Positions 1 to 54,022 of a DNA stretch of 54,022 bases are shown piece after piece. The notes under the pieces are model-generated. The model did not search any database. It was not told the DNA's origin and saw only the letters and a list, made by a program, of their open reading frames with translations. Source of the DNA: Acidobacteriota bacterium (GTDB lineage: Bacteria; Acidobacteriota; Blastocatellia; Pyrinomonadales; Pyrinomonadaceae); assembly GCA_003222895.1 (NCBI GenBank), contig QHXI01000077.1, forward strand, positions 1 through 54,022, given 5' to 3'. Positions within the stretch are counted from its first letter, which is position 1, and each line of letters starts with the position of its first letter. The position numbers were made by a program, and so were the translations under genes.

Positions 1-1
1 C

Positions 2-82
2 GCGCCGCCACATGCGGTCGCGATGGAGTTCGATGTGATCGGGGAGAGGCGGAGTAGTCATTGGGTTAAAGAGGGGTCATAA
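2..82 (+). CDS. possible C-terminal end of a gene cut by the window edge
   Basis: An open frame enters from the left edge and stops with TAA at 80-82, giving about 26 residues (begins APPHAVAMEFD, ends WVKEGS). The family is not recognised. The stop lies in a GGGGTCA sequence like the start of the dispersed repeat near 3206, so the last residues may be repeat-derived. The frame is short and could be open by chance. Confidence 0.2.
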   Translation, partial: APPHAVAMEFDVIGERRSSHWVKEGS

Positions 83-159
83 GCATTGCGAATTGTAAAT
101 TGAAAAATGCAAATTGAAAATTTGTTCCATCCGAGATGACAATAAAGGTGGCAGCCCTA

Positions 160-194
160 CTGATTGAGAATCGCAAAATCGGAGGCCGACCCCT
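160..194 (-). repeat. inverted-repeat copy bounding the restriction-modification island (left)
   Basis: This segment (CTGATTGAGAATCGCAAAATC, then GG-AGGCC-GACCCC) is the reverse complement of 3206-3240, with 21 bases identical in a row, then one mismatch and one indel. The two copies bracket the methyltransferase and nuclease genes. A third, forward copy lies at 3449-3475, so this is a dispersed element and not only an island end. Confidence 0.75.
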
Positions 195-209
195 CTCGTC
201 TGTTCCTTA

Positions 210-245
210 AAGATACTTTGAGCAAAAAAGATACTTTGAGCAAAG
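210..245 (+). repeat. two-copy tandem repeat upstream of the methyltransferase
   Basis: The unit AGATACTTTGAGCAAA occurs twice in direct orientation (near 211-226 and 229-244), separated by two bases. It lies about 120 bp upstream of the methyltransferase start. It could be a slippage product or a paired regulator site; nothing in the sequence distinguishes these. Confidence 0.6.
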
Positions 246-284
246 CGTAAGCATGCTGGCGACGATGATAGCGGAGCCATTCCG

Positions 285-316
285 TTGACATAATAGGACC
301 GCCCACATGGTATAGT
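285..316 (+). promoter_or_regulatory. candidate sigma70-type promoter for the methyltransferase gene
   Basis: A perfect TTGACA lies at 285-290. A TATAGT, one mismatch from the -10 consensus, lies at 311-316. The 20-bp spacer is longer than the optimum, so this is tentative. The methyltransferase starts 44 bp downstream. Confidence 0.35.
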
Positions 317-359
317 GGCGGGCGTTTCCGAATATAAAGCCTTGAAGGACTTGAATTGA

Positions 360-1163
360 ATGTCTCGTGCGAAGGCAGTACTGAACGGTCTGAATAATAG
401 GCTCTACGTCGAAGACGCAGCAGCGCATGAGTGGTATCGTTTCGTTCTGTCGTACCCGCCTCACTTGGTCCGTGACTACATTCAAAGATTTGGCCTTAAC
501 AGCTCGCATACTCTTCTCGATCCATTCTGCGGAACCGGGACAACCCTTGTCGAAAGTAAAAAGCTCGGCATCCAGAGCGTCGGCATCGAAGCGAATCCTA
601 TGGCGCACTTTGCCAGCGAGGTTAAGGTTGACTGGAGGCCGTCAGCGGAAGGGTTGATCAAACACGCGAAGAAGGTGGGCGCTGCAGCTTTAACTCAACT
701 ACAAGCCGAAGGTATTCCCGATGACACAGCAGTATTAGTTGATGCCGCCCATAAATATCGCACTCTGCCGTCTGAGAGTTTCAAGCTGCTTCTAACCGAC
801 TCGATCAGTCCACGCCCGTTGCACAAGGTCCTTGTCTTACTTGAAGCGATTAGAGCCCACCACGACGCGCGGTATACCAAGCACGAACTCTTAGCTCTCG
901 CTAAGGCCCTAGTTTTTTCCGTTAGCAATCTTCATTTCGGTCCAGAGGTGGGAGTAAACACTAAAAAGAAGCTTGATGCGGCCGTCGTAGCTACGTGGCA
1001 GGCGAATGTGCTGGCGATGGCTAACGACTTGCGCGAGTTGAAGGTGCACCGTGATGTACTCACGGAGGTACACAATACCGATGCGCGCCTGCTAACCGAC
1101 ATCATCAAACCTCAAAGTATCAGTGCCGGCGAGCGTGTGGATTCATTTGATTCTTGCCAATGA
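360..1163 (+). CDS. DNA methyltransferase, truncated before its catalytic motif
   Basis: The 267-residue protein resembles the N-terminal part of a restriction-modification type DNA methyltransferase. The S-adenosylmethionine motif DPFCGTGTT is at about residues 54-62, followed by GIEANP. The start LNGLNNRLYVED is typical of the family as I know it. Family members continue with a SPPYPNE catalytic motif after the segment ending KPQSIS. Here that point (about residue 256) runs into SAGERVDSFDSCQ and a stop, so no (S/D/N)PPY is present. An alternative frame just before the stop could read WIHLILANE, which may be the old C-terminus left after a deletion. The stop overlaps the next start as ATGA, so translation is probably coupled. 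The enzyme is probably inactive. Confidence 0.7.
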   Translation: MSRAKAVLNGLNNRLYVEDAAAHEWYRFVLSYPPHLVRDYIQRFGLNSSHTLLDPFCGTGTTLVESKKLGIQSVGIEANPMAHFASEVKVDWRPSAEGLIKHAKKVGAAALTQLQAEGIPDDTAVLVDAAHKYRTLPSESFKLLLTDSISPRPLHKVLVLLEAIRAHHDARYTKHELLALAKALVFSVSNLHFGPEVGVNTKKKLDAAVVATWQANVLAMANDLRELKVHRDVLTEVHNTDARLLTDIIKPQSISAGERVDSFDSCQ

Positions 1164-2161
1164 ACGCACCCCTAATCGTTCAAGATTTAGTCGCATTACT
1201 GCAAAGGCGTTATGGCAAAGCTGTGCGTTTCGGTAGAAGCAGGCTTTACCAGTTCGACGCGTCATTCTCCTGCTCAATGAATTATTCGAAGCTTCTTAGC
1301 GGCCATCGATTTTTCTTTGGTGTCTCGGCTGAAGTTGTCGATTCTGATTTCGCATTTCCGCAAACAAAGTTTGGTGATTTCGTTCTACTCGTCTGCGGGG
1401 ACATTGAGCACACGCTCGTTTTACCGCGATCACTCGTAATCGAGATGCTGGCGAAGGTTCCAACGCGACGCATTGATATCTTTAACGATGGTGGCACTTA
1501 TATTCTTCAGACAACCAAGCATCCAAAGCAGAATGTAACGGAGTTTCTAAATGCTTTTCCGAAGCAAAGAACGCCGAAAGAATTAGCAATACCTGAAGAC
1601 GATTCGGTAGCCACACCGGATCGGGTTCACGTCAAGATGCAATGGGCACTGATTCAGTTAGGTCGAGCCGAAGGCTGCTCAGTGTGGGTTCCACCGAACG
1701 ACAGAAATCTTTCTTACAAGCGAGAGGCGCTCGCATCGAGCACGCTCGATAAATTGCCGAACTTCGGCTTCGATGAAAACACGAGACGCATTGTTCAGAA
1801 CATCGACGTTTTGTGGCTAACGCGAAACATAATTCGAAAAGCCTTCGAAGTTGAATCCACAACATCGATCTACAGCGGACTGCTTAGACTCAATGATTTG
1901 GTGCTCGCACAACCCAACAATCAAATCGATCTCTATGTCGTAGCTAGCAGGAAGAGGAGAGAGCGTGTACAGAATCAACTGATACGCCCATCATTTCAGC
2001 AGCTAATTGCACAATGCAGGTTTGTTGACTTTGAGTCTATTGAGGGTCAACTAGAACGTCTTAAAGCAGTGCAAACAGGCAAGGGAGTCCGCGTTAGTGG
2101 TCTAATCGAAGGCGAACAGTTTTCCCTTCCTGATCATTACGTTTATCCCGCTGGCGTTTGA
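1160..2161 (+). CDS. restriction-endonuclease-like protein partnered with the methyltransferase
   Basis: The ATG at 1160 overlaps the methyltransferase stop (ATGA), which favours it over the TTG at 1154. The product has 333 residues. Its C-terminal third carries VDVLWL-type and FEVE motifs (IDVLWLTRN ... AFEVESTTSIYSGLLRLNDL). This D...ExE layout resembles a PD-(D/E)XK nuclease core and is seen in nuclease-like proteins encoded beside methyltransferases. The N-terminal half is not recognised. The frame is intact, unlike its neighbours on both sides. Function as the restriction subunit is inferred from motif and position. The island looks visibly more AT-rich than later genes, consistent with transfer. 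Confidence 0.6.
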   Translation: MNAPLIVQDLVALLQRRYGKAVRFGRSRLYQFDASFSCSMNYSKLLSGHRFFFGVSAEVVDSDFAFPQTKFGDFVLLVCGDIEHTLVLPRSLVIEMLAKVPTRRIDIFNDGGTYILQTTKHPKQNVTEFLNAFPKQRTPKELAIPEDDSVATPDRVHVKMQWALIQLGRAEGCSVWVPPNDRNLSYKREALASSTLDKLPNFGFDENTRRIVQNIDVLWLTRNIIRKAFEVESTTSIYSGLLRLNDLVLAQPNNQIDLYVVASRKRRERVQNQLIRPSFQQLIAQCRFVDFESIEGQLERLKAVQTGKGVRVSGLIEGEQFSLPDHYVYPAGV

Positions 2162-2188
2162 CGCACTTGAATCGAAGTTCAGCCTGGA

Positions 2189-3190
2189 ATGAATGAAGTC
2201 GACTTCGAACGAGGATATCGTTAAGTTCGGCAAGAAGCTACGAATTGATTTGCCCAAGAATCTCGGCGACTTGATTTACAGCTTTCGTTATCGCGCGGCT
2301 TTTCCTAAAAGCATTCAATCCAAGGCTCCGAACGGACAACGATCGTTGGGATCCCGCAACTGGCACTGTTTCTAATCCCATCGTAACGAACGATGAAGTT
2401 GTTGATGCGATACGAGAGTGGAACGCTGCACATCCGAACGAACGTCAATCGAGCACAAAGAATCCATACAATTTCTTTAAGGACATCATTCGAAAGGAAG
2501 AAGGGGCGAATAGACGCTGGCCTGAGAGTATTCGGCAACGCAATTATACAGCGCGCCAGATCACGGGTGGCAACGCCAACCTTAAGTTTATTCCTCTTGA
2601 GCCGGGACAACCGGCGTTTAGGAGTGTGGTTCCGCCGCTGGACCCTTCCACTGAAACACATGAAATTGAAAGTGTCAGTTTGCCGTTGACCTCCCGCTTG
2701 TTGGGTCGCGGCGATGAGCCATGGTTGATACAAGTGTTAGTGCGCCTACATGTGATCGAAACTCATATGTCCCTGTATTCGGCAAGGAGCATTTTGCAGA
2801 TCGATCACCTCCAAATGAGTGTCAAGCTACATGGCTCCGGACGCACTCTTCCTAGCAATTGAAGGTCTAACTAAGGAGGATAGTCGGGAGGTGATTGTAA
2901 CTTGTGAGGCGAAGAGCGTAGACGAGGACATCAGTGATGATCAAGTATTAAGGCAAATTCGGGCAGTCTTTGATTCTCCCATCATCACGCAAGAGATTGT
3001 CATTCCTATAGTGGTCAAAGCAGTTAGGCCATCGCTGGTTCGAGTAATTGAATTCGAAGCGATTCGACGAAAGGACGCCGCATCAACGGAACTACTTGCT
3101 GTGGCGAGCGACGCACTCTACGAATTCATTCCGCGGGTACCGGGCATTGGTGAAAAGAAAAAGAGAAAGCCGCGCAAATCGTCTCGATGA
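2189..3190 (+). pseudogene. second restriction-endonuclease-like gene, broken by frameshifts
   Basis: The coding signal continues through three reading frames without being recoverable as one protein. The N-terminal part (LPKNLGDLIYSFRYRA, frame of 2193) ends near 2335. The middle (from about 2332 to 2830: NPIVTNDEVVDAIREW, PYNFFKDIIRK, DEPWLIQVLVRLHVIETH, IDHLQMSVKL) is in the next frame. The C-terminal part (APDALFLAIEG, VTCEAKS, ending VPGIGE) is in a third frame from about 2830 to 3190. A further shift near 2222 could join MNEVDFERGY to KFGKKL. DALFL with CEAK matches a PD-(D/E)XK nuclease layout. The order fits a family of endonucleases I recall beside such methyltransferases. There are no long homopolymers at the junctions, so simple sequencing slips are not the obvious cause. 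Confidence 0.6.
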
Positions 3191-3205
3191 ATCACTTCAC
3201 AATTG

Positions 3206-3240
3206 GGGGTCAGGCCTTCGATTTTGCGATTCTCAATCAG
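3206..3240 (+). repeat. inverted-repeat copy bounding the restriction-modification island (right)
   Basis: GGGGTCAGGCCTTCGATTTT followed by GCGATTCTCAATCAG starts 16 bp after the end of the broken nuclease gene. It is the inverted partner of 160-194. Confidence 0.75.
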
Positions 3241-3448
3241 CGGCCAATTATTCGTAAAGTCTCACGGCCACGTTGGACGCGAGTTCAAACTTCGGCCCTT
3301 CTCGGCTGGTTCAATCTTGACGTTTCGGAATAGAATCGAGCCGCCGGCTTCCATGACCTCGGCACTGGGGGAACTGGCTTTTAACCACAGGGGATACAGA
3401 GGAAGAAGTGGGCAAAAGGCAGTAGGCAGTAAGCAGAGGGAAAATCGA

Positions 3449-3475
3449 GGGTCAGGCCTTCGATTCTGCGATTGC
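3449..3475 (+). repeat. third copy of the GGGTCAGGCCTTCGATT repeat
   Basis: GGGTCAGGCCTTCGATTCTG followed by CGATTG repeats the core of 3206-3240 in the same orientation. It shows that the element is dispersed and can occur several times in one spacer. Confidence 0.65.
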
Positions 3476-3533
3476 GAGTGCGCGCAGCGAACGCAGGCAT
3501 CACATGTTCCTAACCCGCGGAGCGGGCGACCGA

Positions 3534-3637
3534 TTTGGAGTGCGCCGGCAGAGTGAAACATCGACGGCGCTTTGGATTGCATGATCAAAAAACTCATCCA
3601 AAGCGGTGTCGCGCCGAGCTTGCCGCCGCACTCCAAA
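3534..3637. mobile_element. transposase-free pair of inverted REP sequences (REPIN-like)
   Basis: The left unit 3534-3578 begins TTTGGAGTGCGCCGGCAGAG and ends GACGGCGCTTTGGATT. The right unit 3596-3637 begins ATCCAAAGCGGTGTCGCGCC and ends GCCGCACTCCAAA, and is its imperfect reverse complement. The same unit flanks the RAYT gene at 52182-52748. Two inverted REPs with a short spacer and no gene is the layout called a REPIN, a non-autonomous product of REP-associated tyrosine transposases. Confidence 0.75.
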
Positions 3638-3684
3638 AACAACCTATCGCCCGCCTCCGCGGGCTCGGTATTATTGGCTCTAAT

Positions 3685-3735
3685 CCTGGGGCTTGCGCCC
3701 CAGGCTTTATGCTGACGCGCGCTGCGCGCGCTGAC
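3685..3735. repeat. dispersed repeat C: CCTGGGGC-N-GCCCCAGG hairpin
   Basis: CCTGGGGCTTGCGCCCCAGG (3685-3704) is a strong hairpin, followed by GCTTTATGCTGACGCGCG. Related copies are at 27153-27220, 49108-49148 and 49404-49450. The 690-bp spacer 3191-3880 otherwise holds only repeats and low-complexity runs such as AGGCAGTAGGCAGTAAGCAG; no gene was seen. Confidence 0.7.
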
Positions 3736-3880
3736 CTCCGTCGGATCAAGACGCAAGCTGCGCTGACGTCGTCGCTATCCCGACTAGTCGGGACCCTCAC
3801 CCAACCTCTCCCAAAGGGCGAGGAGAAGACAGCTCCGGGTGCTAACACGCCACGACCAGTCACGTTTCACGAGGTGCAAT

Positions 3881-4906
3881 ATGAGGTTTAGATATCTTCT
3901 ACGATCAGCAGCGCTCCTGGCGCTCGTTCCTTCACTCTTTGCCTGTGTTGCGGCACAAGATGTTCGCGACGCGACCGCTTCGGCAACAACCGCCACAGGC
4001 ACAACAGAGATGCAGTACTATCTATTATTCCGCCGGCTGGTCAATCCCGCTCCGATTCAGAATCGACCATCATCAGACTCGCAGGACCAGAGTAATCAGC
4101 CGGGCAGGCCGCGTCCTGACTTTCGTGAGATTTTTCATCGCAGTGCGGATTTGACGGATGCCGAAGGCCGCGTGCTCGATCAAATTGCAGAAGACTGCAT
4201 CAGTAAGACCGACAAACTGGACAGACAGGCACACGAGATTATTGCCTCCAGGTACGCGGAGGTGAGGGCAGGCAAAGTACCGCCGGATGCGCCACCGCCG
4301 AGCGAGCTGTCTGACCTGCAGAATCAACGTGATGAGGTGATTCGGAATGCAATCGAACAGTTGCGCGCCCAGTTTGGAGAAGCGGAATTCAAACGGCTGA
4401 ATGATTCTTTTACGCAACACTCAGGCACAAGCCGGGTCAGGTTACCACCGCCGAGTAAGAAGCCGCTGCCGCTCGACGTGAAGATCGCCTTATTGGATCG
4501 CAGCGACGATCCTGCGCCAGCCAGATTCGCCGCGAAGGAAAAGTTCAGGGTCGAGGTATCAATGCTGAATAACTCGACGCAAATGATCTCGATAAAGCTG
4601 TCTGAGTTATATCAGTGGTTGCGGCTGTATACACCCGGGCAACCGGAGGCAATCGGCCGCGTGTCGCCCAGATTCTTATTTGAAAAGGCGACCGCCGAGG
4701 CGCGCGCGGATGAAACGCTGATTGATCTTCCGCCCAACCAGCTTCACGTTGTTACCCAAATCAATTTTGGACCGGGAGCAGTTTCGTTGCCGCCCGGTCA
4801 ATATCAACTCACAATACATCCGCGAGTCGTACTCGATCGGCCTCCGAACAGCGATTTCCTGCAACTGGGCCTGACGCCGGCTTTCGCGTTCGAAATAATG
4901 CCGTAG
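3881..4906 (+). CDS. predicted lipoprotein of unknown function
   Basis: Start ATG 3881 follows a GAGGTG ribosome site and gives 341 residues, preferred over the upstream frame extension to 3839. The N-terminus is a signal sequence (MRFRYLLRSAALLALVPSL) ending in a lipobox-like LFAC, so export and lipidation at about Cys20 is likely. A Pro/Gln-rich linker follows (about 55-80), then a charged helical region and a C-terminal half of short beta-rich segments (about 200-341). No family is recognised. It stands alone between repeat-rich spacers. Confidence 0.7.
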   Translation: MRFRYLLRSAALLALVPSLFACVAAQDVRDATASATTATGTTEMQYYLLFRRLVNPAPIQNRPSSDSQDQSNQPGRPRPDFREIFHRSADLTDAEGRVLDQIAEDCISKTDKLDRQAHEIIASRYAEVRAGKVPPDAPPPSELSDLQNQRDEVIRNAIEQLRAQFGEAEFKRLNDSFTQHSGTSRVRLPPPSKKPLPLDVKIALLDRSDDPAPARFAAKEKFRVEVSMLNNSTQMISIKLSELYQWLRLYTPGQPEAIGRVSPRFLFEKATAEARADETLIDLPPNQLHVVTQINFGPGAVSLPPGQYQLTIHPRVVLDRPPNSDFLQLGLTPAFAFEIMP

Positions 4907-5004
4907 CTGCATTCCGCCTACAGTTCGCACCCACGCGTTGTTTCGAAAAGCGGGAGCGGGACAACAAAAATGAAGTGAAGAGTCACAACAAAGGAGCTAA
5001 CAAA

Positions 5005-5142
5005 ATGGCAAGACCTTCGAAATTCGCGCACGTCGTCTATAGCACACGACGCTTTGAGCGCAGTGGTGTGCCGGAGCAACAACTCCTGGTAATGCCTGAA
5101 GGTTCGGCGTCCGCAATCCCGCGCGAGCACGGTATGTCTTGA
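5005..5142 (+). pseudogene. stub of a VOC-family (extradiol dioxygenase-like) gene
   Basis: A good ribosome site (AAAGGAG) precedes ATG 5005. The first 18 residues (MARPSKFAHVVYSTRRFE) match the start of VOC-family ring-cleavage dioxygenase-like proteins as I know them. After FE the frame changes to unrelated sequence (RSGVPEQQLLVMPEGS...) and stops at 5142, so only 45 codons remain. The rest of the family (normally over 130 residues) is absent from the spacer. This is a 5' remnant left by a deletion. No other gene lies in 4907-5208. Confidence 0.55.
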
Positions 5143-5208
5143 CTCTTCAGCGAAATTGAATCACGACTCTGAATCACCCGTACGCATTCATGATGTCAGG
5201 TGAAAAAG

Positions 5209-6135
5209 ATGAGATTTGAATTCTACAGCGATGCGATTGCGGACGTACCGAAACTTTCCGTTGACGGCACGGTCGATAACGCCATCCACTTTTCGCACTG
5301 GAATGGGAATAAAACTCCGGCGCAGGTGAAGGCTGACACGTCCACCGAAATTGTGTTGTCTGTGTGGACCATGCTAAACGGTGAACACGCTTTGGCGTTG
5401 CGCGACGAACTTATCGCCGCGGCCGAAGCTGGAGACTTTTCAGAATTCAGTTCCGTCGACGGCGTGCGCGCGAGCATTGTGATTCAGGGTTCAGATTCGC
5501 CGATTGATAAGTCGGGATCGCCGCTGGCGCAGCAGCTTGCTGGAAAAGATTTCAACGACGAGTCGCGAAACTATGATCTTGTGTTGCCGCACGTTGAACG
5601 GGTTCTGACGCGCACCGATGAATTCGAACCGCTGTGGCGAGACTCGTGGGCGCGGGTCGAACGCGCGCTCGACAGTTTTGCGAAAGGTGCATCCCATATT
5701 GAAGTGTTCGAAGACGCAAAGTTGTCTCTGGTCACGCTGGCGCCGGAAGTCTTCGGCCCATCCGGTTTTGATCCGGCGCAACATGCTGCTCCGTTCGCCG
5801 CGATCTCGCATCACGCGCTCGGCGAACTTTTTCTGATCGCCACGCCCCTCAACCAGGGCTGGTCGTATCGTCTCGACTATCCGTACTACTCGTGGGCCGA
5901 AACGATTGTGCGTCCCCGGATTGCGCGAAGGGATCTTACTGCCTTGATGTCACGGCTGAACGAACTGGAAACGAATGACGCCGGAACGTGGCGGATGGAT
6001 TCATCAGAGCTAGCTTCCGCGGCAAAGTTCTCGGACGAGAATGGAAAGTTAGCCGTGGCAAGCCTTCCGCCGGACGTGGTTGCATCACAGGTGCGAAACG
6101 GTCTCGTCGAATCAACGGCAGCCACATCGCGATGA
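5209..6135 (+). CDS. DUF6687-like conserved protein
   Basis: The product has about 308 residues. ATG 5209 is preferred over the in-frame GTG at 5200 because AGGTGA, which contains that GTG, is well placed as its ribosome site. It opens MRFEFYSDAIADVPKLSVDG, then has a conserved-looking HWNGNKTP and DTSTEIVLSVW. There is no signal peptide or membrane segment, so it should be cytosolic. The resemblance to DUF6687 is from memory. The activity is unknown. Repeat A begins two bases after the stop codon. Confidence 0.6.
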   Translation: MRFEFYSDAIADVPKLSVDGTVDNAIHFSHWNGNKTPAQVKADTSTEIVLSVWTMLNGEHALALRDELIAAAEAGDFSEFSSVDGVRASIVIQGSDSPIDKSGSPLAQQLAGKDFNDESRNYDLVLPHVERVLTRTDEFEPLWRDSWARVERALDSFAKGASHIEVFEDAKLSLVTLAPEVFGPSGFDPAQHAAPFAAISHHALGELFLIATPLNQGWSYRLDYPYYSWAETIVRPRIARRDLTALMSRLNELETNDAGTWRMDSSELASAAKFSDENGKLAVASLPPDVVASQVRNGLVESTAATSR

Positions 6136-6136
6136 A

Positions 6137-6234
6137 GTCAGTACCATTCGCGTGAGCGAATGGATCCAAGGCTCAACTCTAAACTTGTTATTAGTCGAAT
6201 CTTTAACCCATCCGCTGACGCGGCTGGTACTGAC
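6137..6234. repeat. dispersed repeat A, inverted pair
   Basis: GTCAGTACCATTCGCGTGAG continues to CGAATGG (6137-6163) and is mirrored by CCATCCGCTGACGCGGCTGG...TACTGAC (6208-6234). Each arm also contains its own small palindrome (ATTCGCGTGAGCGAAT). The pair fills the spacer between the DUF6687-like and DUF72 genes. Other copies are at 14323, 15435 and 18986. Confidence 0.75.
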
Positions 6235-6244
6235 TTTATTTAAC

Positions 6245-7141
6245 ATGCGCGCGCATCGGGACATCTTCGTTGGACCAGCCGGTTGGTCTTATGCTGATTG
6301 GCGCGGCCGCGTGTATCCCGAAGGCGCCGGAACAAAGTTCGACACCCTCGCACTCGTCGCCAAATACTTCGATACTGTCGAAATTAACAGCAGCTTTTAC
6401 TATCCGCCAAGACCGGAAACAGCTCGAGCATGGTTGGATAGGATCGCGCACAATCAAAACTTCATTTTTACCGCTAAGCTGCATAAAGTCTTCACGCACC
6501 GGCGCGATAGGTTGGCCCAAGATGACGAAACAGCTTTTCGTAAGGGAATCGATCCGCTGCGCGACGCGGGGAAATTCGGCGCACTGCTGATTCAGTTTCC
6601 CTGGTCATTCAAGAACGATCTCGATGAACGAAATTATCTGAATCAACTTGTCGAACGGTTCAAAGATTATCCACTGGTAGTCGAGTTGCGACACGAATCC
6701 TGGAGCAATCCGCGAATTCTGCAGACGTTGGAAGATCTCGGCGTTGGTTTGTGCGACATCGATCAGCCGCTCTTCTCAAATTCAATCAAGCCTTCAGCGG
6801 AAGTCACATCGTCGATTGGCTACATTCGCCTGCACGGCCGCAATTATCAGAACTGGTTTCGCGAAGAAGCGAACGTCGTCGAACGCTACGACTATCTTTA
6901 TTCGCGAGATGAACTCGATCCTTGGATCAATCGAATCAAAGAGGTTTCGGATAAGGCGAAGCAGACATTTGTGATCGCCAACAATCACGCGCGTGGGCAG
7001 AGTTTGGTGAATGCGTTTGAAATTCTGGCGGAGTTGGAAGAAGAGCGCGTGCCGGGACCAGCAAAGTTGATTGAATCGTATCCGCGATTGGGTGAATCGG
7101 TTGAACCGGATGACGAGTCGGCGCAAGGGGAGTTGTTCTAG
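6245..7141 (+). CDS. DUF72 family protein (YecE-like TIM barrel)
   Basis: ATG 6245 gives 298 residues, the usual size of the family. The frame upstream of it is repeat A and is excluded. Family signatures are visible: GPAGWSYADWRGRVYP at the N-terminus, VEINSSFYYPPRPE at about 48-61, ALLIQFPWSF, VVELRHESW, and GYIRLHGRN followed by a late IANNHARGQSLVNA. DUF72 proteins adopt a TIM-barrel fold, but their reaction is not firmly established. No signal peptide is present. The gene stands alone, with a hairpin just past its stop. Confidence 0.85.
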   Translation: MRAHRDIFVGPAGWSYADWRGRVYPEGAGTKFDTLALVAKYFDTVEINSSFYYPPRPETARAWLDRIAHNQNFIFTAKLHKVFTHRRDRLAQDDETAFRKGIDPLRDAGKFGALLIQFPWSFKNDLDERNYLNQLVERFKDYPLVVELRHESWSNPRILQTLEDLGVGLCDIDQPLFSNSIKPSAEVTSSIGYIRLHGRNYQNWFREEANVVERYDYLYSRDELDPWINRIKEVSDKAKQTFVIANNHARGQSLVNAFEILAELEEERVPGPAKLIESYPRLGESVEPDDESAQGELF

Positions 7142-7145
7142 TCTT

Positions 7146-7194
7146 CTCTGTGTCCTCTGTGATTAAGATTAATTCCACCACAGAGGACACAGAG
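7146..7194. terminator. 16-bp perfect hairpin after the DUF72 gene
   Basis: CTCTGTGTCCTCTGTG (7146-7161) is exactly complementary to CACAGAGGACACAGAG (7179-7194), with a 17-base loop. It starts five bases past the DUF72 stop. There is no T-run, so it may be a repeat and not an intrinsic terminator. A degenerate relative is near 50803-50850. Confidence 0.5.
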
Positions 7195-7283
7195 GACAGC
7201 CAGACTATCTCGCCAACGCAAACAGCGGTTCAAGGTCGCCATTTCCATACTGCGCGCAGTCTTACGAGCCGGAGTGGCCACCG

Positions 7284-7888
7284 TCACTTTGGTGTCACCT
7301 TAACGATTACCGGGGCGGTGCTGCCCGAGTTTCCATTTAATTCCGTGGCCACAATCCTGATTTCATAGTCCCCAGAACTCGGAAAAGTATACGGCGTCGC
7401 AAATATGCTGGGGGTGCCCGTGTAGCTCAAAGTTAGAGTCTGGCCTTCTGCCCCATTGCTGATGATAGCCTGCACGTTAAAATCGGCGGCGGGCCAGAAC
7501 AGGTTATCGATCAGACAACCACACATCATGCGCACCTGGGCGGTGATGGTCGTGGATGTTCCCTCAATTATTGAGGCTCCGGTAGCCGGCTCGGTCAATT
7601 CCGTCAATAGACCCGGTATCACCATAACTACGGCCATCGCTCCGGTCAGTGGCACCTCGGGTATTACCAGACGATGGGCTGAGACCGAAATTCGAGAGTC
7701 TTCCACCGAGGTCGCCACGAAAGTTAGTACGGTGGGTTCGACCAAAGGAATTTCAGCGGTGAACTCCGTCGCCTGATCGGCGCGTACCGGGTAACCCCAG
7801 GGATACGGCTGGCTCATGCCACGTGCTCGCCGACGAACTTACCTCCGAAGGCCAGGGCTCTGACAGATATTTTGGTTGTGGCGGTCAT
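7284..7888 (-). pseudogene. conserved protein of unknown function, apparently split by an internal deletion
   Basis: The strongest start is ATG 7888 with a ribosome site (CCAGGAG). It reads MTATTKISVRALAFGGKFVG and stops at 7814 after 24 codons. A second frame starts at 7817, overlapping as ATGA, and runs to 7284 (177 residues). The larger piece has a beta-rich, Ig-like composition and a distinctive MMCGC motif (about residues 96-100), ending with GDYEIRIVATELNGN. I recall a bacterial family that starts like the short piece and continues into the long one, so a deletion with a frameshift is likely. Translational coupling of two real ORFs is the alternative. Confidence 0.5.
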
Positions 7889-7965
7889 GTGAACTCCTGG
7901 GTGTTTATTTCATGCATCGATGAATGGATTATTAGTTTTGGTGTGAAGAACCCGTCTTCACAGTG

Positions 7966-9411
7966 TCACAGGTTCTGCCTGTTCTTTAAGATCTTTACGA
8001 ACGAGGCTGAAACAAGTTCGTCGTGCGTCAGGCTCGTCAGCTTTGTCGCTTCTTCTTCCGTGACTGCGCCGCAATTGATCGCGCGTAAAAAATAATTCAG
8101 CAAGCCCTGGCCGGTGGCCGCATCGTCAAACACATCGCCCACCAACGTGGCCTTCGCAGCTTTCTCGACAAAGTTGCGCAAGCGTTCCGAAGCGGCGTCG
8201 AGACTTTCAAGAAAGAAAGCATAAACAGCGGCGTAACGTGTCGGCAGTTGCGCCGGATGCAAATCCCAGCCTTGATAGAAGCCCCCGGCCAGCGAATGTT
8301 GAATGTGACCGTAATGCAGCTTCCACGCGCGATGAACGACGGCGCGGTTCCCGTCAATTTGATCCTGCGTCAGCGGCGCGCCTTCCGCCGCGCGATGCGG
8401 GCCAACGGGCATGATGTTTGTCGCGCCGTCTGACAACCAGAGGCCGGTGCCGGCAAACGAGACTTGCATCATGTGCTTCGCAAAGTCACACGCGGGATGC
8501 AACATGTGCTGATGCGCGGCGGTGATGCTGCAACTGGCCGTGTAATCGTAAGTGCCGAAGTGTGCGGCGACGCATCTCGCGCGGGCGGCCTGCAACAGCA
8601 ACGGCAGATTGATTCGTCCTTCACTGTTAATGATCGACTGCGTCGTTTCGATCATCATTTCCATTTTCAATGAACCTGCGGCGAGTTCATTTTGCTTCTC
8701 CAGCAGATCGAAAATGTCGGCAAGCGCCGCAACTTGTTCAGGAGTGGTGATCTTTGGCAACGTAACGACAAAGTTATCCGGCAGTTTTCCATCGCTCTTT
8801 TCCAACAGCGCCGAAACGAAAATATCCAGCGTCTGCATGCTGCGCGCGCGCAGCTCTTCATTGAAGGGCTTAATGCGAATACCGATGAATGGCGGCAGAG
8901 TTTCCGCCTTCATTCCTTTGACAACTTCCGTCGCTGCCGACTCGGCATGGCCGTCTTCTTCGGCGTCGGGGCGATTGCCGTATCCGTCTTCAAAATCGAT
9001 CCGGAAATCTTCGACCGGCTCGCGCTTCAGTTTCTCATGAACTCGCGAATAAATTGTGTGCGCCAGCCACGCGGGTTTATTTTCTGCACGCACGGCGTCC
9101 GGCTCAGTTTCCACACGCTGTTTCAATCCGGTCGCGTAGTCGAGCACGTCAGGCAAGTCTTCAGACCGCGGCAAGCCGAGGGCGCGTGCGAACACCACAA
9201 AGTCGGAAGCGTTTTCTAACAAAGCGCGTTCAGCCACTTTGCCCAGGCGCGATGCCGAATCAGCGCGAAACAGATGCGCCCCGCCGTAGACGGTATGGAC
9301 CGGTTGTCGTCGTCCCGTTTCGCCCGGATAGCGCGCGTTGAATTCGGCGTTGGAAGAAGCTAAGGGTTTGATCGCGTCAGAGAGTGCAGCATCAGACAAA
9401 GAAATTTTCAT
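7966..9411 (-). CDS. DUF6986 / HpcH-HpaI aldolase-like enzyme
   Basis: The 481-residue soluble protein resembles proteins annotated as DUF6986 or phosphoenolpyruvate-binding enzymes of the citrate lyase beta/HpcH aldolase superfamily. Visible features include FRIDFEDGYGNRPDAEED (about 139-156, acidic residues of the metal/substrate type), FIGIRIKPFNEE, VTLPKI, MEMMIETTQSI and HFGTYDYTASC, which follow the order of strands in this TIM-barrel superfamily. The substrate is unknown. It is read away from the protease gene. Confidence 0.7.
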   Translation of the reverse strand: MKISLSDAALSDAIKPLASSNAEFNARYPGETGRRQPVHTVYGGAHLFRADSASRLGKVAERALLENASDFVVFARALGLPRSEDLPDVLDYATGLKQRVETEPDAVRAENKPAWLAHTIYSRVHEKLKREPVEDFRIDFEDGYGNRPDAEEDGHAESAATEVVKGMKAETLPPFIGIRIKPFNEELRARSMQTLDIFVSALLEKSDGKLPDNFVVTLPKITTPEQVAALADIFDLLEKQNELAAGSLKMEMMIETTQSIINSEGRINLPLLLQAARARCVAAHFGTYDYTASCSITAAHQHMLHPACDFAKHMMQVSFAGTGLWLSDGATNIMPVGPHRAAEGAPLTQDQIDGNRAVVHRAWKLHYGHIQHSLAGGFYQGWDLHPAQLPTRYAAVYAFFLESLDAASERLRNFVEKAAKATLVGDVFDDAATGQGLLNYFLRAINCGAVTEEEATKLTSLTHDELVSASFVKILKNRQNL

Positions 9412-9731
9412 CTACGTTCACAAAAAGTTTCAGTTTCGGGGTTGCCTCGTGACTTTAGTACCAAACTCCGGTGCGTCGCAACTTGCGATCGGATCGCCCG
9501 CGGCGATGTACTGGTTAATTCTATTCTTGCACCCGCGTGTGGCGCGCAGGTCGGGTAGAGATGGTCGTGCCAATTTCTGACTGCCACGATCTTTTGCCGA
9601 AAGTTGTTGACGTGCTTCGCCGTGAGTCGTTAGTATTTTCTTTGCCCGTTAACGACCTCTCACTGATGCCGGTCCAGAGTCATGAGGTGAATAAAATTCC
9701 GACCGACAACTTGACAGCCAAAGGATGAAGT
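9412..9731. other. 320-bp spacer between divergent genes
   Basis: This spacer separates the DUF6986 gene (minus) and the protease gene (plus). No ORF with a convincing start, no hairpin and no dispersed repeat was recognised. It must hold the promoters of both genes, but no consensus pair with good spacing stood out. Confidence 0.5.
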
Positions 9732-11801
9732 ATGAAGCAATCTCGTCCGCGCGAATCGTCTCGCCGAACAAATCAATTCCGCAGTCCTCGAACTCTTTTA
9801 ACTTTCGCATTTGCGGCGCTGCTGCTCGGGTGCTTATCAATTGCAAATTTGTACTCACGTCAAGTTGGAGCTCAGGACCTCCGCGCGCGCTTTCAACAGG
9901 ATCTGGGCCAGGTGTTTTCGGCGCACGAAGAAATCAGTCTCGATCCGCGCACCATCGCCCAACAAGTCCGAGCGAGTGGCCGGATCTCGCTGGTGACGCC
10001 GGCGCATGATTTCGAACTGCAGCTTCAGCCAAACGATTTGCGTGCGCCAAACTATCGCGCCGAAGAAGTCGGCCCAGACGGTATTACGCGCGAGGTTGCG
10101 ATGCCGGCCCCGTCAACTTACAAGGGCAATCTTCAGGACGTCTGGGGAAGCGATGCGCGGTTCACGGTCCATGAAAACGAGGTTGAGGGCATGATCGTGA
10201 GCTCGGGTGATTCCTACTTTCTTGAGCCGGCTCAGAAATATTCCCGGGTGGCGCAGTCGAGTGATTATGTGCTCTACAAATCATCTGATGTGCGACCGGA
10301 CATCGTGCGCACCTGCGCCACGACACTCGAGGAGCAGGTAACAGCGGGCGCCAAACAATTCATGTCGAGCGCGACCACCGGCGTCGCGCCCGCCGTCTTT
10401 TCGCCGTTCAAGGTGGTTGAGATCGCGACCGACGCCGATTTCGAATACACAAATGCGCTCGGCAATTCGGCCGCGGCGAACAGCGACATCCTGAGCATCA
10501 TGAATTCGGTTCAGGGAATTTATCAGCGCGATATCGGACTCACTTTCACGGTGACTTTTCAGCACACGTGGACGAGCGCCGATCCTTACGGCGCAAGCGG
10601 CACGGGCGCGGTGGCTGTTCTCAACGCATTCACGAATTACTGGAATGCGAACTTCACGACCACACCGCGCGACGTTGCGCACCTGTGGACCGGCAAAAAT
10701 TTGGGCGGACCTAACGGCGTCGCATGGACCGGCGTTGTCTGTCTTGATCTTTCGCACGCCTATGGAATTTCTGATCTGGAAACAGTAGCGCCGTTCCGCG
10801 TGGGAATTCCCGCACACGAGATTGGCCACAACTTCAATGCCAGCCACTGCGACGGCCAGGCTGGATGTGACAACACGATCATGGTGGCCACGCAGACACA
10901 GTCGAACACGCTTACGTTCTGCGCGTTTTCTGTGAACGAGATCACGAACTTTGTAAATGCAAATTCGAGTTGTCTGAGCAGTCCGGCCATCGGCAATCCG
11001 ATCGATCAATCCGACTTTTTCGTACGCCAGCATTACTCGGACTTTCTGGGGCGAAGTCCGGATCAATCGGGCCTGGATTTCTGGACGAAGCAAATCACTG
11101 ATTGCGGTAACAACGCGCAATGCGTCGAAGTGCGGCGCATCAATGTGTCCGCGTCATTCTTTCTCTCGATTGAATTTCAGACCACCGGTTATCTCGTCGA
11201 GCGGACTTACAAGACTGCTTATGGAGATGACACTAAGACTTCGACTTTCCAGGGAACTCACAGCCTGAAAGTGCCGATCGTTCGGTTCAGCGAATTTCTC
11301 GCCGACTCGCGTCAAGTGGCGAACGGAGTGATCGTCGGCCAGGGCGATTGGCAGACAACTTTAGAGAATAACAAGGTTGCTTACTTCAATGCCTTTGTGC
11401 AGACGCCGCGATTTACCAGCGCCTATCCCTCGACGGTGTTGCCGACTACGTTCGTTCATACTTTGAACCAGAATGCGGGCAGCCCTTTGTCGACTTCGGA
11501 AGAGACACAATTGGCGGCGGAAAACACGACGGGCTTGAAATCACGAGCGCAGGTGGTTAGGCAAATCGCAGAGCATCCAAACCTGGCGAGCGCCGAGCTT
11601 AATCGCGCCTTCGTTTTGATGGAGTATTTTGGTTACCTGCGCCGCAATCCGGATGATGCGCCCGAAAGCACGCGCGATTACACCGGCTACGATTTCTGGT
11701 TGACCAAGCTGGTCCAATTCAACGGTAACTATATCAACGCTGAGATGGTGAAAGCGTTCTTAAGTTCAACTGAGTATCGCCAACGCTTTGGTACGCCTTA
11801 A
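9732..11801 (+). CDS. secreted metzincin-type zinc metalloprotease with C-terminal DUF4214
   Basis: The 689-residue protein starts at ATG 9732 behind AAGGA. A hydrophobic segment (about 21-42) after an Arg-rich start suggests export or membrane anchoring. A pro-region follows, then HEIGHNFNASH at about 362-372: the HExxHxxxxxH zinc motif with Asn in place of the common Gly, and a later IM that could be the Met-turn (NTIMVAT). Cys residues cluster around the active site. The C-terminal part has DUF4214-like segments (YSDFLGRSPDQSGLDFW; YFGYLRRNPDD). Extracellular proteolysis is inferred from these features; the substrate is unknown. Confidence 0.8.
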   Translation: MKQSRPRESSRRTNQFRSPRTLLTFAFAALLLGCLSIANLYSRQVGAQDLRARFQQDLGQVFSAHEEISLDPRTIAQQVRASGRISLVTPAHDFELQLQPNDLRAPNYRAEEVGPDGITREVAMPAPSTYKGNLQDVWGSDARFTVHENEVEGMIVSSGDSYFLEPAQKYSRVAQSSDYVLYKSSDVRPDIVRTCATTLEEQVTAGAKQFMSSATTGVAPAVFSPFKVVEIATDADFEYTNALGNSAAANSDILSIMNSVQGIYQRDIGLTFTVTFQHTWTSADPYGASGTGAVAVLNAFTNYWNANFTTTPRDVAHLWTGKNLGGPNGVAWTGVVCLDLSHAYGISDLETVAPFRVGIPAHEIGHNFNASHCDGQAGCDNTIMVATQTQSNTLTFCAFSVNEITNFVNANSSCLSSPAIGNPIDQSDFFVRQHYSDFLGRSPDQSGLDFWTKQITDCGNNAQCVEVRRINVSASFFLSIEFQTTGYLVERTYKTAYGDDTKTSTFQGTHSLKVPIVRFSEFLADSRQVANGVIVGQGDWQTTLENNKVAYFNAFVQTPRFTSAYPSTVLPTTFVHTLNQNAGSPLSTSEETQLAAENTTGLKSRAQVVRQIAEHPNLASAELNRAFVLMEYFGYLRRNPDDAPESTRDYTGYDFWLTKLVQFNGNYINAEMVKAFLSSTEYRQRFGTP

Positions 11802-11906
11802 AGGTCGCTTTAAACCGGCAAGGCCCTTTGGAGCGTCGATGAAAGTGCGCAGTCCCGCGCCTTTGCTCTTTCGCGTTTTCCGTTTGCGCACTAGAATACG
11901 CCCGCG

Positions 11907-14333
11907 ATGATCGGGCAGCTCTTCGGCAACTACAAAATTACCCACAAATTGGGCGCGGGCGGTCAAGGTACCGTTTATAAAGCTGTCGATCAGAAGCTTG
12001 GACGTACCGTCGTCATCAAGGTTTTGCCCGCCGAACTCACCGTCAAAGATACCAACCTGAAACGTTTCGAACGCGAAGCACGGCTGGCTTCATCGCTCGA
12101 CCATCCGAACATCTGCACGATCTTCGATATGGATGAGACTAACGGGCTGCATTACATCGCGATGCAGTACATCGAAGGCAAGAACGTGCGGCAGCTTTGC
12201 AATGGACGGCCGCTTGAACTCGACAGCGCGCTGCGCATCGGAATTCAAGTGATTGACGCGCTCTCCTCAGCTCACGCGCGCGGCATCATTCACCGCGACA
12301 TCAAATCCGGTAACGTGATGGTGACTGACAGTGGCCAGGTCAAGATTTTGGATTTTGGTCTGGCGAAGCTGCTGGATGAAGACGAAACGCACGGTGGTAT
12401 CGATCGAACGCAGTTGACTGAGATCGGCGTGCCTTATGGAACTGCGACTTACGCCGCGCCCGAGCAGGCGATGGGCTCTCATGTCGACGCGCGCGCCGAT
12501 ATTTTTTCGACCGGCGTCTTGCTTTACGAAATGCTCACAGGAACATGGCCGTTCCGCGGCAAGTCAACCGTCGATGTGCGCCACGCCGTGATTCATGATC
12601 AGCCAAAGCCGTTGGCAGAGATGCGGCCCGGCGCGACACCGACGCGCCTGCAACAAATTCTCGATAGGGCTTTGCAGAAAGATCCGCGCGATCGTTATCA
12701 GAAGATTGGGGAAATGGGTGACGAGTTGCGCAAAGTTCTGCAGGACGTTTCGTCCGGCGCCCCGATGGATGTTGCCGCCGCGCCGAAACATCTGGGCGGC
12801 GCGACGCCCGTGGGTCGCGCGATGCGTTGGTTGAAAAAGTTGGGTGGCGGTAAAGAGACGCCGACCAGCTCGCCGCAATTTACTTCAAAGTCGCATACCG
12901 ACGCGCCGGATGTAACTTCGATTACAGTCACGGATCGCGAGAAGAAAAGTCTCGCGGTGCTTCCTTTCAAAAATCTCAACAACGATCCAGCGACCAGCTT
13001 CTACGAATTCGCCCTGGCCGATGCGGTGATCACCGAACTTGCGCGCATTCGATCTCTGGTGGTGCGCCCGTCGTCGGTGATGTCGAAATATCAGGGGCAA
13101 GTCGTCGATCCGGCTGACGTAGGTCGGGAGCTGAACGTCGAAGCGGTTTTGTCGGCCGGGTTTCTCGCCGTTGGCGAGCGCTTTCGCGTGAACGCGCAAC
13201 TTCTGGATGTGAAGAGCGGCGAGATCATCTGGAGCGATCGCGTCGATGCTTCCGCCGAAGACATCATCGCGGTTCAGGACGAAATCACGAAACGGATCGT
13301 CGACGGTTTGCGACTTGAGTTGAGCCCGGACGAGCAAGCAGGCCTGGCGCAACCGACGACCGTCAATGCCGAAGCGTACGAAGAATATTTGCGTGGCCGC
13401 GATCGATTTGCGCGTTTTATCTTTCGCACCGTTGCCGAAGAGGATTGCAACGCAGCGATCGCGCATTTTTCGCGGGCGATCGAATTGGATCCGGAATTCG
13501 GTTTAGCCTATGACGGCCTGGGCGCTTGTCATGTGAATCGGGTGTTCAAAGGCTTGGGCGGGGCGGATGATTTCGAAAAAGCGGAAGCGGCATTCAAGCA
13601 TGCGCTGACTAACGATGCGCACATAATCGAAGCGCGGATGCTGATGGTTTTCTGTTACTTGTGGCGCGGGCAGAAACAAAAAGCACGCGAAGAAGTGACG
13701 CGCATGCGCCGCGAAGCGCCGAACGAAGCCGTCGTACATTTCGTTAAAGCGACGCTTCACCGTCTTGACGGCGACTATGATCGCGCCTTGCGCAGCTACG
13801 ATCGTTTGGTGCATCTCGATCCAGCCGCGTTTGTGGTTGTCAGCTACAACCGCGCGCTGATCTTTCTTTACGAGAATAAACTCGACGAAGCGCAGCGCGA
13901 ATTGGATCGGGCAGCCTCGGTCGAACCGAACAATCCTTTGCTGCGTGGGGTCCGGGCGCTCGTGATGTATTACCGTGGCGAGATCGACGCGGCCGCGAAT
14001 TTGTTGCGCGAAGTTCTCTCCGCCCATCCAAATCTTTATGGCCTTCGCCCGACGCTGGCGATGTGCCTGGTCAAGCAGGCAAAACCCGAAGCCGCGCGTT
14101 TGGAATTGAATGATGGTGTGAAGCGCACCGCCTCAGTCGATCCGGACATCGCCTATGCAGTCGCAGCTGTCTTCGCGTTGCTCAATGAAAGTGACGAAGC
14201 TTTCGATTGGCTCCATCGATCGGTGGCGTTAGGTAATGAAAACAAAATCTTGTTTGAGCACGATCCGAATCTTGCGTCATTGCGGGATGATCTGAGGTTT
14301 GGAGAGCTTATGCGGTCGTTACGGTCCGCATGA
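11907..14333 (+). CDS. Ser/Thr protein kinase with TolB-like and TPR regions
   Basis: The 808-residue protein has a complete kinase domain at about 8-270: glycine loop GAGGQG, HRDIKSGN (about 129-136; Ser replaces the usual Pro), DFGLAKLL and APEQ. A basic linker leads to a TolB/CadC-associated type region (about 345-475: KSLAVLPFKNL, GRELNVEAVLSAGF, WSDRVDA). TPR-like helical repeats follow (about 487-800). No membrane segment was seen, unlike many bacterial kinases of this class, so it is probably cytosolic. The stop codon TGA and the last Ser-Ala codons fall in repeat A (14323-14368). Confidence 0.85.
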   Translation: MIGQLFGNYKITHKLGAGGQGTVYKAVDQKLGRTVVIKVLPAELTVKDTNLKRFEREARLASSLDHPNICTIFDMDETNGLHYIAMQYIEGKNVRQLCNGRPLELDSALRIGIQVIDALSSAHARGIIHRDIKSGNVMVTDSGQVKILDFGLAKLLDEDETHGGIDRTQLTEIGVPYGTATYAAPEQAMGSHVDARADIFSTGVLLYEMLTGTWPFRGKSTVDVRHAVIHDQPKPLAEMRPGATPTRLQQILDRALQKDPRDRYQKIGEMGDELRKVLQDVSSGAPMDVAAAPKHLGGATPVGRAMRWLKKLGGGKETPTSSPQFTSKSHTDAPDVTSITVTDREKKSLAVLPFKNLNNDPATSFYEFALADAVITELARIRSLVVRPSSVMSKYQGQVVDPADVGRELNVEAVLSAGFLAVGERFRVNAQLLDVKSGEIIWSDRVDASAEDIIAVQDEITKRIVDGLRLELSPDEQAGLAQPTTVNAEAYEEYLRGRDRFARFIFRTVAEEDCNAAIAHFSRAIELDPEFGLAYDGLGACHVNRVFKGLGGADDFEKAEAAFKHALTNDAHIIEARMLMVFCYLWRGQKQKAREEVTRMRREAPNEAVVHFVKATLHRLDGDYDRALRSYDRLVHLDPAAFVVVSYNRALIFLYENKLDEAQRELDRAASVEPNNPLLRGVRALVMYYRGEIDAAANLLREVLSAHPNLYGLRPTLAMCLVKQAKPEAARLELNDGVKRTASVDPDIAYAVAAVFALLNESDEAFDWLHRSVALGNENKILFEHDPNLASLRDDLRFGELMRSLRSA

Positions 14334-14368
14334 GCGGATGGTACTGACTCGCTCACGCGGATGGTACC
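14323..14368. repeat. dispersed repeat A, compact copy
   Basis: GGTCCGCATGAGCGGATGGT...ACTGACTCGCTCACGCGGATGGTACC contains two repeat A units in direct orientation. It begins inside the kinase gene, supplies its TGA stop, and ends 26 bp before the FabH-like start. Confidence 0.65.
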
Positions 14369-14394
14369 AACCTTTGTTATAGTATCCCTCAACC

Positions 14395-15417
14395 ATGACC
14401 CAACGCGCGGCCATCAAGGCAATCAGATCTTTCTTACCTGAAAAGAAATTGACCAACGAACAACTTGCCGAGCAGTTTGGCGGCTGGCACGCCAGCCAGA
14501 TCTTTTCGAAGACCGGCGTGGCGGTGCGCGGCGTTGCGGCGGACGACGAATGCGCGTCGGATCTCGGAATTGCCGCGGCCAAACGTCTGTTTGATGAAGG
14601 TGTTTGCTCGCCCGATGAAATCGATTTTTTGATCTTCTGTACACAGAGTCCGGACTATTTCACGCCGACGACGGCGTGTCTGATGCAGAACAGTCTGGGC
14701 CTGCGCACCAGTTGCGGCGCCGTCGATATCAATCAGGGATGTTCGGGATACATCTATGGCCTGGCGCTGGCGAAAAGTCTGGTGGAAGCGGGAACGGCGT
14801 CGACGGTACTGCTGGTGACGGCGGACACGTACATGAAGTTCATTAATCGCCGCGATCGATCGTTGCTGACTCTGTTCGGTGACGGAGCGGCGGCGACGTT
14901 GATTCGATCGGTTGAGTCCGAAGATGAATTGCTTGGGCCCTTTGTGCTGGGCACCGATGGGCGCGGCGCGAATCAAATCATCGTGAAGGCCGGCGGGTTG
15001 CGTTGCCGGACAACGGCCGAAACCGCAGTCGAGAAAGAAGACAGCAGCGGCAACTGGCGTTCGGATGAAAACCTGTACATGGATGGCGGCGACGTCTTCA
15101 GCTTTGCCTTGCGGACTGTGCCGCCGACACTGCAACAGCTTCTGGAAAAATCCGGATTGACTCTCGATCAAATTGATTTTCTGGTTCCACATCAGGCAAA
15201 CAAGTTCGTTCTGGAACGCCTGCGCGCGAAGCTGAAATTTCCGGCTGATAAGTTTTGGATCGATATGGAGAATTGCGGCAACACGGTTTCATCGACGATC
15301 CCGATCGCGCTTGAGAGCGCGCTACAGCAAGGCCGCATCAAGGCCGGCGACCGCGTTGCACTGGTCGGCTTCGGCGTCGGCTATTCCTGGGGCGCGACGA
15401 TGATGAAGATCGGTTGA
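14395..15417 (+). CDS. fabH: 3-oxoacyl-ACP synthase III family protein (FabH-like)
   Basis: The 340-residue protein has the complete KAS III triad: Cys116 in NQGCSGY, His266 in PHQAN and Asn296 in GNTVSS. Other landmarks are FGDGAAAT and a C-terminal VGFGVGYSWGA glycine loop. KAS III enzymes condense acyl-CoA with malonyl-ACP or, in divergent members, transfer acyl groups. The next genes are an AAC(3)-fold acetyltransferase and a polysaccharide deacetylase, and there are no other fatty-acid synthesis genes. A role in acylating a surface glycan or specialised lipid is therefore as likely as primary fatty-acid initiation. No clear ribosome site precedes ATG 14395. Confidence 0.8.
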   Translation: MTQRAAIKAIRSFLPEKKLTNEQLAEQFGGWHASQIFSKTGVAVRGVAADDECASDLGIAAAKRLFDEGVCSPDEIDFLIFCTQSPDYFTPTTACLMQNSLGLRTSCGAVDINQGCSGYIYGLALAKSLVEAGTASTVLLVTADTYMKFINRRDRSLLTLFGDGAAATLIRSVESEDELLGPFVLGTDGRGANQIIVKAGGLRCRTTAETAVEKEDSSGNWRSDENLYMDGGDVFSFALRTVPPTLQQLLEKSGLTLDQIDFLVPHQANKFVLERLRAKLKFPADKFWIDMENCGNTVSSTIPIALESALQQGRIKAGDRVALVGFGVGYSWGATMMKIG

Positions 15418-15434
15418 AAGCGGCGAGCGTAGAG

Positions 15435-15506
15435 GTCAGTACCGCCTGCGTCAGCAGGTGGATAAGAAAGCCCCTTAACCCATCCGCTGACGCGGATGGT
15501 ACTGAC
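15435..15506. repeat. dispersed repeat A, inverted pair
   Basis: GTCAGTACCGCCTGCGTCAG...CAGGTGG (15435-15461) and CCATCCGCTGACGCGGATGG...TACTGAC (15479-15506) fill most of the spacer between the FabH-like and acetyltransferase genes. Confidence 0.75.
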
Positions 15507-15530
15507 TCTTATCCAGCGTGAACTGAATCC

Positions 15531-16421
15531 ATGAATCTGCAAGAACTTGCCAAGTCAATCCTCCCCGATCGCGCGTTCGCTTCTCTTCGTCACGCAAAGT
15601 GGGAGCGCGAGCGCCGTCGCGTTGCTGCACTTCCACCATTGACCGAAGAAGATTTTCGCGAAATTCTGCGTGGTGATTTGAACCTCAGCGATGGTGATTT
15701 GGTTTACGTTCACAGCGGTATGGACGGACTGAACCTCGACTTTCCGTTCTACCGAATTCTGTTTCTGATTCAGGAAGTGATTGGCGAACGCGGCACCGTC
15801 GTGTTCCCGACTTACCCCAATCACCGCATCTCTTCCTACGAATGGTTGAAGCAGGAAAATGTTTTCGACATTCGTCGCACTTTGTCTTACACCGGAATTC
15901 TGACTGAGTTCGCGCGCCGGCAACGGAAAGCGATTCGCAGTTTACATCCGACAAAATCCGTCTGCGCGATTGGTCCAGCAGCGAAGGAACTGACCGCGAC
16001 GCATCACTTGTCGCCTTATCCGTACGATACAAACAGTCCTTATTACAAACTGATTGAAGGTGGCGGAAAGATCATTGGACTCGGCACGACGACGAATTAC
16101 ATTTCGTTTGGCTATTGCGTCGACGACGCATTCAAAGAAGAATTTCCCGTGCGCGTCTATCACCACGAAATCTTCGCGGCCCCGTGCATCAATTACGAAG
16201 GCGAGCGGGAAATCGTCGAGACTTACGCGCACGACATGACGACGACGGTTCATCCCGACATGCCGCCGTGGATGCGAAAGCACGTTTCCGAAGAAAGTTG
16301 TCGCGATCTGAACGTACGCGGAATGAAATTCTTTCGAGCGGCGGCCCCGAAGCTATTTGCCGAGATGATGGAATTGGCGCAGCAGGGAATCATCGCGTAT
16401 CCACGATCGGTTTGGAAGTGA
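15531..16421 (+). CDS. AAC(3)-fold N-acetyltransferase, probably acting on a sugar
   Basis: The 296-residue protein follows the aminoglycoside N3-acetyltransferase fold: LVYVHSGMDGL, GTVVFPTYP, a TGILTEFARR segment, RSLHPTKSVCAIGP and IIGLGTTTNYISFGY. The family uses acetyl-CoA to acetylate amino groups. The neighbours (polysaccharide deacetylase, glycosyltransferases, asparagine synthase, nucleotide-sugar dehydrogenase) point to an amino-sugar substrate in surface-glycan synthesis, not to antibiotic resistance. It is cytosolic, with no signal peptide. Confidence 0.75.
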   Translation: MNLQELAKSILPDRAFASLRHAKWERERRRVAALPPLTEEDFREILRGDLNLSDGDLVYVHSGMDGLNLDFPFYRILFLIQEVIGERGTVVFPTYPNHRISSYEWLKQENVFDIRRTLSYTGILTEFARRQRKAIRSLHPTKSVCAIGPAAKELTATHHLSPYPYDTNSPYYKLIEGGGKIIGLGTTTNYISFGYCVDDAFKEEFPVRVYHHEIFAAPCINYEGEREIVETYAHDMTTTVHPDMPPWMRKHVSEESCRDLNVRGMKFFRAAAPKLFAEMMELAQQGIIAYPRSVWK

Positions 16422-16431
16422 ACGGATGGTC

Positions 16432-16534
16432 AGCCACAGATTTACACAGATGGACACAGATAAGAATCGGAACACCAAACATAGGCGGATTCATTTCCTC
16501 AATATCTGTGCAAATCTGTGTTTATCTGTGGCTT
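16432..16534. repeat. dispersed repeat G (CCACAGATTTACACAGAT type), inverted pair
   Basis: AGCCACAGATTTACACAGAT...GGACACAGATAAG (16432-16464) is mirrored by ATATCTGTGCAAATCTGTGT...TTATCTGTGGCT (16502-16534). The right arm overlaps the 3' end of the deacetylase gene and supplies its TAA stop. Related copies are at 17663-17756 and 23061-23158. Confidence 0.75.
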
Positions 16535-17649
16535 GTCTCTGCCGTTCTTACCTGAAACTCGCCGCCCCGAAATTTTCCCGCAATCTCACTTAACGTTATG
16601 AACTCGATATCTTCCGCTCCCGCACAATCGCCGACAAATCTCTCAAGTCCACTCCAGTCGCGAATATCTTTCGGATGATTTGTGATCACCACCGGAAGTT
16701 TCGGCAGGCCGGTTTCACGAGCGCCTCGACGAATCGAGCGAATCATCTCTTCCATCAACGGATAGTTCAGGCGTCCCGTGTCCGAGACAAAGTATTTTCC
16801 TTTGAGCGCAGGTTCGATCAGCTTCTCGTAGACGCGACCGAGGCCGCGCCGCTTGGAATCTAATCGCGGTGTTGGTGATGCCGCGGCGATTGATTTCGAT
16901 TTCTGATCTAGCAAGCGATTTCCTACTAAAGCGAGATTCTGCTTCGTCACCTCAACTCGCGATCCATAAAAATGATTCAAAGGGACGCAAACGATTCGCT
17001 CGCGCCGAACAGAAACTCGTCGTGCATCGTCCATCCGTGGATAGTAAGGAAGGAACGGTTCGTCACAATCGCGATAGTCCAGCTGCAGCGTGTTGTTGTT
17101 CAGAGAGAAGCCGGGCGCGACGCTGACGTCAACTTCGATTCCTAAATCTGCAAGCGAGGATAACAAGTGCGCCGATGGAGCGATGGCCAGAGCGCTGCCG
17201 CGAAACGCGACGCTGCGATAAGTATGATCGAGCGGGCGCAAGAGATTCTCGAGATAAAGTTTGCATTGCGCGATCATCGTTTTCGCGCGGTCCGGATCGT
17301 ACTTAAGCAGCGACCATTCGCCGCGCAATTCCCACTCTCCGTCTTCATACTTCGCATCCGACCATTGCGAGTGCAGATGCAGTTGCACGTCATGACCCTG
17401 ACGAAAAGCTTCGCGCGTGTGGTCGTCCCATGAATCCGCTAACGCTTTCAATTCCGAATGATCGTTCTGGAGACTGCGGAACTTGGTCTGTTGCATCACG
17501 TCGGGCATGAACGTAGTTCGCGCGCCGAACTTCGCATAGACATTCAGCAAGCGGCGCAGCGGCGCGAACTGAATTTCTTCAATATCACCCGAACCGTCGC
17601 CGCGAAGTTCCCAATCGTGAGTGAGCGCAAGATAGATCGTCGTCGTCAT
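16522..17649 (-). CDS. polysaccharide deacetylase-like protein
   Basis: The 375-residue protein starts MTTTIYLALTHDWE, where the Asp matches the first NodB-type metal/base residue. It continues with FGARTTFMPD and a metal-site-like DVQLHLHSQW at about 84-93. FRGSALAIAPS and VVITNHPKD complete a plausible carbohydrate esterase 4 layout. No signal peptide is seen, so it may act on a cytoplasmic glycan precursor. The last four residues (TSHR) and stop come from repeat G. It is convergent with the acetyltransferase gene and divergent from the next glycosyltransferase. Confidence 0.7.
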   Translation of the reverse strand: MTTTIYLALTHDWELRGDGSGDIEEIQFAPLRRLLNVYAKFGARTTFMPDVMQQTKFRSLQNDHSELKALADSWDDHTREAFRQGHDVQLHLHSQWSDAKYEDGEWELRGEWSLLKYDPDRAKTMIAQCKLYLENLLRPLDHTYRSVAFRGSALAIAPSAHLLSSLADLGIEVDVSVAPGFSLNNNTLQLDYRDCDEPFLPYYPRMDDARRVSVRRERIVCVPLNHFYGSRVEVTKQNLALVGNRLLDQKSKSIAAASPTPRLDSKRRGLGRVYEKLIEPALKGKYFVSDTGRLNYPLMEEMIRSIRRGARETGLPKLPVVITNHPKDIRDWSGLERFVGDCAGAEDIEFITLSEIAGKFRGGEFQVRTAETSHR

Positions 17650-17662
17650 AGGTCACAGCGGT

Positions 17663-17756
17663 TCAGCCACAGATTGGCACGGATTTACACGGATTAGAAG
17701 CAGAATTCGGGATTAGAAATCAAGCTGATCTGTGTCTATCTGTGAAAATCTGTGGC
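17663..17756. repeat. dispersed repeat G, inverted pair between divergent genes
   Basis: TCAGCCACAGATTGGCACGG...ATTTACACGGATT (17663-17695) and TGATCTGTGTCTATCTGTGA...AAATCTGTGGC (17726-17756) make up most of the spacer between the deacetylase and glycosyltransferase starts. Confidence 0.7.
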
Positions 17757-17791
17757 GAGTACAGTCATTCTGTATTGTACTATCACAGGCA

Positions 17792-18979
17792 GTGCTTCAC
17801 GGCAAATCGATCATCTGTTTCGGTGGCGAGGATTGGTGGTATCACCATCCGCATTCGAAGAATCACTTGATGCGACGGTTCGCGCGCGCTGGAAACAAAG
17901 TGATCTTCGTGAATTCGATATCGATGGGGCTGGCGCCGATCAAAAGCGGCGAGCTGCTGCCACGCGTGACGCGCAAGCTGAAGAGCTATGCAAAGCTCGC
18001 GCGCACAACCGAAGAAGGCATCACGGTCGTCTCACCCGTAGTCGTGCCTTTCTTTGGCAGTCGCGCAGCCACGGCCGCGAATCGGCGTTTGTTGACGACA
18101 CAGATTGCAATGCTGGCGAAACGTCGCGGATTAACGAATCCCATTCTTTGGATTGCGATTCCAACCGCTATTGACGTTGTCGGTCGTTTGCATGAATCGC
18201 TCGTCATCTATCACGTTTCTGACAAGTACGATGCCAACACGATGGATCATGCGACTGATCCTGAATTCATTCGCCGGCTTCACGATCGAGCAATCGACGC
18301 GGCGGATTTGATCTTCTATTCGAGCCGCAAACTTCTTTCGGAAGCGACGCGTGGTCGCGAAAAATCTTTTCTGCTTGAGCAGGCCGTCGATTTCGATCAT
18401 TGGTCGCGAATAAGCCGTGGCGAAGTGCGCGTGGCTGATGCAATCGAGCGAATCCCGCATCCACGTATCGGATATTTTGGCGCGATCGAGCCGTGGCTAA
18501 TCGATCAAGATTTGATCAAACAGGCTGCGGGCGAGCGGCCGGATTGGAACTGGATTTTCATCGGTAACAAGTCACGCGGATTAGAGATCGAGGACTTTGC
18601 TAATGTTCATTTCCTGCCGCCGGTTTCGTATCAAGAGTTGCCGAGCTACGCCGCGGGCTTCGATGTTTGCGTGCTGCCCTGGAACACCGAAGTAGAATTT
18701 ACGAGTTATGGTTCGGCGATCAAGGTGCGCGAGTATCTCGCCTCTGGCAAGCCCGTGGTGATTTCGCCTCTGCCGGAGTATGAATCGATGGGCGGCGTGC
18801 TGCGCATCGCGCGAAGCCGCGATCAATTTATTGAGATGGTTGGAGACGCGTTGCGCGAATCGGGATCTGACAAGGCAAACGCACGACAGCAAGCCGTGCG
18901 CGACGGCACTTGGGACGCGCGCGCCGAACGGGTTAGCGAGTTGATTGAGGATGCATTGCGATCAGTACTGCCCGCGTAA
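17792..18979 (+). CDS. glycosyltransferase (GT4-like)
   Basis: From GTG 17792 the product has about 395 residues. The frame extends up to 17732, but that part is repeat G, and the family-like sequence starts at GKSIICFGGEDWWYHHPHSKNHL. The C-terminal half has the sugar-nucleotide-binding features of GT-B enzymes: IGYFGAIEPWL, WIFIGNK, VHFLPPVSYQELPSYAAGFDVCVLPW and KVREYLASGKPVV. It probably transfers a sugar during glycan assembly on the cytoplasmic face. The exact start is uncertain because no ribosome site is clear. Confidence 0.75.
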   Translation: MLHGKSIICFGGEDWWYHHPHSKNHLMRRFARAGNKVIFVNSISMGLAPIKSGELLPRVTRKLKSYAKLARTTEEGITVVSPVVVPFFGSRAATAANRRLLTTQIAMLAKRRGLTNPILWIAIPTAIDVVGRLHESLVIYHVSDKYDANTMDHATDPEFIRRLHDRAIDAADLIFYSSRKLLSEATRGREKSFLLEQAVDFDHWSRISRGEVRVADAIERIPHPRIGYFGAIEPWLIDQDLIKQAAGERPDWNWIFIGNKSRGLEIEDFANVHFLPPVSYQELPSYAAGFDVCVLPWNTEVEFTSYGSAIKVREYLASGKPVVISPLPEYESMGGVLRIARSRDQFIEMVGDALRESGSDKANARQQAVRDGTWDARAERVSELIEDALRSVLPA

Positions 18980-18985
18980 GCTGGA

Positions 18986-19081
18986 GTCAGTACCATTCGC
19001 GTAAGCGAATGGGATCAAGAGGTCGCAATTGACCTCCAACGAGCGTCAATTAACCCATCCGCTTACGCGGATGGTACTGAC
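18986..19081. repeat. dispersed repeat A, inverted pair
   Basis: GTCAGTACCATTCGCGTAAG...CGAATGG (18986-19012) and CCATCCGCTTACGCGGATGG...TACTGAC (19055-19081) lie between convergent glycosyltransferase genes. The right arm encodes the last residues (SVPSA) and stop of the minus-strand gene. Confidence 0.75.
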
Positions 19082-20961
19082 TTCGTCGCTGCCGGTCGCG
19101 TGTTTCTTTGCGCGAGCAACTGAATGCCGCAACTGATCGCCGCTCCGGCAAACGCAAACAGCAAATAGTCAACAGCGAGCACGTACCGATATTCTGTGTG
19201 CACGATCGATTGCACCGTAAAGAAGTAAATCGGCACCAACAACAAAATCACCAGCGCTGTGCTTTGCTTCCTAAAGATCACAATCAGTAAACCGATAATC
19301 GCCAGCGGTAACATCACCGCGGTAACGAATAGTTTTTGGATTGCATGGACAATGAATCGTGGATAGCGTGTCCAGAGAAATCGCGCCGGGCCTAGCTCAT
19401 AAAGTTTGATGTTGCCGACGTGAACGATGGGACGCGGTGGATTCGACGCTTCGTTACTAAAGACCAGCTGAACTCTCTCATTCTTACCGGGCACAAACGG
19501 GATCGCGACCAAAGCCACGGGTTGGTCCGCGGGCTTGGTATTCTCAAGTGCTTCAACGATCGTAGACGAATAGATACTGTCGTTCGTGCTGATCACGCTG
19601 ATTCTCATTCGCCCGCTCGCCGTTTTCGTCGGAATAATGAACACATAATCAGTGTTCCCCTTCACCTGAACCACGTTTGACGAGAATTGTTTTCCATATT
19701 TCGAATCATCGCCAATAAGATTGAGCGTATCGGTCAAAGGTTCATGAGTGACTTTTGCCTGGGGCGAAAAACCGATTCCCGAGAAAGACAACTCCGACGG
19801 CGTGCCTGTCCAAACCGGATTCAAACCATCGGTCGCCAGCGAGTGACTGATGGGCGGTTCGACGGCGACAAGTCGCGACCGCTCCAAACGGACCATCGAT
19901 GAAGCCCGTCTGGCCATCACTCCGGCAAACCAAAAAGGATGCGCACCGATGATCGCGAAGCCACGCGACAGACGCGCGCGCTCACGTTCGACGCCGTCGG
20001 GTTTGAAGAGCGTGCCGTAATAATCCGGGCGCTGATAAATTTCGGCTTCCTGCTTCATGATTCCCATATCGGTGGAGGGAACGCCGAGTAGTCCATCCTT
20101 GTCGTAATCGGCGATGCCTTCGAGCAAAGTTTGGCCGGCGCCCAGCGAAAGCGGAATGAATCGATGAAAGACGACTGCGTTTCGGATCGTCAGCGGCAGA
20201 ACGATCAGCAGTGTTCCGAAGACGACCGCTAACATAAATTTCCAAACTGGAGCACCGTCATCTTTCCCTCGGTTCGCGCTCGCGCTCTTTCTGTTCATCA
20301 ATAGCAACGGCACAGCCGCGGCGACGAAGAGCGTTAGCAGCATCGCGTTCGCTCTCAACCAGCACGAAACTCCGATCAAGGCGCCGACGATTGCGAAGGT
20401 CACGAGCCGCGGAGTCTTTGATGCGCGCGCCAGCAAGTAGAGCGCGATCAGGATCGGCAAGACGCAGATCGAATCGGGCAAAAGTAGAACTGCGTTCCAT
20501 GCAAACTGCGGCGACAGCGCCGCAAGCAAGCCGGCAATCGCTCCCGCGCTCGGCGGCAAAAGTTCCGCGACTATTAAAAATATGAGGACGGCCGCCAATG
20601 CATCCGCAAAAATCTGTACGAACTGCACGCCATTGTCTGATTGCCCGAATAATTTGTAGGTCAACGCGAGGAGAATTGAATAGCCGGGCGGATGGCCGAG
20701 ATTGTTCAAATCAGCGAGCGGTGACGATGAACCAAGAAACGATCGGATGCCGCCTTCGTTGAGTAGTTGGGCTATTCGCTTGTAGTCAGCCGTGACTGCG
20801 GTTTGTACTTTTCCGACTTCGAGACGTGTATCATGCCAACTAAGCACGCGCACGCCGAAGGCGAGCAGAAAAATCGCAACAGCAATGGCCAGGCGCGTGC
20901 GAGACAAAGATGAAGTTATGGAAGAGGCAGAATGTCCAGCTATGTTTGCATCTTGTCTCAT
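19063..20961 (-). CDS. membrane glycosyltransferase, GT39/ArnT-like
   Basis: The 632-residue protein has many hydrophobic segments. After a short cytosolic start there is a membrane helix at about 23-40. A first periplasmic-loop acidic/His region follows (VTADYKRIAQ ... NNLGHPPGYSILLAL), typical of polyprenyl-phosphate-sugar-using GT-C enzymes. Further helices run to about 275, then a soluble region (about 290-510), then four C-terminal helices. The likely role is transfer of a sugar from a lipid carrier outside the membrane. The soluble region includes a beta-rich part (about 390-510) that may bind carbohydrate. Its C-terminal SVPSA and stop are repeat A sequence. Confidence 0.7.
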   Translation of the reverse strand: MRQDANIAGHSASSITSSLSRTRLAIAVAIFLLAFGVRVLSWHDTRLEVGKVQTAVTADYKRIAQLLNEGGIRSFLGSSSPLADLNNLGHPPGYSILLALTYKLFGQSDNGVQFVQIFADALAAVLIFLIVAELLPPSAGAIAGLLAALSPQFAWNAVLLLPDSICVLPILIALYLLARASKTPRLVTFAIVGALIGVSCWLRANAMLLTLFVAAAVPLLLMNRKSASANRGKDDGAPVWKFMLAVVFGTLLIVLPLTIRNAVVFHRFIPLSLGAGQTLLEGIADYDKDGLLGVPSTDMGIMKQEAEIYQRPDYYGTLFKPDGVERERARLSRGFAIIGAHPFWFAGVMARRASSMVRLERSRLVAVEPPISHSLATDGLNPVWTGTPSELSFSGIGFSPQAKVTHEPLTDTLNLIGDDSKYGKQFSSNVVQVKGNTDYVFIIPTKTASGRMRISVISTNDSIYSSTIVEALENTKPADQPVALVAIPFVPGKNERVQLVFSNEASNPPRPIVHVGNIKLYELGPARFLWTRYPRFIVHAIQKLFVTAVMLPLAIIGLLIVIFRKQSTALVILLLVPIYFFTVQSIVHTEYRYVLAVDYLLFAFAGAAISCGIQLLAQRNTRPAATKSVPSA

Positions 20962-20963
20962 TC

Positions 20964-21094
20964 ACACCTCGCTTCAGCGAGGTGTACCAGAAACCTCTCA
21001 AACAGGCAAAGCCGTTTCAACGGCTTATGAATAAACGGTTGAAACCGTTTCTCGGTTACTCGTGCTCCTAATCACCTCGCTGAAGCGAGGTGTG
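20964..21094. repeat. cluster of perfect palindromes (repeat D) between divergent genes
   Basis: Four palindromes follow one another: ACACCTCGCTTCAGCGAGGTGT cut to its core CACCTCGCTTCAGCGAGGTG (20965-20984), AAGCCGTTTCAACGGCTT (21009-21026), AAACGGTTGAAACCGTTT (21033-21050) and CACCTCGCTGAAGCGAGGTG (21073-21092). The outer two are inverted copies of each other. Together they occupy nearly the whole 143 bp between the two start codons. Confidence 0.8.
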
Positions 21095-21104
21095 AATGAT
21101 AAGT

Positions 21105-23045
21105 ATGTGCGGTATCAGCGGACTCATAACCCAGAATCCTGAGGCGCACATCGGCGCGATGTTGAAGAGCATCGAGCATCGCGGGCGTGACGATGAAGGT
21201 GTGTGGACCTCGACGATCAACGATGAAGGACAGAGCGTTTGTTTGGGGCATCGACGTCTGTCAATCATCGACACCAGCAGCGCGGGACATCAGCCGATGC
21301 TTTCACGCGATAGTCGGTTCGTAATAATCCTCAACGGCGAGATTTATAACTATCGCGAGCTGCGCGAACAACTCTCCGGCAAGGGTCACGTCTTTCGCAC
21401 GCAGGCCGACACTGAAGTTTTGCTGGCGGCTTGGGCAGAGTGGGGAAGCGATTGTCTGGCGAAATTGAACGGCATGTTTGCGTTCGCTCTCTGGGACGAC
21501 CGAGAGCGATCGTTATTTCTCGTCCGCGATCACGTTGGCATCAAGCCGCTTTATTACGTTGCGTGTCAGAAGCCCGACCGTGAGGGAGGGCATGCCCCGT
21601 TTGCGTTCGCTTCTGAAATCAAATCGATCCTCGCGAGCGGGTTAATCAAAGCCGAACTCGATCACGAATCGCTCCATCAGTTTCTGACCTTTCTCTGGGC
21701 GCCCGATCCGAACACGCTCTTCAAAGGAATCAAGACTGTGCCGCCGGGTCATTTCGTGAAGTGGCACAATGGCGGACTCTCTGTCCATCAATGGTGGGAT
21801 ATTTCCTTCGACGATATCGACTCAGGTAAGAGCGAGCAGTGGTGGCAGGAGCAAGTCCTGGAAACACTCGATCGTGTGGTGAAGCTCGAGATGGTTGCCG
21901 ACGTGCCGCTCGGATCGTTTCTCTCTGGCGGAGTGGATTCTTCAGCTATTGCCGCGATGATGAAGCGTCACAGTGACGGACGGCGAATCGAAACCTACAC
22001 GATTGGGATGGAAGCTGAAGATTTGCGTTTCGACATCATTCCTGACGATGTGCAGTGGGCGCGCAAAGTCAATCAACAGCTCGACACTGATTATCACGAG
22101 ATCATTCTGAAACCTGACGTGACGGAACTGCTTCCCAAGCTTGTCTATCATATGGACGAGCCCGCGATCGACATGGCCATTCCGACTTATCTGGTTTCGC
22201 GAGCGGCGCGCGAAACGATGCGCGTGATGTTGAGCGGCATGGGCGGTGACGAAGTTTTCGCCGGCTATCCGCGACAGATGGCGATGCAGATTGCCGGTGC
22301 ATTTGATCCTGTGCCGCAACTCTTGCGAAGACCTGTGATGAAAGCCTTGGCGGCCGTATTGCCAGGCGGTATCCCCGGCAAGTTAACCGCGCCGCTGCGC
22401 AATGCGAAGAAGTTTGCGCGCAGCGCGGCACTCGATTTCGAGAATCGTTATCTTGGGTTCGAAACTTACTTCACTGATGAAGCGAAGCAGCGAATCTACT
22501 CGGATGAATTGCGAGGGCGCACGCGCGGGCTTGATGCTTATCACCAGCATCGAGCATATTTTGCGAAAGCAAGGAACGCCGCGCCACTCAATCAACTGCT
22601 CTACGTCGATATGAAAACGTTTTTGCCGTGTCTGAACTTAATGACGACGGACAAGACCTCGATGGCCGCGAATCTGGAAGTGCGCGTGCCGTTTCTGAAT
22701 CAGGAAATGTTGAAGCTCACCGCGCGTATGCCGGCTGGTCTCAAACTCAAGGGTTTGAAGCGCAAATACATTTTGAAGAAGGCCGCGGAGAAACTCTTGC
22801 CACGCGATGTGGTGTGGCGAAAGAAAGCTGGATTCGGAGCGCCCATTCGATCATGGCTGCGCGGCGCTCTGCGTCCAATGGTTGAAGATTTATTGTCGGA
22901 AGAGACGATCAGGCGGCGCGGATTGTTTCGGCCGGAAGAAGTGCGAAGGATTATCGATGCGAACCTTTCGGGTCGGGAAGACTTTAACCTGCAGGTCTTT
23001 CAACTTTTGAATTTGGAGTTGTGGATGCGGGCGTTTATTGATTAG
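21105..23045 (+). CDS. asnB: asparagine synthase (glutamine-hydrolysing)
   Basis: ATG 21105 is chosen over ATG 21096 because it puts Cys at position 2 (MCGISG), the nucleophile of the glutaminase domain once Met is removed. The class II amidotransferase domain spans about 1-200 (SIEHRGRDD, LNGEIYNYRELR, DHVGIKPLYY). The synthetase domain follows with the pyrophosphate loop LSGGVDSSA. The product has 646 residues. Members in glycan clusters often amidate sugar carboxylates, and the neighbouring nucleotide-sugar dehydrogenase would make uronic acids, so that role is plausible. Residues about 153-165 (ACQKPDREGGHAP) are an extra loop encoded by dispersed repeat J. Confidence 0.9.
   Translation: MCGISGLITQNPEAHIGAMLKSIEHRGRDDEGVWTSTINDEGQSVCLGHRRLSIIDTSSAGHQPMLSRDSRFVIILNGEIYNYRELREQLSGKGHVFRTQADTEVLLAAWAEWGSDCLAKLNGMFAFALWDDRERSLFLVRDHVGIKPLYYVACQKPDREGGHAPFAFASEIKSILASGLIKAELDHESLHQFLTFLWAPDPNTLFKGIKTVPPGHFVKWHNGGLSVHQWWDISFDDIDSGKSEQWWQEQVLETLDRVVKLEMVADVPLGSFLSGGVDSSAIAAMMKRHSDGRRIETYTIGMEAEDLRFDIIPDDVQWARKVNQQLDTDYHEIILKPDVTELLPKLVYHMDEPAIDMAIPTYLVSRAARETMRVMLSGMGGDEVFAGYPRQMAMQIAGAFDPVPQLLRRPVMKALAAVLPGGIPGKLTAPLRNAKKFARSAALDFENRYLGFETYFTDEAKQRIYSDELRGRTRGLDAYHQHRAYFAKARNAAPLNQLLYVDMKTFLPCLNLMTTDKTSMAANLEVRVPFLNQEMLKLTARMPAGLKLKGLKRKYILKKAAEKLLPRDVVWRKKAGFGAPIRSWLRGALRPMVEDLLSEETIRRRGLFRPEEVRRIIDANLSGREDFNLQVFQLLNLELWMRAFID
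21563..21594 (+). repeat. dispersed repeat J inside asnB
   Basis: GTGTCAGAAGCCCGACCGTG...AGGGAGGGCATG matches the intergenic copy at 41512-41545, which differs at only a few bases. It also matches copies at 41611-41640 (inverted) and 49982-50010. Here it is read in frame within the glutaminase domain. Confidence 0.7.
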
Positions 23046-23060
23046 TGGTGAAGACGAATA

Positions 23061-23158
23061 AGCCACAGATGAACGCGGATTGAGGCAGATCAGATTTAAA
23101 TTCAACCTGGCAGTCTAATGGTTTTCTTATCCGCGTATATTCGTGTAAATCTGCGGCT
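23061..23158. repeat. dispersed repeat G, inverted pair
   Basis: AGCCACAGATGAACGCGGAT (from 23061) and TATCCGCGTATATTCGTGTA...AATCTGCGGCT (23128-23158) form a pair in the spacer between the convergent asnB and dehydrogenase genes. It may end both transcripts. Confidence 0.65.
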
Positions 23159-23169
23159 AATTTGTTGCA

Positions 23170-24408
23170 CTACAACCGAATTATCCGCGCCGCGCTCTTG
23201 CTGCGCACATCACCGTTCAGCGCATTCCGCGTGTCGACCACCAGCGGCGCCAGTTCAGTCACGCGCCCATAATCGATTTGGCTGTGGTCGGTAACGATCA
23301 CGATGCAGTCGGCAGATTTAATTTCATCGTCAGTTAATTCAACCGATGATAGAGGCTCGCCGCTGCCTTCCGTGTGCGAATCGTTAAAGCTCACTTCGCG
23401 GACAAATGGATCGTGATAGTGCACCTCGCAGCCTTTCTCGCGCAGCCGATCAATGATCGACAGCTCGGCGACGAGTTGCACGACGTGCTCAGGCATGCGC
23501 GAATTTACTTCTTCCGCCAGGCCGATGAAGCGCGAATCGAAACCGTGCTGTCTAGCTTTCCACGAAAGATAATGCGGGTCGAGCGGAATGCAGTGGCCGC
23601 CGATTCCCGGACCGGGATAAAAGGGCATGAACCCGAACGGCTTGGTTGCCGCCGCGCGAATCACTTCCCACGTATCGATGCCGAGCGCGTAGCACAGCCG
23701 CGCCATCTCGTTCGCCATGCCGATGTTCACCGCGCGAAAAGTATTTTCAAGCAGCTTGGCGGCTTCGGCGACGCGCGCCGAAGTCACCGCGTGAACATCA
23801 TTGACGATCTGCGAATAGAGAGCGGCAGCGGCTGCGGTTGAATCATCGGTTACGCCGCCGACGACTTTCGGAATGTTATGAGTTTTGAATTGCGGATTGC
23901 CCGGATCGACGCGTTCCGGTGAAAACGCAAGCAGAAAATCTTCGTCGAGCTTCTGCCCAGTCCCTTCGAACATCGGCAGCAGCACTTCGTCGGTCGTGCC
24001 CGGATAGGTCGTCGACTCGAGAATGATTAGCTGACCACGACGCAGACGCTTTCTGATCTCTTCTGCTGCCGCAAGGATGAACGAGACGTCCGGTTCCTTG
24101 GTCTTTCTCAGCGGTGTCGGCACGCAGATGATGATTACGTCGCAGTCCTTCAAGTGATCGAAATCCGTGGTCGCTTTCAATCGCCCTGCATCGACGGCTT
24201 CCTTGATCGATTCCGGCGCGACATCGCCGATATAAGATTTGCCTGAGTTGATCTGCTCGACCTTGTTTGCGTCGACTTCGAATCCCATCGCATTGAAAGC
24301 CTTCGAGGCAAACTCAGTCGCCAACGGCAAGCCAACGTAACCGAGTCCGATTACGCCAACCCGCGCGCGTTTATCTCTAATTAGATTGATAAGTTCGTCT
24401 TTGATCAT
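23170..24408 (-). CDS. nucleotide-sugar (UDP-GlcNAc/ManNAc type) dehydrogenase with an internal deletion
   Basis: The 412-residue protein is of the UDP-glucose/UDP-N-acetylhexosamine dehydrogenase family, which oxidises C6 of a nucleotide sugar with two NAD+. The NAD motif GVIGLGYVGLPLA (about 18-30), ESTTYPGTT, NTFRAVNIGMANE and the catalytic GIGGHC (Cys273) are intact. After VVQLVAEL (about residue 315) the sequence jumps directly to SIIDRLREKGCEVHYHDPF. Relatives carry about 30-35 more residues here, including the first strand of the C-terminal domain (G-A/L-A-Y-K...D-x-R-E-S-P), which holds substrate-binding Lys and Arg. The reading frame is kept. Activity is doubtful. Confidence 0.8.
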   Translation of the reverse strand: MIKDELINLIRDKRARVGVIGLGYVGLPLATEFASKAFNAMGFEVDANKVEQINSGKSYIGDVAPESIKEAVDAGRLKATTDFDHLKDCDVIIICVPTPLRKTKEPDVSFILAAAEEIRKRLRRGQLIILESTTYPGTTDEVLLPMFEGTGQKLDEDFLLAFSPERVDPGNPQFKTHNIPKVVGGVTDDSTAAAAALYSQIVNDVHAVTSARVAEAAKLLENTFRAVNIGMANEMARLCYALGIDTWEVIRAAATKPFGFMPFYPGPGIGGHCIPLDPHYLSWKARQHGFDSRFIGLAEEVNSRMPEHVVQLVAELSIIDRLREKGCEVHYHDPFVREVSFNDSHTEGSGEPLSSVELTDDEIKSADCIVIVTDHSQIDYGRVTELAPLVVDTRNALNGDVRSKSAARIIRL

Positions 24409-24504
24409 GAATTGTTACTTGAGAATGATTGCAAATCATAAAGGCAGCACACGCCAAAGCCAAATAGCCCGTGACCAGTGAACGACGTTCCGTAAATCAT
24501 CGCC

Positions 24505-24600
24505 TGCGACTCCGTAGGAGCCGAATGTTTATAGTCACCGAAGCCAATTGAAACATAAGCTCCTTTTGGAGCGAAATATTGTCCGCGCTAGCTCTTGAAC
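24505..24600. repeat. CTCCGTAGGAGC-type repeat in the amt upstream region
   Basis: CTCCGTAGGAGCCGAATGTT (near 24510) and GCTCCTTTTGGAGCGAAATA (near 24569) are related hairpin-forming units with the same following sequence. A third imperfect GGAGC unit is near 24625, and GTCCCTAACGGGAC lies near 24671. These fill the middle of the 384-bp spacer 24409-24792, in which no gene was seen. Confidence 0.5.
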
Positions 24601-24792
24601 AGCGATCCAACATTCCGCTGCTGAAGGAGCTTGCTGAATCCTCTATCGAATCGCGTTCTATGAATATTGCGTCCCTAACGGGACTTCAGAAATCTTGATC
24701 GCTCGCTCGAAAGGCGTATTATGCCGCAACGGTTTGTCGTCCGAGCAGCAGGATCGCTTGGTTCATTCGCCTAATCCGATAAAGGAGAAACA

Positions 24793-26040
24793 ATGCCCCC
24801 TCTAACCATCGATACCGGTAACACGGCTTTCATGCTGCTCTGCTCAAGTCTCGTCATGCTGATGACCCCGGGCCTTGCATTCTTTTACGGAGGCTTAGTA
24901 GGACGCAAGAACGTGCTGGCGATAATGATTCAGAGCTTCGTGTCCATGGGTTGGACCACTGTGTTGTGGTGGGCGTTTGGTTTCTCGGTCTGCTTCAGCG
25001 GCGACATGAAGAGCGGCACGGATTTCTTCGGCATCCTCGGTAACTTTCATTGGGCCTTTCTCCGCGGCATCACTTTGGACACGCCTTCTCTGATCAACCC
25101 GTCGATCCCGATGATTGTTTTCTGTGCTTACCAGATGATGTTTGCGATCATCACTCCCGCGCTGATTACGGGAGCGTTTGCGAATCGCGTGACATTCAAA
25201 GCGTACATGCTGTTTCTCACCGGCTGGCTCACGTTGGTTTACTTTCCGTTTGTCCATATGGTTTGGGGCGGCGGCATCATGGCGAGTTGGGGCGTGCTGG
25301 ATTTCGCGGGCGGCATTGTCGTTCACAACATCGCCGGCATCGCGGCCCTGGCATCAGTTTTGTACGTCGGCCGGCGCAAGGTTGCGGATCACGGGCCGCA
25401 CTCGATACCTCTCGTTGCTTTGGGCACAGGTTTGCTCTGGTTCGGCTGGTACGGCTTCAACGCGGGCAGCGAGTTTCGGGTCGATTCGGTCACCGCGGTG
25501 GCTTTTCTGAATACTGACCTCGCGGCGAGCTTTGCCGCGATCGCCTGGCTGTGCATGGACTGGATGACCACGAAGAAGCCGAAGTTTCTTGGCTTGCTCA
25601 CCGGCGCCGTAGCCGGCCTGGCCACGATCACGCCGGCCGCAGGTTATGTTTCTCCAGCGACGGCCTGCCTGATTGGGATCATCTCTGGTCTGGTTTGCTT
25701 TTATGCGGTGGCTTTGAAAAATAAGCTCCGCTGGGATGATGCGCTGGATGTTTGGGGCGTGCACGGTGTCGGCGGCTTTCTCGGCATCGTGCTGTGCGGC
25801 GTCTTCGCCACTACGTTATTCAATCCGGCCGGCGCGGATGGTCTGCTGCGCGGCAACTCGCGTTTCTTTCTGGTGCAACTTGGCGCGGTGCTGCTCTCTT
25901 CGCTGTGGGCGTTTGTCTTTACTTACGCGATGCTCTGGATCATCGATCGCATCACCGCAGTAAAAGTCGATGAAGCCGGAGAGACCGCGGGCCTCGACAT
26001 GTCGATTCACGGCGAAGCGGCCTACGTCGAAAGCATTTGA
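24793..26040 (+). CDS. amt: ammonium transporter (Amt family)
   Basis: The 415-residue membrane protein has about eleven hydrophobic segments. Amt signatures are clear: NTAFMLLCSSLVMLMTPGLAFFYGG at the start (shown in two parts: NTAFMLLCSSLVMLM, then TPGLAFFYGG), FVHMVWGGG, DFAGGIVVHNIAGIAAL with the first pore His, and WGVHGVGGFLG with the second. A good AAAGGAG ribosome site precedes ATG 24793. It conducts ammonium across the inner membrane. No glnK-type PII gene lies next to it, unlike the usual glnK-amtB pair. The stop is followed directly by the broken oxidoreductase gene. Confidence 0.92.
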   Translation: MPPLTIDTGNTAFMLLCSSLVMLMTPGLAFFYGGLVGRKNVLAIMIQSFVSMGWTTVLWWAFGFSVCFSGDMKSGTDFFGILGNFHWAFLRGITLDTPSLINPSIPMIVFCAYQMMFAIITPALITGAFANRVTFKAYMLFLTGWLTLVYFPFVHMVWGGGIMASWGVLDFAGGIVVHNIAGIAALASVLYVGRRKVADHGPHSIPLVALGTGLLWFGWYGFNAGSEFRVDSVTAVAFLNTDLAASFAAIAWLCMDWMTTKKPKFLGLLTGAVAGLATITPAAGYVSPATACLIGIISGLVCFYAVALKNKLRWDDALDVWGVHGVGGFLGIVLCGVFATTLFNPAGADGLLRGNSRFFLVQLGAVLLSSLWAFVFTYAMLWIIDRITAVKVDEAGETAGLDMSIHGEAAYVESI

Positions 26041-26042
26041 GG

Positions 26043-27115
26043 GTGAGTGAGTCGATCTACGAGGTGGCCGTGATTGGCGCCGGAGTGTTTGGCGCGTGGA
26101 CGGCATACCAACTTCAACGATCCGGCAAGCGCGTGATTCTCATCGACGCGCACGGACCCGCTAATCATCTTTCAAGTTCAGGCGATCAGTCGCGCATCAT
26201 TCGCATGGGCTATGGCGCCGATGAAATCTACACGCGTTCGGCGCAGCGGTCTTTGCAGCTCTGGAAAGAGTTGTCTGCTAAAGCGGGCGAGAACCTGTTT
26301 CGGCCAACCGGAATTTTGTGGCTGGCGCATGAAGACGATCCGTATCCGGTCCAGAGCGCTGAGACTCTGAACCGTCTGGGAATTCGCTTTGAGGAATTAA
26401 CTGCTGCGGAAGTCGCTCGACGTTATCCACAGCTCGGATTCGATCGGATCTCGTGGGCGATGTTTGAGCCGGACAGCGGAGTATTGACGGCCCGCCGCGC
26501 GGTGCAGGCAGTGGTGCGCGAAGCGATTAGTAACGGCGTCGAATATTTGCTGGACTCCGTCGAAATGCCGGCTGATAAGCGAGACTTGGACTACGTGACG
26601 ACGGCGAGTGGCCGGCGAATTTCGGCTGCGACTTATGTCTTCGCCTGCGGGCCATGGCTGCCGAAGATGTTTCCCGATTTGTTGTCTGGGCGCATTCATC
26701 CAACGCGTCAGGAAGTTTTCTATTTTGAAAGTCCCGTTGGCGACAATCGATTTGCTGCGTCGTCGATGCCAACCTGGATCGATTTCAAATCTGAAGCTTA
26801 CGGCTTGCCCGACATCGATGGACGCGGCGTCAAGGTCGCGATCGATCGACATGGCCCGCCGTTCGATGCTGACAACGGCGATCGAATTCCTACCGCAGAG
26901 GGATTGGCAGAAGTGCGACGCCTGCTTGCTCTGCGATTGCCTGATTTGAAGAACGCACCGGTCATCGAAGGCCGCGTCTGTCAGTACGTGGATTCAAACA
27001 CGGGCCGTTCGTCGGCGAGTATGTCGCAGCGCGAATTGATGGGAGCAAAAAGGGAATCGAACCGAGATTTAGTCTGGAGGGTAAACAGTACGAGCAGAGA
27101 AGAGCGGTTTACTGA
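26043..27115 (+). pseudogene. FAD-dependent oxidoreductase (sarcosine/N-methyl-amino-acid oxidase type), broken near its C-terminus
   Basis: The frame from GTG 26043 (or TTG 26037, overlapping the amt stop) shows a dinucleotide motif VAVIGAGVFGAWTAYQL and the family's order up to EGRVCQY at 26987. Relatives continue with a stretch ending in a glycine-rich FAD loop and GHGFKHGP. Here, after CQY, the next frame reads [15 protein letters not shown] and ends [13 protein letters not shown] with TGA at 27113-27115, an exact family-like C-terminus. About 30 residues including the FAD loop are missing, and the frame has shifted. In the shifted frame translation would instead run into repeat C and stop at 27185. 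The enzyme is probably dead. Confidence 0.75.
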
Positions 27116-27152
27116 TCATTCGGTCTGTCTTTATGCATCTATTGAGACGGCA

Positions 27153-27220
27153 GACAGCGAGCGTGCGAAGCACGCGTCAGCGTAAAGCCTGGGGTGGAGC
27201 GATGCGAAACCCCAGGTTAC
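27153..27220. repeat. dispersed repeat C
   Basis: CAGCGAGCGTGCGAAGCACG...CGTCAGCG is followed by TAAAGCCTGGGGTGGAGCGA...TGCGAAACCCCAGGTTAC. The CCTGGGG...CCCCAGG stem is shared with the copies at 3.7 and 49 kb. Nothing else was recognised in 27221-27359. Confidence 0.65.
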
Positions 27221-27359
27221 GGGCACATTAGGAACGATCAGCCCGCGATGCGGGTGGCAGCTCTTGGAGGATTGCATGTCGCAAGGCAACGAGCTCGATA
27301 CCGGAACGCGTTCGGGATTTATTCTGTGATGATTGGGCGCTTCCTTCGTACGCTGGAGG

Positions 27360-29078
27360 CTAGCTGCCCGCCGCGGCCGACACTTCCCTTGCCTCAGCCA
27401 AACGTTTGACGATCACGAGTGTGATGTCGTCGGCGGCAGGCGTGCCCTGGCAGAATTTCGTGAGCGCCGATTCGATGCGATCGCGGATGCCGCCTGCCGA
27501 CGCGTCCAGGTTGCGCGCGACAACTTCGTAGAGACGAGTGGGGCCAAACTCTTCGCCATTCGGATTCACGGCCTCCGACACGCCGTCGGAATAAATGACC
27601 AACACGTCGCCAGGATGGAGTTTGGTGTGGCCTTCGCGAAATTCAGCATCGCTCATGATGCCGAGCGGCAGTCCACCTGAAGCGAGTTGCTCCATTGTGC
27701 CGCCGGTGTGAACGATCAGCGGCGGATTGTGCCCGGCATTCAGGAAAGTAAGCGAGCCGGCTTTTGGATCGAGTTCAGCGTAGAACAACGTGACGAAGCG
27801 ATTCGGTGGAATGCTTTCGACCAGGTAACGATTGACTGCCGAGATCGTTTTGACAATTGAATCGTGCGTGTCAGCCTGCGCGTGGACGGCCGCGTGCAAC
27901 GATGACATCAGCAACGCCGCAGCCGTGCCTTTGCCAGATACGTCGCCGAGCGCAACGACGAGATTACCGCCTTCGCGCTGGATAAAGTCGTAGTAGTCGC
28001 CGCCGATTTCATAACAGGGAAAACTGATGCCTTGCAGTTCGTAGCCCTCAACCAGCGGCGCTGTTGCCGGTAGAAAGCGTTGCTGAATTTCACTCGCGAC
28101 TTGCTGCTCGCGCTCGAGCCGTTCGCGTTCCATCTGCTCTTCAGTCAGGCGCGCATTCTCGACGCGAATCGCGGCCACGGACGCCAGCGTCGTCAGTACT
28201 TTCAGGTGATCTTCGGTGAAGCGATTGTCCGACAAAGGCGAGTCGGCATAAATGATTCCGAAAACATTCGCGCCGACGCCAAGCGGCACCGCGAGTACCG
28301 AGCGCACGCCTTGCAGCATCACCGTGCCGCCCATGAATCGCGGATCGGCCTGGGCATCGGAAGTCAAAACTGATTTGCCGTTGGTAACCACTTCATCGAT
28401 TACCGATCGGCTGATGCGTATCTCGCCGACTTCACCCGCGCGATCCCGCAAGCGGGCAACCGCGACTTTCAGTTCCGGACTCTTCGCGTCGCGCATCATG
28501 ATCATGCAGCGATCGGCGGGCACGGCTTCGAAGACCAGCGAGACAATTTGTTCGAGAGTTTCGGTCAGCGTCACCGAAGCTAATAGCGCGACGCCGACCT
28601 TGCCGATCAATGCGAGCAGGTCGCTTTGTTTCGCTGGTCGCGGCGCCGAATCGTCCTGCGTGCGCGCTCCCTCGATCGCTTCGAACAAGCCAGACGTTGT
28701 GCGATCGGCGGAAGAGAGCTCAATGGTCGCTTCGGGAATCGACGACGAATTATCGGTGATCATCGTGGCGCCGCTGCTGAGCGGGAACGGACTGTCGTTG
28801 AAGACGATTTCGGTTTCGCCAATCTGAATGCGGCCGCCGCGTGAGAGTGTGATCGGAGCCTCAACTACCGAGCCGTTGTAGAGCGTGCCGTTGGCTGATC
28901 CCAAATCCTGCAAAAAGTATTCGTCGCCTTCGCTCCGAACTTCAGCGTGCACACGCGAGGCAAAGGGGTCGGGAATACAGAGATCGTTGCGCGCCGATCG
29001 GCCGATCGTCACGCGCAGACGACTGATCTGAAAATGTTCAGCCGCGCGATCCGGATATTTGACTATTAATTCAGCCAT
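27360..29078 (-). CDS. FHA-GAF-SpoIIE/PP2C protein phosphatase
   Basis: The 572-residue protein has three parts. An FHA domain at about 1-95 (VTIGRSARNDLCIPD, SRVHAEV, LQDLGSANGT) binds phosphothreonine. A GAF domain follows at about 150-310 (LTETLEQIVSLVFEAVPADR ... VLAVPLGVGANVFGIIYAD). A SpoIIE-type PP2C phosphatase closes it at about 340-560, with metal-site motifs GGDYYDF, GDVSGKGTAAALLMS, NAGHNPP, YSDGVSEA and DDITL all present. It probably removes phosphate from Ser/Thr on partner proteins. It is the last gene of the minus-strand signalling operon, 6 bp after the RDD gene, and is a natural antagonist of the kinase upstream. Confidence 0.88.
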   Translation of the reverse strand: MAELIVKYPDRAAEHFQISRLRVTIGRSARNDLCIPDPFASRVHAEVRSEGDEYFLQDLGSANGTLYNGSVVEAPITLSRGGRIQIGETEIVFNDSPFPLSSGATMITDNSSSIPEATIELSSADRTTSGLFEAIEGARTQDDSAPRPAKQSDLLALIGKVGVALLASVTLTETLEQIVSLVFEAVPADRCMIMMRDAKSPELKVAVARLRDRAGEVGEIRISRSVIDEVVTNGKSVLTSDAQADPRFMGGTVMLQGVRSVLAVPLGVGANVFGIIYADSPLSDNRFTEDHLKVLTTLASVAAIRVENARLTEEQMERERLEREQQVASEIQQRFLPATAPLVEGYELQGISFPCYEIGGDYYDFIQREGGNLVVALGDVSGKGTAAALLMSSLHAAVHAQADTHDSIVKTISAVNRYLVESIPPNRFVTLFYAELDPKAGSLTFLNAGHNPPLIVHTGGTMEQLASGGLPLGIMSDAEFREGHTKLHPGDVLVIYSDGVSEAVNPNGEEFGPTRLYEVVARNLDASAGGIRDRIESALTKFCQGTPAADDITLVIVKRLAEAREVSAAAGS

Positions 29079-29084
29079 GGGCCG

Positions 29085-29618
29085 TTAACTTGCGCGAGTG
29101 GTTTTCGCCGGGGCAGTACCGTGCGCAACGTATCTGCGCACAACCACCGTGCCCGAAATGATATCGTGCAGCGCCCTGCCGCTGTTGCCGATCGTGGCCA
29201 TCAGAAATCCCAGACCAAAGGTCAGCAGCGACAACGGATATCCAATGAAGTGACGCAGCACCGCGCGCGGAATTCCCGGCGGGCCGCCGCCGGTGCGCTC
29301 GATACGCAAACCCGTCGTAAACTTTCCGATGGACTTGCCAGTAAGTCCGGCCAGGATTCCGAGATCGAGAAGCGCGGCCACCAGCGCCAAGATAATTCCG
29401 ACCTTCTCGGCGGTGCCGCCGGCCATGCGCGCGCCGCCGCCCATCAGCCGCGCAATCATCGTGCTGAAAACCAGGATCAGCACAAGCAGAATGTAGTCGA
29501 TAAGCAGTGCGCCGCAGCGCAGCGCGAACGGCGCGCGATAGCGTACGCGCCGATGTGACTCGTGACGGTGACCCGTGGTCATGGCAGGCAGTCGCGGAGC
29601 GTCAATATTTGCAGTCAT
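29085..29618 (-). CDS. RDD family membrane protein
   Basis: The 177-residue protein has the RDD-type start of the first helix (FALRCGALLIDYILLVLILVF split as FALRCGALLIDY then ILLVLILVF). Further membrane helices lie at about 70-90 and 125-145, and GKSIGKFTTGLRI is typical of the family's middle loop. RDD proteins are small membrane proteins of unclear, probably transport-related, function. It sits between the kinase and the phosphatase, so it may be a membrane anchor or effector of the phosphosignalling module. Confidence 0.8.
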   Translation of the reverse strand: MTANIDAPRLPAMTTGHRHESHRRVRYRAPFALRCGALLIDYILLVLILVFSTMIARLMGGGARMAGGTAEKVGIILALVAALLDLGILAGLTGKSIGKFTTGLRIERTGGGPPGIPRAVLRHFIGYPLSLLTFGLGFLMATIGNSGRALHDIISGTVVVRRYVAHGTAPAKTTRAS

Positions 29619-29706
29619 CAGCGATTATTTCGATTTGTGATTTGCAATTGCGCGCGAGCGTAGCAGACCGGGACTAAAATCAACAATCGTAAATCGAAAG
29701 TATTAG

Positions 29707-31359
29707 CTAGCCGACCAGAAAATGCAGCGTCGTCTCGCCGAGTTTGATCCGATCGCCGCTGTCGAGCGGGCGCGGCTCCCGTGGTTGCAGGCGAATAATA
29801 TCATTGATCACGGTCCCGTTGACTGAGCCGAGGTCTTCGACTAGAAACGCGTCGCCTTCGCGCCAGATGCGCGCATGACGCCGGGAGACCTTCGTGTTTG
29901 GATCAAAGCGCGACAGATCGATTTCCGGAAAAATGTTCGAGAGGGGATCGGTGCGTCCGACCAGGTTGCTGTCCTGCAAATTGTACGAGGCGTCCAGTTC
30001 GGTCGTTCCCGCGACGATCAGTTTTGCCGTTGCGCGCGTCGGCAACCTTGGACTGGAATCAGTTCCAGCCATCGGTTGCCGCGATCCACAATGCGCGCAG
30101 AACACGTCATCCGCCGCAATCCGTCCCCCGCAGAAACCGCAGAAGACCATCGCGACTTGCATCGTTTCGCCGCCAAGTTCCTGTGCCGGCGCGCCAAAAC
30201 TAACCTGGCCCGTGCGCAGCTTTTCCAGATGCGCCGCAAGCGAGTCGCGCATCTCGGCGCATGAATGATAGCGATGCTCGGGTTTGTATTCGACCGCGCG
30301 CACCAGCAGCCGTTCCATCTCGCTTGAAAGCGCGGGATTGATTTGGCGCGGTCGCGGGTTCTTGGTGAAATCAAAAATCAGCAGCGGATTGTCCTGCGGA
30401 TCAGATCCAGTCAGCAGGTGAAACATGGTCGCGCCCAAACTGTAAATGTCCACACGGGCATCGGCCTGGCCGCTGAATAATTCCGGAGGCGCATAACCCA
30501 TTGTGCCCACCGCCGTCACGCCTTTTTCTTTTTTGTTGACCCAGCGGGCGATTCCGAAATCGATCAACATGATGCGGTTGACGTTACTGTCGAGCATCAG
30601 ATTCGCCGGCTTAAGATCGCGATAGATGATTGGCTGTGGCCGCGTGTGCAGGTAATGCAGCACGTCCGCAACTTGAATTCCCCACTCAGTTACCGACAAC
30701 TCGTCGATGTGCCCGCCCGGCGAGGCTCGCAGGCGCGACGCGAGATCGCTGCCCGGGATGAACTTCATGACTAGATAAAATCGTTCGGAAGCGTCGTCGT
30801 AGAAATAATCGTAAACGGTCGGAATCGATGGATGCTCGAGTTCGGTTAGCAACAACGATTCGCGTTTGAAATCGGCGATGGCTTTTTCGTGCTGCGCGTC
30901 GTCGATGTGCGACTCGATCATTTCTTTAACGGCGCGCGGCGCTTCGCCGAGGTTGCGATCCTTCGCCAGATAAACCGCGCCCATGCCGCCGCCACCGATG
31001 CGGCGCACAATCTCGTATCGGTTGTTTAGAACTTTTCCGGCGGTAAGAGCTTTCGGTTTTGAACGTCGCTCCGGAACTTCACCGCGCGAGGTCTCGCCGG
31101 GAAACTGCGAGCTTTCGGCTAACGAGCCAGTGCCTCTGCCCGTGACCGCCGACTCTTCTTCGGGAGGCGCGATCGTGCTGTTGCCGTCAGCGAGTTTTTC
31201 TGAATAGTGAGAAACCATTCCCTGATGATCGCCAGTCGGAACGCTACCAGTCGAGGACAGCGCGCCGTGCTCGCGCTTTTGGTGCGCGCCACAAACGCCG
31301 CAAAAATTTTCTTCCGGGCCAATGTGGGCGCCGCAGTTAAGGCAAAGAGTCATCACCAT
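29707..31359 (-). CDS. Ser/Thr protein kinase with two zinc ribbons and a C-terminal FHA domain
   Basis: The 550-residue protein begins with a zinc ribbon (CLNCGA ... CGVCGA). The kinase domain spans about 113-375: IGGGGMGAVYLA, RAVKEM with the ATP-binding Lys, YRDLKPANLML (Tyr replaces His of HRD), DFGIARW, APPELF. A second zinc ribbon follows (CGFCGG ... CAHCGS, about 405-427). An FHA domain (VGRTDPLSN ... VSRRHARIW ... EDLGSVNGTVIN) ends the protein. No membrane helix was seen. Autophosphorylation and FHA-mediated docking are the expected behaviour. ATG 31353 is an alternative start two codons in. Confidence 0.88.
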   Translation of the reverse strand: MVMTLCLNCGAHIGPEENFCGVCGAHQKREHGALSSTGSVPTGDHQGMVSHYSEKLADGNSTIAPPEEESAVTGRGTGSLAESSQFPGETSRGEVPERRSKPKALTAGKVLNNRYEIVRRIGGGGMGAVYLAKDRNLGEAPRAVKEMIESHIDDAQHEKAIADFKRESLLLTELEHPSIPTVYDYFYDDASERFYLVMKFIPGSDLASRLRASPGGHIDELSVTEWGIQVADVLHYLHTRPQPIIYRDLKPANLMLDSNVNRIMLIDFGIARWVNKKEKGVTAVGTMGYAPPELFSGQADARVDIYSLGATMFHLLTGSDPQDNPLLIFDFTKNPRPRQINPALSSEMERLLVRAVEYKPEHRYHSCAEMRDSLAAHLEKLRTGQVSFGAPAQELGGETMQVAMVFCGFCGGRIAADDVFCAHCGSRQPMAGTDSSPRLPTRATAKLIVAGTTELDASYNLQDSNLVGRTDPLSNIFPEIDLSRFDPNTKVSRRHARIWREGDAFLVEDLGSVNGTVINDIIRLQPREPRPLDSGDRIKLGETTLHFLVG

Positions 31360-31408
31360 TTTTTGCGCAAGCTGAAAGCTCGCGATCGACGCAAACCGGC
31401 AGTTTGCG

Positions 31409-31972
31409 TTATTGCTTCGCGACCCGAAACCGCAGAAACGTCTTGCCCACGATAATTTCGTCGCCGTCTTTCAGCGGTTGTCGATCGCCCGGCGCCAGGC
31501 GCCGTCCGCGGTTAATGAACGTTCCGTTGGTCGAGCCCAAATCTTCAATCAAATAATTTCCGTCGCGCAGAGAAATGCGCGCGTGACGGCGTGATACCTT
31601 GGCTTCGGGATCGTCCGAATCCAAATCGACGTCCGGGAACACGCCGCCGTCAGCATCCCAACGGCCGATGTTTGCTTCTGAACTGCCCAGCGGAAATTTC
31701 TTTCCCGCAGAAATCCCGCGCTCGATCACCAGCGTTGCATGAGCGCGGTCCTGGCGATCGAAATTCGGAATTGCGGTGAGCTCTTCGGCCAGCAGCGAAC
31801 CGCTCTGCGCCAGCGCCGGGGCTTCCTTGAGGCTGTTGCCATTCGAGCTGGTATTGTGGGGATTCTGCATGTTGCCGTCCGATCGTCCCGCCATCCAGAG
31901 GGCGGTTCCGCACGCATCGCAAAATTGCGATCCGTCCTGATTTTCGGTGCTACACCTTTCGCAGACTAACAT
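31409..31972 (-). CDS. zinc-ribbon FHA-domain protein
   Basis: ATG 31972 (MLVCERCSTEN) is chosen over the TTG at 31993. The product has 187 residues. It has an N-terminal zinc ribbon (CERC ... CDAC), a Ser/Asn-rich linker, and an FHA domain from about 85 to the end (GRWDADGG, VSRRHARISLRDG, LIEDLGSTNGTFINRG). It is the first gene of the signalling operon, 49 bp upstream of the kinase, and closely resembles the kinase's own ends. It is probably an adaptor that binds phosphorylated partners. Confidence 0.82.
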   Translation of the reverse strand: MLVCERCSTENQDGSQFCDACGTALWMAGRSDGNMQNPHNTSSNGNSLKEAPALAQSGSLLAEELTAIPNFDRQDRAHATLVIERGISAGKKFPLGSSEANIGRWDADGGVFPDVDLDSDDPEAKVSRRHARISLRDGNYLIEDLGSTNGTFINRGRRLAPGDRQPLKDGDEIIVGKTFLRFRVAKQ

Positions 31973-32287
31973 TAGCGAACGCAAGCCGCGCAAGAATCGT
32001 TCTGCGCCAAATTATCTTATCGCGAAAGCCTTGACCGCGCCAACGAGTTCATTGTGCGCTAATCGCTGCGAAAGCGCGGAAACACGCGCGACCTGGTCCG
32101 CGTTCGCTCGCATCGTGCATCAACCTCGCCGGTCGCTTATGATTCCCTGTACGCCGCGAGATTTCTTTGAAACCAGGCGCTGAAATTCTTCGTAAAACCA
32201 ACACTAGCCGTGAACTATTTACCGCGGTTGGCATCTAAAGACTAGCAATCAACCCGGCCGAGCCTAACATTAAGGAATTGAAACTCA
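31973..32287. other. 315-bp spacer between divergent operons
   Basis: This spacer lies between the FHA protein and the exporter adaptor gene. It should contain both promoters, but no pair of consensus boxes is clear. No ORF, strong hairpin or member of the dispersed repeat families was found, which makes it one of the few repeat-free spacers here. AAGGAA near 32270 is the probable ribosome site of the adaptor gene. Confidence 0.5.
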
Positions 32288-33760
32288 ATGGCCCTCAGTA
32301 GAAAAAAGAAAATCATTATCGGTGTGTCAGCACTCGTGCTGCTCTCGCTGATTGTCATCATCAGCGTGATCGCGACGCGAAAAGACGAGCCGGAAGTGAC
32401 CACCGTCAAGGTCGACGTCCGTCCGGAACTGAAATCGACGGTCACGGCTTCGGGCGAGGTTCGTCCGGTTCAATACATTAAGCTCACCAGCGAAGTTCCC
32501 GGCCGCATCCTTGAAATTTATGTCAATCCGGGCGACATCGTGAAGAAAGGCCAGGCGCTGGTTCGCGTCGACCCGACGCAACTGCAGTCGAGCCAGGAAG
32601 CCCAGTGGGCAGCCACCCAAGCCTCGCTCAACGACGTCGCGAACGCGCGCAATGCAGTCGCGTCCGCGCAGCAAGGGCTCGTCGTAGCCGAGGCTGGTGT
32701 GACGCAGGCCAGGCAAGCCATTGTCAGTGCAGAGATTGACCTGCGCACGGCTGAACGCGAACTGAAACGCGTGACGAACCTGGTTGAGCAGAATGTCACA
32801 TCGCGCTCTGAATACGACGCGGCCAAGGATCGTTACGATCAAGCCAAAGCGAAATTGGATTCAGCTAATCTCGCCGTGAAAGAAGCGGTCGAGCGTGCAA
32901 ACCAGCAACGAGTTGCCGTGAAAGAAGCGCAGACCAGCATCAAGTCGAGTGAGATGCGCGCCAGCCAACAGCAGGCTTTTTTGCGCGGCCAGTCGAGCCA
33001 GCGCGAGAAGGCTACGCAGTACTCGCCTTTGAATGGCGTCGTGGCCGACATTCCCACACGCGTGGGCGAGTTTGCCGTCTCGCAACTTTCGTCGACGCCT
33101 CTGATGACGATCGCCGACATGTCGACCATCAACGTTGAGGTGAACGTCGACGAAACCGAAATCGCCAACGTCGATGTCGGCCAGGAAGCGAAAGTTAAAG
33201 TCGATGCGTTGGGCGAGAAAGAAATCAAAGCCGTCGTGAGGCAAAAGAATCCGCTGGCCATCGCCAAGTCCGACACGCAAGGCGGCCTGTCGAATCGCGT
33301 CAACGTGCAAGAGGCGAAAGAATTCAAAGTCACACTCGAGTTGCGCGAATTAACTGACGAGACTCGCAACAAACTTCGCCCCGGCATGAGCGCAACCGCC
33401 ACCGTTACGACCAAGACCAAGACCAACGTGATTGCGGTTCCGCTGCAAGCGATTGTCGAAAAGGCTCCGCCAGCTCCATCACCAGGCCCGACGATCGCGA
33501 GCAACGCGCCCACGCCTGTCGGTGAAAAGGCGAAAGAGCAGAAAGGCGTGTACATCCTCGATAAAGACAACAAGGTGAAGTTCGTCGAAGTTACGACCGG
33601 CATCACGGGTGAATCGGATATCGAAATCAGCAGCGGTTTGTCAGCCGGAACTGAAGTTATTACCGGCCCGAGCCGCGTGCTGAAGACACTCAAACCCGGC
33701 GACAAAGTGAAGAAACAATCGAAATCGGCTGCCGCAAACGCCAACGCCGGAGGAAGGTAA
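32288..33760 (+). CDS. HlyD/MacA-like periplasmic adaptor of an ABC exporter
   Basis: The 490-residue protein has an N-terminal membrane anchor (about 7-27). The biotinyl-lipoyl half motif IKLTSEVPGRILEIYVNPGD follows, broken by a long coiled-coil hairpin (about 95-235, rich in Ala/Gln/Glu heptads). Then come the second half (SPLNGVVADIPTRVGEFA) and beta-barrel segments (ADMSTINVEVNVDETEI). This is the membrane-fusion layout of MacA. A Pro/Ala-rich insert lies at about 390-415. It begins the exporter operon and abuts the ATPase gene, and it links the inner-membrane permease to the outer envelope. Confidence 0.85.
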   Translation: MALSRKKKIIIGVSALVLLSLIVIISVIATRKDEPEVTTVKVDVRPELKSTVTASGEVRPVQYIKLTSEVPGRILEIYVNPGDIVKKGQALVRVDPTQLQSSQEAQWAATQASLNDVANARNAVASAQQGLVVAEAGVTQARQAIVSAEIDLRTAERELKRVTNLVEQNVTSRSEYDAAKDRYDQAKAKLDSANLAVKEAVERANQQRVAVKEAQTSIKSSEMRASQQQAFLRGQSSQREKATQYSPLNGVVADIPTRVGEFAVSQLSSTPLMTIADMSTINVEVNVDETEIANVDVGQEAKVKVDALGEKEIKAVVRQKNPLAIAKSDTQGGLSNRVNVQEAKEFKVTLELRELTDETRNKLRPGMSATATVTTKTKTNVIAVPLQAIVEKAPPAPSPGPTIASNAPTPVGEKAKEQKGVYILDKDNKVKFVEVTTGITGESDIEISSGLSAGTEVITGPSRVLKTLKPGDKVKKQSKSAAANANAGGR

Positions 33761-34528
33761 ATGACGGAAGCTACGATCGCGACATCGCAAACTTCTGCGG
33801 GTGTAGTAGCGAAGCCAAATCTTGTGTCGGCGGACGGCAAGGTGCAGGTGCTGATCGCGATGCAGAACATCTGGAAGACCTATGACATGGGCGCAGAGAA
33901 AGTTCATGCGCTGCATGGCGTTTCGTTCGAAGTGAAGCGCGGCGAGTACCTTGCGATCACCGGTCCGTCAGGTTCAGGCAAGTCGACGCTGATGAATTTG
34001 ATCGGCTGTCTCGATACGCCTTCGCAAGGCGACTACTGGCTGAATGGAAAGAATGTTTCTGAGATGGATGATGACGAGTTGGCTCGCATTCGGAATCAGG
34101 AAGTCGGTTTCGTCTTTCAAACTTTCAATTTGCTCGCGCGGGCCACAGCTTTGCACAACGTCGAGCTGCCGCTGATCTACGGCGGCATCCCAAGCGCGAA
34201 GCGTCACGAAATGGCGAAACAGGCGTTGACCGAAGTGGATCTCGTCGATCGAATGATGCACCGGCCCAACGAACTCTCGGGTGGCCAGCGGCAACGCGTG
34301 GCGATCGCGCGCGCGCTGGTGAATCATCCGTCGATCCTGCTTGCCGACGAGCCAACTGGCGCGCTGGACACGGCGACGAGTTACGACATCATGAACCTCT
34401 TCGAGAAACTCTACGAAGACGGCAACACAATCATCCTGGTGACGCACGAACGCGACATTGCCGCGCGCGCGCGCCGCATAATTTCGATCCGCGACGGTTT
34501 GATCGAAAAAGACGAACAGATCAAGTAG
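33761..34528 (+). CDS. ABC transporter ATP-binding protein (MacB/LolD type)
   Basis: The 255-residue ATPase starts on the base after the adaptor stop, with GGAGG in the end of the adaptor gene as ribosome site. Walker [10 protein letters not shown], the Q-loop FQTFNLL, signature [15 protein letters not shown], Walker [13 protein letters not shown] and the H-loop VTHE are all present. About 30 extra residues precede the domain. It is the only ATPase for the four permeases that follow, so one ATPase probably serves several permease combinations. Confidence 0.9.
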
Positions 34529-34539
34529 GATCGCCTGCG

Positions 34540-35907
34540 ATGTTCCCCAGCAGCGCATCTGAAATCAAACCGCCCCCCGTTTACGCACTAGGCCCTCGCG
34601 TTTCGCTTTCCGCCAGAATTCGCTCCCTGCCTTTCTTCCGCCTGGCTGCGGTCTGGGAAGCGTTCTTTGTTGCGCTCGCCAGCCTTCGTCAAAACAAACT
34701 ACGTACCGCGTTGACGCTGATCGGAATCATCGTCGGCGTTACTGCAGTGATCGCCGTCGTCACGATTATTAAAGGTCTCGATCAAACCGTGGCGCAAACC
34801 TTTTCTTCGCAGGGCTCGACCGTCTTCACCATTTCCAAACGCCCGCGCGTGATTACTTCCCGCGAAGAGTTCATCAAATACAACAAGCGGAAAGACATTA
34901 CGGAAGACGACGCGCAGGCGATCTTTCGTTTGTGCACGGCTTGCTGGCGCACCGGTATCGCAGCTAACGACGGCGTGCCCGTCAAGCGCGGCAATCAAAA
35001 AGCCGACGCGGTTCAACTGCGGGCAATCACCCCGTCGGCCATGTTCGACATCGACGGCGTGACGATCGACGCCGGAAGATTTTGGAGCGATACAGAAGGG
35101 AATTCAGCACATGAGGTTTGCGTCGTTGGATCCGACATCGTCACGAACTTCTTCCCGAACCAGTCGGCAGAGCAGACCATCGGGGAAGACATTTGGGCTG
35201 GTGGTCACCGATACAGAATCGTCGGCGTGCTGCAACCGCTGGGAAAGATTTTTGGCATATCGCGCGACGAGCGAATTCTGATTCCGTTTCCGACCTACAA
35301 AAAAGATTTTGGCTTGAATGTAGCGCGTGGCGCTTTCAATACCACGGGTTCGCTCGTTGTTTTCATTCAGACGCAGACGGCCAGCCAATTGGAAGCCGCC
35401 GAAGATCAAGTCCGCGCGGTCATGCGTAATCGCCGTGGCAAAACTTTCAAAGAAGAAGACGACGGGTTTGCGCTGGAGACTGAGGATGTCTTCTTGAATT
35501 TGTATTCGAGCGCGACTTCGAACATCTATCTAGTGACGATCGGCGTGGCGGCGATTTCGCTTGTGGTCGGCGGCATCGTCGTGATGAATATCATGCTGGT
35601 TTCAGTAACCGAACGAACCAAGGAGATCGGCATTCGCAAAGCGGTCGGCGCGCGCCGCAGAGACATCTTGACGCAGTTTTTGATCGAAGCGGTGATGGTC
35701 ACCGCGATCGGGGGCGCCTTCGGAGTACTTACCGGATTCGGAACGGCATGGTTGATTGCGTTGGCGATCGGATTTCCGTTGCTGTTTAGTGTGTGGTCGG
35801 CGGTGCTCGGCGTCGGAGTATCATCCGTCGTTGGCGTCGTCAGCGGCTTGTGGCCGGCGTGGCGCGCGGCGAGGTTGGATCCGATTGAAGCGTTGAGGGC
35901 TGAATAA
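34540..35907 (+). CDS. FtsX/MacB-family ABC permease, copy 1
   Basis: The 455-residue permease has an N-terminal extension of about 40 residues. The family start follows (VALASLRQNKLRTALTLIGIIVGVTAVIAV), shown here as LRQNKLRTALTLIG and IIVGVTAVIAV, with the first membrane helix. A large periplasmic domain comes next, then three C-terminal helices preceded by MNIMLVSVTERTKEIGIRKA. It ends GLWPAWRAARLDPIEALRAE. It works with the ATPase 11 bp upstream in mechanotransmission-type export. A repeat F arm starts right at its stop codon. Confidence 0.88.
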   Translation: MFPSSASEIKPPPVYALGPRVSLSARIRSLPFFRLAAVWEAFFVALASLRQNKLRTALTLIGIIVGVTAVIAVVTIIKGLDQTVAQTFSSQGSTVFTISKRPRVITSREEFIKYNKRKDITEDDAQAIFRLCTACWRTGIAANDGVPVKRGNQKADAVQLRAITPSAMFDIDGVTIDAGRFWSDTEGNSAHEVCVVGSDIVTNFFPNQSAEQTIGEDIWAGGHRYRIVGVLQPLGKIFGISRDERILIPFPTYKKDFGLNVARGAFNTTGSLVVFIQTQTASQLEAAEDQVRAVMRNRRGKTFKEEDDGFALETEDVFLNLYSSATSNIYLVTIGVAAISLVVGGIVVMNIMLVSVTERTKEIGIRKAVGARRRDILTQFLIEAVMVTAIGGAFGVLTGFGTAWLIALAIGFPLLFSVWSAVLGVGVSSVVGVVSGLWPAWRAARLDPIEALRAE

Positions 35908-35940
35908 AGCTGTCAGCCGTTAGCTTTCAGCTCTCAGCCA
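35908..35940 (+). repeat. dispersed repeat F, forward arm
   Basis: AGCTGTCAGCCGTTAGCTTT...CAGCTCTCAGCC begins in the stop region of permease 1 and ends eight bases before the four-helix-bundle gene. It is inverted relative to the arm at 36306-36380, so the two bracket that gene. Confidence 0.65.
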
Positions 35941-35948
35941 GAAAAGTG

Positions 35949-36317
35949 ATGCAGGGCTTTCGACGACTACATGTTTGGGAGAAGGCGCATGACCTCACGC
36001 TTGAGGTTTACCAGGCCACTGTGCGATTTCCGAAGGAAGAGATTTACGCATTAAGCAGCCAGACCAAACGCGCTGCCTCTTCGATTGGCGCAAACATTGC
36101 CGAAGGCTGCGGCAGAGGCAGTGATGCGGACTTCGCGCGCTTTCTGCTGATTGCAATGGGATCAGCGAGCGAACTCGAGTATCACTTACTACTGGCGCGA
36201 GATCTAAAGTTTCTACCCGAAGAGGACTATCAACGGCTTGACGCTTTGGCAACCGAGGTAAAGCGGATGCTTGGTTCACTAATCCAGAAAACCCGGGGAC
36301 GAACTGCTGTTGGCTGA
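35949..36317 (+). CDS. four-helix bundle protein (23S rRNA intervening-sequence protein family)
   Basis: The 122-residue protein reads MQGFRRLHVWEKAHDLTLEV (start), then FPKEEIYALSSQTKRAASSIGANIAEG, here split as FPKEEIYALSSQTKR and AASSIGANIAEG, then FLLIAMGSASELEYHLLLA. This is the well-known family first found as an ORF in 23S rRNA intervening sequences. ATG 35949 follows a GTG at 35946. It interrupts the permease series and lies between inverted repeat F arms. Its C-terminal AVG and stop are repeat sequence. The role of free-standing members is unknown. It looks like a passenger and not part of the exporter. Confidence 0.85.
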   Translation: MQGFRRLHVWEKAHDLTLEVYQATVRFPKEEIYALSSQTKRAASSIGANIAEGCGRGSDADFARFLLIAMGSASELEYHLLLARDLKFLPEEDYQRLDALATEVKRMLGSLIQKTRGRTAVG

Positions 36318-36380
36318 TAGCTGACGGCTGAGAGCTGATAGCTGTTGGCTGATAGCTGATGGCTGAAAGCTGATAGCTAA
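36306..36380 (-). repeat. dispersed repeat F, reverse arm (extended)
   Basis: Iterations of GCTGATAGCTGA / GCTGTTGGCTGA / GCTGAAAGCTGA run from the end of the four-helix gene to three bases before permease 2's ATG. The spacer lacks a Shine-Dalgarno sequence. Confidence 0.65.
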
Positions 36381-36383
36381 ATC

Positions 36384-37625
36384 ATGACTTTCGCTGACAT
36401 TCGCGAATCGGCTTACATGGCGTTCGACACGGTGCGCAGTAACAAGCTGCGCTCGTCGCTGACGATTCTCGGCGTTAGTGTCGGCGTCATCACGATTGTT
36501 TTCATGGTGTCGATCATTCAGGGCTTGAACAAAGCTTTCGCCGCCCAGATTGAATCGCTTGGCTCAAACACGATTTGGGCGACGAAGTTCGATCCCAGCA
36601 TCGGCCATCAACCGACCTCTGAAGAAATTCATCGCAAAGAATTAACGATTGAAGATGCCGACGCGATTCGTCGCGAGGCGCCCTCGATTGTCGGAGTCTC
36701 GCCGTTCTATCGAAAAATCAACGAAACTGCCCGCTATGGCGACAAGCAGAGCGATACTCCAATTCTGATCGGTGTCACTTCTTATCATGAGTTCACGACA
36801 TCGAGTTATGTTGCGCGCGGCCGTTACGTCACCGATCTCGATGTCGAGCAACGAACCAACGTTGCGGTGTTGGGCCAGGATCTGGTTAAGGCACTTTACG
36901 GTACGGAAGATCCGATCGGTAAGGAACTAAAAATTGCCGGGCGTGTGTTTTCCGTGGTCGGAGTTATGGAGCCTCTAGGCAGCATTCTGGGACAATCACG
37001 CGACAACACGATCTACATTCCGATTACGACTTTTGAAAAGTATTATCCCGACATCGAATTTCCGGAAATCATCTCAGCGATCATCGTCCGACCTGTGTCT
37101 CGCGCTTACGTGAAGTCCGCCATCGATGAGATGACGGACATCTTGCGGCGGCAGCGACGCGTGCCTCAGGGCGCGCCGAACAATTTCGGCATCTCGTCGC
37201 AGGACGCGCTGCTTGATGTTTACAACCAACTGACAGGTGCGACTTATCTCGTGTTGACGGCAATTTCTTGCGTCGCGCTGATGATCGGCGGCATCGGCGT
37301 CATGAACATCATGCTGGTGTCAGTTACTGAGCGAACGAAAGAGATCGGTTTGCGCAAAGCGGTCGGCGCGACGCGCACAAATATCCTCTCCCAGTTTTTG
37401 ATCGAGGCCGTGGTGCTAACGGCAATCGGCGGCTTGCTCGGTTTGTTGGTCGGCGAACTTTTCAGCGTGTTGATGAACAAATATTCGCCGTTGCCCGCTT
37501 ACGTGCCTGCCTGGGCAATCGGGGTCGGCATCGGTATCTCGGCCGGAGTCGGAATCATCTTCGGATTGTGGCCGGCGTGGAAAGCTGCCCGCATGGATCC
37601 TATTGAGTCACTCAGGTGGGAGTAA
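36384..37625 (+). CDS. FtsX/MacB-family ABC permease, copy 2
   Basis: The 413-residue permease has the common layout: an N-terminal helix (LRSSLTILGVSVGVITIVFMV), cut here as LRSSLTILGVSVG and VITIVFMV, a periplasmic domain (about 45-280), the MNIMLVSVTERTKEIGLRKA motif and three helices, ending WPAWKAARMDPIESLRWE. It is clearly homologous to copies 1, 3 and 4, but the periplasmic domains differ in sequence, suggesting different partners or cargo. The ATG is only three bases past a repeat, with no ribosome site. Confidence 0.88.
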   Translation: MTFADIRESAYMAFDTVRSNKLRSSLTILGVSVGVITIVFMVSIIQGLNKAFAAQIESLGSNTIWATKFDPSIGHQPTSEEIHRKELTIEDADAIRREAPSIVGVSPFYRKINETARYGDKQSDTPILIGVTSYHEFTTSSYVARGRYVTDLDVEQRTNVAVLGQDLVKALYGTEDPIGKELKIAGRVFSVVGVMEPLGSILGQSRDNTIYIPITTFEKYYPDIEFPEIISAIIVRPVSRAYVKSAIDEMTDILRRQRRVPQGAPNNFGISSQDALLDVYNQLTGATYLVLTAISCVALMIGGIGVMNIMLVSVTERTKEIGLRKAVGATRTNILSQFLIEAVVLTAIGGLLGLLVGELFSVLMNKYSPLPAYVPAWAIGVGIGISAGVGIIFGLWPAWKAARMDPIESLRWE

Positions 37626-37747
37626 GTGTCAGAACCGGGAGCGGTAACGACCGGATCATAAGGTCCGACTGAAAGAAATGTGAAGAGTTGTTAATTTCTT
37701 CCCAACTGTTCCCATGATCCCGTCGCTATCGCTCCGGGTACTGACAC
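37626..37747. repeat. dispersed repeat B, inverted pair
   Basis: GTGTCAGAACCGGGAGCGGT...AACGACCGGATCAT (37626-37659) is mirrored by ATGATCCCGTCGCTATCGCT...CCGGGTACTGACAC (37714-37747). It starts at the stop of permease 2. A second copy is at 49213-49357. Confidence 0.75.
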
Positions 37748-37788
37748 ACGGGTAACCAAAACCCTCTCGCGTCCGTATAATTAATTCA

Positions 37789-39030
37789 GTGAAGCTCATC
37801 GAAATTCTGAAAGTTGCGCTCGCCGCGATCTGGGCGCACAAGCTACGGTCAGCCCTGACTTTGCTCGGCATGATCGTCGGCGTGACGGCGTTCGTGACGG
37901 TGGTCTCGCTGATTCAGGGTTTCAACGTTTACATTGACGAGAAGATTGCGGGCATCGGCGCAAAGTCATTTTCGATCCAGCGCTTCAATCCATTCGAAGA
38001 TTTCAAAGACACCGACACGATTGCGGCCGCCCAGCGTCGCAATAAAGAGCTGACGCTTGACGACTACGAGTACTTGAAAGAGCGCGCCACTCTAATCGCG
38101 AAGCTGGGCGCGAAAGCGCGCGGCACTCCCTCGCAAATCAAGCGAAACGATCAAGTTCTTGACGATGTGTTTGTGGTCGGTGCGACCGCCAACACGTCCG
38201 ACATCGAGAATCGCAATATCGAAAACGGCCGGTTCTTTTCCGACACCGAGGCCGATGGTGCGGCGCGCGTGGCCTACATCGGCGCGGACATTGCTACGAA
38301 ACTTTTTCCGGCGGGCAATCCTATCGGCGGCGAGATCGACATTCGTGGCTTGCCTTATCGAGTTCTTGGAGTTGAAGCGGTGAAGGGAACTGTATTTGGA
38401 ATTCCGCAGGACAGTTTCGTGGTAATTCCTTTGAAAACTTATCAACTCGATTTCGGACCGTTAATTCGGCAGCGTTCGCTTTACTTCACGGCGACTTCAA
38501 AGACCGATCAAGGCTTCAGCGACGCAGTTGAGGAAGCGAGGTTTCTGATGCGCGCGCGCCGGAAACTTGGATCGAACGAGAAAGATAATTTTGGCATTGT
38601 CACGCCGGACGCGATTACCGGATTGCGCGATCGAATCTTTGGATCGGTCTTCATCGTCGCGATTGCCGTGCCGGGAATTGCCTTGATTGTGGGCGCCATC
38701 GTGATCATGAACATCATGCTGGTGTCGGTAACCGAGCGCACCAAGGAGATTGGAATTCGCAAGTCGCTGGGTGCGCGCCAGCGAGATATTCTCAAGCAGT
38801 TCCTGTTCGAATCGGCGACGATGGCGACGATTGGCGGCGCGGTCGGCGTGTTCATAGCGTGGATTGTAGGGAAGGTCGTGACGCAGGTATTTTTTCAGAC
38901 TTACCTGTCGGTTGGCGCAGTAGTCATCGCGATCGCGGTCGCCGGCGGCTTTGGAATTATGGCCGGACTTTTCCCGGCCTGGAAAGCAGCCCGTCTCGAT
39001 CCGATCGAGGCACTGCGTGCCGAAACATAG
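37789..39030 (+). CDS. FtsX/MacB-family ABC permease, copy 3
   Basis: The 413-residue permease starts at GTG 37789 (MKLIEILKVALAAIWAHKLR) with no ribosome site. It has an N-terminal helix, a periplasmic domain with DTDTIAAAQRRNKELT, the MNIMLVSVTERTKEIGIRKS motif, and three C-terminal helices, ending WKAARLDPIEALRAET. A TATAATTAATT stretch at 37776-37786 could be an internal promoter -10 region, so this gene may have its own transcript after the repeat B spacer. Confidence 0.87.
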   Translation: MKLIEILKVALAAIWAHKLRSALTLLGMIVGVTAFVTVVSLIQGFNVYIDEKIAGIGAKSFSIQRFNPFEDFKDTDTIAAAQRRNKELTLDDYEYLKERATLIAKLGAKARGTPSQIKRNDQVLDDVFVVGATANTSDIENRNIENGRFFSDTEADGAARVAYIGADIATKLFPAGNPIGGEIDIRGLPYRVLGVEAVKGTVFGIPQDSFVVIPLKTYQLDFGPLIRQRSLYFTATSKTDQGFSDAVEEARFLMRARRKLGSNEKDNFGIVTPDAITGLRDRIFGSVFIVAIAVPGIALIVGAIVIMNIMLVSVTERTKEIGIRKSLGARQRDILKQFLFESATMATIGGAVGVFIAWIVGKVVTQVFFQTYLSVGAVVIAIAVAGGFGIMAGLFPAWKAARLDPIEALRAET

Positions 39031-39105
39031 CCGTCAGCGATCGGCTTTCAGCTATCAGCCTAAAAACTGGTTTGCTGAAAGCTGACAACTGATAGCTGAG
39101 AGCTA
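39029..39105. repeat. dispersed repeat F, inverted pair without a gene
   Basis: AGCCGTCAGCGATCGGCTTT...CAGCTATCAGCC (39029-39060) faces GCTGAAAGCTGACAACTGAT...AGCTGAGAGCTA (39074-39105), separated by 13 bases. These are the same arms that bracket the four-helix-bundle gene at 35.9-36.4 kb, here with no gene between them. The pair ends four bases before permease 4's ATG. Confidence 0.65.
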
Positions 39106-39108
39106 ATC

Positions 39109-40365
39109 ATGAAATTATTCCGCTCGGACATTTTAGAAAACCTCTGGATGGCGCTTGGTACCTTGCGCCAAAACAAGATGCGTTCGTTCCTGACGGTCAT
39201 CGGCGTGATCATCGGCGTCGTCACAGTGATGTTGATCGCTTCGATCATCGCCGGCGTCGATACGGCTGTGACCAGGGAAGTCGAATCATTCGGCACGCGC
39301 TCGATGTATATCAGCAAGTTCAATCCCGGCATTCACGTCGGCCGTTTGTCGCGCGAAGAGCGCATGCGGAAACCTCTGACTTACGACGACGCGATTGCGC
39401 TTTCCAAATTGCCGGCGGTCGAAACCGCGGTGCCGTTTTTGGATATCAGCAGCAATTTCTTTGGCCAAAAAATTCAGGTGAGCGGCGGCGGCAAGACGTC
39501 GGCATCGGTTGGGTTGCAAGGCACGCTGCCCGACTTTGAAAAAGTCGGAACGCAAGTGATTGCCGAAGGACGTTTCTTCTCGCAATTCGAGAACGATCAA
39601 AACCAGAACGTTTGCGTGATTGGATCGAAGGTCGCCGACGATTTCTTTCGCTTTGGCACTCCCGTCGGGGACACGATAAAAATTGGCGCGGAAGAATATC
39701 GCGTCGTCGGCGTGTTGCAAAAGCGCGAACAATTTCTGTTTAGCGGCGGCAGCGACGATCAAAACAACGTGATCTATCTGCCCTACAACGTGGCGCGAAA
39801 GATTAAGCCAAACTCAGATGACATTTATCTCTTAGCAGTGGCCAAACCCAGCATGATGCAGTCGGCGATGGATCAGGTTACCGACACGTTGCGCGTGCGG
39901 CGGAATGTTTCTTTTGGCCAGCCGGATAACTTCGGCATTGAAACTACCGAATCGCTGATTAGCTCGTTTCACGCCATCACCGGCGGCATTGCGATTGCGA
40001 TGGTCGTGATTTCTTCAGTCGGCTTGATGGTCGGCGGCATCGGCGTGATGAACATCATGCTGGTTTCAGTTACCGAGCGCACGCGCGAGATCGGAGTGCG
40101 CAAAGCGATCGGCGCGCGCCGAAAAGATATCCTCTGGCAATTCCTGATCGAGGCGATGACCTTGACCGGATTCGGCGGACTGGTTGGATTAGGAATTGGC
40201 TGGCTGGGCACGCTGCTCGTGAAATTGATCATGCCGTCTTACGTGCCGCTGTGGGCGCCGGCGGCCGGATTCATCGCCAGCGTGGGCATCGGCATGATCT
40301 TCGGATTGTGGCCCGCGTGGAAGGCCGCGCGCCTCGATCCAATCGAATCGCTGAGATACGAGTAG
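39109..40365 (+). CDS. FtsX/MacB-family ABC permease, copy 4
   Basis: The 418-residue permease starts MKLFRSDILENLWMALGTLR and ends WKAARLDPIESLRYE. It has the MNIMLVSVTERTREIGVRKA motif and three C-terminal helices. It is the last gene of the exporter run. Its periplasmic domain is again distinct (SGGGKTSASVGLQG). The start follows repeat F with no ribosome site. A long inverted repeat follows the stop. Confidence 0.88.
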   Translation: MKLFRSDILENLWMALGTLRQNKMRSFLTVIGVIIGVVTVMLIASIIAGVDTAVTREVESFGTRSMYISKFNPGIHVGRLSREERMRKPLTYDDAIALSKLPAVETAVPFLDISSNFFGQKIQVSGGGKTSASVGLQGTLPDFEKVGTQVIAEGRFFSQFENDQNQNVCVIGSKVADDFFRFGTPVGDTIKIGAEEYRVVGVLQKREQFLFSGGSDDQNNVIYLPYNVARKIKPNSDDIYLLAVAKPSMMQSAMDQVTDTLRVRRNVSFGQPDNFGIETTESLISSFHAITGGIAIAMVVISSVGLMVGGIGVMNIMLVSVTERTREIGVRKAIGARRKDILWQFLIEAMTLTGFGGLVGLGIGWLGTLLVKLIMPSYVPLWAPAAGFIASVGIGMIFGLWPAWKAARLDPIESLRYE

Positions 40366-40371
40366 CAAAGC

Positions 40372-40442
40372 GCTAAGGGCAAAGAGCTAAGAGCAAAGTG
40401 TGGACGATCGCGACACTTCGCCCTTTGCTCCTTGCCCTTAGC
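40372..40442. terminator. 30-bp inverted repeat between convergent genes, possible two-way terminator
   Basis: GCTAAGGGCAAAGAGCTAAG...AGCAAAGTGT (40372-40401) pairs with ACACTTCGCCCTTTGCTCCT...TGCCCTTAGC (40413-40442), with 26 of 30 positions complementary and an 11-base loop. It lies between permease 4 (plus) and the Yip1 gene (minus), where a shared terminator is expected. TTTCTT follows on the plus strand. Confidence 0.6.
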
Positions 40443-40451
40443 TTTCTTGAA

Positions 40452-41456
40452 TCACCCAAACATACTTCCAAACACGGCCGCGGCCGCGATTCCCAGCAAC
40501 AGGAACAGAATAAAGATAGTGATCGCCGTGCCCCACGCGGCGCCCGAGCTAACCTTATAACCGCCTTCGCGCAATCCGGTCGCGGTTAACCAAAGCCGAT
40601 AAAAGGAAAGCACCCCGATGCTGGTCGCAACCACCCACAGCACCGGATGATCTTTGCCCGACACTAGCAGCCCCAGGTTGTCGTACACCAAAGTCTGTTG
40701 TCCCAGAATCGGATGTATGTCGTCGGGTGACTTGAGGTAGAGAATGACAAAGCTGATCGCTTTTTGAATCAGCGTCACGGGAAAAATAACATACGCAATG
40801 ACCGCAAAGGTTTGCCAGTAGTGCATGCGCCCGCCGAACACCAGCACTCCGAGCAGCGCCAGCCCCGCGATAATCGCCACGCCAAAAAATGCGCTCACGA
40901 CTTTCTTCAGGAAGTCGCCGATCTGAAATGTTAATGCCTTTGCCTGCTCGACACCTTCGGTCCTCGCCCTGGCCATCGCCTCGGGCGGAGGCTTAATCGG
41001 GCTATCCTCGAGCTTATCCATCGTGTAGTTAATAATGCGCTCAGGCGTCAGCCGATGGGTGAAGGCAACGCTGTATGCGCCGTCGATACATCCTGCGAGC
41101 AGAATCGCCGCGAGGAATTGGGGGTGTGCGCGCAGGTTACGGAAGACGTTGCTTGGTTCAAAGAAAATCCCAGTCAACGTCGCGACCGCGGACATCTTCG
41201 GTGGCGGATTGTCCACCGCGGGCATGCGCATGAAGCTGAACCCGAAGAACAGAATACCCAGAACGCAGATGGCCGCGCCTGTTCCGATCCCCCCGACAAT
41301 CAGACCAATCATCGGCAGACCGAGCACGACAACGACGATTCCGATCACAACCAGTGCGATGCCGGCGAACATCAAATTCGTCGGTCGACGACGATCGGGT
41401 TCGGCCTGAATTGCGGGTGGTGGCGGCGGTTGAAATTCCTGATTTGGATCGCTCAT
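40452..41456 (-). CDS. Yip1-domain membrane protein
   Basis: The 334-residue protein has a proline-rich cytosolic N-terminus (QPPPPPA) and two adjacent hydrophobic segments (about 28-70). A short soluble part follows with TGIFFEPSNVFRNLRAHPQF, a typical start of bacterial Yip1 domains. Several helices run to the C-terminus (about 195-330). The function of bacterial Yip1 proteins is not established. A GAGAGGA ribosome site precedes ATG 41456. It converges on the exporter operon. Confidence 0.7.
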   Translation of the reverse strand: MSDPNQEFQPPPPPAIQAEPDRRRPTNLMFAGIALVVIGIVVVVLGLPMIGLIVGGIGTGAAICVLGILFFGFSFMRMPAVDNPPPKMSAVATLTGIFFEPSNVFRNLRAHPQFLAAILLAGCIDGAYSVAFTHRLTPERIINYTMDKLEDSPIKPPPEAMARARTEGVEQAKALTFQIGDFLKKVVSAFFGVAIIAGLALLGVLVFGGRMHYWQTFAVIAYVIFPVTLIQKAISFVILYLKSPDDIHPILGQQTLVYDNLGLLVSGKDHPVLWVVATSIGVLSFYRLWLTATGLREGGYKVSSGAAWGTAITIFILFLLLGIAAAAVFGSMFG

Positions 41457-41511
41457 GAGTTCTTATCCTCTCGAAGTGTTAGAGGACGGGGAGACCGCGT
41501 TCCGTCCAGTC

Positions 41512-41545
41512 CAGTGTCAGAAGCCCGAGCGTCAGCCAGGGCATG
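41512..41545 (+). repeat. dispersed repeat J, intergenic copy
   Basis: CAGTGTCAGAAGCCCGAGCG...TCAGCCAGGGCATG faces the inverted copy at 41611-41640 across 65 bp. It is the best match to the copy inside asnB. Confidence 0.7.
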
Positions 41546-41610
41546 ATTGATTGAATGCCTGATACGCCTTCAAAGTCGATATTGTTTCAGTGAAGCCACG
41601 TGCGCGTCGA

Positions 41611-41640
41611 GCCCTCCCTCACGGTCGGACTTCCGACACT
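41611..41640 (-). repeat. dispersed repeat J, copy at the 3' end of oppF
   Basis: Read on the minus strand, AGTGTCGGAAGTCCGACCGT...GAGGGAGGGC. It encodes the last oppF residues (VSEVRP) and its TGA stop. Confidence 0.7.
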
Positions 41641-42638
41641 GGCTCTGAGCTCGGCGCGCTTGCGTAACCGTCGACGCGAATGCATGCGACACTATGCGTC
41701 GGCGAAATCTCTCGTAACTCTGGATCGATTCGCGCGCATTCGTCAATCGCGATGGGGCAGCGTGTGCGAAAGCGACAGCCGGACGGTGGATGGCGCGAGG
41801 TCGGCACATCGCCTTTCAAAATAATTCGATCGCGCTTTTCCCTGGGATCGGGAATTGGGATCGCAGAGAGCAGCGCCAGCGTGTACGGATGCAGCGGATT
41901 AAAGTAAAGCTCTTTGGCGTCGGCGATCTCGACGATGCGGCCAAGATACATCACCGCGACGCGCGTGGAAATATGTTCGACCACGGCGAGTCCATGCGAT
42001 ATGAACAGGTAAGTCAGTCCAAATTCTTTCTGAAGATCCTGGAGTAAATTGACGACTTGCGCTTGCACTGAAACATCGAGCGCCGAAACCGGCTCGTCCG
42101 CGACAATCAGTTTTGGATTCAGCGCCAGGGCTCGCGCCACGCCGATGCGCTGCAGTTGGCCGCCGGAGAATTCGTGGCTGTAGCGCTTCATGTAATCGGG
42201 ATCAAGACCGACTTTGCCAAGCAGCCAGGCGACGCGATCGTGCTGCTCTTTCGTGTTGCCGATGCGGTGGATGACCAGCGGCTCGGCAATGATATCGCCA
42301 ATCTTCATGCGCGGATTTATTGAAGCGTTTGGATCCTGAAAGATGATTTGCATCTCGCGACGCAACTCGCGCAGCTCGCGTTTGCCCATCGCGATTACGT
42401 CGCGTCCTTCGAATTGAACGTCGCCGCGAGTCGGTTCAATCAAGCGCAGAACGCATCGGCCGGTGGTCGATTTCCCGCAGCCCGATTCGCCGACCAGGCC
42501 CAGCGTTTCACCGCGCACGATGTCGAACGTCACACCATCAAGCGCCCGCCAAACATCATCAGTGCCTTCCACTGGAAAGTGCTTGACAAGGTCACGAACC
42601 TTGACGAGCGCGTTGTGATTTTGACTTCGAGAATCCAT
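41619..42638 (-). CDS. oppF: oligopeptide/dipeptide ABC transporter ATP-binding protein (OppF/DppF type)
   Basis: ATG 42638 (MDSRSQNHN) is chosen over an upstream GTG whose codons come from an inverted repeat. The product has 339 residues. Walker [21 protein letters not shown], signature [27 protein letters not shown] and FISHGL are present. The C-terminal oligopeptide-binding extension has the Cys pattern [15 protein letters not shown]. It pairs with OppD upstream. No permease or binding-protein genes are nearby, so the complex must draw on genes elsewhere. The C-terminal tail is repeat J sequence. Confidence 0.88.
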
Positions 42639-42650
42639 CGATTCAGCTTC

Positions 42651-42806
42651 GCGGCTATGCCGCCGCACAGTGCGGTAAGGCCGCCTTACCGAGTTCGATC
42701 ATACAAGGCTGAGGCTCCGCCTCCGAATTGAAGCATAGCCTCAGCTTTCATTTTCATTCGCGTCGGAAAGGCGAAACCTTTCCGCACTGTGCTGCGGCAT
42801 AGCCGC
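42651..42806. repeat. inverted repeats between and into the oppD and oppF genes
   Basis: GCGGCTATGCCGCCGCACAG...TGCGGTAAGG (42651-42680) is mirrored by CCTTTCCGCACTGTGCTGCG...GCATAGCCGC (42777-42806). Nested inside are CGGTAAGGCCGCCTTACCG (42673-42691) and GCTGAGGCT/AGCCTCAGC arms. The right outer arm is inside the oppD coding region. Confidence 0.7.
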
Positions 42807-43790
42807 AATGGTCGCTGGATCAAACAATACACACCGCACCGTAACCGTCTCGCCAACCGGATACAACGGGATCTCGCCTTTCTTACAGCGCGGCATCCGA
42901 TAAGGACATCGCGGCTCGAAGTGACAGCCGGGCGGCAATGCTGTAGTTCTTGGCACAGTGCCTTCGATCGTTTGCAGGCGTTCCGCTTTCACCACATCTT
43001 TCTTTGTTAGCTTGGGCACCGAACGCAATAGGCCTTCCGTGTATGGATGTTTCGGCCTCGCGAACAATTCATTGACCGGCGACTCTTCAACGATCTTTCC
43101 GGTGTACATTACTGCGACTCGATCTGCGACCTCCGCCACGACTCCGAGATCGTGGGTAATCAAAAGCACGGCCAGCTCCCGCGTCTTTCTTAAGTTGTCG
43201 AGTAGTTCGAGAATTTGCGCCTGAATCGTGACGTCCAGCGCCGTCGTTGGTTCATCGGCGATCAAAAGTTTCGGGTCACAAGCCAGGGCCATCGCGATCA
43301 TCACGCGCTGTCGCATGCCGCCTGAAAGTTGATGCGGATAATCATTCGCGCGCAGTTCCGTATCGGGAATCGAGACTTCGCGCATCCCATCTACCGCGGC
43401 TTTGCGCGCAGCTTTCCGCGAAAGCTTGCGATGCAGACGCAACGCTTCGGCGATCTGTTCGCCGACCGTGAACACGGGATTCAGTGACGTCATCGGATCC
43501 TGAAAAATCATCGCGACGTCGTTGCCGCGCACTCCGCGCATCTCGGCATTCGCCAGCTTAAGCAAATCGCGGCCGGCGAAAAGAATTTCGCCGCTCACGA
43601 TTTTCCCCGGCGGCGCCACCAGACGCATGATCGAAAGCGCCGTGATCGATTTGCCGCAACCACTCTCGCCGACCAGGCCGAGCAATTCGCCGCGATCGAG
43701 ATAAAAATTTACGCCGTCAACCGCGCGCACCAATCCTTCGCGTGTTTGAAAATGCGTACGCAGATTTCTTACTTCAAGTAGATGCGACAT
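42741..43790 (-). CDS. oppD: oligopeptide/dipeptide ABC transporter ATP-binding protein (OppD/DppD type)
   Basis: The 349-residue ATPase has Walker [59 protein letters not shown] and LITHDLGVV. The C-terminal extension has [14 protein letters not shown]. It forms the ATPase pair of a peptide importer with OppF. The final segment [15 protein letters not shown] is encoded by one arm of the inverted repeat at 42777-42806, an addition relative to ordinary OppD tails. Confidence 0.88.
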
Positions 43791-43806
43791 TGATGATTCA
43801 CAGGTG

Positions 43807-43871
43807 TCAGAGTACCGACTTCAGTCGGGCCTTTCTTGCGAAGTAAATACCCAACTGAAGTTGGTACTCTA
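43807..43871. repeat. dispersed repeat E, inverted pair
   Basis: GAGTACCGACTTCAGTCGGG (43810-43829) is mirrored by CCCAACTGAAGTTGGTACTC (43850-43869), and each arm is itself palindromic (CCGACTTCAGTCGG). It sits between the divergent oppD and TPR genes. A second copy is cut by the right window edge. Confidence 0.75.
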
Positions 43872-43972
43872 ACGTCGTCATACAAAGGCAAGTTACTGCG
43901 TTGACAGTATTCTGAAACAGGTCATAGACTGACGCTGTCTTCCGGCAATCCCCGCAATCACCTGAGGTCATT

Positions 43973-45220
43973 ATGTTCAATTCCGCCTTAATCGCAAAAA
44001 GATTCACCCGCGCTTTTGCGTTCGCATGCGTAGCCATAATCGCTTTTGCCTCGACCGTCGCAGCGCAAGCGCAGGATCCCGCCGCGCGTCAGCACGCGAT
44101 CGACGTTTACGAATCGCAGAACATGGTTGCAGCTTTGCCACTGTTGGAAAAAGTTGCGGTCGCTTATCCCAACGATCCGGCGATTCTTTCGCGTCTCGGG
44201 TTTTCGCTCTACGCGATTTCGATCGACCAAAAGGACGTGGCCGCACGCCAGAAGATGCGCGATCGGGCGCGCGCAGTGCTGCTGAAATCGCAATCGGTCG
44301 GCGATGACAGCAATCTGACTAAGATGGCGCTCGATGGTTTGTCGGCCCCGGACGCTAGCCAGGTTCCGTTCTCACAAATCCAAGCCGCGGAAGCTGCGAT
44401 CCGTGAAGGCGAGGCCGCGTTCGTACGCGGCGACATGGACAAGGCGATCAACGCTTACAAGCGCGCGCTCGAATCCGATCCGAATCTTTATGACGCTGCG
44501 CTTTACGCCGGAGATGCTGAATTCAAAAAGGGATACACCTCGACCGATCCCCAATTTCGAAACGATCACTTCAACGCGGCCGGAGTCTGGTTTGCGAAAG
44601 CAATCTCCATCAATCCTAATCGCGAAACCGCGTATCGCTATTGGGGCGACGCGTTGACTGCTCAGGGCAAATCGACCGAAGCATGCGAAAAATTCGTCGA
44701 GGCCATCATCGCCGAGCCTTACAATCGTAGTCCGTACGTCGGTCTTCAGCAGTGGGCGCAGGCGCACAAAATTCCCGTGGGCCATCCGCGCATCGTGCCG
44801 CCGAATTCAACCACGTCGCAGGGACAAACGACGACGCTCAATATCGATCCGCGCACGCTGAACAGCACCGACGGATCGAATAACTGGTTGATGTACGACT
44901 TGACGCGGATGGCCTGGCAGAAGGGCGATTTCTTCAAAAATTATCCGAATGAAAAAGAATACCGGCACAGTCTGAAAGAAGAAGCCGCGGCTTTGCGCAT
45001 GGTCGCCGAAGCCGCGTCGAAGGATTTAAAGTCGGGAAAAGTAAAAGCGCTGGAAGCTTCGCTGGATTCGCTGGTTCAACTAAACGACGCAGGTTTGTTA
45101 GAAGCGTTCATCTTATTCGCGCGACCCGATCCGGGAATCGCGCGCGACTATCCGGCATATCGCGCAGCCAATCGCGACAAGTTGAAGCGATATTGGTTGG
45201 AAGTTGCGATCATCAGATGA
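43973..45220 (+). CDS. secreted TPR-containing protein
   Basis: The 415-residue protein has a signal peptide (about 1-33, ending STVAAQAQ) and TPR-like helical pairs. These include AIDVYESQNMVAALPLLEKV near the start and GEAAFVRGDMDKAINAYKRAL (about 145-165, given as GEAAFVRGDMD and KAINAYKRAL) followed by NPNRETAYRYWGDALTAQGK. A Gly/Thr/Ser linker comes before a C-terminal helical domain (NWLMYDLTRMAWQKGDFF). It probably acts as a periplasmic scaffold; the partner is unknown. GAGGTC upstream of ATG 43973 is the likely ribosome site. Confidence 0.72.
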   Translation: MFNSALIAKRFTRAFAFACVAIIAFASTVAAQAQDPAARQHAIDVYESQNMVAALPLLEKVAVAYPNDPAILSRLGFSLYAISIDQKDVAARQKMRDRARAVLLKSQSVGDDSNLTKMALDGLSAPDASQVPFSQIQAAEAAIREGEAAFVRGDMDKAINAYKRALESDPNLYDAALYAGDAEFKKGYTSTDPQFRNDHFNAAGVWFAKAISINPNRETAYRYWGDALTAQGKSTEACEKFVEAIIAEPYNRSPYVGLQQWAQAHKIPVGHPRIVPPNSTTSQGQTTTLNIDPRTLNSTDGSNNWLMYDLTRMAWQKGDFFKNYPNEKEYRHSLKEEAAALRMVAEAASKDLKSGKVKALEASLDSLVQLNDAGLLEAFILFARPDPGIARDYPAYRAANRDKLKRYWLEVAIIR

Positions 45221-45720
45221 GGTAGCGCCAATTGTTAATTTGCGTCCCAGCCTTCTCGATCTCTAACATAATTCCATGGTAAATCGTCCCACGTTTTGAC
45301 GATCTTTCCTTTACCGGATTTTCTAGGATCAGATCTGAAGTTGGAAAGAGTTGTGCTTAGCCGCGTTAACGCGGCTTTCCCGTAGGGCTATTAGACTGGG
45401 CGTTTTACGCCCGGAGTTAATGGCGCACGGAAATTCCTAAGCCCGTTTTAACGGGCTTATGTCAGGGGCTTTAGCCGTGATGCTGAAGCTATTGATGAAA
45501 AGCACGCTGGAAGCGCGCTAACGTTTGGCATATTCGGTTGAGCCCCAGCACTAAAAGTGCTGGTCTATGAAGCCTGCGGGCAAGCCGTCTGAAGACGGCT
45601 ATATGGCTGAATGTGCGGAAGGCTCCGTCGATAGATAGATTTGTAACCAAGTCGATCTTGAGTGGGGTTCGTTTCACAGATCGTTTACCGCACACAGCCA
45701 GCGCAAGATATCATCTTGCG
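45221..45720. repeat. 500-bp spacer with five different perfect or near-perfect palindromes
   Basis: The palindromes are AGCCGCGTTAACGCGGCT (45359-45376), GGGCGTTTTACGCCC (45398-45412), AAGCCCGTTTTAACGGGCTT (45439-45458), CCAGCACTAAAAGTGCTGG (45545-45563) and AGCCGTCTGAAGACGGCT (45583-45600). The stem sequences all differ. The first 30 bp (GTAGCGCCAATTGTTAATTT) resemble repeat K at 51254. No gene was seen. The spacer separates convergent genes. Confidence 0.75.
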
Positions 45721-47418
45721 CTACTTCGTCTTCTTCGGCAGCTTATCGTCGCGCATCGCGGTGTTATAAACGAATGCAGCCATGATCGTTGCGGCTTGCT
45801 TCATGTCATCGGCCTGGACGCGATAGAACACGTCCATGTTCGAATGGTGCGTGCGCGTGTCATATTCAATCTCGTCCTGGATGAATTGAAATCCCGGCAA
45901 GCCAATGCCGTCGAAAGAAAGGTGATCCGTTCCGCCGGTGTTTGAAAGGGAAAGCGTCTCGGCCCCGAGATCGCGGAATGGCGCGAGCCATTGCCGGAAC
46001 AATCCGGCGACATTGTCATTGCCCTGCAAATAAACGCCGCGAATCTTTCCGGTGCCGTTATCGAGATTGAAATAGCCCGCGAGCCTGTCGTACTCGGGAC
46101 CCTTCACTAGCACTGGCGCCGGAGGCGTCGCCGTATTTCCATCACCGCCGCCTGGCATACCCGCCGCTGCCGGTGTTTCCATTTTGCCGAGGTGCTGCGC
46201 GACGTAAGCACGCGAACCGAGCAGACCCTCTTCTTCACCGGTCCACAACGCGATGCGAATCGTGCGCTTCGGCTTCAACCCAAGTGTTTGAATTATGCGG
46301 ACGGCTTCCATGCCAACTGCCACGCCCGCGCCGTTGTCGGTCGCGCCGGTGCCCGAATGCCACGAGTCCATGTGACCGCCAAGCATCACGATCTCATCTT
46401 TCAAACTCGGATCGCTTCCCGGAATTTCCGCGACTGTGTTGTAGCCGTTCAAATCTTGATCTTGATAATCGATCGCGAGGTTCACTTCCATCTTCACCTT
46501 TTCGCCGGCTTGGATCATGCGCACGATGCGATTGTAATGCTCGACCGCGACGACCATTTGCGGAACCATTTTGGCGCCTTTGTCCCACGCGTTGATGCGA
46601 CGCGGAGCATTCGGTCCGCCGCCTCCGGGTCCGAAAGCATTCGGATTGAAGGCCTGAGGCACGGTCGCTGACTGCACGAAGATCGTTCCGCCATCGCCGC
46701 GGCTTGAATCAACCAGCATGGCTGCGCCTTCATCGAGAAAGAATTGATTCTTCTTTGCGTTGAATTGCTGCAACGCGATGAAGTCCGCGTTACGATTGCC
46801 GCCGCCGAATCCTCCGCGGCCTGCGGATCGCGGCATCGGCGAGTTCGCCAGCGCCAGCAAATTCTTTTCGTCGCGACGTGTGCCCTGGGTTTCGAAATGC
46901 GCTTTGACTTCGCGCATCAGCTGCGTCAAAACGATTTTGCCTTTCAGTTGTCCTTTGAAACGCGCCATGTCGGCTTCGTCTTTCGCGTCAAAGTAAACGA
47001 TGTCCGCGGTAATTGGACCATTCGTTCCCGGCGACCAGGCTTTCGGATAAGCGATCAAAGGAAAGTCCTGCGGATCCGTGACCTGCGCGCTGAATCTCTT
47101 CAAAGACCAACCACGACCGAATGGCCAGGGCTCGAGATGGGCGTTCTGCAGTCCCCATTTCATCATCGTGTCGCGCGTCCACTCGCACGCGCGCTTCATG
47201 TTCGGCGACGCGGTTAGGCGCGGTCCAATCACGTCGCTTAAGTACGAAAGCGTCTGCATGACTTGCGATCGATTCAATCCTTCATCGCGAATCTTCGCGA
47301 TTGGATCGTTCGGATCGAGTTGCGGCTGTTGCGGTCCCTGCGGCTGCTGCGCGAGCGCGACCGTCGGCGCGAGCAGGGCAAAAAGCAGAACTAAGGCGGC
47401 GAATTGGCGTCGAATCAT
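45721..47418 (-). CDS. secreted M28-family zinc aminopeptidase
   Basis: The 565-residue protein has a signal peptide ([20 protein letters not shown], cleavage near ALAQQ) and an AGGAGT ribosome site before ATG 47418. The M28 metal-site motifs are present: [19 protein letters not shown] (about 346-364), [11 protein letters not shown] (about 393-403), YFNLDNG, GGTDH and a late THHSNMD. A PA-like insertion lies between. The family releases N-terminal residues from peptides outside the cytoplasm. Two Gly/Pro-rich loops ([18 protein letters not shown]) are unusual but common in this group. It may work with the OppDF importer on extracellular peptides. Confidence 0.88.
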
Positions 47419-47546
47419 AGTTGGACTCCTGTGCAGGAATTGACTTCGGTTGTTGGTTCAATTGCCTTCGAAACAAAGGCGGCGAACGTTTGACTGAATT
47501 GACGTTGCTTATACTCGGAAAGTTACAAAGATTCAAGCACCGCGTT

Positions 47547-47654
47547 GTACTTGGTTCTTAGTACTTTGTTCTTTGACCTCTCGCGTAAAGGATTCGTTAG
47601 ATGGCGAAGCTTTCAGTGAGCAAGGCAAAGTACAAAGCACAAAGTACAAAGCAC
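47547..47654. repeat. inverted repeat H (CAAAGTACAAAGCAC type) upstream of hisS
   Basis: GTACTTGGTTCTTAGTACTT...TGTTCTTTG (47547-47576) faces GCAAAGTACAAAGCACAAAG...TACAAAGCAC (47625-47654). The right arm is itself a tandem repeat. It ends 28 bp before the hisS start and may affect its leader. Confidence 0.65.
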
Positions 47655-47682
47655 GTCTTTTGTCTGTTATCATTTCGCGCTA

Positions 47683-49140
47683 ATGGCTTCGGCAAAGACT
47701 CAACCTGCGCGCGGCATGCGCGACTTTCTGCCCGCTGACGTGCGCAAACGCGAATACGTTATCGGCGTCATCAAGTCAGTCTACGAGCGCTACGGTTTCG
47801 AGCCGCTGGAAACTCCCGCCGTCGAAAACATCGAGACGTTGATGGGCAAGTACGGTGAAGAAGGCAATCAGCTCATCTTCAAAATCCTGAAACGCGGCGA
47901 GCATGAAAAGACCGGCGAAGCCGATCTCGCGCTGCGTTACGATCTGACCGTGCCGCTCGCGCGCGTCGTCGCGCAATATCAAAATGAGCTGCCAAAGTTT
48001 TTCAAGCGCTATCAGATTCAGCCGGTCTGGCGCGCCGATCGTCCTGCGCGAGGTAGGTTTCGCGAGTTCTATCAATGCGACGTCGATGTGCTCGGATCGA
48101 AGTCTATGGTGGTTGAAGCCGAGTTGATCGCGGCAGCGAGTGATGCACTGGTCGCGCTGGGGTTCAATGACTTCACGATTCGGGTTAATCATCGGCAGGT
48201 TTTGACGGGCATGCTTGATCAAGCGGGCGTGCCACGCGACAAACATAACGATGCGGTGATTGCGCTCGACAAAATGGACAAGGCCGGGCCCGAAGGCGTG
48301 GCGAAAGAATTGAGTGAGCGCGGGATCGTTGATGAATCTGCGGTGAAGTTGATGCGATTCTTTGAGGGTCTCGCCGGTGTTCAAAAGGCGCTTGACCTGG
48401 TTGATTTGAAGGAGGCGAGTGATGGTCGTCTAGCTTATAACGCCGATGTTCTTGGCCGTTTGGTCGAATTCATCGGCGCGCACGAAATTGGCGCCAGCGG
48501 CGTCGACGATCTTCGCCAGATTCTCCAATTCGCGAAAGCCAGCGGAGCCGATCAGCGAATCAAACTCGATCCGACGCTGGCGCGCGGGCTCGCTTATTAC
48601 ACCGGCGCGATTATTGAAATCAACGTTAAGGATCTCGCCGGTAGCCTCGGCGGCGGCGGTCGCTACGACAATCTCGTCGGCATGTTTCTCGGTCGTGATG
48701 TGCCCGCGTGCGGGTTCTCGCTGGGACTTGAACGAATCATTGTGGTTATGAGCGAGCGAGAAATGTTTCCAGCCGCGCTCGTGTCGTCGCCAGCGGACGT
48801 GATGGTCACGATTTGGAATGAAGATTCGATTGGCGAATCGATTGTCCTCGCCAGCGAATTGCGAAGTAGGGGCTTTCGCGTCGATGTCTATCCTGAAGCT
48901 GACAAGATGGGCAAACAATTCAAGTATGCTTCGTCGCGCGATATTCCATTCGTCGCGATTATCGGTGACGACGAACGCGCGCGCGGCGAAGTTGCGATTA
49001 AAAATATGCGCAGCGGTGAGCAACGGAGTGTCAGTCGCAACAACGTCTCAGAATTGATTGACGGTGTGGATCTGCGCGCGCGGGTTGCAGATATGAGACA
49101 AGTCGGCGAAGCCGACGACAGCATAAAGCCTGGGGCGTAA
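47683..49140 (+). CDS. hisS: histidyl-tRNA synthetase
   Basis: The 485-residue class II synthetase begins with RGMRDFLPAD and carries motif 2 (FYQCDVDVLG region, preceded by PVWRADRPARGRFREF) and the histidine-binding ARGLAYYTGAI (HisA-type motif). GGGGRYDNLVGMF and motif 3 (CGFSLGLERII) follow, with a C-terminal anticodon-binding domain from about 390. It charges tRNA-His in the cytoplasm. No ribosome site is clear before ATG 47683. The last dozen residues (VGEADDSIKPGA) and TAA stop are encoded by dispersed repeat C, an addition beyond the normal end. Confidence 0.93.
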   Translation: MASAKTQPARGMRDFLPADVRKREYVIGVIKSVYERYGFEPLETPAVENIETLMGKYGEEGNQLIFKILKRGEHEKTGEADLALRYDLTVPLARVVAQYQNELPKFFKRYQIQPVWRADRPARGRFREFYQCDVDVLGSKSMVVEAELIAAASDALVALGFNDFTIRVNHRQVLTGMLDQAGVPRDKHNDAVIALDKMDKAGPEGVAKELSERGIVDESAVKLMRFFEGLAGVQKALDLVDLKEASDGRLAYNADVLGRLVEFIGAHEIGASGVDDLRQILQFAKASGADQRIKLDPTLARGLAYYTGAIIEINVKDLAGSLGGGGRYDNLVGMFLGRDVPACGFSLGLERIIVVMSEREMFPAALVSSPADVMVTIWNEDSIGESIVLASELRSRGFRVDVYPEADKMGKQFKYASSRDIPFVAIIGDDERARGEVAIKNMRSGEQRSVSRNNVSELIDGVDLRARVADMRQVGEADDSIKPGA

Positions 49141-49148
49141 GCCCCAGG
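49108..49148. repeat. dispersed repeat C at the end of hisS
   Basis: CGGCGAAGCCGACGACAGCA...TAAAGCCTGGGGCGTAAGCC...CCAGG overlaps the last 33 bp of hisS. It is inverted relative to 49404-49450. Confidence 0.75.
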
Positions 49149-49212
49149 TAACCGATGGAAGTGGAAACCAAGCTCGCGAAGCGAGCGACCTGAATCGGCG
49201 TCAGAGTAGGCG

Positions 49213-49357
49213 GTGTCAGAACCAGGAGCGGTAGCGGCCGGATCAAGAGTTTAGCCTGACGATAAATGCTAACTTTAATCATCAAGCAGGATCATCGTCC
49301 ACTCGACCTGCCAGGTTGAATATTTGATCCCGTCGCTATCGCTCCGGGTAGTGACAC
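49213..49357. repeat. dispersed repeat B, inverted pair
   Basis: GTGTCAGAACCAGGAGCGGT...AGCGGCCGGATCAAG (49213-49247) is mirrored by TGATCCCGTCGCTATCGCTC...CGGGTAGTGACAC (49325-49357). It is nested between two repeat C copies in the 321-bp spacer 49141-49461, where no gene was seen. Confidence 0.75.
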
Positions 49358-49403
49358 GCTGTCGCCCGCGTTGCGGGCTGCGATTGTTAGTTAATTGACC
49401 AAC

Positions 49404-49450
49404 CCTGGGGCTTACGCCCCAGGCTTTATGCTGTCACCGGCTTCGCCGGT
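49404..49450. repeat. dispersed repeat C upstream of the DinB-like gene
   Basis: CCTGGGGCTTACGCCCCAGG (49404-49423) continues as CTTTATGCTGTCACCGGCTT...CGCCGG to 12 bp before the DinB-like ATG. Confidence 0.75.
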
Positions 49451-49461
49451 TTTGAATTACG

Positions 49462-50013
49462 ATGAATAACGATCAACCAATCGGCCAACATTATCTCGAC
49501 GATGCGCTGAAAACGTTTCGCTATTACAAGACGCTCGCGGAACGCGCCTTCGCGCAACTCGGCGATGAAGATTTCTTTCGCACGATCGACGACGAATCAA
49601 ACAGCATCGCCGTTAACATAAAGCACATGGCCGGCAACATGCTCTCGCGCTGGACCGATTTTTTCATGAGCGACGGCGAGAAGCCCGACCGCAATCGCGA
49701 CCTCGAATTTGTCACCCTTCCCGGAACGACCAAAGATGAAATGCTCGCATATTGGGAAAAAGGTTGGCGGGTCACCTTCGAGGCAATCAATCCATTAACG
49801 CCTGACGATCTGATGCGCACAATCAGAATCCGAGGCCAGGATCACACAGTCATCCAGGCAATCAATCGCCAGCTGACGCACTATGCTTATCATACTGGCC
49901 AGATCGTCTATCTCGCGAAGCATTTCAAATCGAGCGATTGGCAATCTTTGAGTGTGCCCAAGAATAAATCGGCTGAAGCAAGTGTCAGAAGCTCGCGCAT
50001 CAGCAAGGGCTAG
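49462..50013 (+). CDS. DinB/DUF1572-family protein
   Basis: The 183-residue protein has the layout of DinB-superfamily four-helix proteins: AVNIKHMAGNMLSRWTDF with the first His (about residue 55), a middle helix EMLAYWEKGWRVTFEAI, and QLTHYAYHTGQIVYLAKHF with later His residues that could complete a metal site. DUF1572 is my best match. The function is unknown; related proteins are thiol- or metal-dependent transferases. Its last ten residues (SVRSSRISKG) and stop are dispersed repeat J. Confidence 0.75.
   Translation: MNNDQPIGQHYLDDALKTFRYYKTLAERAFAQLGDEDFFRTIDDESNSIAVNIKHMAGNMLSRWTDFFMSDGEKPDRNRDLEFVTLPGTTKDEMLAYWEKGWRVTFEAINPLTPDDLMRTIRIRGQDHTVIQAINRQLTHYAYHTGQIVYLAKHFKSSDWQSLSVPKNKSAEASVRSSRISKG
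49982..50010 (+). repeat. dispersed repeat J at the end of the DinB-like gene
   Basis: GTGTCAGAAGCTCGCGCATC...AGCAAGGGC overlaps the last codons of the DinB-like gene, and the stop TAG follows directly. Confidence 0.65.
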
Positions 50014-50064
50014 TTCTGATCCTTGATGGTCGGACTCACATACGCGCTCCCTGGGAGAAAAAAT

Positions 50065-50427
50065 ATGTTTCTTGGTTTACGAACTGCAATCTATCACGTT
50101 GATGACATCGAGAGAGGGAAGAACTGGTACAGCCAAGTGCTTGGCTTCGCTCCGTACTTCGACCAGCCTTTTTATGTTGGCTTCAACGTCGGCGGATACG
50201 AACTAGGTTTGCAGCCGGCCGAATCCAGCGGCCAAAAAGCCGATGGCGCGGTCGCTTATTGGGGCGTAGAAAACGCGGACGCTGCAGTTCAGCGGCTAAT
50301 CGAAAACGGCGCCACCATCCATGAAGCAGTGCAGGATGTGGGCGAAGGAATCAAAGTAGCGACGGTCAAAGATCCGTTTGGAAACGTGATCGGCATAATC
50401 GAGAATCCTGATTTCAAATTGCCGTAA
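50065..50427 (+). CDS. VOC-family (glyoxalase/bleomycin-resistance fold) protein 1
   Basis: ATG 50065 follows GGGAG and is preferred over the upstream ATG in the same frame. The product has 120 residues. The VOC pattern is clear: LRTAIYHVDDIERGKNWYSQVLG at the start (as LRTAIYHVDDIERG and KNWYSQVLG) and KDPFGNVIGIIENPDF at the end. Such small proteins are usually metal-dependent lyases, isomerases or dioxygenase-like enzymes. The substrate is unknown. Its stop overlaps the next start by one base (TAATG), so the two are translated together. Confidence 0.82.
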   Translation: MFLGLRTAIYHVDDIERGKNWYSQVLGFAPYFDQPFYVGFNVGGYELGLQPAESSGQKADGAVAYWGVENADAAVQRLIENGATIHEAVQDVGEGIKVATVKDPFGNVIGIIENPDFKLP

Positions 50428-50792
50428 TGGTCATCGCCCTGAATCATGTAAACGTTACCGTTTCTGCTGCGCAGGAAGTTGCCGCCAAACATTTTTACGG
50501 TTCAGTGCTGGGCTTGAAGCAAGTTCCAAAGCCCGCAGCTTCACGTCAGAGTGGCGCGTGGTATCAAATCGGCGAGAACCAATTGCATCTGTCCGTTGAA
50601 GACGAGCTGCGCGGTCCGTCGAGTTCGCGTCACATCTGTTTCGCCGTTTCGGACCTGGCGGAAACTGAGAAGAGATTTTGTGAAGCGGGCGTGGAAATCA
50701 TTCCTGACCCGCGACCCGTTCCAGGTTCGCCGAGATTCTATGTGCGCGATCCGGGCGGGAATCAATTGGAGATTGTGCAGTCGTCTCTCTAA
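50427..50792 (+). CDS. VOC-family protein 2
   Basis: The 121-residue protein reads ALNHVNVTVSAAQEVAAKHFYGSVLGL (ALNHVNVTVSAAQ, AAKHFYGSVLGL), HLSVED, SSRHICFAVSDLAETEKRFCEAG and FYVRDPGGNQLEIVQ. The His and Glu positions of the VOC metal site are in place. It overlaps VOC protein 1 by one base, suggesting that the pair work together, perhaps as a heterodimer or on successive intermediates. Confidence 0.82.
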   Translation: MVIALNHVNVTVSAAQEVAAKHFYGSVLGLKQVPKPAASRQSGAWYQIGENQLHLSVEDELRGPSSSRHICFAVSDLAETEKRFCEAGVEIIPDPRPVPGSPRFYVRDPGGNQLEIVQSSL

Positions 50793-50858
50793 TTTGCTTT
50801 TCTCTGTAGCCCCAATGTTTAGATTAGTTTTGATTACAGAGGGCACAGAGCAGATCAT

Positions 50859-51257
50859 ATGAGCTTCACTTTCATCAATCCTGAAGCGCTCGGCGCGCCG
50901 AATGGCTACTCGAATGGTGTGCTGAGCGACGCCGGTGGGCGATTGCTGTTCGTCGCCGGTCAAATCGCGTGGGATAAAAATCAAAAAATAATCAGTGACG
51001 ATCTTGTCGAGCAATTCGATCGCGCCCTGGCGAATGTCATCACCGTGGTCACTGAAGCCGGGGGCGCATCTGAGCAGATCGCGCGGCTAGTTCTCTATGT
51101 CACCGACAAGAACGAATATCGAGCGCGCATGAAAGAGATCGGCGAGTGCTATCGCGCGCGCATGGGCAAACACTTTCCGGCGATGGTGCTCGTGAAAGTA
51201 GCGGGTTTGTTAGAGGATCGCGCGAAGATTGAGATCGAAGGCGTAGCGGTGCTGTAG
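50859..51257 (+). CDS. RidA/YjgF-family protein
   Basis: The 132-residue protein shows the family pattern YSNGVLSDAGGRLLFVAGQIAWD (in parts YSNGVLSDAGG and RLLFVAGQIAWD), VEQFDRALANVITVVTEAGG, VLYVTDKNEY and FPAMVLVKVAGLLEDRAKIEIE. RidA proteins hydrolyse reactive enamine/imine intermediates. The Arg before the final acidic stretch (EDRAKIEIE) is in the position of the family's key Arg. Together with the next genes it suggests breakdown of an amino-bearing acid via CoA esters. The stop TAG is the beginning of repeat K. Confidence 0.85.
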   Translation: MSFTFINPEALGAPNGYSNGVLSDAGGRLLFVAGQIAWDKNQKIISDDLVEQFDRALANVITVVTEAGGASEQIARLVLYVTDKNEYRARMKEIGECYRARMGKHFPAMVLVKVAGLLEDRAKIEIEGVAVL

Positions 51258-51318
51258 CGCAAGTTGTTAACTTGCGAGCGCTTGATTACTCGATTACGCA
51301 AATTAACGATTTGCGCCA
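51254..51318. repeat. dispersed repeat K, inverted pair
   Basis: GTAGCGCAAGTTGTTAACTT...GCG (51254-51276) faces CGCAAATTAACGATTTGCGC...CA (51297-51318). It starts with the RidA stop codon and ends five bases before the enoyl-CoA hydratase ATG. A partial copy begins near 45223. Confidence 0.65.
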
Positions 51319-51322
51319 CATC

Positions 51323-52111
51323 ATGAATCCAAAATCATTTCTTTACGAAAAAAGGGATGGCATCGGAACGATCACGCTCAATCGGCCCGAACGCCTTAAC
51401 GCGATTACCTTTGAGGTCTATCACGAGTTGACGGATTTCATGGCGCAGTTGCGCGATGAAAAAGACGTTCGCGTTGTGGTAATCACCGGAGCTGGTCGCG
51501 CGTTCTGTTCTGGGGGCGACGTCATCGATATCATCGGCGAACTTCAAGGCCGCGACGCGGAAGGATTGGTTGAGTTCACCCGTCTGACCTGCGCGTTGAT
51601 TCACAACATGCGCGCGCTGCCGAAACCGATCATCGCGTCGCTGAATGGAATAACCGCGGGAGCGGGAGCTTGCATTGCACTTGCTTCCGACATTCGCATC
51701 GCCGCCGAAGAAGCGAAGATTGCTTTTATCTTTGTGAAAGTCGGGCTCGCCGGAACCGACATGGGCGCGACTTATCTCTTGCCGCGGGTGGTTGGATTAT
51801 CAAAAGCGACAGAGCTGTTAATGACCGGCGATTTTGTTTCAGCAGCGGAGGCAGAAAAGATCGGCCTCTACAATCGCGTGGTGCCGCGCGATCAGTTGGA
51901 GAACGCGACGCGCGAGTTCGCGGAGAAGCTCGCGCGCGGACCGTCACTCGGAATCGCGAAGACGAAAGAGATGTTGAATCGCGAGATGCACATGGGCTTC
52001 GAGTCAGCTCTGGAAGCTGAAGCCGTCGCCCAAGCCTTGTGCATGCAGACGCCGGATTTCAAGGAAGCGCATGCGGCGTTTGTTGAGAAGCGCCCGGCAA
52101 AGTTTGAATAA
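51323..52111 (+). CDS. enoyl-CoA hydratase/isomerase family protein
   Basis: ATG 51323 (MNPKSFLYEKRDGIGTITLN) is chosen because the upstream part of the frame is repeat K. The product has 262 residues, the normal length. The crotonase motifs are there: ITGAGRAFCSGGDVIDI with the first oxyanion Gly pair, and LNGITAGAGACIALASDIRIA with the second. It hydrates or isomerises enoyl-CoA esters in the cytoplasm. It sits with RidA and an acyl-CoA dehydrogenase, a set often seen in degradation pathways that use CoA esters. Confidence 0.9.
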   Translation: MNPKSFLYEKRDGIGTITLNRPERLNAITFEVYHELTDFMAQLRDEKDVRVVVITGAGRAFCSGGDVIDIIGELQGRDAEGLVEFTRLTCALIHNMRALPKPIIASLNGITAGAGACIALASDIRIAAEEAKIAFIFVKVGLAGTDMGATYLLPRVVGLSKATELLMTGDFVSAAEAEKIGLYNRVVPRDQLENATREFAEKLARGPSLGIAKTKEMLNREMHMGFESALEAEAVAQALCMQTPDFKEAHAAFVEKRPAKFE

Positions 52112-52129
52112 CTTGGAGCGAACCGGCTA

Positions 52130-52174
52130 TTTGGAGTGCGTCGGCAGAGCGCAGCGGCGACGGCGCTTTGGATT
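52130..52174 (+). repeat. REP unit at the left of the RAYT gene
   Basis: TTTGGAGTGCGTCGGCAGAG...CGCAGCGGCGACGGCGCTTTGGATT (given in two parts: to 52149, then GGCGACGGCGCTTTGGATT) ends seven bases before the transposase ATG. It is the inverted partner of 52755-52797 and matches the units at 3534-3637. Confidence 0.85.
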
Positions 52175-52181
52175 ATCCAAC

Positions 52182-52748
52182 ATGAGTGCACCGCAGAGAA
52201 TTTGCTGGCCTCACGCCCCGCTCCATGAACTATCGGCCCGCGGCGCGTATATCGTCACCGCCGGTACTAATAAGAAAGTCCATCACTTTTCCACGCGTAA
52301 GCGGCTGAATGTTCTTCATCGTGGACTTCTCTCAGTCGCGCAAAAATTTGGCTGGCGACTCGAGGCTTGGTCAGTCTTTTCGAATCACTATCACTTTGTC
52401 GGACACTCGCCGGATGAAGGTGCCGACAATATGGCGCGAATGCTCGGACTTCTTCACGAGAAGACAGCGAAGTGGATCAATGATCAGGACAATTCAGCAA
52501 GCCGTGAAGTCTGGCACAATTTTTGGGAAACCAGACTCACTCATAGGAATTCTTACCTTGCCAGACTCAATTACGTGCATCAGAATCCTGTAAAGCATGG
52601 GTTGGTTTTGGTTGCGAATCAGTACCCGTGGTGTTCGGCCGCGTGGTTTGAGAGAACGGCACGTCCTGCACAGATCAAGACTATTTACGGTTTCAAGACA
52701 GATAGATTGAAAGTGCTTGATGATTATGACGCTACGCTTGAAAACTGA
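52182..52748 (+). mobile_element. REP-associated tyrosine transposase (RAYT, Y1/IS200-like)
   Basis: ATG 52182 (MSAPQRICWPHAPLHEL) gives 188 residues. The frame upstream of it is the left REP. The HUH motif is NHYHF (His69 and His71), and the C-terminal YVHQNPVKHGLV carries a candidate nucleophile, Tyr131. Both are hallmarks of REP-associated tyrosine transposases, which cut and join single-stranded REP hairpins. It is flanked by inverted REP units, the first seven bases before the ATG and the second six bases after the stop. It is inserted between the enoyl-CoA hydratase and acyl-CoA dehydrogenase genes. The gene is intact, so it could be active on the element at 3534-3637. Confidence 0.88.
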
Positions 52749-52754
52749 AACATA

Positions 52755-52797
52755 AATCCAAAGCGCCGTCGCTGCTTCGCGTTGCCGGCGCACTCCA
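52755..52797 (-). repeat. REP unit at the right of the RAYT gene, touching the next start codon
   Basis: AATCCAAAGCGCCGTCGCTG...CTTCGCGTTGCCGGCGCACTCCA (in parts to 52774 and from CTTCGCG) is the reverse complement of the left unit. It ends at 52797, one base before the acyl-CoA dehydrogenase ATG at 52799. Confidence 0.85.
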
Positions 52798-52798
52798 G

Positions 52799-53953
52799 AT
52801 GGATTCCTTCATAGAGACAACTCCATTCTTCTCCAACGAACATCGTTCGCTGGCAAGCCGTGTCGCTGAATTCGCTGAGCGTGAAATCGAAGTGCGCGCC
52901 GGCGATGATGAAGGCGACGCGGACGAAGCGCTGCGTGGCTATGTGATGCTGCTCGCGGAAAATGGTTTTTTGCGGTACGCCGTCCCCGAACCCGGCCAGT
53001 CATTCGATCTCAGAGCTTTCTGCATAATTCGCGAGAACCTTTCTTATTCATCGTCGCTCGCCGATCTCGCATTCGTGCTGCAGGGTCTCGGAACGTATGC
53101 GATTAGCGTCGCGGCGACTGAACACGTGCGCGATTTCTGGCTGGCGCGCGCGCGCAACGGACAAGCGATCGCGGCTTTTGCTTTGACTGAACCCGATGCA
53201 GGTTCCGACGTCGCTTCGCTGAAAACGGTCGCGCAACGTGAAGACGACACCTACGTCATCAACGGTCGCAAGCGATTCATCTCCAATGCGGGCGTCGCAG
53301 ATTTCTATACGGTTTTTGCGCGCACCGGAACACGTGAAGACGGCCGCGCCGAGCTCTCCGCATTTATTGTCAGCGCGCGCATGCCGGGATTTAGTGTCGC
53401 GGAGAAGACGGAAATGATCGCGCCGCATCCGATCGGTGAACTTGAATTCAAAGACTGCCGCGTGCCCGCGGAAGACATGATCGGAAATCAAGGCGATGGC
53501 TTGCGTTTGTCTCTGCAAACGCTCGACTTGTTTCGCGCGAGCGTAGGCGCTGCGGCCTGCGGCATGGCGCGTCGCGCACTGGACGAAAGTTTGCTGCATG
53601 CAAAGTCGCGCGAGCAATTTGGAAAACCGCTTTCCGGCCATCAATTGATTCAGGAAAAGCTCGCCGATATGGCGACTGAATTAGATGCCGCGCGGTTGTT
53701 GGTCTATCGCGCGGCGTACTTAAAAGATGCCGGCGCCGCAACGTCGACACGCGAAGCCAGCGAAGCAAAGCTCTTCGCCACCGAAGCCGCCGGCCGCATT
53801 GTCGATCAGTCGGTGCAGATTCACGGCGGCACCGGTCTGGTGCGCGGCACCGTCGTCGAACGCCTTTATCGCGAGGTGCGCGCGCTGCGAATTTACGAAG
53901 GCACATCAGAAATTCAAAAGCTCGTGATTGCTAATCAACTCCTTAAGGAGTAG
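52799..53953 (+). CDS. acyl-CoA dehydrogenase
   Basis: The 384-residue flavoprotein has the family signatures ALTEPDAGSDVASLKTVA (about 125-142), a FAD-adjacent YVINGRKRFISNAG, SREQFGKPLSGHQ, and QIHGGTGLVRGTVVERLYREVRALRIYEGTSEIQ near the end (in parts QIHGGTGLVRG and RIYEGTSEIQ). The Glu of YEGTSE is where the catalytic base lies in many members. It oxidises an acyl-CoA to the enoyl-CoA that the hydratase two genes upstream would use. Its 5' leader is entirely a REP element, so no ribosome site is visible; the true translation signal is unclear. Confidence 0.9.
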   Translation: MDSFIETTPFFSNEHRSLASRVAEFAEREIEVRAGDDEGDADEALRGYVMLLAENGFLRYAVPEPGQSFDLRAFCIIRENLSYSSSLADLAFVLQGLGTYAISVAATEHVRDFWLARARNGQAIAAFALTEPDAGSDVASLKTVAQREDDTYVINGRKRFISNAGVADFYTVFARTGTREDGRAELSAFIVSARMPGFSVAEKTEMIAPHPIGELEFKDCRVPAEDMIGNQGDGLRLSLQTLDLFRASVGAAACGMARRALDESLLHAKSREQFGKPLSGHQLIQEKLADMATELDAARLLVYRAAYLKDAGAATSTREASEAKLFATEAAGRIVDQSVQIHGGTGLVRGTVVERLYREVRALRIYEGTSEIQKLVIANQLLKE

Positions 53954-53971
53954 TGCCTTGGGTGTAGGGAG

Positions 53972-54022
53972 TTAGAGTACCAACTTCAGTTGGGTCTTTC
54001 TCACGGGCAATGCCCGACTGAA
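53972..54022. repeat. dispersed repeat E, cut by the window edge
   Basis: GAGTACCAACTTCAGTTGGG (53975-53994), then CCCGACTGAA at the edge, is the start of the same inverted pair as at 43807-43871. No other feature was seen after 53953. Confidence 0.7.

Follow-up and report, generated by a model that had tools for sequence, protein, structure and literature searches.

REP sequences are usually regarded as extragenic. Intragenic GTAG and CGTC REPs have been described in known enzyme genes, where they are found as singles, dimers or groups; over half of these inserts encode 20-30 amino acids and slightly more than 10% lie at gene ends (Di Nocera et al. 2013, PMC3733652). The recB gene of two Xanthomonas species, which is given there as one case, carries different REPs at about the same site. 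The CGTC REP is presented in that report with a CGTC or TGTC end, an 8-9 bp stem, mostly HH dimers and no dedicated transposase (PMC3733652). Rickettsia palindromic elements (RPE) are translated in frame inside unrelated functional proteins (PMC3733652, PMC10969869), and two of them, RPE-4 and RPE-6, have been classed as short REPs (PMC3733652). In Pseudomonas fluorescens SBW25, inverted and hairpin-forming REP doublets (REPINs) constitute the unit of spread, and excisions are listed (PMC3116915). TnpA-REP of E. coli processes single-stranded REP hairpins in vitro (PMC8266576), and the acidobacterium Koribacter has been named for transposase-linked terminal repeats (PMC3733652). In-frame intragenic REPs and RPEs are therefore a kind of element already published (PMC3733652, PMC10969869).

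We analyzed a palindrome of this kind, hereafter J, which is read in frame inside the asnB gene of a soil-dwelling member of the Pyrinomonadaceae (Acidobacteriota). The window is a stretch of 54,022 nucleotides, contig C129 of a draft genome of 4.77 Mb in 167 contigs. This genome is denoted G000, and six further genomes of the same genus are denoted G001-G006.

A palindrome translated inside asnB

The gene carrying the element (21105-23045, forward strand) is an open reading frame for an AsnB-family glutamine-dependent amidotransferase with the Pfam domains GATase_7, GATase_6 and Asn_synthase. The TIGR01536 model of asparagine synthase scores above its cut-off on the product, and the top-scoring NCBIfam model, that of the XrtA/PEP-CTERM amidotransferase, scores below its own. 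The predicted class II glutaminase, synthase domain and N-terminal cysteine are, from the sequence, those of an AsnB-type asparagine synthase. Class II glutaminases rely on N-terminal-cysteine chemistry, the catalytic cysteine standing right after the methionine. We took the ATG at 21105 as the start because the cysteine then follows the methionine (N-terminus MCGI), and the listed start at 21096 is probably three codons too early; M1-C2 is invariant in 15 of 15 aligned rows. The neighborhood consists of polysaccharide genes, as judged by eye, and the nearest named relatives by AsnB protein are metagenome-assembled genomes of Blastocatellia/Pyrinomonadaceae. The enzyme had been called essential in an earlier note on this DNA, which we could not support, as seven AsnB-like matches are present in this genome.

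J occupies positions 21563-21591 on the forward strand, as a type I stem-loop without mismatch to the family pattern GTGTCAGAAGCCCGMNCGTNAGNNAGGGC; the earlier note had correctly recognized it as an in-frame repeat, with an end (21594) that adds three bases. The frame across the element reads GCG TGT CAG AAG CCC GAC CGT GAG GGA GGG CAT GCC CCG, which is translated as A-CQKPDREGG-HAP. The J-encoded codons C154-G162 (CQKPDREGG; 21564-21590, forward strand; numbered from the ATG at 21105) belong to the glutaminase domain and lie between predicted strands at residues 149/150-153 and 166-169, a strand-turn-strand arrangement on which both structure models agree. These models are of low to modest confidence (mean pLDDT of 49.7 for the full-length protein and 64.6 for the domain) and were used only to place this arrangement. 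The domain model matches AsnB-type structures (7ylz, E 9.5e-13; 1ct9, 1.9e-12). The reading frame and the domains are intact around J, and the folding of this copy together with its flanks does not surpass that of shuffled sequences (z -0.01).

The J family

Allowing up to three mismatches, the J pattern was found four times in the window, where 100 shuffles gave a mean of 0.00, and at 135 places in the genome, against 0 for the reversed-pattern control. These counts rule out a chance match in the window. The 100 places with 0 or 1 mismatch were listed and 66 stretches around them were fetched; together with the window, they contain 121 copies (57 with 0, 43 with 1 and 21 with 2-3 mismatches), which include all of these 100. 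Grouping the copies that are at most 150 bp apart yields 73 sites.

J is a 29-nt stem-loop. The stem GCCC..CC(GTNA)GG..GGGC, with tandem mismatches, is shared by 78 distinct copies, and 92.7% of the cells of its six pairs are standard pairs, compared to 23-61% after a shift of the 3' side by 1-3 positions. Pair 16-23 is C-G in 42 copies and G-C in 26, which represents a compensatory change; the two forms of this pair define type I and type II. Nearly all multi-copy sites are inverted: 43 of the 45 are +-, one is +-- and one is +-+-, and the GTGTCAG ends face outward. Among 40 close dimers, 27 measure 72-74 nt and none is of the II/II type, nine of the 40 having an untyped arm. Relative to shuffled sequences, the folding of a J dimer reaches a z of -7.7 and that of single copies is modest (z -1.7 and -1.6). 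J is therefore a short stem-loop, within the 20-40 nt expected of REPs, which is present in many dispersed copies, forms inverted doublets and is mostly extragenic: nine of the 73 sites are clearly inside a gene and one is at a domain junction, the remaining sites are intergenic, ambiguous or located at the start or end of a gene. By its anatomy, J is a REP/REPIN-like element.

Two of the other copies in the window form a wide inverted pair. Its left arm is intergenic (41514-41542, forward strand) and its right arm (41611-41639, reverse strand) overlaps the 3' end of an ABC-transporter ATPase-like gene (41619-42668, reverse strand), of which it encodes the C-terminal VSEVRP as well as the stop codon. 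A degenerate copy with two mismatches (49982-50010, forward strand) is located at the 3' end of a DUF1572 gene (49462-50013), where it encodes the final residues SVRSSRISKG. The asnB copy had been described as nearly identical to an intergenic copy at 41512-41545; with 28 of 32 positions matching (88%) at 41514-41545, this wording was a little strong, and a closer match, with 93% over 29 nt, is provided by the inverted copy at 41611-41639.

At up to two mismatches, J was found at 127 places in G000, 105 in G001, 99 in G002, 178 in G003, 26 in G004, 6 in G005 and 108 in G006, and at 0-5 places in the 13 other genomes searched. J is thus abundant in most members of the genus and nearly limited to it.

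Two palindrome families in one loop

We compared the asnB loop across an alignment of 60 rows, 59 of which have the loop and 50 of which are outside the genus; some rows represent one contig twice. The AsnB loop between YY and FASE is 16 amino acids long in G000. Outside the genus, it measures 8 amino acids in 14 of the 50 rows, 12-14 in 32 (14 in 25 of these) and 15 in one, and the last three rows, all from one other genus (L025, L066 and L067), have loops of 24-27 amino acids without J or K. Because its length outside the genus varies from 8 to 27 amino acids, this site appears permissive in general. The claim that relatives have a much shorter loop holds for the more distant ones only.

The loop holds J in G000 (0 mismatches) and in G001 (1 mismatch). 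In G002, G004, G005 and G006, it holds another palindrome, K (GCNGGCNNGATGCCNGCGCTCC), with best matches at 1, 1, 3 and 0 mismatches, respectively, and measures 13-24 amino acids. A REP-like palindrome is thereby found in this loop in all six genomes of the genus that have this asnB; G003 yielded no asnB match at the threshold used. Neither J (up to 6 mismatches) nor K (up to 4 mismatches) was detected in the loop in any of the 50 rows outside the genus. At up to one mismatch, K was found at 5-33 places per genome of the genus and at 0-3 places in six others, with 0 for the control, and the asnB-loop copies of G002, G004 and G006 were also recovered in this genome-wide scan. K is therefore a second genus-enriched palindrome family. 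The capture of a repeat as coding sequence, proposed in the earlier note, is supported by the near restriction of the family to the genus, its absence from the 50 outside rows and the intact frame and domains. Among the aligned rows, no orthologue from a genome devoid of the repeat family presents the same loop: the only other genome with this loop, G001, has 105 J copies.

As loops outside the genus usually have 14 amino acids, relative to 16 in G000, the event in asnB is better described as a loop replacement than as a simple insertion. The modeling places the element in a predicted turn. The alignment reveals no clean empty site, and the loops of 24-27 amino acids without J or K in another genus also disfavor a clean insertion. 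The K-family palindrome in the loop of four other species of the genus suggests that J most likely took over a loop that already held K. The tree built from six proteins, (G002,G004),(G005,(G006,(G000,(G001,G003)))), has a weak branch uniting G000, G001 and G003 (70/74) and would allow K in the ancestor of the genus followed by one J gain in the lineage of these three genomes. The tree of the asnB protein alone instead groups G000 with the K-bearing G006 (88/83), and J would then have arrived twice or been lost in G006. These trees disagree, and J may have entered once or twice.

In-frame copies in other genes

Across the 73 sites, J was found in frame inside nine recognizable enzymes: AsnB, formimidoylglutamate deiminase (HutF), a formate-dehydrogenase-like molybdoenzyme, an AddB-like protein, an acyl-CoA ligase, an SDR, a TIGR03960-like radical-SAM protein (below the cut-off of that model), pyruvate:ferredoxin oxidoreductase (PFOR) and RsmE. 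The AddB-like protein is the weakest case, as its Pfam match starts after the element. J also lies at a domain junction, where small and large parts of the aconitase type meet and are read in one frame. Four ambiguous loci (L081, L101, L109 and L117) were left out of this count. The asnB copy is thus one of about ten in-gene cases in this genome. These copies are single or dimeric, and several frames and both strands are used. In addition, at least five genes end in J, which supplies their C-terminal residues: those of a RibD_C protein, a CYTH protein and the DUF1572 protein of the window, and, as judged by eye, those of a phosphoglycerate mutase and a histidine kinase.

Orthologues were compared for asnB and for the genes of HutF, the acyl-CoA ligase, the SDR, the radical-SAM protein and PFOR, leaving out RsmE, AddB, the molybdoenzyme and the aconitase junction. 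For all six genes, orthologues outside the genus lack J; for the five genes other than asnB, no J was detected (up to 6 mismatches, whole open reading frame) in any of 29 orthologues. Within the genus, the sites are found in different states. In the radical-SAM gene, the stretch after FLP[DE]S contains a dimer in G000, G002 and G003, what look by eye like remnants in G001 (with one 4-mismatch arm), G005 and G006, and no element in G004. The latter site (L248) is empty, yet G002, the sister of G004 in the concatenated tree, has a near-perfect dimer; this contrast implies independent insertion or precise loss. In PFOR, dimers are present at the same boundary in G000 and G002, and G006 has a single J. 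In the PFOR gene of G003 (L253), another palindrome is nested in the right arm of a J dimer and the coding frame is kept. For HutF, G000 and G002 have dimers, those of G003 and G004 are weaker, G006 has a single arm and G005 has none; extra J copies are found elsewhere in the open frame of the compared dimer in G003 and G002 (L195 and L196, respectively). In the acyl-CoA ligase gene, G006 has a dimer, G000 a dimer with a decayed left arm and G001 one arm, and G005 has a different GC-rich palindrome (K-like by eye). In the SDR gene, J was found only in G000 and G001, and G004 appears to have a shortened form.

Turnover of the captured copies

Four-fold sites differ at about 0.47-0.62 between members of the genus, and, at this divergence, near-consensus J copies at old sites suggest renewal. 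Between G000 and G001, none of the 10 third positions within the J copy of the SDR gene differs, compared to 0.462 in the flank (binomial 0.002), and in asnB one of 9 differs, compared to 0.422 in the flank (binomial 0.055). In HutF and the acyl-CoA ligase, where the alignments are gapped, 8/19, 8/23, 11/25, 12/22 and 11/22 third positions of J differ, and the corresponding flanks (0.40, 0.52, 0.52, 0.54 and 0.46) indicate no clear depletion in J. Third-position conservation is mixed across genes and does not constitute proof of a recent arrival of J.

Arm types differ between species, I versus II, at the PFOR and radical-SAM sites. The PFOR dimer of G002 fits that of G000 better when inverted (57/63, against 48/63 direct), with the same boundaries, and the same is observed for the radical-SAM dimers of these genomes (59/73 inverted, 52/73 direct). 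The radical-SAM dimers of G003 and G002 fit better directly (55, against 51 inverted) and the HutF dimers of G000 and G002 fit evenly (58 direct, 57 inverted). The spacers do not decide (3/5 inverted against 2/5 direct in PFOR; 6/15 against 5/15 in the radical-SAM gene). With indecisive spacers and two dimer comparisons not in its favor, we do not regard in-place inversion as established; conversion, re-insertion and in-place inversion may each contribute to dimer turnover.

Transposases and the search for a mobilizer

The window contains a putative Y1 (IS200-like/RAYT-type) transposase gene (52071-52748, forward strand; Y1_Tnp at 20.9 bits, under the cut-off of 23). A third palindrome family, and not J, flanks it in inverted copies (52129-52174 and 52755-52800); a further copy of this family is located at 3533-3578. 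Among the 8 of 8 Y1 loci of the G000 draft and the 66 loci fetched of 77 matches in the G001-G006 drafts, we found none where main-form J stands close to the Y1 gene on either side at once. At one locus of G000 (L051), J variants with 5 and 3 mismatches lie on either side of a Y1 gene, outside the inner pair of another palindrome, and at L231 J lies on one side of a Y1 gene. A RAYT flanked by J was therefore not found in the main form, L051 presenting variants only.

K copies flank a Y1 transposase gene in G004 (L234, 1 mismatch) and G005 (L163, 2 mismatches), and degenerate K copies flank a Y1 gene in G000 (L052). Such an arrangement is what one expects of a REP linked to a RAYT. Several of the eight Y1 genes of G000 (L047-L054) are flanked by differing palindrome families, such as GGCATAAAGCCTGGGG, GGGCAGGGCTTGTCCCTGCCC and K-like sequences; many REP-like systems coexist in one genome.

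Discussion

It is very probable that J is a REP/REPIN-like element that was captured in a permissive turn of asnB and is translated there as filler, in a loop that most likely held K beforehand. J would be a non-autonomous stem-loop passenger that spread through the genus as single hairpins and inverted dimers, presumably by transposition. One copy, possibly the remnant of a dimer, would have settled in the glutaminase domain, at a turn that joins two beta-strands. When read by hand, the asnB form of J is free of stops in four of its six frames, and its phase-keeping length would leave the gene open; because of these two properties, J copies could survive in permissive loops as filler. Insertions into genes would mostly be purged by selection, and those in turns, linkers and C-termini would survive, presumably as neutral segments.

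Alternatively, gene conversion, rather than transposition, could be the main source of renewal for the copies in coding loops, an old captured copy being overwritten from over 100 dispersed ones. We consider this possible, if rather unlikely: the few third-position differences in the SDR gene (0/10) and asnB (1/9) and the arm types that differ between species at the same PFOR and radical-SAM sites argue for it, but HutF and the acyl-CoA ligase present no clear depletion, and conversion can neither create the first copy nor exchange J for K. The family-wide conservation of pairing, with its compensatory change, and the near-consensus copies in old genes would also be expected if J was kept for a role at the DNA or RNA level, as a hairpin in the gene or mRNA, with the coding loop as a by-product. 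Such a role is improbable, since J is carried by unrelated genes and its copies are decayed, shortened or absent in G001, G004, G005 and G006 for the radical-SAM gene and in G002, G004, G005 and G006 for the SDR gene.

Still less probable is an exaptation of the J peptide that improves the enzyme, e.g., by providing a new contact or a new mode of regulation. Eight of the nine J-encoded AsnB residues are common to G000 and G001, which favors this scenario, but four other species have K-bearing loops of varied length at the same place, and J peptides are found in unrelated enzymes and in several frames. Finally, a repeat-induced misjoin could have put J into asnB, given that J is repetitive and that the genome is a draft of 167 contigs. 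We regard this artefact as extremely unlikely: both flanks of J belong to one continuous conserved protein, and J or K is found in the same loop of the separately named assemblies UBA11740, palsa_120 and Centralia_MAG_6.

Beyond the capture of J as filler in asnB, we speculate that coding loops might act as long-lived and reusable docking sites, in which later palindromes of the same or another family replace earlier ones and dimers may flip in place. Flipping would leave the frame intact, since an inverted dimer and its reverse complement share their ends and their length. The differences in dimer type or orientation between species at loci other than asnB would be in line with such reuse.

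In this one genus, REP-like hairpins have repeatedly been turned into enzyme loops, and its species present different stages of the process: no element, a near-consensus dimer, another type or orientation, and a decayed remnant. This staged series makes two questions accessible to comparative tests: the spread and renewal of short palindromes, and the share of the variation in protein loop length that is due to mobile DNA. Annotators should also be aware that, in this genus, protein segments such as VRSPTVREG, CQKPDREGG and ALPDGRASDT derive from the repeat.

J resembles the GTAG and CGTC REPs in its presence inside enzyme genes and at gene ends and in the occurrence of different families at one site (PMC3733652). 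It differs from GTAG REPs, which have GTAG before the stem, in that its main form has GAAG (GTGTCAGAAGCCC), although variants reading CAGTAGCCC occur. Its relation to CGTC REPs is ambiguous: a TGTC and inverted dimers are present and no transposase was found for it in the drafts searched, but the long stem of that type is missing, the stem of its single unit being of 4+2 bp with tandem mismatches. RPEs are about 150 bp long (PMC10969869), whereas J measures 29 nt, its dimers mostly 72-74 nt, and it is read in several frames and on both strands. Like the REPINs of SBW25, J forms inverted doublets that fold into hairpins (PMC3116915). In SBW25, 14 of 1,067 abundant 16-mers overlap genes (PMC3116915), compared to nine of 73 J sites in enzymes, a contrast between copies and sites that are only roughly comparable. 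We found no report of REPs inside genes of Pyrinomonadaceae or Blastocatellia in the open-licence literature searched. As far as this literature shows, the J family, its lineage, its sizeable intragenic share (9/73) and the exchange documented species by species within one loop are new. Unlike the recB case, as presented in that report (PMC3733652), a single loop is followed here across six species of a genus, with two palindrome families in it.
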